Source: a virus
Virus record (IMG/VR): IMGVR_UViG_3300037427_001102
Coordinates: 1-21,257 of that record
Length of the DNA stretch: 21,257 bases
Reading direction: 5' to 3' (one strand)
Positions 1 to 21,257 of the stretch are shown piece by piece. The position numbers and the translations under genes are program-made. The notes beneath the pieces are model-generated. The model ran no database searches. It was not told the DNA's origin and saw only the letters and a program-made list of their open reading frames with translations. Each line of letters begins with the position of its first letter. Within the stretch, counting starts at the first letter, position 1.

Positions 1-316
1 CTACTGGAAATCCTAAACCAATTAACCAGTTATATAGCTCTGTATAGTTTTTCATGTCCTCTTGTATGAGGAACCTTATCATTAAAACACCAAACTCTAG
101 TTTATCTCCTGGGTGTGGGATATCTACTAATGGTGTCATTTGTGTAGCAGGTGGTAAATTTATTTCAGGTATGTTAGCTGCTTGACAAAAATAACTGACA
201 TTCGGAATGTTATGTATTTGAAATTTAAACGCATTAGGGCGTAAGTAATCTAACTCGTTAGGGTTATTGTTACTCCAGGCTGCGTCTGAAACATTCGTAA
301 TATTAGTTGTTGTCAT
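1..316 (-). CDS. Tail-tube-like virion structural protein (5' part, runs off left edge)
   Basis: This is the first 105 residues of a minus-strand gene whose 3' end lies outside the window. The start ATG at 316 overlaps the stop of the upstream 52-residue gene (ATGA), and AAGG lies 3 nt before it. The visible protein has a polar N-terminus, then RPNAFKFQIHNIPNVSYFCQ, NIPEI and PGDKLEFGVLMIRFLI, and ends in NYTELYNWLIGLGFP. In marine T4-like phages this layout (N-terminal beta strands, a PGDKL.F turn, then a W.I.GLGFP helix) belongs to virion proteins related to the gp19 tube or baseplate tube-initiator fold; that assignment comes from recalled family features, not a search. It is the last visible gene of the Fe-S operon. 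Which tail component it is cannot be said from half a protein. Confidence 0.55.
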   Translation of the reverse strand, partial: MTTTNITNVSDAAWSNNNPNELDYLRPNAFKFQIHNIPNVSYFCQAANIPEINLPPATQMTPLVDIPHPGDKLEFGVLMIRFLIQEDMKNYTELYNWLIGLGFPV

Positions 317-471
317 CTACCTTGTCCTCTGTACTTTTTGTGACTTCTTTTCTTTGATTTATTCATTGTAGAAGTACTGATACCTACTCTTCTACCTCTC
401 CCACCTTGTCCTGTACTAGATGCCTTTCTTCCAGGCTCTCTTTGTACTAATGCTTTAAATGACTTTGCCAT
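313..471 (-). CDS. Small very basic protein, 52 residues, unknown function
   Basis: A short ORF with a clear AAGGAG ribosome binding site 7 nt before its ATG. It fits exactly between its neighbours: the stop overlaps the next start by ATGA, and the gap to iscA is 10 nt. The product has 16 Lys/Arg and a single acidic residue (Glu12) in 52 residues. It includes GGRGRR (23-28) and a C-terminal basic block from about 38 to 52 (NKSKKRSHKKYRGQGR). It has no cysteine, membrane segment or signal peptide. Such composition suggests nucleic-acid binding, a packaged DNA-binding protein, or electrostatic binding to an acidic virion protein. None of these can be shown from the sequence, and I do not recognise a family. 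The RBS, coupling and coding fit make it a real gene. Confidence 0.7.
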   Translation of the reverse strand: MAKSFKALVQREPGRKASSTGQGGRGRRVGISTSTMNKSKKRSHKKYRGQGR

Positions 472-481
472 AATATACTCC

Positions 482-853
482 TTAAAAACCTACAGAAACA
501 CCACAGCCACAAGCTGATTGTTCCTGAGGATTAACAAATTCAAACCCTTCATTTAATCCTTCTACCTTCCAGGATATAATTGTTCCTGTTAAATACATCT
601 CAGATAAAGGGTCTAACCATAATGTAAACTTTCCAAAATCAATTGGAATATCATTTTCTTTTCCTTCACTGGCATAATCAAATTCATAAGAGAAGCCTGC
701 ACACCCTCCACCTGTTAAACCAAACCTAACACCTTTAACACCTTGTCTTTCTATTTTTCTTATAACTTCTTCAAGTGCTGTGTCTGTAAAATCTATTTGA
801 GGTCCTTGATATGTTGTTGCTATCATATTAGGATTGTAATGATTAGTTTGCAA
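482..853 (-). CDS. iscA: IscA/HesB-type iron-sulfur cluster carrier
   Basis: 123 residues of the A-type Fe-S carrier family (IscA/ErpA/HesB), cytosolic proteins that bind iron or an Fe-S cluster and pass it to apoproteins. The three conserved ligand cysteines are present: Cys51 in GLTGGGCAGF, and Cys115 and Cys117 in SACGCGVSVGF. The family segment VEGLNEGFEFVNP precedes the CGCG. Compared with E. coli IscA (107 residues) it has an N-terminal extension of about 16 residues. The start is TTG at 853: GGAG lies exactly 6 nt upstream, the same spacing as the phage's AAGGAGAAACAAATG starts, whereas the first in-frame ATG (826) has no ribosome binding site. It overlaps the end of the IscU gene by 11 nt, so translation is probably coupled, and it shares the late promoter at 1299-1306. 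Family assignment is firm; the client in the infected cell is unknown. Confidence 0.93.
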   Translation of the reverse strand: MQTNHYNPNMIATTYQGPQIDFTDTALEEVIRKIERQGVKGVRFGLTGGGCAGFSYEFDYASEGKENDIPIDFGKFTLWLDPLSEMYLTGTIISWKVEGLNEGFEFVNPQEQSACGCGVSVGF

Positions 854-1277
854 TAGGTTCTCCGTTATGTTTTCGGTGTGCCTTCTTAGTATCCCAATCT
901 TTTAAAGCTTGTTTGATACTATCTTCTGCTAATACAGAACAATGTAACTTAATAGGCGGTAACTCTAGTGCCTCAGCTATGTCTTTATCTTTGATAGCTA
1001 AAGCTTGTGTCATTGTAATTCCTTTAAGCATTTCTACGAACATTGTTGAGCTAGCAATAGCTGAACCACAACCGTAAGTTTTAAATTTAACATCTAATAT
1101 AACATCTGTATCAGGACATACTTTTAAATCTAGTTTCATAACATCTCCACATGCTGGTGCTCCCGTCATTCCGGTTGCAATGTTAGGATCGTTTGGATCA
1201 AACCTTCCTACTCCGTGTGCTGCTGGGTTATTTAAAACATCTTCAAATCTATCTACTACCTTTTTACTATATGCCAT
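843..1277 (-). CDS. iscU: IscU-type iron-sulfur cluster scaffold protein
   Basis: 144 residues closely resembling IscU, the scaffold on which [2Fe-2S] clusters are built from sulfur supplied by a cysteine desulfurase. All key residues are present: Cys43 and Asp45 in GAPACGDVMKL, Cys70 in KTYGCGSAIASS, the chaperone (HscA) recognition motif LPPIK at 106-110, then His112 and Cys113. These match E. coli IscU C37, D39, C63, LPPVK, H105 and C106. There is one extra Cys54 and a C-terminal tail of about 12 residues (ending HRKHNGEPIAN) beyond the usual 128. No desulfurase, HscA/HscB or ferredoxin gene is in the window, so host partners would be needed. AGGAG precedes the ATG, and the late promoter at 1299-1306 gives a predicted 16-nt leader. 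It is first in an iscU-iscA-small protein-tail protein operon. Confidence 0.95.
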   Translation of the reverse strand: MAYSKKVVDRFEDVLNNPAAHGVGRFDPNDPNIATGMTGAPACGDVMKLDLKVCPDTDVILDVKFKTYGCGSAIASSTMFVEMLKGITMTQALAIKDKDIAEALELPPIKLHCSVLAEDSIKQALKDWDTKKAHRKHNGEPIAN

Positions 1278-1298
1278 ATTTACTCCTGGTCTTACTCT

Positions 1299-1306
1299 TA
1301 TTTATA
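1299..1306 (-). promoter_or_regulatory. T4-type late promoter (TATAAATA) for iscU-iscA operon
   Basis: An exact TATAAATA on the minus strand. In T4 this box spans about -13 to -6, which puts the start near 1293 and gives a 16-nt leader carrying AGGAG before the iscU ATG at 1277. The box overlaps the TAA stop (1302-1304) of the upstream 385-residue gene. Late promoters in T4 need gp55, gp33 and the gp45 clamp; use here is inferred. Confidence 0.8.
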
Positions 1307-2459
1307 AGATTGATTTGTTATTATCATCAGTAATTACGAATCCTTCTATAATTGGTGTTCTTTTTATAATGTTATTGTAAAATGTTAATGGGTCTTTTAT
1401 ATTAGGGTGACTTATTAATTCACTAGATACTATGTGTCTACCAGGTGTAAACTTTGCTTCTGTATATTCTATATTATTTTTCTTTATCCATTTATTATAT
1501 TTGTCTAAAGATTCTTGTTTATCTACTGTTTCAAAGTTATATGCTACCCAAGGATTATATGTTATTTGCTGAGATAATAGTCTTTTTTCTCCTGCTAATT
1601 CTATATCATTTGTAGAACTACAAGAATATAAATCTTTTCCTACTGTTCCAAAGTCTAATAACAAATCTTGTCCATTTCTTTCTGTTGTAAAGTGTTCATA
1701 GTCTTCATCTACCATTTCCCATTCTCTAAACTTGTTTATTTCTTCTCCAGGTGGTATATATTGGCATGCTAATGTTGTTTGATAAACGAAATATTCTATT
1801 AATAATTTATTAAGTTTATCAACAGACTGATTAGACATAAACCCTTGTGTTTTTTCATTCATATGAACAATATAATTAACTGCCTCCCACGCACTCCTAA
1901 TAGGTTTCATTTCTTTATAAGTTAATTCTTTCCTACCATATCTATCCATTACTTTAGGAAGTTCTTGTTCAAATATATAATGTAACTTATTTAAATTATC
2001 TATTCTAGCATCAAATATTTCTGTTTCATTTAATTTAAGACTAGGATCTATATCTAAATAATCTATTAGTTCATTCATCTTTGTACGACTATCCAAATAG
2101 TCCTGAACACTATTACTTTTATAAATGTCGAATCTCATATTATAAAGCCACCACAATTCTCTTCCTATACCCCATTCATACCCAGGAGGTGTTTCATTAT
2201 TTGGGTTCTTAGTGCCTCCCCATCTTTCAAATTGTGCTGAATGAGATGCCATGTGCCTATACGCGTCAATAAATTTTTGTGTAAGTGGTAATTCATTTAA
2301 TTGCCAAGTAAGAATATTCTTATAGTCCCAATCATTATCTGATTGTGTAGTGATTTTTAAAAGTTTATCTGGATTGTTGATGTGACTAGGGAGATCATTC
2401 CATATTGTTCCATAGAATGGTTTTTCAATACCTTTTTTGTAGATCACATGATAACGCAT
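1302..2459 (-). CDS. Unknown phage protein, 385 residues
   Basis: I do not recognise this family. The reading frame opens further upstream (to 2558), but ATG 2459 is preferred: the late-promoter box TATAAATA at 2465-2472 would start the transcript at that ATG, and the upstream extension is Cys/Tyr-rich and runs into the divergent promoter region. The product looks soluble and mostly helical, rich in Trp, Tyr and Asn. Noticeable segments are WGIGRELWWLYNMRFDIY (96-113), ARIDNLNKLHYIFEQ (151-165), SAWEAVNYIVHMNE (189-202) and LLDFGTVGKDLYSCSSTND (267-285). It has only two cysteines, so it is not an obvious Fe-S protein. No signal peptide or membrane segment is seen. It lies just upstream of iscU on the same strand, with the iscU promoter across its stop codon. 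Related hypotheticals probably occur in other marine T4-like phages, but I cannot confirm that here. Confidence 0.8.
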   Translation of the reverse strand: MRYHVIYKKGIEKPFYGTIWNDLPSHINNPDKLLKITTQSDNDWDYKNILTWQLNELPLTQKFIDAYRHMASHSAQFERWGGTKNPNNETPPGYEWGIGRELWWLYNMRFDIYKSNSVQDYLDSRTKMNELIDYLDIDPSLKLNETEIFDARIDNLNKLHYIFEQELPKVMDRYGRKELTYKEMKPIRSAWEAVNYIVHMNEKTQGFMSNQSVDKLNKLLIEYFVYQTTLACQYIPPGEEINKFREWEMVDEDYEHFTTERNGQDLLLDFGTVGKDLYSCSSTNDIELAGEKRLLSQQITYNPWVAYNFETVDKQESLDKYNKWIKKNNIEYTEAKFTPGRHIVSSELISHPNIKDPLTFYNNIIKRTPIIEGFVITDDNNKSIL

Positions 2460-2464
2460 AATTG

Positions 2465-2472
2465 TATTTATA
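2465..2472 (-). promoter_or_regulatory. Late promoter (TATAAATA) abutting ATG of unknown gene
   Basis: An exact minus-strand TATAAATA only 5 nt from the ATG at 2459. With the T4 spacing (box at -13 to -6), the predicted first transcribed base is the A of the ATG, so the mRNA would be leaderless. No Shine-Dalgarno sequence is visible before this ATG. It is divergent from the plus-strand promoter at 2518-2525. Confidence 0.7.
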
Positions 2473-2517
2473 GTACTGTCTTTTAAACCATAAATCAAAT
2501 GGTATGTTACCAAAGTG

Positions 2518-2525
2518 TATAAATA
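2518..2525 (+). promoter_or_regulatory. Late promoter (TATAAATA) for the small plus-strand gene
   Basis: An exact TATAAATA on the plus strand. The predicted start is near 2531, giving a 39-nt leader with AGGAG about 7 nt before the ATG at 2570. It is the plus-strand partner of a divergent promoter pair 45 nt apart. Confidence 0.75.
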
Positions 2526-2528
2526 ATA

Positions 2529-2545
2529 ATGTCCACAACGGACAT
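2529..2545 (+). other. Stem-loop at predicted mRNA 5' end
   Basis: Perfect inverted repeat ATGTCC-ACAAC-GGACAT. The predicted transcription start (about 2531) falls inside the left arm, so the mRNA would begin with a short GUCC/GGAC hairpin. Such 5' hairpins can protect transcripts; function here is inferred. Confidence 0.4.
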
Positions 2546-2569
2546 GACACATACACACAGGAGAATATT

Positions 2570-2785
2570 ATGTCAGACAATAAATCAGGGTTCGAAATCA
2601 GAGCCGAATTACTAGGACAAGCACAAGGTATCTTACAAGATAACTATATGAGATCATGTGATGCAATTCATTGCCACAACGATGCTTACCCTAACGATAA
2701 AAAGCCGTTACCTACAGTTACAATAACAGCACAAGATGTTATTGATGTAGCAACACAGCTTAATTCTTTCGTTACACAAAAATAA
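2570..2785 (+). CDS. Small unknown protein, 71 residues, opposite strand to capsid genes
   Basis: The ORF is open from 2504, but ATG 2570 is the likely start because ACAGGAG lies 7 nt before it and the predicted transcript starts at about 2531. The product begins MSDNKSGFEIRAELLGQAQG, followed by a His/Cys patch (CDAIHCHNDAYPND, about residues 32-45) and a C-terminal helix with ITAQDVIDVATQLNSFV. From memory, similar short proteins with a KSGFEIR..LL.QAQG start are found near gp23 in T4-like cyanophages, with no assigned function. It has its own late promoter and is closed by a strong terminator. The isolated orientation between two minus-strand operons suggests separate regulation. No domain can be named. 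Confidence 0.8.
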   Translation: MSDNKSGFEIRAELLGQAQGILQDNYMRSCDAIHCHNDAYPNDKKPLPTVTITAQDVIDVATQLNSFVTQK

Positions 2786-2798
2786 TCGTTCAGATAAA

Positions 2799-2828
2799 AA
2801 AAAGCCCTACCATATGGTGGGGCTTTTT
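2799..2828. terminator. Bidirectional intrinsic terminator
   Basis: A 13-bp stem with one G-T wobble (arms 2799-2811 and 2816-2828) and an ATAT loop. The GC core is GCCCTACC/GGTGGGGC, flanked by A5 on one side and T5 on the other, so it can end transcription in both directions. It sits between the convergent stops of the small plus-strand gene (2785) and gp23 (2855). Confidence 0.9.
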
Positions 2829-2854
2829 AATTCTATTTCTAGAAAGATCTAAAA

Positions 2855-4120
2855 TTACATTAAGTTTGTAACTTTAACTGATCTGTAGTACTGGTTACGG
2901 TCTGCAGTAAATGTGTCTGCATCAGTAGTTCCGTTAGCCTGCATTACGAATGGGTTAGCGATCATGCCATACCTAGTTTTGAAACCAATTTTAGGTTGGA
3001 ATGTGCTTGGGTCAATAGCCCTTACCATTTGTAGTGGGACATACGGACAATAGAATATACCAGCGTCATAAGGGCTTGTGCCTTTATAACCAACTACATA
3101 GAACTGGCTAGCAGCTCCTGTGTTTGCTGAGTATGGATCAATATATACTTTGTAACGACCGTTTAAAACACCAGCAAATGTATTACCTGTGTCATCAACA
3201 TTTAAATTAGTTGATAAAGCTGGTGCATAGTCAAGTACACCTGACATTGAAAGAGCACTAGCAACATCTGATGAACAGATGATGAAGTTTCCTTTTCCAC
3301 GCCTTGTGTCTTGTGCTATAACATTAGCATCACGCTCGATATTGAATAAAAGACCTTTAAATCGTTCTACTGACCACCTACCGTTGGAATCAACATCTAA
3401 GTCGAATGTTCCAGCTGTAGCAGTTGAGGCTGAGCCTGTTTTTGCTACTTTGTAGATTGTCCTAATAACTTCACGATTAATTTCTGCAAGTATTTCTTGT
3501 GAAAGAATATTACTTAGTTCTGATTCTGCATCTAAACCATGAACAGCTTTTAAATCTTGAGCTAGTTCAACTGTATATTCTGCTTTCAATGCTCTTGATT
3601 TAGCAGTAACAGTTGTCTTCTCGATTGAAAACGCCATTTCATTAAGTGTAGTTGAATCACCAAAACCTTCAGCAGTACTTGTAGATACACCAGCTCCTGT
3701 AGTGTAAGTACCATCAACTGGATTAGCTCCAGCATGTGTACCCGCACCCGAGAAGTCTGTGTCTGCTTCGTTAAATAAAGCTTCTGTACCAGTTTGACTA
3801 GTATAGTGTGACTTCATTGCGAAGATAAGACCTGTTGGTCCAGACATAGGTTGTACGCCACAAACATCGTAAGCCATAAGGTTCGGAAGAGCACGTCTTA
3901 CCAACGAGATCAATATTGGATCATAGTTGTCAACGCCACTTCCAGTTTGGTTTGCATGTGTTGCTTCGAAAAGAGCTTCCTTCTCCTCACGGAGAGCTTT
4001 CTCTTGGTTTTCGAGGACAACGGTGGTAACCGCTTTCTTGTACGGGTCCTTGATCTCTGCGAGTTCAGGATGTTCAAGCACTGGGCTCCACTTTTTCTGT
4101 AGTTCTTCTGAAAGATACAT
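2855..4120 (-). CDS. 23: Major capsid protein, T4 gp23-like
   Basis: 421 residues, shorter than T4 gp23 (521). It forms the hexamers of the head shell. Family hallmarks are visible: LMAYDVCGVQPMSGPTGLIF at 81-100, a central ALKAEYTVELAQDLKAVHGLDAE-type helix region with its EINRE continuation, and the C-terminal NQYYRSVKVTNLM. The N-terminal part to about residue 52 is charged and helical and should be removed: ALFE|ATHANQTG fits the T4 prohead protease rule (L/I-x-E), with cleavage predicted after Glu52. AAGGAG precedes the ATG, and an exact late promoter lies at 4165-4172 with a 39-nt leader. It directly follows gp22 in the T4 order. No gp24 vertex paralog follows it in the window. Confidence 0.97.
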   Translation of the reverse strand: MYLSEELQKKWSPVLEHPELAEIKDPYKKAVTTVVLENQEKALREEKEALFEATHANQTGSGVDNYDPILISLVRRALPNLMAYDVCGVQPMSGPTGLIFAMKSHYTSQTGTEALFNEADTDFSGAGTHAGANPVDGTYTTGAGVSTSTAEGFGDSTTLNEMAFSIEKTTVTAKSRALKAEYTVELAQDLKAVHGLDAESELSNILSQEILAEINREVIRTIYKVAKTGSASTATAGTFDLDVDSNGRWSVERFKGLLFNIERDANVIAQDTRRGKGNFIICSSDVASALSMSGVLDYAPALSTNLNVDDTGNTFAGVLNGRYKVYIDPYSANTGAASQFYVVGYKGTSPYDAGIFYCPYVPLQMVRAIDPSTFQPKIGFKTRYGMIANPFVMQANGTTDADTFTADRNQYYRSVKVTNLM

Positions 4121-4164
4121 CAGTTTCTCCTTAATTTACTTTTTGTTATGTTTTATAACCTAAT

Positions 4165-4172
4165 TATTTATA
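4165..4172 (-). promoter_or_regulatory. Late promoter (TATAAATA) for gp23
   Basis: An exact minus-strand TATAAATA in the gp22-gp23 gap. The predicted start is near 4159, with a 39-nt AT-rich leader ending in AAGGAGAAACTG before the ATG. A dedicated promoter for the most abundant virion protein is expected from T4. Confidence 0.85.
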
Positions 4173-4180
4173 AAAATTAA

Positions 4181-5452
4181 TTATTTAACCTTATCAAACT
4201 TCGCTGCTTGAGTGATACCTTGTACATATCTACTCATCACGGTGTTGTCTGTTAAAGTCCCTTGATCAACGCTATCTTCTAGCTTATCGCTATCATCTGC
4301 TTTCGCTTTAGGAAAATAATTTTCCTTGATAACATTAAGTTTTGAAATATATTTGTCTTCGTTTTCGTATGTAATACTTTCAACTAGACTAGCAAATTTC
4401 TCTACTTCTGTTTCAGCTAGATCGTCAACCACGGAACGGAAAACTTTTTCCTTTTGTAGTTGTTCTTTTTCTTCGCTGATAGTTACAGACTTACCAATCT
4501 CTTCGTCTAACTTAGATTTTAGTTCGTCTATTTGTTGCTGCTGAGAACTCAATACATCGAATTTTTCCTCTGGAACATCAATGTAATGTTCTACGAAAAC
4601 TTCCTGCATGCCTTTAATAAAGCTTTCAGTAATTTCGTTTCTTAGGCCGCTCTCAATAGCCAGCTCGTTTTCTGACATCCACTGCTCTGTCACATAAGAC
4701 AGATACTTGTCGATGTTTTCTACAAGTTTTTCTTTAGCTTCGTCAAAAGCCTTATTGGCTTCCTCAACAAGTTCGTTTTCTATTTCTGTTACTTGTTGAT
4801 TGACTCTTGCTACCACACTAGCTTCAAATAATGATGCCGCTTGTGTTTTAAATTCCTCTGAAAGATGCTCTTCATCAGCAAATAAGTTAGCAATGTCTGC
4901 CTCGAATAAAGTTTCTTCTGTTGAGTCTTCTTCAGATGCTTCTACTTCGGATTCTTCCTCAGCAATAACTTCTTCTTCGCCTTCTTCAACATATTCTACT
5001 TCTTCGCCTTCGACTACTTCTTCCTCTGCAACAATTTCTTCTTCAGTTTCAGAAACAGGTGTTTCTTCTAGTACTTCGTCTTCAGTCTCTTCGACTTCTT
5101 CCTGATGTACATTACCTTTAGATGATGATTGTGCTACAACGCTTTGAGTTGCCTCTCCATCGTTGTAATTAGGTGCTTTACCAGCACCTGAGTTAGAAGG
5201 TCTAGGGGCACTACCAGCTTTAGCTGATGCTTCCTTACCTACTGGGCTAGTTAATCCGCCTTCTGGGTTGCTAGTACCACTTAGGTCTTGCTGTTCAGGG
5301 TTTGGATTAGAGTTACCTTGTAGGGGTGGTTTAGCATCTCCATTGCTTGACTTATCCAACGGACGATTAGCCGCTAGTTCGTCAAGTACTTCTACAGCAT
5401 CGTCTTGCAACTTGCCTTCTAGAAGTTCTCTGATTTTGGATTCTACTCCCAT
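4181..5452 (-). CDS. 22: Prohead core scaffolding protein, gp22-like
   Basis: 423 residues, against 269 in T4 gp22. It forms the internal core on which the gp23 shell assembles, and the core is later cut to small peptides. The position between gp21 and gp23 is diagnostic. Layout: a short N-terminal helix (1-30), a Ser/Pro/Gly/Asn-rich linker (about 31-116), a very acidic Glu/Val block (about 117-184), then a long helical coiled-coil-like region (about 185-370) and a C-terminal tail. Two LFE|A sites, after Glu184 and Glu210, match the site in gp23 and are likely gp21 cuts. The conserved-looking core includes ADIANLFADEEHLSEEFKTQ. AGAGGAG precedes the ATG and two overlapping late boxes lie upstream. 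The extra length is mainly the linker and the acidic block. Confidence 0.93.
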   Translation of the reverse strand: MGVESKIRELLEGKLQDDAVEVLDELAANRPLDKSSNGDAKPPLQGNSNPNPEQQDLSGTSNPEGGLTSPVGKEASAKAGSAPRPSNSGAGKAPNYNDGEATQSVVAQSSSKGNVHQEEVEETEDEVLEETPVSETEEEIVAEEEVVEGEEVEYVEEGEEEVIAEEESEVEASEEDSTEETLFEADIANLFADEEHLSEEFKTQAASLFEASVVARVNQQVTEIENELVEEANKAFDEAKEKLVENIDKYLSYVTEQWMSENELAIESGLRNEITESFIKGMQEVFVEHYIDVPEEKFDVLSSQQQQIDELKSKLDEEIGKSVTISEEKEQLQKEKVFRSVVDDLAETEVEKFASLVESITYENEDKYISKLNVIKENYFPKAKADDSDKLEDSVDQGTLTDNTVMSRYVQGITQAAKFDKVK

Positions 5453-5499
5453 GTTACTCTCCTCTTAGGATTATTTAATTTTAATATAATCTAATAAAC

Positions 5500-5513
5500 T
5501 ATTTATATTTATA
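5500..5513 (-). promoter_or_regulatory. Two overlapping late promoter boxes for gp22
   Basis: The minus strand reads TATAAATATAAATA, two exact TATAAATA boxes (5506-5513 and 5500-5507) sharing TA. Predicted starts are about 5500 and 5494, both upstream of the gp22 ATG at 5452 and its RBS. Confidence 0.8.
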
Positions 5514-5523
5514 CAGATTTCTA

Positions 5524-6183
5524 TTATATTTTAGACAGTTTATCGAGAAAATTGCTAAAAACAGCGATTTTAGCTTCTTCTAGATCTCTCTGTGAAGTAC
5601 TATTAATCAATGCTTGACTCTCTTCGATGTCTTGTTCTGTCCATTTACCATTAACAAAAACCCATTCCCTTCCTTCCATAATGCCGGATACAAAAGCGTC
5701 TGGAGCGCTAGGATCTGCAACAATATCTGCTGCTGTAGCAAGCATGAAGTCATCTTGTACTTCATTAATGCCATTCCTCTCTTTTAAAGAGCCCAATCCT
5801 CTGGAGCTTACTCCAAGTTGAGCGCCTTCGCTAATAAGTTCTTTTACAATACGCCCCATTGGCGTATCCATAATTTTGGCACGACCAATCCAGTTGGTAC
5901 CGTCTTCTTTTAAAGATGTAATCATGTGAGATACTCTATCTAAGTTTACTGTAGGACCTTCTGGGTGTCCTAACTCTCCGTAAGCTCTTTTAGTGTTAAC
6001 AGATTCATTTACATATCTGTTAACTTCTCTCTGCATGATCTCTTTAGGATAGACTCTGCCGTTTTTGTTTTTTAAATCTGATTGTAAGAAAACACCTTCA
6101 ATGAATACATTAGGTTTCTTAGGATCTTTACTCTCTTCTGTGAGATAAGATATAGATTCGTTAAATTCTTTAATAAGTCTCAT
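5524..6183 (-). CDS. 21: Prohead maturation protease, gp21-like
   Basis: 219 residues (T4 gp21 is 212). This serine protease of the herpesvirus-assemblin-like prohead family is packed in the core and cuts gp22, gp23 and other head proteins at L/I-x-E sites. Visible motifs are FIEGVFLQSDLKNKNGRVYP (27-46), the His in AYGELGHPEG (His73), and the catalytic serine region QLGVSSRGLGSL (Ser126/127). ADIVADPSAPDAF (152-164) is another conserved region. Possible self-cleavage sites are LTE|E near 14-16 and LEE|A at 201-203. AAGGAGAAACAA precedes the ATG, the standard leader of this phage. It is followed by gp22. Confidence 0.95.
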   Translation of the reverse strand: MRLIKEFNESISYLTEESKDPKKPNVFIEGVFLQSDLKNKNGRVYPKEIMQREVNRYVNESVNTKRAYGELGHPEGPTVNLDRVSHMITSLKEDGTNWIGRAKIMDTPMGRIVKELISEGAQLGVSSRGLGSLKERNGINEVQDDFMLATAADIVADPSAPDAFVSGIMEGREWVFVNGKWTEQDIEESQALINSTSQRDLEEAKIAVFSNFLDKLSKI

Positions 6184-6193
6184 TTGTTTCTCC

Positions 6194-6619
6194 TTAACCT
6201 AAAGATCCACCGTCATAAACACTTCCTGCGTCATCTGTGTCTAATGGTGCCTCTTGATGTTGTTGTGAACCATACCCAGAAACTTTAGCACAATCTACTA
6301 TAACAGTTCCACCAGCTCCGCCGGCTATAACTACTTCTATATCTGATGTGTTTTCTGAGTTTTCTGCAAATCCGTAGAAATCTAATGAACCACTTTCGTG
6401 TAGTTCAAATAGTACAACGGAGTTTCGTTGAACCTTTGCGCTAGCACCGCTAGACAAAGTCCAATGTAGCCCTTTTATGTTAGCTGCTGGGGAGCTTTGC
6501 GTCTCAGTAGATTTCTTTAGCGTGGTTGCTAGAGCAATTGTTCCGGTAGCAGCAGTCCCCCTAACAGAAACAACACCCTGAACTTGGGTGAGTTTTAAAT
6601 TGTTTACTGTGACTGCCAT
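6194..6619 (-). CDS. Small beta-rich virion-type protein in the prohead core cluster (141 residues)
   Basis: It lies between the gp68-position gene and gp21, with AAAGGAAAACAA before the ATG. The sequence is beta-like: an N-terminal VQGVVSVRGTAATGTIALAT, a central HWTLSSGASAKVQRNSVVLF, SGSLDFYGFAENS, then AGGAGGTVIVDCAKVSGYG. It ends in DDAGSVYDGGSLG, which recalls the DGGTY/F ends of the fibre-cassette proteins. This pattern resembles small capsid-associated or decoration-type proteins of marine phages (recalled, not searched). T4 gp68 is also 141 residues and occupies this neighbourhood, but gp68 is a core protein and this does not look helical, so homology to gp68 is doubtful. A role in or on the head is inferred from position. 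Confidence 0.75.
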   Translation of the reverse strand: MAVTVNNLKLTQVQGVVSVRGTAATGTIALATTLKKSTETQSSPAANIKGLHWTLSSGASAKVQRNSVVLFELHESGSLDFYGFAENSENTSDIEVVIAGGAGGTVIVDCAKVSGYGSQQHQEAPLDTDDAGSVYDGGSLG

Positions 6620-6642
6620 TTGTTTTCCTTTGTTAAGTTAAA

Positions 6643-6939
6643 TTAGTATGATGATTTTTTCTTATGGTTCATATGAGGACCTTCTTCAAGAACCTCTACA
6701 TTAGGATCATTCACTTCAACTGTTTCGATACCGTGTTCAAACATTACTTTATACCAAGCCACTTTGCCATCTTGTGGTTCTGCATGTTCACCAATAATAG
6801 GTGTGCCTTCATTCCATTCCTTGTGCATAATTTTACTAGCACACATGTGCTTATCGCCTTCTAGTGAGCCTTTAGCCACACCGTCTACAGGAGATTCGGT
6901 AATTACCCCTGCTCTAAAATCTTTAAATGTCTTCGCCAT
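6643..6939 (-). CDS. Small conserved-type protein at gp68 position (98 residues)
   Basis: The gene starts inside the end of the gp67-like gene (17-nt overlap) with AAGGAGAAACAA before the ATG. Residues about 31-80 carry HMCASKIMHKEWNEG, IIGEHAEPQDGKVAWYKVMF and EHGIETVEVND, which look like a compact beta-barrel with small-ligand or nucleic-acid-binding character (KOW/SH3-like by eye). The protein ends in a His/Lys-rich tail (HMNHKKKSSY). From memory, similar CA.K..H...G..I..EHAEP...WYDVMFDHGIE proteins sit between gp20 and gp21 in T4-like cyanophages, without known function. The location fits a prohead core role, but there is no sequence reason to call it gp68. Confidence 0.78.
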   Translation of the reverse strand: MAKTFKDFRAGVITESPVDGVAKGSLEGDKHMCASKIMHKEWNEGTPIIGEHAEPQDGKVAWYKVMFEHGIETVEVNDPNVEVLEEGPHMNHKKKSSY

Positions 6940-7207
6940 TTGTTTCTCCTTCTACAGGTCTCCCTGTTGTTTGATCTATATCCACAAGAGCGTCATCTAA
7001 ACTAACACCTTGTGGTTCCATGTCAGGATCAACGCTCTGTTTAAAAACATCTGCTGCTTTATCCTGTTTTAATGCATCTATTGCCTCACCTGTTCGTGAA
7101 GCTAGTTGATCATTAAATTGTTGTTGGGCCTCTGCATTGTTACCTGCAATTATGTTATCCAACATATCTTTAACTTCAACATTTCTGTCTGTTTCGTTTT
7201 CTGCCAT
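6923..7207 (-). CDS. 67: Prohead core protein, gp67-like
   Basis: 94 residues from ATG 7207, chosen over the upstream in-frame ATG (7261) because TGGAGC lies about 6 nt before it and the gp20 stop is only 1 nt away. T4 gp67 (80 residues) is an internal core protein encoded just after the portal. Here the region about 8-55 is helical with the pattern VKDMLDNIIAGNNAEAQQQF followed by NDQLASRTGEAIDALKQDKA and ADVF. This resembles the short prohead core proteins of marine T4-like phages. The C-terminal 40 residues are acidic and probably disordered. The assignment rests on position plus this helical pattern; sequence identity with T4 gp67 is not evident. Confidence 0.7.
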   Translation of the reverse strand: MAENETDRNVEVKDMLDNIIAGNNAEAQQQFNDQLASRTGEAIDALKQDKAADVFKQSVDPDMEPQGVSLDDALVDIDQTTGRPVEGETNGEDI

Positions 7208-7208
7208 T

Positions 7209-8804
7209 TTATGCTCCATTATCTGGTCCAGGTACAGGGTTACCCTCTCCTGGTACTTCATTACTTATGTCCTGTGCAGGCTCTGGTTGTTCACCTTGAA
7301 CCTGTTGTAAAGGACTCCACTGATACTGTCTTTGATATTGTGGCTCTGCTAAGAGTTCAGTTTCAATAGTATCAATTTCCTCATCTGTTAGCATTAAAAC
7401 ATTCTTTTGAATGTAGCGCTTACTAAAGAATGTTCCTATATATGCTGCTACTCCGTTCAATACTTCTACTCTACTTCTTAGAATCTCTTGTTCTTTTGAT
7501 TCTGTATAGTAAGCATCAGTAGCAAACTCATAGTCTATATCATCTTTAATGTTATCCCAATCGTCTTCAGTAATAACACCCTTTAGTAAAAGCTGCGTCT
7601 TCAATAAGTCAGCTAACATAACAGCAAATTTTCTTCTTAACTTGATGATGAATTTTGTAAACTTCATCTCGTCTCGATTTATTTCTGCTGCTCTTCCAAA
7701 ATTTAGTCCAGCCTGTTGTTCTAATCTCGATACAGGAATGTTTAAAGACTGATACAATTTCCTTTGAAAATATTCTACATCTTCAATCTGCCCTAGGTTT
7801 TGACCTGCTGGCAATGTATCAATATTTGTTCCTGTTCCGCCTTCCCTTCTAGGTAACCAGAAGTCTTCCAACATAGACATGAACTTCTTATCATCTCTAA
7901 TTTCACCTGTGTTAGCATCGTAAACTAATTTATTACGATATCTATCCATGATGTCTTTCATGTATTGCTCTGCCTTCATCTTAGGAAGGTTACCAACATC
8001 TACATAAAAGATCCGTCTTTCAGGTGCTCTTGTTATTCTATATATAACAACCGCATTTTCCATCATACGGAGTTGGTTTGCCGGCCTAATTGCCTTATGT
8101 AAATACGATAATGCTATATTCTTATCGTGATCTACCAAACCACTTGGTGCATATGCTATAGCGTCTTTTGTTATTTTTAAACCTTGTTGGTTTTCAGGAG
8201 CTATATATTGTCCTGGTTTAGAAGTAACTCCCTTATCATTAAAAATAAAAAACTCTTCTATATCTTTAACAAATTGTACGCCTGAAGGATTCTTTTCCTT
8301 CTTAATCTCACGCACCTTCCTAATTTTTCTAGGATCGATATATCTAATATCTTTGATCCCTTGTTTAGGATTATCAAGATCTACAACCTTATGGAAAAAG
8401 ATCTTGCCATCTATGTACCATCTCCTAAAGTAGTCCTGGGCTCTTTCCTTAAAGTCCAGGAGGTTCTTTAGTTCTTCAAACTCTTTTAGTATTGATTTCT
8501 TAACTGCTGACGATAACTCTACATCGTCTAAGTTAAGTTCGACGGGAGATTCATTCTCCAATTGTGCAATCCCTTCGTTAATGATATCTTCTACTGCTGT
8601 ATCAACATCTGCCATCATGGCAATGTCTCGATATCTTTTAACTAACTCGGCTTCTGTTTGGGCTACCCCTTCCAGATCCATGTAAGTACCGTAGTACCCA
8701 CCCGCTCGAATTGACTCTATTGCACCGTCTTCGGCAGGCGCCACAAATGATTTCTCACCTGGTGGCGTCTCCTTCCTCTTTATTTCAAAACCAAAAATGT
8801 CCAT
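7209..8804 (-). CDS. 20: Portal vertex protein, gp20-like
   Basis: 531 residues (T4 gp20 is 524). It forms the dodecameric portal that starts head assembly and through which DNA is packaged. Family hallmarks are RAPERRIFYVDVGNLP (259-274), EDFWLPRREGGTGTNIDTLP (313-332) and the segment at 360-386 including FGRAAEINRDEMKFTKFI. The N-terminus MDIFGFEI is typical of marine T4-like portals and supports the start. The Shine-Dalgarno is weak (CGGA about 10 nt upstream), unlike the neighbours. A near-match box AATAAATA sits right before the ATG but is too close to be a working promoter. The C-terminal 40 residues are Gln/Pro/Gly-rich and probably flexible. It is probably translated from the gp19 transcript. 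Confidence 0.97.
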   Translation of the reverse strand: MDIFGFEIKRKETPPGEKSFVAPAEDGAIESIRAGGYYGTYMDLEGVAQTEAELVKRYRDIAMMADVDTAVEDIINEGIAQLENESPVELNLDDVELSSAVKKSILKEFEELKNLLDFKERAQDYFRRWYIDGKIFFHKVVDLDNPKQGIKDIRYIDPRKIRKVREIKKEKNPSGVQFVKDIEEFFIFNDKGVTSKPGQYIAPENQQGLKITKDAIAYAPSGLVDHDKNIALSYLHKAIRPANQLRMMENAVVIYRITRAPERRIFYVDVGNLPKMKAEQYMKDIMDRYRNKLVYDANTGEIRDDKKFMSMLEDFWLPRREGGTGTNIDTLPAGQNLGQIEDVEYFQRKLYQSLNIPVSRLEQQAGLNFGRAAEINRDEMKFTKFIIKLRRKFAVMLADLLKTQLLLKGVITEDDWDNIKDDIDYEFATDAYYTESKEQEILRSRVEVLNGVAAYIGTFFSKRYIQKNVLMLTDEEIDTIETELLAEPQYQRQYQWSPLQQVQGEQPEPAQDISNEVPGEGNPVPGPDNGA

Positions 8805-8833
8805 AACTATTTATTCCGTCCCATCTATCGGGA

Positions 8834-9355
8834 TTAATTTATGACTTCATAATCCTGGTACTGGAATGTAACTGTAAACTCTTCAATTATATCATTCTGT
8901 GCATATTGTAATGCAACTTCTGACATGTTAATTGGAAAAGCTCCGTTAAGTTGTATAATTCCACCAGGTAATGCTTCGTCATTTCTGTCCAAATGTTTAA
9001 CAGTAATCTCTCTTTGATAGTCTTGTGGGTTAAGTGCTATCGAGCTGTTGTCGCCTTTATTATTCATTGCATCTAACCAAGCTTCAAACGGTTGTCTTAA
9101 AGACTGTTTAGTATCATTGGCAATAGTGATTGTCCAAGGATCAAAAATCCTTTCACCTGCGAATTTAACTTCCCTGCCTCTATACTGTATGATAGCTGGG
9201 TTAACTGTTGAAGCTGGCATAGCCGCTCCAGTAACTAGAATATTAGCATCTCCCCCAACTGCTCCTACCGCTGTTGGGAATGTGAGGATCACTTCAAACT
9301 GATTGGGACGAGCTCCGCCTGCCCCTAATGCTGATTTGAATTTTTGTATTTGCAT
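8834..9355 (-). CDS. 19: Tail tube protein, gp19-like
   Basis: 173 residues (T4 gp19 is 163). It forms the inner tube of the contractile tail by stacking hexameric rings inside the sheath. Visible features are RPNQFEVILTFP (16-27), VTGAAMPASTVNPAIIQYRG then REVKFAGERIFDPWTITIAND, WLDAMNN, and the C-terminal EFTVTFQYQDYEVIN, all typical of gp19. It lies between gp18 and gp20 as in T4. It has AGGAG before the ATG and its own exact late promoter with a predicted 14-nt leader. Confidence 0.96.
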   Translation of the reverse strand: MQIQKFKSALGAGGARPNQFEVILTFPTAVGAVGGDANILVTGAAMPASTVNPAIIQYRGREVKFAGERIFDPWTITIANDTKQSLRQPFEAWLDAMNNKGDNSSIALNPQDYQREITVKHLDRNDEALPGGIIQLNGAFPINMSEVALQYAQNDIIEEFTVTFQYQDYEVIN

Positions 9356-9374
9356 TTTGTTCTCCTATTAAAAC

Positions 9375-9382
9375 TATTTATA
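9375..9382 (-). promoter_or_regulatory. Late promoter (TATAAATA) for gp19
   Basis: An exact minus-strand box just after the gp18 stop. The predicted start at about 9369 gives a 14-nt leader containing AGGAG before the gp19 ATG at 9355. It would let the abundant tube protein be made separately from the sheath transcript. Confidence 0.82.
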
Positions 9383-9387
9383 CGCCG

Positions 9388-11304
9388 TTAACCGCCAATT
9401 TCTTCAAAGCTAACACCTGTTCTAGTAGCAATAAAGTTCAACTGTATAAAGTTGATTGCTTTTGCTGGCTTGATAAAGATATCCGCTACAAATTCGTTCC
9501 TATCTATAACCTCTGCTGTGTTATTAGATGTGTTACAAATTACTTTAAAGTCGAATATACCTCTACGGCCTTGAACATCTCTTAAGAATGGTGTAAGTAA
9601 TGATGAGAATTGCGCTCTAGTAAACGCATCGTTAAATTCAAACAGTTGATACTTAGCTGCTATTGCAATAGCTTTTTCTAACACAATAAACAATCGTCTA
9701 ACATTAATTCTGTTGAACGCTGAAGGTACTGTTGTCATTGTTTTGTCTCCAAACAATACAATTCCATTACCTACAGAGCTAATTACAGGATTAATACCTG
9801 CTGAATACATGTCGTCTCTATTTGCTTTTACTGGATTAAATGCTAATTTAACTGCATTTTTAAGTTGTCCCCTGTTATAACCTGCTGGTGAGAACCAAGG
9901 ATCTGTAGTGTTGTCTGTTTCAACACATAGTCCTGCTATGTCTCCGTTACAAGGAACCCATCTGTATACATCGTTATAACGATCATACATATACTTCCAG
10001 TTACCGTCCATTACAGCGTAAGAAGTAGGTGTCAATAATGCTTTTGAGGCAATCATTGCTGTAACTTCTGAACCTGCGTTATTAACGACGTCTGTCAGTT
10101 GTGGAGAACAGAAAGTTAAACAGTCTTTTCTAGTTTTAGAAATATTATCTATGACATATTTTTGATCTGTTGTACCATGTCCACCTGTTAATACAAGTGA
10201 AATGTCTACGCTTTCTGCATCTTGGAACAAGTTGTATGCTGTTTGGATATCGCCACTATCGGGACTATCTGAAACACCACCTGTTAATGATACAGTAGAT
10301 TCTGCTGCTGTAAAGTTAGATGTATAAGTTGTTCCTGCTCCACTTGTACCCCAAGTTGTTTCGCTTGCTGGGTGATCTGTGAAGTAAATAAATTTAGATT
10401 GTGTTTCAACTACATCTCTGTAGAATATTGAACCACCTTCTAAGCCTTTAGCATCCGACGCTTTAGAAACACCTGCAAATGTTTCTAGAACTGTACCAAT
10501 TGTTCCTGAGAACAATCCGTCTTCGTCGATTACTACTATATGAAATTCGTCATTTGAACCACCTTGTATTGCCACTCTTGTGGATGTTAAAGGTGCTATA
10601 TCGAATTTGTTTTTGTACGCCCAGTCAGTAGCTAAAGTTGCTGTAGCTGTTGCTCCAGTTCCTCCACCGCCACTAATTGTAATGGTTGGTGCGCTTGTAT
10701 ATCCGTTTCCTGGATTAGTAATTGTAATTGCAGTAACTGCATTAGAAGCAACTGTTGCTGTACCAGTAGCAGTTACTCCGCCTGCTGGTGCTGCACTAAA
10801 TGTTACAGTTGGTGTACTAGAATAACTAGATCCACCTGCTGTTATAGTAGTTGTTGCTATTGAATTACTGTCAAAATTACTGGAATCCGCAAAAGATACT
10901 TTAAGAGAGTTTCCTAAAGCTCCTGGATATTTAGCTGCCCACATTCCATTAGAACCTGAACCGTCTCTGTGATTTTGAGAATAGTCGTCGCTGTTTTTAA
11001 TAAGAACTGCTGTTCCTGATGCTACAGCGTTTCTCGCTGTATCGTCATCAACTGCTCTGACTGTCTTCAAATTATTACCATACGCCAAGAATGATGCTGC
11101 TGTGAAAAAGTCTACAGCTGTAGTATCATTTGGCTTGAAAAATCTCTCTACAAGATTATTCTCTGAACTAATTGTTACGATCTCGCCTGCCGGACCCCAT
11201 TGGAAGTTACCAACAAATGCACCTGTAGTAGATGCAACCGCCGGGACAACACTGGTAAGGTCTGTCTCAGTTACGACAACGCCTGGTGATAGCTGAAATG
11301 CCAT
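9388..11304 (-). CDS. 18: Tail sheath protein, gp18-like, with an inserted beta-repeat module
   Basis: 638 residues (T4 gp18 is 659). It forms the contractile sheath around the gp19 tube. The N-terminus MAFQLSPGVVVTETDLT and the C-terminal RAQFSSLLTPFLRDVQGRRG and FIQLNFIATRTGVSFEEIGG are typical sheath features. The C-terminal part forms the conserved core, and the middle carries outward domains. Residues about 151-226 are a low-complexity Thr/Ala/Gly block with two related repeats (ITAGGSSYSSTPTVTFSAAP and ITNPGNGYTSAPTITISGGG). They interrupt the run from KVSFADSSNFDS to WAYKNKFDIAPLT and look like an added surface module. AGGAG precedes the ATG, and a late promoter lies at 11366-11373. 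Confidence 0.96.
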   Translation of the reverse strand: MAFQLSPGVVVTETDLTSVVPAVASTTGAFVGNFQWGPAGEIVTISSENNLVERFFKPNDTTAVDFFTAASFLAYGNNLKTVRAVDDDTARNAVASGTAVLIKNSDDYSQNHRDGSGSNGMWAAKYPGALGNSLKVSFADSSNFDSNSIATTTITAGGSSYSSTPTVTFSAAPAGGVTATGTATVASNAVTAITITNPGNGYTSAPTITISGGGGTGATATATLATDWAYKNKFDIAPLTSTRVAIQGGSNDEFHIVVIDEDGLFSGTIGTVLETFAGVSKASDAKGLEGGSIFYRDVVETQSKFIYFTDHPASETTWGTSGAGTTYTSNFTAAESTVSLTGGVSDSPDSGDIQTAYNLFQDAESVDISLVLTGGHGTTDQKYVIDNISKTRKDCLTFCSPQLTDVVNNAGSEVTAMIASKALLTPTSYAVMDGNWKYMYDRYNDVYRWVPCNGDIAGLCVETDNTTDPWFSPAGYNRGQLKNAVKLAFNPVKANRDDMYSAGINPVISSVGNGIVLFGDKTMTTVPSAFNRINVRRLFIVLEKAIAIAAKYQLFEFNDAFTRAQFSSLLTPFLRDVQGRRGIFDFKVICNTSNNTAEVIDRNEFVADIFIKPAKAINFIQLNFIATRTGVSFEEIGG

Positions 11305-11365
11305 GTTTTTCTCCTCGGTTTATATTATCTTATGAATGACACAAGTTTATTTATTATCATCCAAC

Positions 11366-11373
11366 TATTTATA
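11366..11373 (-). promoter_or_regulatory. Late promoter (TATAAATA) for gp18
   Basis: An exact minus-strand box in the 117-bp gp17-gp18 gap. The predicted start is near 11360, giving a 56-nt AT-rich leader with GAGGAG before the ATG. It gives the sheath gene expression independent of the terminase genes upstream. Confidence 0.83.
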
Positions 11374-11392
11374 AAAAACTTAAATTACAAAT

Positions 11393-11422
11393 ATGTACAG
11401 ACCTATAGGTGCGTGTGTACAT
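11393..11422 (-). other. Nested inverted repeats after the gp17 stop
   Basis: The 7-bp arms ATGTACA/TGTACAT enclose the 10-bp palindrome ACCTATAGGT. On the minus strand this starts within the gp17 stop codon and is followed by a T-rich stretch ending in TTTTTT just before the gp18 promoter. It may be a weak terminator or RNA-processing hairpin for the terminase mRNA, or an operator-like site. The stem is broken, so terminator strength is doubtful. Confidence 0.4.
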
Positions 11423-13080
11423 TAGGAATTAATCATATTTTTTAGTTTTTTCTGTAAAGATACAGGGTGATACTCATCATGAGTAAGCCAAACATCACCA
11501 CCTAACACTTCAACTTCTTCTTCGTTACCTGTAACTCTGATAAAAGGTGTTAAGTTACTCTCAATATCTCCCATTTGTTGCTTATATAAACCCTCTCTTG
11601 TATTAACATCTGTCATGTCTTTAAAGAAGTTTTGACTAGTAAGCCAACCAAATAAAACTAAACACATAACCAAATCATCATGGTAACCTTCATCTGCTTG
11701 ATAAGTGTTACCTTTCTCAGTAAATGTTGAAATCTCATGTATTATATGTTCATCAAATACCAACAGTTTCTGTTCCTCTATTAAAGACTTAAATGTAAAA
11801 CACCCTTGCCTTTTAACTTGTTTAGAGGTTGTAACCCCATGTTTTGTTGCTTTACCAAAACCTGGACTCACATATTGTCTTGCTTGTTCAGTAACAGTAC
11901 TAAGCATGTTCTCATACTCTACTTCTTGATGTAATATCTCTGCTACTTGTTGTCCTATGTCATTTACTTCTACTAAAATGAAAGCATCATTATAGTCTTT
12001 ACCCACTTTTCCTATTATATCTGGGTACAACATTGGCGCTACTTTGTTATCTCTGTACTTTGCCACTACTTTATATGGCATTTTCGTTATATCTGCTACA
12101 ATAAATGCTGAAAAATCTCCACCTATGCCTCTAGATGTGTCTACTGTCATGGCATAAAAATGTCCTTCTTGAGGTTCTTCATATATATCTAAACCACTTT
12201 TAGTATATAAAGGATCTTTTGTACTAAGCCTTGCTATTGTTTGTGCATTAATTAATGTATTAGTTGAACCTAAGAACTCACACATTACCTCTTGGTTAAA
12301 TTTAACATCACCAAGTAATTGTTTTTGTTCTTCTAACCACTTCTCATCTCTACCTGGTATCTCATAGTAAGGTATAAACATATTTTCAAAACCGTTTACT
12401 CCTTCTACAGATTCATTCCAGAATTTCCAGAAGTGGTTGTAACCTAGTGGTGTAGATGTAAGTAGAATTTTTGTGGTCTCACCAGCAGAAATAGTAGGAT
12501 AAACAGAAGTAAAGAACTCGTCTGCTATGTTGTTGGGTATGATTGCTGCCTCATCAATATATAGCCAGTTAACTGATTTACCACGAATCGCTGCTGCTGT
12601 TGTTGCTGCTGTTAATACTTTACTATTGTTTTCTAATTCTACATCACCCTTATTCCATACCTTAACACCTTGTTGCATCCATAAAGGTAAGTTCTCATAC
12701 ATTATTTGATATCTGTTTAATACTTCTCTTGCTGCTGAGGATTTGTTAGCCATAATAGCTACTGTTTTGTCTTCTTGGAAAATTGTATAGTGTAATATAC
12801 ACGCTGCTGATGTTACTGTTTTACCTTGTTGTCGTCCTTCCATAAGAACAACACGCCTATTTTTCATTATACAATCTACTTTTCTTTTTTGGCAGTCGTA
12901 TAGTTTAAATGGTTGTAACCCTTTATCCAATGTAATAATCTTTACATATTTTTCTATAAAATAAACAGGGTCATCCTTACATTTAACATACTCTTTAATT
13001 TCTTCTTCTGAGAAATCGTGCTGATACCCCAGTGGTTTTAAATTAGGATTGCCATGATAGCTATTACTTGCTTGTGTCAT
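11422..13080 (-). CDS. 17: Terminase large subunit (ATPase/nuclease), gp17-like
   Basis: 552 residues (T4 gp17 is 610). It is the packaging motor that cuts concatemers and pumps DNA into the prohead through gp20. The ATPase domain has Walker A GRQQGKT (82-88), Walker B LYIDEA (173-178, Asp176 and Glu177) and a coupling motif LLTSTP (206-211). The RNase H-like nuclease domain has Asp314 in VDTSRG, Glu371 in LVEVND and Asp468/469 in YHDDLVM, matching the T4 D401/E458/D542 triad. The start overlaps gp16 by 17 nt and has no obvious ribosome binding site, so it is probably translated by coupling. NSYHGNPNLK near the N-terminus is typical of marine T4-like gp17 and supports this start. No intein or intron is seen. 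Confidence 0.97.
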   Translation of the reverse strand: MTQASNSYHGNPNLKPLGYQHDFSEEEIKEYVKCKDDPVYFIEKYVKIITLDKGLQPFKLYDCQKRKVDCIMKNRRVVLMEGRQQGKTVTSAACILHYTIFQEDKTVAIMANKSSAAREVLNRYQIMYENLPLWMQQGVKVWNKGDVELENNSKVLTAATTAAAIRGKSVNWLYIDEAAIIPNNIADEFFTSVYPTISAGETTKILLTSTPLGYNHFWKFWNESVEGVNGFENMFIPYYEIPGRDEKWLEEQKQLLGDVKFNQEVMCEFLGSTNTLINAQTIARLSTKDPLYTKSGLDIYEEPQEGHFYAMTVDTSRGIGGDFSAFIVADITKMPYKVVAKYRDNKVAPMLYPDIIGKVGKDYNDAFILVEVNDIGQQVAEILHQEVEYENMLSTVTEQARQYVSPGFGKATKHGVTTSKQVKRQGCFTFKSLIEEQKLLVFDEHIIHEISTFTEKGNTYQADEGYHDDLVMCLVLFGWLTSQNFFKDMTDVNTREGLYKQQMGDIESNLTPFIRVTGNEEEVEVLGGDVWLTHDEYHPVSLQKKLKNMINS

Positions 13081-13567
13081 CTGGTGTTACATCTATTGTT
13101 TTTGTATCTTCTTTTTTAATAGCTTTTAATAAGTCTTTTGTGCTACCTACGAATAAATTGTTTTGTGTTTTTATATTCTTTGCTTTAGGATCGTCTGCTG
13201 TTATTCTTTTTTGTCTTTCGTGTACATCTAACATGTCTTTAGCATTGTCCTGTAAATTTTTAATTAGTCCACCAGCTACTTCATATGCTCTAGGTTGGTC
13301 TGAGTTTCTTGCTATATGTAATATACCTTCTATTGCCTCAGCATTATACGCCTCAGCTTGTTTCAACATACTCCTAGCATATTGTAAATCTTCTTCTTGT
13401 TGTTTTGTTGCCAGAGTTTGCTTATCTTCATCAGACATATCTATTGCTGGTAGTTGTCTTTCGTCTTGAGTTCTTTTTAGATTAGACTCTAAAGCTTTTG
13501 TTATTTCTTTGGTGTTAAAGCTCTTATCTAATTCTTCAAATGTGCTTTTATTGTTCGAATTCTTCAT
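13064..13567 (-). CDS. 16: Terminase small subunit, gp16-like
   Basis: 167 residues from ATG 13567 (T4 gp16 is 164). This start has TTGGAGGA 7 nt upstream, which the in-frame upstream ATG at 13609 lacks. The small subunit recognises DNA and stimulates the gp17 ATPase. The product is helical and charged: DEDKQTLATKQQEEDLQYAR then SMLKQAEAYNAEAIEGILHI, and AYEVAGGLIKNLQDNAKDML with its HERQ continuation, the central coiled-coil region expected of gp16. The C-terminus is Lys/Asp/Thr-rich. It overlaps the end of gp15 by 20 nt and the start of gp17 by 17 nt, so gp15-16-17 are probably translationally coupled. Identity rests on position, size and helical pattern. Confidence 0.93.
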   Translation of the reverse strand: MKNSNNKSTFEELDKSFNTKEITKALESNLKRTQDERQLPAIDMSDEDKQTLATKQQEEDLQYARSMLKQAEAYNAEAIEGILHIARNSDQPRAYEVAGGLIKNLQDNAKDMLDVHERQKRITADDPKAKNIKTQNNLFVGSTKDLLKAIKKEDTKTIDVTPDDTSK

Positions 13568-14339
13568 CAAATTCCTCCAAGAATGAATAAGTATCAGACG
13601 GTGTTGCATTTAACGGATTAACACTAGCAGTTATCTTTCCTTTGCTAGCATTAGTTGTTGTATTAAGAGTCATTTTAGGATCATTGTAAACATTAGCAAT
13701 TGCTTTCTTAATAACATCTGCGTTAGCAACATTGCTATAAAAATTAAGTCTCATGGTAAAATTTAATGTCCATACTACACTTAATCTATTAGCAAACTCG
13801 CCTTCATATTCATCTTCATAACCAACATTATCTAATGTAATTTTAATATCTCTTTTTATTCCAAGTTCAGGTAAATCATTAATCGTAACATTAAAGTCAG
13901 GATTAAAGTAAGGAATTATTTGTTCCAAACATTGTAAGCCATCATCTTGGTTCTTCGCAAATATATATAAGCCTAAAGTCATGTTGTATGGCGTAGAATT
14001 AAATGCGTATCTTACTGTATCAGCATCATCTCCTGTACCTACTGCTTTGGATTTGTTAATTACTTGCGTCTTTCTGGCTGGATCATAGTTTAACCCTATA
14101 ATCTCAAAGCCTATTCTAGGTAAAGTAATTGCTACTTCACCTCTTGTGGTTGTATCTGTTACTCTAGCAATCCTTGTTAGAAATTTTTGTTTAGTAGAAT
14201 ATGCTAAAGGTACTCTTATAGCTTGTGCAACTGCTCCTGAACTATTTTTTCTTTCAATGTTTATATCATTGAATATAGTTCCAAAAGCAATGATTGCTTT
14301 TCTTATATGGTTGTGATAAAATGTCTTATCTTTAAACAT
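13548..14339 (-). CDS. 15: Tail sheath stabilizer and completion protein, gp15-like
   Basis: 263 residues (T4 gp15 is 272). It caps the top of the finished tail and joins it to the gp13/gp14 neck. MFKDKTFYHNHIRKAIIAFG is the typical N-terminus of marine T4-like gp15. RVPLAYSTKQKFLTRI, LPRIGFEIIGLNYDPARK, YNMTLGLYIFAKNQDDGLQC and EQIIPYFNPDFN are also typical. GGAGG lies 7 nt before the ATG, inside the last codons of gp14, and only 1 nt separates the two genes. The acidic end (FLEEFDEEFEQ) overlaps the gp16 start. Confidence 0.95.
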   Translation of the reverse strand: MFKDKTFYHNHIRKAIIAFGTIFNDINIERKNSSGAVAQAIRVPLAYSTKQKFLTRIARVTDTTTRGEVAITLPRIGFEIIGLNYDPARKTQVINKSKAVGTGDDADTVRYAFNSTPYNMTLGLYIFAKNQDDGLQCLEQIIPYFNPDFNVTINDLPELGIKRDIKITLDNVGYEDEYEGEFANRLSVVWTLNFTMRLNFYSNVANADVIKKAIANVYNDPKMTLNTTTNASKGKITASVNPLNATPSDTYSFLEEFDEEFEQ

Positions 14340-14340
14340 A

Positions 14341-15087
14341 TTATCCTCCTATCTCACCAAAAGGATTTCGTTCACTGAAATCTAATATACCTTCTAGTGT
14401 TACTAGATTATCAAAGTCTACATTGTCTATTGGTTCTGAGACTGTTGTGTTATAAGATTCGTTAATTATACATCCACCTGTTTCGTTGTATATTAACTTA
14501 CCATCTTCTGTTAATAATTGATACTCTAACATATCTTGAGAGTATTTTGTTTCTATGACATCTATTTCTGTAATACCTGTATCCAAATCTTCTGAACTGT
14601 ATTCGAATAGTTCACATACTAATTTAAACACATAAATTTGGTTAAGTTGATAAAAAGGATTTTGGAAATCAACATATTTAATTTCAAATATGCTTTTTGT
14701 TTTTGGAAAGTAAAGTAAGTCTCCTTCAGAAGGTCTTGTTGTTTGTGTGAATGTGCCTCCACTTGTCAATACTAAATCTTCCCATCGTCTTTTTGCTAGA
14801 ACAAAGGTTGCTTGATCTCTAACTTCTAATCCAAACCTAGTAAATATATCTCCTTGTCCTTCATAACCATTAACATTATCCAAATACATTTCTAATGGAT
14901 ATGCCTGTGTAAATCTTGACAATTCATCTTCATCAAAGATTGTATCTTTGTTTACTAATGTTCTAGGCATATAGTATATGTCATGCCCATATACTTTCAA
15001 ACTTTCAATAACCAGGTCTTCCACTAAGCGTTGTTCACTTGTAGCTCCTATGCTATTGCCTGATTGAAAGAAATGATTTGTAGTCAT
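14341..15087 (-). CDS. 14: Neck protein, gp14-like
   Basis: 248 residues (T4 gp14 is 256). It forms, with gp13, the neck ring that closes the filled head and receives the tail. Typical regions are SEQRLVEDLVIESLKVYGHD then IYYMPRT near the N-terminus, FTQAYPLEMYLDNVNGYEGQ then GDIFTRFG, RRWEDLV, and GDLLYFPKTKSIFEIKYVDF with the following QNPFYQLNQ. The C-terminal EGILDFSERNPFGEIGG is characteristic. AGGATAA precedes the ATG and the gp13 stop is 4 nt upstream. Assignment is firm. Confidence 0.95.
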   Translation of the reverse strand: MTTNHFFQSGNSIGATSEQRLVEDLVIESLKVYGHDIYYMPRTLVNKDTIFDEDELSRFTQAYPLEMYLDNVNGYEGQGDIFTRFGLEVRDQATFVLAKRRWEDLVLTSGGTFTQTTRPSEGDLLYFPKTKSIFEIKYVDFQNPFYQLNQIYVFKLVCELFEYSSEDLDTGITEIDVIETKYSQDMLEYQLLTEDGKLIYNETGGCIINESYNTTVSEPIDNVDFDNLVTLEGILDFSERNPFGEIGG

Positions 15088-15091
15088 AAAG

Positions 15092-16060
15092 TTATCCTAT
15101 CATAAACGACGGAGGCAATTCATATTTTAGTGACATCTCTTGTTCAATAGCTTGTATTTCTTGTACAGCTTCTTGATAAATTTGATCTCCGTTTAATGTG
15201 ACACCACCTGGCATTTGTATTCCTGAGAACTTTTTCAAGTTTTCGCCCCATTGCCTTTTAAATAATGCTGTTGTATATTTCTTAAGAAACATGTCATCAT
15301 AAACTTCTGTATATGTTGCCGGATCTATGATAGCATATGCTTCTGCTACTATGTAATCTCCTGGATTAAATGTTCTGTCCCAATCTGTGTCTACATATAA
15401 TCTATCTGTTTTACGATTGAAACGAATTTGTCTTTCTGAGGTAAGAAGTTTTTCTAATGTTGTTAAGTGACTCTGGACTATTGTATAGTAGACCATGTCA
15501 GCTCCCATTAAATTATATAGATCATTCATTCTAAATTGATACATTAAATCAAATAGTTGCCCATCTTTTGTATTGTTAGTAGCTGCTCCACCAAAGTTAA
15601 AAATTCTTGTTACACCCAATATACCAGAACCAATAGGGATATATCCGTTTTCAATATCCCCTTTGGTGTAAAAATCTGTTGGTGCTAATGTTCCAGTTGT
15701 ACCTGATATGTCGCCTGTAATAGACTCCGATGCTTGCCATGTACCGTCAGACTCCTCTGTCGTTATAAATTGTCCATCTGTAGAAGCCACTTTTGCAGTA
15801 GCTCCTGATGTTCCACCTGTAACTGTTTCGCCTTTTGTAAAGCTGGTTGCAATATTGGTAGTCAGCTTTAGTTTTGAACCAGTAAGTTGATGAGAAACAA
15901 ATACTCTTTCAACACCATCAAAGTGATACTCTTGAAAGAATTGCAGGGCATCATCTATTCTATCAGATAGTTGCCCTTCTTCTACATTTACTTCAATTAC
16001 AGGAGCGCCTAACCTTCGTAGGGCATAATCCTGTAAGTCTGTCCTGCTCGCTAAAGCCAT
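15092..16060 (-). CDS. 13: Neck protein, gp13-like, with an inserted beta module
   Basis: 322 residues (T4 gp13 is 309). It is the head-completion partner of gp14. Hallmarks are LQDYALRRLGAPVIEVNVEE followed by LSDRIDDALQFFQEYHFDG in the N-terminal part, NGYIPIGSGILGVTRIF (138-154), FRMNDLYNLM and WDRTFNPGDYIVAEAYAIID. Between VFVSHQLT (53-60) and FYTKGDIENGYIPI (from 130) lies a Gly/Thr-rich block (about 61-128) with FTKGETVTGGTSGATAKV and SESITGDISGTTGTL, which looks like an added beta module. AAGG lies about 7 nt before the ATG. The fibre gene upstream ends 11 nt before it, so gp13 is probably expressed from the fibre-operon promoter at 20311-20318. Confidence 0.94.
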   Translation of the reverse strand: MALASRTDLQDYALRRLGAPVIEVNVEEGQLSDRIDDALQFFQEYHFDGVERVFVSHQLTGSKLKLTTNIATSFTKGETVTGGTSGATAKVASTDGQFITTEESDGTWQASESITGDISGTTGTLAPTDFYTKGDIENGYIPIGSGILGVTRIFNFGGAATNNTKDGQLFDLMYQFRMNDLYNLMGADMVYYTIVQSHLTTLEKLLTSERQIRFNRKTDRLYVDTDWDRTFNPGDYIVAEAYAIIDPATYTEVYDDMFLKKYTTALFKRQWGENLKKFSGIQMPGGVTLNGDQIYQEAVQEIQAIEQEMSLKYELPPSFMIG

Positions 16061-16071
16061 ACTTACCTACC

Positions 16072-17322
16072 TTAATTTAATTTAGTACCACTAGCATTAT
16101 ATATAGCCGTTCCAGTAATAGTAGCTGTAGAGCCTTCGCTCTGCGTATGAGAAATAGTAATACCATCTCCGCCACTTACTTGTGCCATATAATTACCTGT
16201 AGTATCTGTTCCTAAAGCTACACTATTAGCTGCTATAGTTAATGCAGTTGCTAAGTTACCTGAACCGTCAAAGTCTCCTGTACCTGTTACATCACCTGTA
16301 AAGGATAGAGTCCTTGCTGTTGCAAGTGCTGTAGCTGTATCTGCGTTACCTGTAACATTACCTGTAACATTACCTTCTAAGTTTGCTACAAGTGTTCCTG
16401 TGGTAACTGTTAAATCACCTGTACTTGCACCTGTAAATGAACCAGTACCTACTAGGAATTTATCTGCACTTTCGTCCCAACCAATAAACGCATTGTCTGA
16501 AGATCCTCTTTCAAAGACCAGACCCATATCGTTTGCTGGTGTTCCTGATGTTCCATTTCCTAGCTCAATCAATCTATCTGTTATTGTAGAGTTGGTTGAA
16601 TCTAATGTTGTAGTTGTTCCATTTACATCTAAGTTACCTGTAATAGTAACATTACCTGTTGCTGCTACATCTGCAAATGTAACATCATCGGTTGTTGCTA
16701 CTGCTTGTCCAATTGAAACTGCTGTTCCTGAGACTGCAACACCAGTGCCTGCTGTTAATGTAGTTACATTTGCACTACCATCAAAACTTACACCGTTTAT
16801 TGTTCTTGCTGTTGCTAAAGTAGTAGCTGTTGCTGCTAATGCAACTGCTATATTTGCACTACCATCAAATGATGTGCCACCTATAGTCCTAGCTGTTTCT
16901 AATGCTGTTGCCGTAGCTGCGTTTCCTGTAGTATCCTGGTTAAGTGTTCCTACAGAAACCGTTGTTCCAGATATAGACAACCCTGTGCCTAAATCTAAAA
17001 ATGCAGTTGCTCCTGCTGAGTCATCCCAAAAGATTATTTGATCATCGTTAGGGTCTGAAAGGCTTTCTAAGCCTAAGTGAGATAAGTTTACCGTTACTCC
17101 TCCGCTAGTACCTCCGCCTGAAAGTCCTGTGCCTGCTGTTACACCTGTTATATCCCCAGCTTGTATTTCTGAGAATTTTGCAAGTCTAATACCGCCTGCT
17201 GTAGAACCATCGTGGACTCTGATAGTATCTAGCGTAGTATCTACGGAAAGTTCACCTACCGCACCAGTGAAGGATTCATTCTGTGTTGTAGTCCCTCGTC
17301 TTAATTGTACCTGTGTTGGCAT
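16072..17322 (-). CDS. Fibre-like structural protein (416 residues) with Mtd-type N-terminal domain
   Basis: The N-terminus QVQLRRGTTTQNESFTGAVG then ELSVDTTLDTIRVHDGST is the kind of domain annotated as major-tropism-determinant N-terminal (Mtd_N) in phage fibres. The rest is Thr/Ala/Gly-rich with fibre repeats: ARTIGGTSFDGSANI (145-159), ARTINGVSFDGSANV (172-186) and a weaker third copy near 337-360. There is also a GNVTITGNLDVNGTTTTLDS module (223-242) and NVTGNVTGN (318-326). Such proteins form trimeric beta fibres on virions and often bind the host surface. AGGAG precedes the ATG. It ends in YNASGTKLN, without the DGGTY tag of its neighbours. Whether it is a tail, head or neck fibre is not shown; the position beside gp13 allows a neck or whisker role. 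No DGR reverse transcriptase or C-lectin variable region is seen. Confidence 0.85.
   Translation of the reverse strand: MPTQVQLRRGTTTQNESFTGAVGELSVDTTLDTIRVHDGSTAGGIRLAKFSEIQAGDITGVTAGTGLSGGGTSGGVTVNLSHLGLESLSDPNDDQIIFWDDSAGATAFLDLGTGLSISGTTVSVGTLNQDTTGNAATATALETARTIGGTSFDGSANIAVALAATATTLATARTINGVSFDGSANVTTLTAGTGVAVSGTAVSIGQAVATTDDVTFADVAATGNVTITGNLDVNGTTTTLDSTNSTITDRLIELGNGTSGTPANDMGLVFERGSSDNAFIGWDESADKFLVGTGSFTGASTGDLTVTTGTLVANLEGNVTGNVTGNADTATALATARTLSFTGDVTGTGDFDGSGNLATALTIAANSVALGTDTTGNYMAQVSGGDGITISHTQSEGSTATITGTAIYNASGTKLN
16349..16372. repeat. 12-bp tandem repeat (x2) inside fibre gene
   Basis: Two perfect adjacent copies of cctgtaacatta, encoding the in-frame repeat NVTGNVTGN on the minus strand. 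The unit is a multiple of 3, so slippage would change fibre length without frameshift. Confidence 0.75.
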
Positions 17323-17335
17323 TGTTTTCTCCTAA

Positions 17336-17560
17336 TTAATATGTTCCGCCATCGATAGAACCGCCTGATATATTTGTACCTGCGATATTTCCTGATATGT
17401 TTTCTGCTGTAGCTAACATTAATTCATGTCCGCCTTGAGTGCTTCCGTCATGGACCCTAATAGAATTATTTGTTGTATTAACCGAGACTTCACCTGCTGC
17501 ACCTGTGAACGCATCGTTCTGTGTAGCTGTGCCTCGCCTAAATTGTACTGTAACTGCCAT
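17336..17560 (-). CDS. Minimal fibre paralog: Mtd-type N-domain plus DGGTY tag (74 residues)
   Basis: Residues 1-47 (TVQFRRGTATQNDAFTGAAG, EVSVNTTNNSIRVHDGST) are clearly paralogous to the start of the 416-residue fibre encoded next. The remaining 27 residues are a short Gly/Ser/Asn-rich tail ending in GGSIDGGTY. It is intact, with AAGGAG before the ATG and a stop 13 nt before the next start, so it looks like a real short gene and not a broken fibre. It may be a small virion protein using the fibre attachment domain. An accessory or adaptor role is inference. Confidence 0.8.
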   Translation of the reverse strand: MAVTVQFRRGTATQNDAFTGAAGEVSVNTTNNSIRVHDGSTQGGHELMLATAENISGNIAGTNISGGSIDGGTY

Positions 17561-17572
17561 CTATTTGTCTCC

Positions 17573-17887
17573 TTATGCTACTGAACCTAAGTCTTCTGTA
17601 GCTAGTCTGTATTTAATTGACGTATTTAGATCATATATAACATCAGTTAATTGTCCAAAAGCATCTGTTGCAAGTGAAGAAGCAACACTTCCATAATCTC
17701 CTGTAGGAAATTCTAATGAAAGGTCTTTTTCTGCATAGTTTGCAATCTTAACAATAGCATCTGTAGAATCTCTTAAATAAAATTCTTTATCTGCAGAGTT
17801 AAGTGCAACTTCACCTTGTACAATATCTGCTGTAGTTGGCGCATTACCTGCTGTTTCATTACGCTTAATTTTAATTACTGTTGACAT
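17573..17887 (-). CDS. Small fibre-type protein with related N-terminal domain (104 residues)
   Basis: The N-terminus VIKIKRNETAGNAPTTADIV then QGEVALNSADKEFYLRDSTD has the same K/R-R-x-x...GE-x-x...D pattern as the other N-domain fibre proteins. The second half carries FPTGDYGSVASS and ends in ATEDLGSVA, a short internal repeat of D-(Y/L)-G-S-V. D-(Y/W)-G-S/L motifs at C-termini occur in other marine phage structural proteins (recalled). AAGGA precedes the ATG. It is probably a small virion surface protein, with function unknown. Confidence 0.78.
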   Translation of the reverse strand: MSTVIKIKRNETAGNAPTTADIVQGEVALNSADKEFYLRDSTDAIVKIANYAEKDLSLEFPTGDYGSVASSLATDAFGQLTDVIYDLNTSIKYRLATEDLGSVA

Positions 17888-17900
17888 GTCTTTATCCTTG

Positions 17901-18305
17901 TTAGTTTATTTTTGCCTCTGCCTCTATAAATTTAGGATTAGGAATTACTTCTCTTGGACCGTCTACTTCAATATTATAACCTTTAGGTTTAGGAGCTTTT
18001 ATCATTGGCTTAGGTTTTTTCTTTGCCTCTGGTTGTTCCTCTTCTACCTCTTTTACTGTTCCCGAAGTAAAGGTTGGAACCGGTTTTTTCTTAACCGGCT
18101 CATCCTTCTTAACTTCTGGAGTAGCAATTTTGTCTAATGCTTGTTGTAGTTCCAATTTTAATTGTAATTCTCTTTCCTGATATTCTTTTTCATTATAGCT
18201 GGCTTTAGCTTTAAGTAATATGTTTTCTTGCTGTAGCTCATTTACTTTCTGAGATAAGCTATTAATATATTCATCTACTAATTTTGTATTTACTTCTTTT
18301 TCCAT
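17901..18305 (-). CDS. Coiled-coil, Lys/Pro-rich protein of the fibre cassette (134 residues)
   Basis: Residues about 1-62 form a charged helix with heptad character (VNTKLVDEYINSLSQKVNEL, ENILLKAKA, ERELQLKLELQQALDKI). This is followed by a Lys/Glu/Pro-rich probably disordered half with PVKKKPVP and EAKKKPKPMIKAPKPKG, ending PNPKFIEAEAKIN. There are no cysteines and no membrane segment. The start is uncertain: the ATG at 18305 has GAGAAG 4 nt upstream, while an in-frame ATG at 18317 (138 residues) overlaps nothing and has only a weak AAG. It is the only clearly alpha-helical member among the beta-rich fibre genes, so a fibre chaperone, trimerization helper or connector is possible. No family is recognised. 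Confidence 0.75.
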   Translation of the reverse strand: MEKEVNTKLVDEYINSLSQKVNELQQENILLKAKASYNEKEYQERELQLKLELQQALDKIATPEVKKDEPVKKKPVPTFTSGTVKEVEEEQPEAKKKPKPMIKAPKPKGYNIEVDGPREVIPNPKFIEAEAKIN

Positions 18306-18330
18306 TTCACTTCTCATTGATTACTTGTTA

Positions 18331-19644
18331 TTAAGAATAAGTTCCGCCGTCAACAACATTTGTCCATGCAGGCGTTCCACTATCACTGTATAGGAAATAA
18401 CCATCAGTACCAGCTGCTGTTGCCTGTAAGGCTCCAGTACCGTTACCATATAGAATTCCGTTACTTGTGAAAGTACTTGCTCCTGTACCACCGTCTGCTA
18501 CTAATAGATCAGTAATTCCAGTAATTGTACCGCCGGTAATTGTAGCACTAGCTGATTCTATGCTAGCTACTAATGTGCCGATTGTATAACCTGTTCCTGA
18601 TACATTAACAGTTGTCGTTGGTGCTGCTTGCAAGTCTTTAAATAGTTTCCATTTACCTGAATCGTCAGCATCTCTAAATAAACCACCGTATAAATCTAGT
18701 GAACCTGAAGTGTCATATAGACCATAAAGACCAATATCAACTGCGTCTGATGAATTATTACCAGATGCTAATATGATCAATGGATCTGCAACACTTAAAG
18801 TTGTAGAATCTACCGTAGTTGTTGTTCCTGATACAGTTAAGTTACCTGAAATTGTTACATTATTAGGTAATCCAATTTGTATCTGATTGTTTGAAACTGT
18901 TGTTTCTACTTCGTTGTTTGTACCTACGAAGTTTAGTGTGTCTGTTCCTACTGTAACAGCATCATCAGAACCACTGTCGGCTCCAATTGTTAAAGTAGAA
19001 CTCGTTGCTGCTGTTGAAGCTGCTGTGATACGACCTTGTGCGTCAATTGTAATAACAGGAATTGCTGAGCCGGAACCATAGGCTCCTGCTGTAACTGCTG
19101 TGTTATCAAGTGTTGCTGTAATAGTTGTACCGGAAGCTGCTGTTGTGATACCTGTACCACCCGCTACTGTAAATGTCTCTGAATCTAGATCTATATCTAT
19201 TGTTCCAGAGTCACCAGCTGCGTCTAAGTCACTACCTGTGACTTGAGAATCAACATAGGCTTTGACTGATTGTTGAGTTGGAATAAGCGTTGCACTGTCT
19301 GAAGCCATATTGTCTTCATCTACAAATGCAGTAGCCGTTATAGAACCATCGCTTAAGGAGCCAAATGTTACTACACCAGCACTAAAGTTTCCTGAACCGT
19401 CTCTTTTAACGATTGTAGAAGCTGTGTTGGAGTCTGTAGCATTGTCAATAAGATCTGTGTAATACTTACCACCTAGTTCCTGGATAACTTCGTTACCGCC
19501 AGAATCAATAGATGAGATGTATAACTTTGCAGATGCTCCTGAGTTGGATCTATCCTCGGCATACGCTAATTCGCCTTCAACTAAGTCAGAAGTAGCTGGA
19601 GCTGAAGAGCCCGTACTTCTTTTTATCTGAATAGTTGTTGCCAT
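18331..19644 (-). CDS. Large fibre-like structural protein (437 residues) ending in DGGTYS
   Basis: The N-domain TIQIKRSTGSSAPATSDLVE then GELAYAEDR is related to the other cassette proteins. Known phage-fibre phrases follow: NMASDSATLIPTQQSVKAYV (112-131), ITIDAQGRITAAS (198-210), ISGNLTVSGTTTTVDSTTLS (265-284), LVADGGTGASTFTSNGILYG (381-400) and AAGTDGYFLYSDSGTPAWTN (410-429). The NLTVSGTTTTVDST module is shared with the 416-residue fibre (NLDVNGTTTTLDST). The C-terminal VVDGGTYS matches the tag on two neighbours. AGGAG precedes the ATG. It is probably a trimeric fibre of the virion surface; the attachment site and receptor are unknown. Confidence 0.87.
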   Translation of the reverse strand: MATTIQIKRSTGSSAPATSDLVEGELAYAEDRSNSGASAKLYISSIDSGGNEVIQELGGKYYTDLIDNATDSNTASTIVKRDGSGNFSAGVVTFGSLSDGSITATAFVDEDNMASDSATLIPTQQSVKAYVDSQVTGSDLDAAGDSGTIDIDLDSETFTVAGGTGITTAASGTTITATLDNTAVTAGAYGSGSAIPVITIDAQGRITAASTAATSSTLTIGADSGSDDAVTVGTDTLNFVGTNNEVETTVSNNQIQIGLPNNVTISGNLTVSGTTTTVDSTTLSVADPLIILASGNNSSDAVDIGLYGLYDTSGSLDLYGGLFRDADDSGKWKLFKDLQAAPTTTVNVSGTGYTIGTLVASIESASATITGGTITGITDLLVADGGTGASTFTSNGILYGNGTGALQATAAGTDGYFLYSDSGTPAWTNVVDGGTYS

Positions 19645-19682
19645 TTAATTTTCTCCTAGTTAAGTTGTATTAATTTACCATA

Positions 19683-19937
19683 CTAAAATGTACCACCGTC
19701 AATGCTGGTTGGGGCTGCAACATCAGTTGGTGCAGTGGCTTCCCATTTGCCAGTTGATGCATCATAAATTAACGAATAACCATTTTGTGCGCCGGAAGTA
19801 TCAATGCCAGACACGCTGTCTATATTTGTTGATGTTGCTCCTTGAGATTGGCTTGTGGTTGTAGTTACTACTCTTGAACTGCCAGTAGAAATTGTTACCT
19901 TTGCCGGTGTACTCGATGTGCTTACATTAACTCCCAT
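19683..19937 (-). CDS. Short fibre-type protein ending in DGGTF (84 residues)
   Basis: This short Ser/Thr-rich protein lacks the Mtd-type N-domain. Residues about 53-69 (NGYSLIYDASTGKWEA) and the end APTSIDGGTF correspond to the C-terminal block DGYFLYSDSGTPAW...VVDGGTYS of the 437-residue fibre encoded just downstream. It therefore looks like a free-standing copy of the fibre C-terminal module. AAGGAGG precedes the ATG and the gap to the upstream gene is 10 nt, so it is a real intact gene. Function unknown; it may bind the same site as the fibre tips or bases. Confidence 0.77.
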   Translation of the reverse strand: MGVNVSTSSTPAKVTISTGSSRVVTTTTSQSQGATSTNIDSVSGIDTSGAQNGYSLIYDASTGKWEATAPTDVAAPTSIDGGTF

Positions 19938-19947
19938 TCATTCCTCC

Positions 19948-20277
19948 TTATACTTTCGTCACTTCTGGGGTTACTGTTACTAACCCCTCTAGAACTCTTA
20001 AAGTTTCAGATGCGCTTGTTATTTCAACATCATACACATAACGCCCTGGTTTAAGCGCTGCTGTTTGAACTGCTGACAAACTAATCGTTACCTTTCCTGT
20101 ATCATCTACCTTAACACATGTAAAACTTGTGCTAGCAGATGCTTCATAAGACTTTCTCATTTGGCTAGCTACTGTATATGATGTCAGATCTTTTGCGGAA
20201 GCATCGTCATTAGTTAGATTTATGTCTAAACTAAAGGTGGTTCCCTGATCTATAACTATATTTTGTACGGTGGCCAT
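19948..20277 (-). CDS. Beta-sandwich virion-type protein, first gene of the fibre operon (109 residues)
   Basis: An Ig-like beta pattern: VQNIVIDQGTTFSLDINLTN, DLTSYTVASQMRKSYEAS, KVTISLSAVQTAALKPGRYV and YDVEITSASETLRVLEGLVT. The same IDQG...DLTGY...QMRK...LKPGRYVYDV...EG.VTV layout is found in small structural proteins of marine T4-like phages and resembles the N-terminal domain of upper-baseplate (BppU-like) proteins; this is recalled, not searched. The late promoter at 20311-20318 gives a predicted 28-nt leader with only a weak AAGAGA ribosome site. It heads a long minus-strand operon through the fibres into gp13-17. Probably a virion adaptor or fibre base. Confidence 0.78.
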   Translation of the reverse strand: MATVQNIVIDQGTTFSLDINLTNDDASAKDLTSYTVASQMRKSYEASASTSFTCVKVDDTGKVTISLSAVQTAALKPGRYVYDVEITSASETLRVLEGLVTVTPEVTKV

Positions 20278-20310
20278 TCAAGTATCTCTTATAAATTCGT
20301 TGTATAGTCT

Positions 20311-20318
20311 TATTTATA
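20311..20318 (-). promoter_or_regulatory. Late promoter (TATAAATA) for the fibre-neck-terminase operon
   Basis: An exact minus-strand box with a predicted start near 20305, 28 nt before the ATG at 20277. It is half of the 12-bp palindrome TATTTATAAATA shared with the plus-strand promoter. No other exact box was seen between here and gp18, so it may serve 20277 down to 11422. Confidence 0.78.
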
Positions 20319-20322
20319 AATA
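20315..20322 (+). promoter_or_regulatory. Late promoter (TATAAATA) for the glycosyltransferase pair
   Basis: An exact plus-strand box overlapping the minus-strand box by 4 bp. The predicted start at about 20328 leaves only a 7-nt leader (AATTACA) before the ATG at 20335, with no Shine-Dalgarno sequence. Confidence 0.7.
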
Positions 20323-20334
20323 AAAGTAATTACA

Positions 20335-21003
20335 ATGAAAACTATTTTAACATTAAAATATGGTGACAAATACAGCGCAGATGCTGTCAATTCTATATAC
20401 GAGCATACCGAAGGCAAGTATAATTATGTTTGTGTAACAGATGACCCTAAAGATTTGCACCCCGATATAGGAATTATTTATATGGAACATGAGCCAAATG
20501 GCAACATGGAAAAAATAAAATTATTTCAATTAAAAGACTTGGGTACAATATTATATCTGGATTTAGATATAAGAATACAAAAGAATATAGATCATTTGTT
20601 TGATTATTGTCGTCATAACCCTGTAATTGTATATACATGGTGGAAAGATAAAGGAGATAAACAAATAAGCATACATGATTTCCCATGGCAATCAGAGTTT
20701 GTAGGGCCTTTAAGTAACTATAATTCTAGTGTAATGCTTTGGAAAGATGCTACACATATATGGAAACACTATAATGAGTACCCTGAAACATATGATGTAA
20801 AGTATCCTTATGGTGATGATACATTTTTATATCATGAAGGATTTACATTTGAACACTTACCCAAAGAGGAAGTATATGCTTTTAATACGACAGGAAGAAA
20901 ATATAGACCTGAATATACAATATGCTTATTAAATGGATTAGACAGAAACCCGGAGATTGAGAAAGAATATGATGAACTTTGTATGCATCAAGTGGGGCAC
21001 TAA
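20335..21003 (+). CDS. Glycosyltransferase-like protein, GT-A fold (222 residues)
   Basis: A likely nucleotide-sugar glycosyltransferase, soluble and with no membrane segment. The N-terminal Rossmann-like start is TILTLKYGDKYSADAVNSIY, with CVTDD at 33-37. The DxD motif that binds metal and nucleotide is LYLDLDI (73-79; Asp76, Asp78). NSSVMLWK (130-137) and YGDDTFLY (159-166) follow, as in GT8-type and related small GT-A enzymes. The end ICLLNGLDRNPEI may stand for the usual H-x-G...KP region. It starts at the ATG just after the late promoter, without a ribosome binding site. Its 3' end overlaps a paralogous gene by 32 nt. Substrate unknown: virion fibre, cell-surface glycan or DNA base are all possible. 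Confidence 0.82.
   Translation: MKTILTLKYGDKYSADAVNSIYEHTEGKYNYVCVTDDPKDLHPDIGIIYMEHEPNGNMEKIKLFQLKDLGTILYLDLDIRIQKNIDHLFDYCRHNPVIVYTWWKDKGDKQISIHDFPWQSEFVGPLSNYNSSVMLWKDATHIWKHYNEYPETYDVKYPYGDDTFLYHEGFTFEHLPKEEVYAFNTTGRKYRPEYTICLLNGLDRNPEIEKEYDELCMHQVGH
20475..20482 (-). promoter_or_regulatory. Exact TATAAATA antisense inside the glycosyltransferase gene
   Basis: A minus-strand TATAAATA with predicted start near 20469, inside a plus-strand coding region and about 190 nt upstream of the fibre operon. It could add transcription of that operon and antisense RNA across the GT start, or be a chance match in AT-rich coding DNA (it encodes part of IIYME). Confidence 0.25.
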
Positions 21004-21257
21004 ATACTCACCAGATTATGTAAACAATCTGTATCGTATGGTACAGGATAACTACCATAAAGATTTTACATTTACTTGCTATACAGATGATAGTGCAGGA
21101 TTAGATTGTGATTGTGTAGATATACCTGATATCAATCCTTTACATCCTAAGTATTGGTTTGGAAAAGAAAAATACTGTTGGGATAGAGCTAAATTTATAG
21201 TCTTTAACTCTCATAACTTTTTAGGTTATGAAGGTAAGTGGTGTTATTTTGATTTAG
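20972..21257 (+). CDS. Second glycosyltransferase-like protein (5' part, runs off right edge)
   Basis: The first 95 codons of a gene starting inside the previous one (32-nt overlap, +1 frame), probably translated by coupling. GGAG is 16 nt upstream, too far to be strong. The start FVCIKWGTKYSPDYVNNLYR followed by CYTDD lines up with KYGDKYSADAVNSIY...CVTDD of the upstream gene, so the two are paralogs from a duplication. The segment NPLHPKYWFGKEKYCWDRAK fits the substrate-side region of small GT-A enzymes. The visible part ends at KWCYFDL, where the DxD motif begins. It has more cysteines (six) than its partner, including a CDC at about 48-50. The catalytic part is outside the window. Confidence 0.8.
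   Translation, partial: MNFVCIKWGTKYSPDYVNNLYRMVQDNYHKDFTFTCYTDDSAGLDCDCVDIPDINPLHPKYWFGKEKYCWDRAKFIVFNSHNFLGYEGKWCYFDL

Follow-up and report, generated by a model that had tools for sequence, protein, structure and literature searches.

The window, the whole stretch of DNA analysed here, is an IMG/VR virus record of 21,257 bases from a T4-like phage. Its minus strand is occupied by the structural genes of the phage, and its terminase is 49.8% identical to that of phage S-PM2. The minus-strand fibre/tail run begins with a fibre-assembly-type gene (19948–20277, −) that matches phrog_3304, 'L-shaped tail fiber protein assembly', and phrog_1084. A plus-strand run begins with a glycosyltransferase (GT) gene (20335–21003, +) that matches phrog_1962 and has a Pfam GT8 match under the cut-off. 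It is followed by a second, overlapping GT-like gene, of which only the start is present because it is cut by the contig end (20969–21257, +); this gene is the orthologue of gene 2 in the GT operon of G001, a related 170-kb contig whose fibre-assembly protein is 75% identical. Inside the structural module, an IscA-like gene (482–853, −; PF01521) adjoins a NifU-like gene (843–1277, −; PF01592).

Between the fibre-assembly gene and the first GT gene, at 20311–20322, lies a perfect 12-bp palindrome, TATTTATAAATA, which consists of two overlapping, outward-facing late boxes. The fibre-facing box (20311–20318, −) and the GT-facing box (20315–20322, +) are both exact matches to TATAAATA, with the 4-bp TATA at 20315–20318 common to the two. 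An earlier note on this DNA had described the two exact boxes sharing 4 bp and had placed them between a minus-strand fibre operon and plus-strand glycosyltransferases; the matches to the octamer and to the phrog profiles bear out both statements. The T4-type late octamer is present on both strands, and the two strands have overlapping −10-type elements, as in bidirectional promoters. TATTTATAAATA has a single exact copy within the window. The octamer was found at 11 sites in the window compared with 3.1 expected, a number reached in 0 of 100 shuffles, and palindromes with at most one mismatch at three sites compared with 0.38 expected. Conservation, described below, is stronger evidence against a chance origin of the palindrome than these window counts. 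No further exact plus-strand late box was found in the window between the fibre gene and the GT gene. Host sigma-70 promoters in the intergenic space were also considered and rejected, as there was no TTGACA/TATAAT pair on the relevant faces and counts equalled those in shuffles.

Late boxes were also noted elsewhere in the window. A second divergent junction (2465–2525) has a pair of unshared outward late boxes, spaced 53 bp apart, which shows that the same phage also uses this arrangement. A tandem late box, TATAAATATAAATA, lies at 5500–5513 (−) ahead of a minus-strand gene (4181–5452); it recurs at 86499 in G001, where the flanks are almost the same. An extra fibre-facing octamer lies within the GT coding sequence (20475–20482, −), and in G001 at 71430; it could serve as another promoter for the fibre genes, or simply reflect conservation of the encoded protein.

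Conservation of the palindrome was analysed in loci carrying an orthologous fibre-assembly gene (best 80 of 484 matches), 74 of which contain the junction and 48 of which are distinct in sequence. Among these distinct loci the exact palindrome is present in 28 and absent from 20. The 28 palindromic loci have the 12-mer, and the AG that follows it in the fibre direction (20309–20310, −), without any variation. This AG is the only asymmetric conserved feature, and the GT side has no such constraint. Meanwhile, all 27 flank columns tested (11 left, 16 right) vary, with a mean of 4.0 Fitch changes on the gene tree. Zero change was found in the four outer columns that only the GT-facing box needs (Poisson P 1.3e-7, a guide only, as it assumes equal rates across columns). 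Four-fold degenerate sites differ by a median of 59% between palindromic members, so the identity of the 12-mer is not explained by too short an elapsed time. Both faces are conserved, and the pattern supports the action of selection on each of them. Two changes are required to place the palindromic state on the protein tree, which would fit a single origin plus one member whose position is weakly supported.

Each of the 20 non-palindromic relatives has an octamer facing the fibre gene at a distance of up to about 140 nt; in four, it is located inside the GT gene, about 100 nt upstream. A fibre-facing box is thus present in all 48 distinct loci from the best 80 of 484 matches. The bases before it are GTAT, TTAT, TTCT and others, indicating that a fibre-facing promoter needs no TATT. 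The possibility that TATT is simply the usual sequence upstream of late boxes was rejected, as 102 non-palindromic boxes showed no such preference. An exact GT-facing octamer upstream of the GT gene was not found in 19 of the 20 non-palindromic relatives; the remaining one, L077, has a separate GT-facing octamer that overlaps the fibre start codon.

A start rule was derived from the 102 distinct non-palindromic boxes, taken from six contigs belonging to the palindromic group. At the sixth position past the box, A is found in 62% and G in 25% (87% purine), with T just before it in 52%. TATAAATA-N5-ATG was found at 19 of 116 boxes, compared with 2.0% after permuted octamers (p=9e-12). Both the purine preference and the N5-ATG excess fit the T4 rule, which places the octamer at −13 to −6 (PMC1524935), suggesting that many late mRNAs of the group are leaderless. 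The palindrome itself carries the initiator signal on both faces: among the 28 loci, the sixth base is a purine in 89% on the GT face, where A and G interchange, and in 93% on the fibre face. The purine, N5-ATG and both-face signals all agree with T4-type spacing, about 6 nt past the octamer. By this rule, late RNA of the fibre operon is predicted to start at 20305 (−) and that of the GT operon at 20328 (+), each with T at −1 and A at +1. The predicted fibre leader is 28 nt long, to the ATG at 20277, and is 7 nt shorter or longer in relatives. The predicted GT leader, AATTACA (20328–20334), is 7 nt long without a Shine–Dalgarno sequence, and across relatives the GT start codon lies 12, 13 or 23 nt past the box. 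The majority of GT-side leaders are without a Shine–Dalgarno sequence, which counts against a two-way reading.

The earlier note had proposed starts at about 20305 (−) and 20328 (+) and a 7-nt plus-strand leader without a ribosome site. The starts are predictions here as well, with both faces fitting the group signal, and given the predicted GT start the leader is as the note described it. The short leader is less of a problem than it appeared there; leaderless late genes are common in the group, so a 7-nt leader is unusual but fits. In a separate instance in the window, the start predicted from the box at 2465–2472 (−) falls on the A of the ATG at 2459 (site 2459–2472), and the leaderless late mRNA signal in these marine phages should be a useful guide to gene starts.

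The late transcription apparatus is encoded by the close relative G001, which has homologues of gp55 (E=3e-59), gp33 (E=4e-18) and gp45 (E=5e-62); the 21-kb window does not span those genes. G001 contains two palindromes in total, each between divergent genes, while divergent junctions make up 14 of its 227 junctions. The second palindrome, at 162681, has a minus-strand gene on one side and, on the other, a plus-strand gene with a match to phrog_1158 (tail assembly chaperone). Seven loci carrying this plus-strand gene were compared. The palindrome accompanies it in six, several of which differ in their minus-strand gene; in L241, the remaining one, a pair of unshared outward boxes spaced about 34 nt apart takes its place, which suggests that a late box is needed in both directions. 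One copy of the 12-mer, in the related contig G038, sits between tandem genes and counts against the two-way promoter reading. Around position 2960 of these seven loci (L236–L242), a constant plus-strand chaperone-like gene faces varying minus-strand genes, and the junction is predicted to be a gene-exchange slot whose two-way promoter stays the same. Between the second palindrome and the minus-strand gene there seems, judging by eye, to be an early promoter of TTGACA type.

The search of T4-like genomes for the 12-mer between divergent genes, a check that the earlier note had suggested, gave a positive result at the gene 26 (−)/gene 51 (+) junction of T4 (116450–116461) and RB69. These two of 17 T4-like isolates have one copy each, and no copy was found in the other 15, including RB49, KVP40 and all 12 marine ones, an absence that weighs against the two-way promoter reading. 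Counting the chaperone-like junction too, the palindrome appears again at two other divergent junctions of the T4 superfamily. Six more genomes (Tequatrovirus, Karamvirus, Jiaodavirus, Tegunavirus, Gaprivervirus and an Acinetobacter phage) all have the palindrome, with changed flanks. The palindrome is hence present in 8 of 8 sampled genomes of T4's group amid diverged flanks, although this sample is biased towards conservation because the six were picked by their similarity to the T4 junction. In the phage Lutter record, the octamers are entered as a pair of promoters with a 4-bp overlap. Outward boxes separated by 0 to 30 nt were seldom seen in the T4-like genomes surveyed (2 in 22).

The 26/51 junction of T4 resembles that of the window in its identical 12-mer, its divergent late virion genes, its single copy per genome and its conservation amid changing flanks. 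It differs in that the gene pair is non-homologous to the pair found here (phrog_3304/1084 and phrog_1962), that genes 26 and 51 have Shine–Dalgarno leaders while the GT gene of the window has none, and that the phages hosting it are enteric Straboviridae, whereas the window group are marine relatives of Kyanoviridae. T4 late promoters in general have, as here, the TATAAATA octamer one turn upstream of the start, an AT-rich downstream region and no −35 element (PMC2988020); unlike this palindrome, ordinary ones are one-way. A DNA-level search for relatives among isolates returned only short matches to fibre-gene repeats. Melnitz-1, HTVC008M, P-HM2 and Mosig are without the junction because the gene before their fibre-assembly gene is on the same strand. 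In a pelagimyophage study, attempts to predict late promoters in its genomes were reported to have failed (PMC7029224).

As a control across IMG/VR contigs, the 12-mer followed by an ATG at 10–28 nt was compared with the reversed 12-mer (120 stretches each, among the matches listed). The 12-mer was not enriched at divergent junctions in these matches (18/122 compared with 17/118 for the reversed 12-mer, p=1). Because the divergent share is equal in the control, the palindrome by itself is no proof of a two-way promoter, and the case rests on T4-type context and conservation. As a mark of two-way promoters across all viruses the 12-mer was rejected, there being no excess over the reversed control among the IMG/VR matches listed.

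Taken in that context, the palindrome is very probably a late promoter of a T4-type phage that works symmetrically, in both directions, and serves both operons. Promoter activity at the site is what we infer from its sequence and conservation. A gp55-like late sigma, with gp33 and the gp45 sliding clamp, would bind the 12 bp in either orientation, and RNA would start about 6 bp past either end of the palindrome. Leftward transcription from near 20305 would enter the fibre-assembly operon and rightward transcription from near 20328 the GT operon. The two orientations would exclude each other at binding, so that firing opportunities would be shared, and the back-to-back operons would be expressed late and simultaneously from one compact site.

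A one-way fibre promoter would account for some of the same data. The GT-facing box would then be an AT-rich coincidence kept by ancestry, with GT transcription coming from elsewhere or from read-through. Consistent with this, the fibre-facing box is found in 48 of 48 loci, whereas the exact GT-facing box is restricted to the palindromic group and L077, and the fibre side alone has the invariant AG after the box and normal leaders. A coincidence, on the other hand, would not be expected to hold four outer bases fixed while every neighbouring column changes (P about 1e-7), and one-way boxes show no upstream TATT preference that could have produced them. The purine retained at the predicted GT start, and the absence of a second exact plus-strand late box in the window between the fibre and GT genes, point the same way, and we regard the one-way explanation as distinctly unlikely. 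It is very improbable that the palindrome chiefly serves as the site of a dimeric regulator of the two divergent operons instead of as two promoters. Divergent intergenic space is indeed the usual location for such a site, and the palindrome is a perfect inverted repeat. Its symmetry, however, is fully explained by two copies of the phage late consensus, of which the window has 11, mostly one-way; there is no symmetric conservation beyond the palindrome, and other, unrelated gene pairs have the 12-mer between them as well, among them T4 26/51, for which the Lutter record lists promoters.

The two-way late promoter might in addition act as a true regulatory balance, with exclusion fixing the ratio of fibre to GT RNA. 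The earlier note had stated that only one polymerase could occupy the site at a time, forcing a choice between strands. Exclusion is plausible, as the overlap in principle forbids simultaneous occupancy. To speak of a forced choice is too strong: at overlapping −10 promoters for E. coli sigma-70, exclusion does occur, yet the basal rate of firing is too low for the two directions to compete, and it is strong activation in one direction that can repress the opposite one (PMC12825309). Since exclusion in E. coli matters only when firing is strong, a balance of fibre against GT is possible at most. Separated boxes in L241 and L077 also indicate that overlap is not obligatory, and a true balance is accordingly rather unlikely. 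The bacterial bidirectional promoters (Warman, Grainger and colleagues; PMC12825309) likewise have overlapping −10-type elements on two strands, with common start spacings of 18, 10 and 23 bp; the spacing in the window, predicted from 20305 and 20328, is 23 bp. They differ in using host sigma-70 and pseudo-symmetric elements, where the window has a perfect palindrome and would use a phage late sigma and sliding-clamp activation.

In T4, the direction in which gp45 activates depends on how it is oriented on the DNA. A symmetric late promoter could on that basis read the orientation of the sliding clamp, coupling the direction of transcription to that of replication; depending on the polarity of the replication fork or nick, one and the same 12 bp would drive either the fibre operon or the GT operon. 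We consider this extension speculative and unlikely. As T4 carries such a palindrome, the choice of direction by a clamp-activated polymerase is testable in a laboratory phage with existing purified components.

The element is also present at 26/51 in phages of the T4 group, and promoters that fire both ways through overlapping −10 elements have been described in bacteria; in the open-access literature we found no description of a palindromic, overlapping or bidirectional phage late promoter. What is new is that both faces are deeply conserved, that the element recurs at unrelated junctions and that fibre and GT operons are linked. Fully symmetric late promoters would recur in the T4 superfamily at fibre/GT, chaperone-like/changeable gene and T4 26/51 junctions, and the fibre and GT operons, both likely tied to host recognition, are predicted to switch on together late.

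The GT operon of G001 comprises about six genes with overlapping ends, and no other exact late box was found at its head. A ThyX-type thymidylate synthase (PF02511) is among these genes, at about 67.8–68.5 kb, and is also found in the relative L165 (7814–8527, −); a nucleotide-synthesis gene consequently appears to be under a late promoter.
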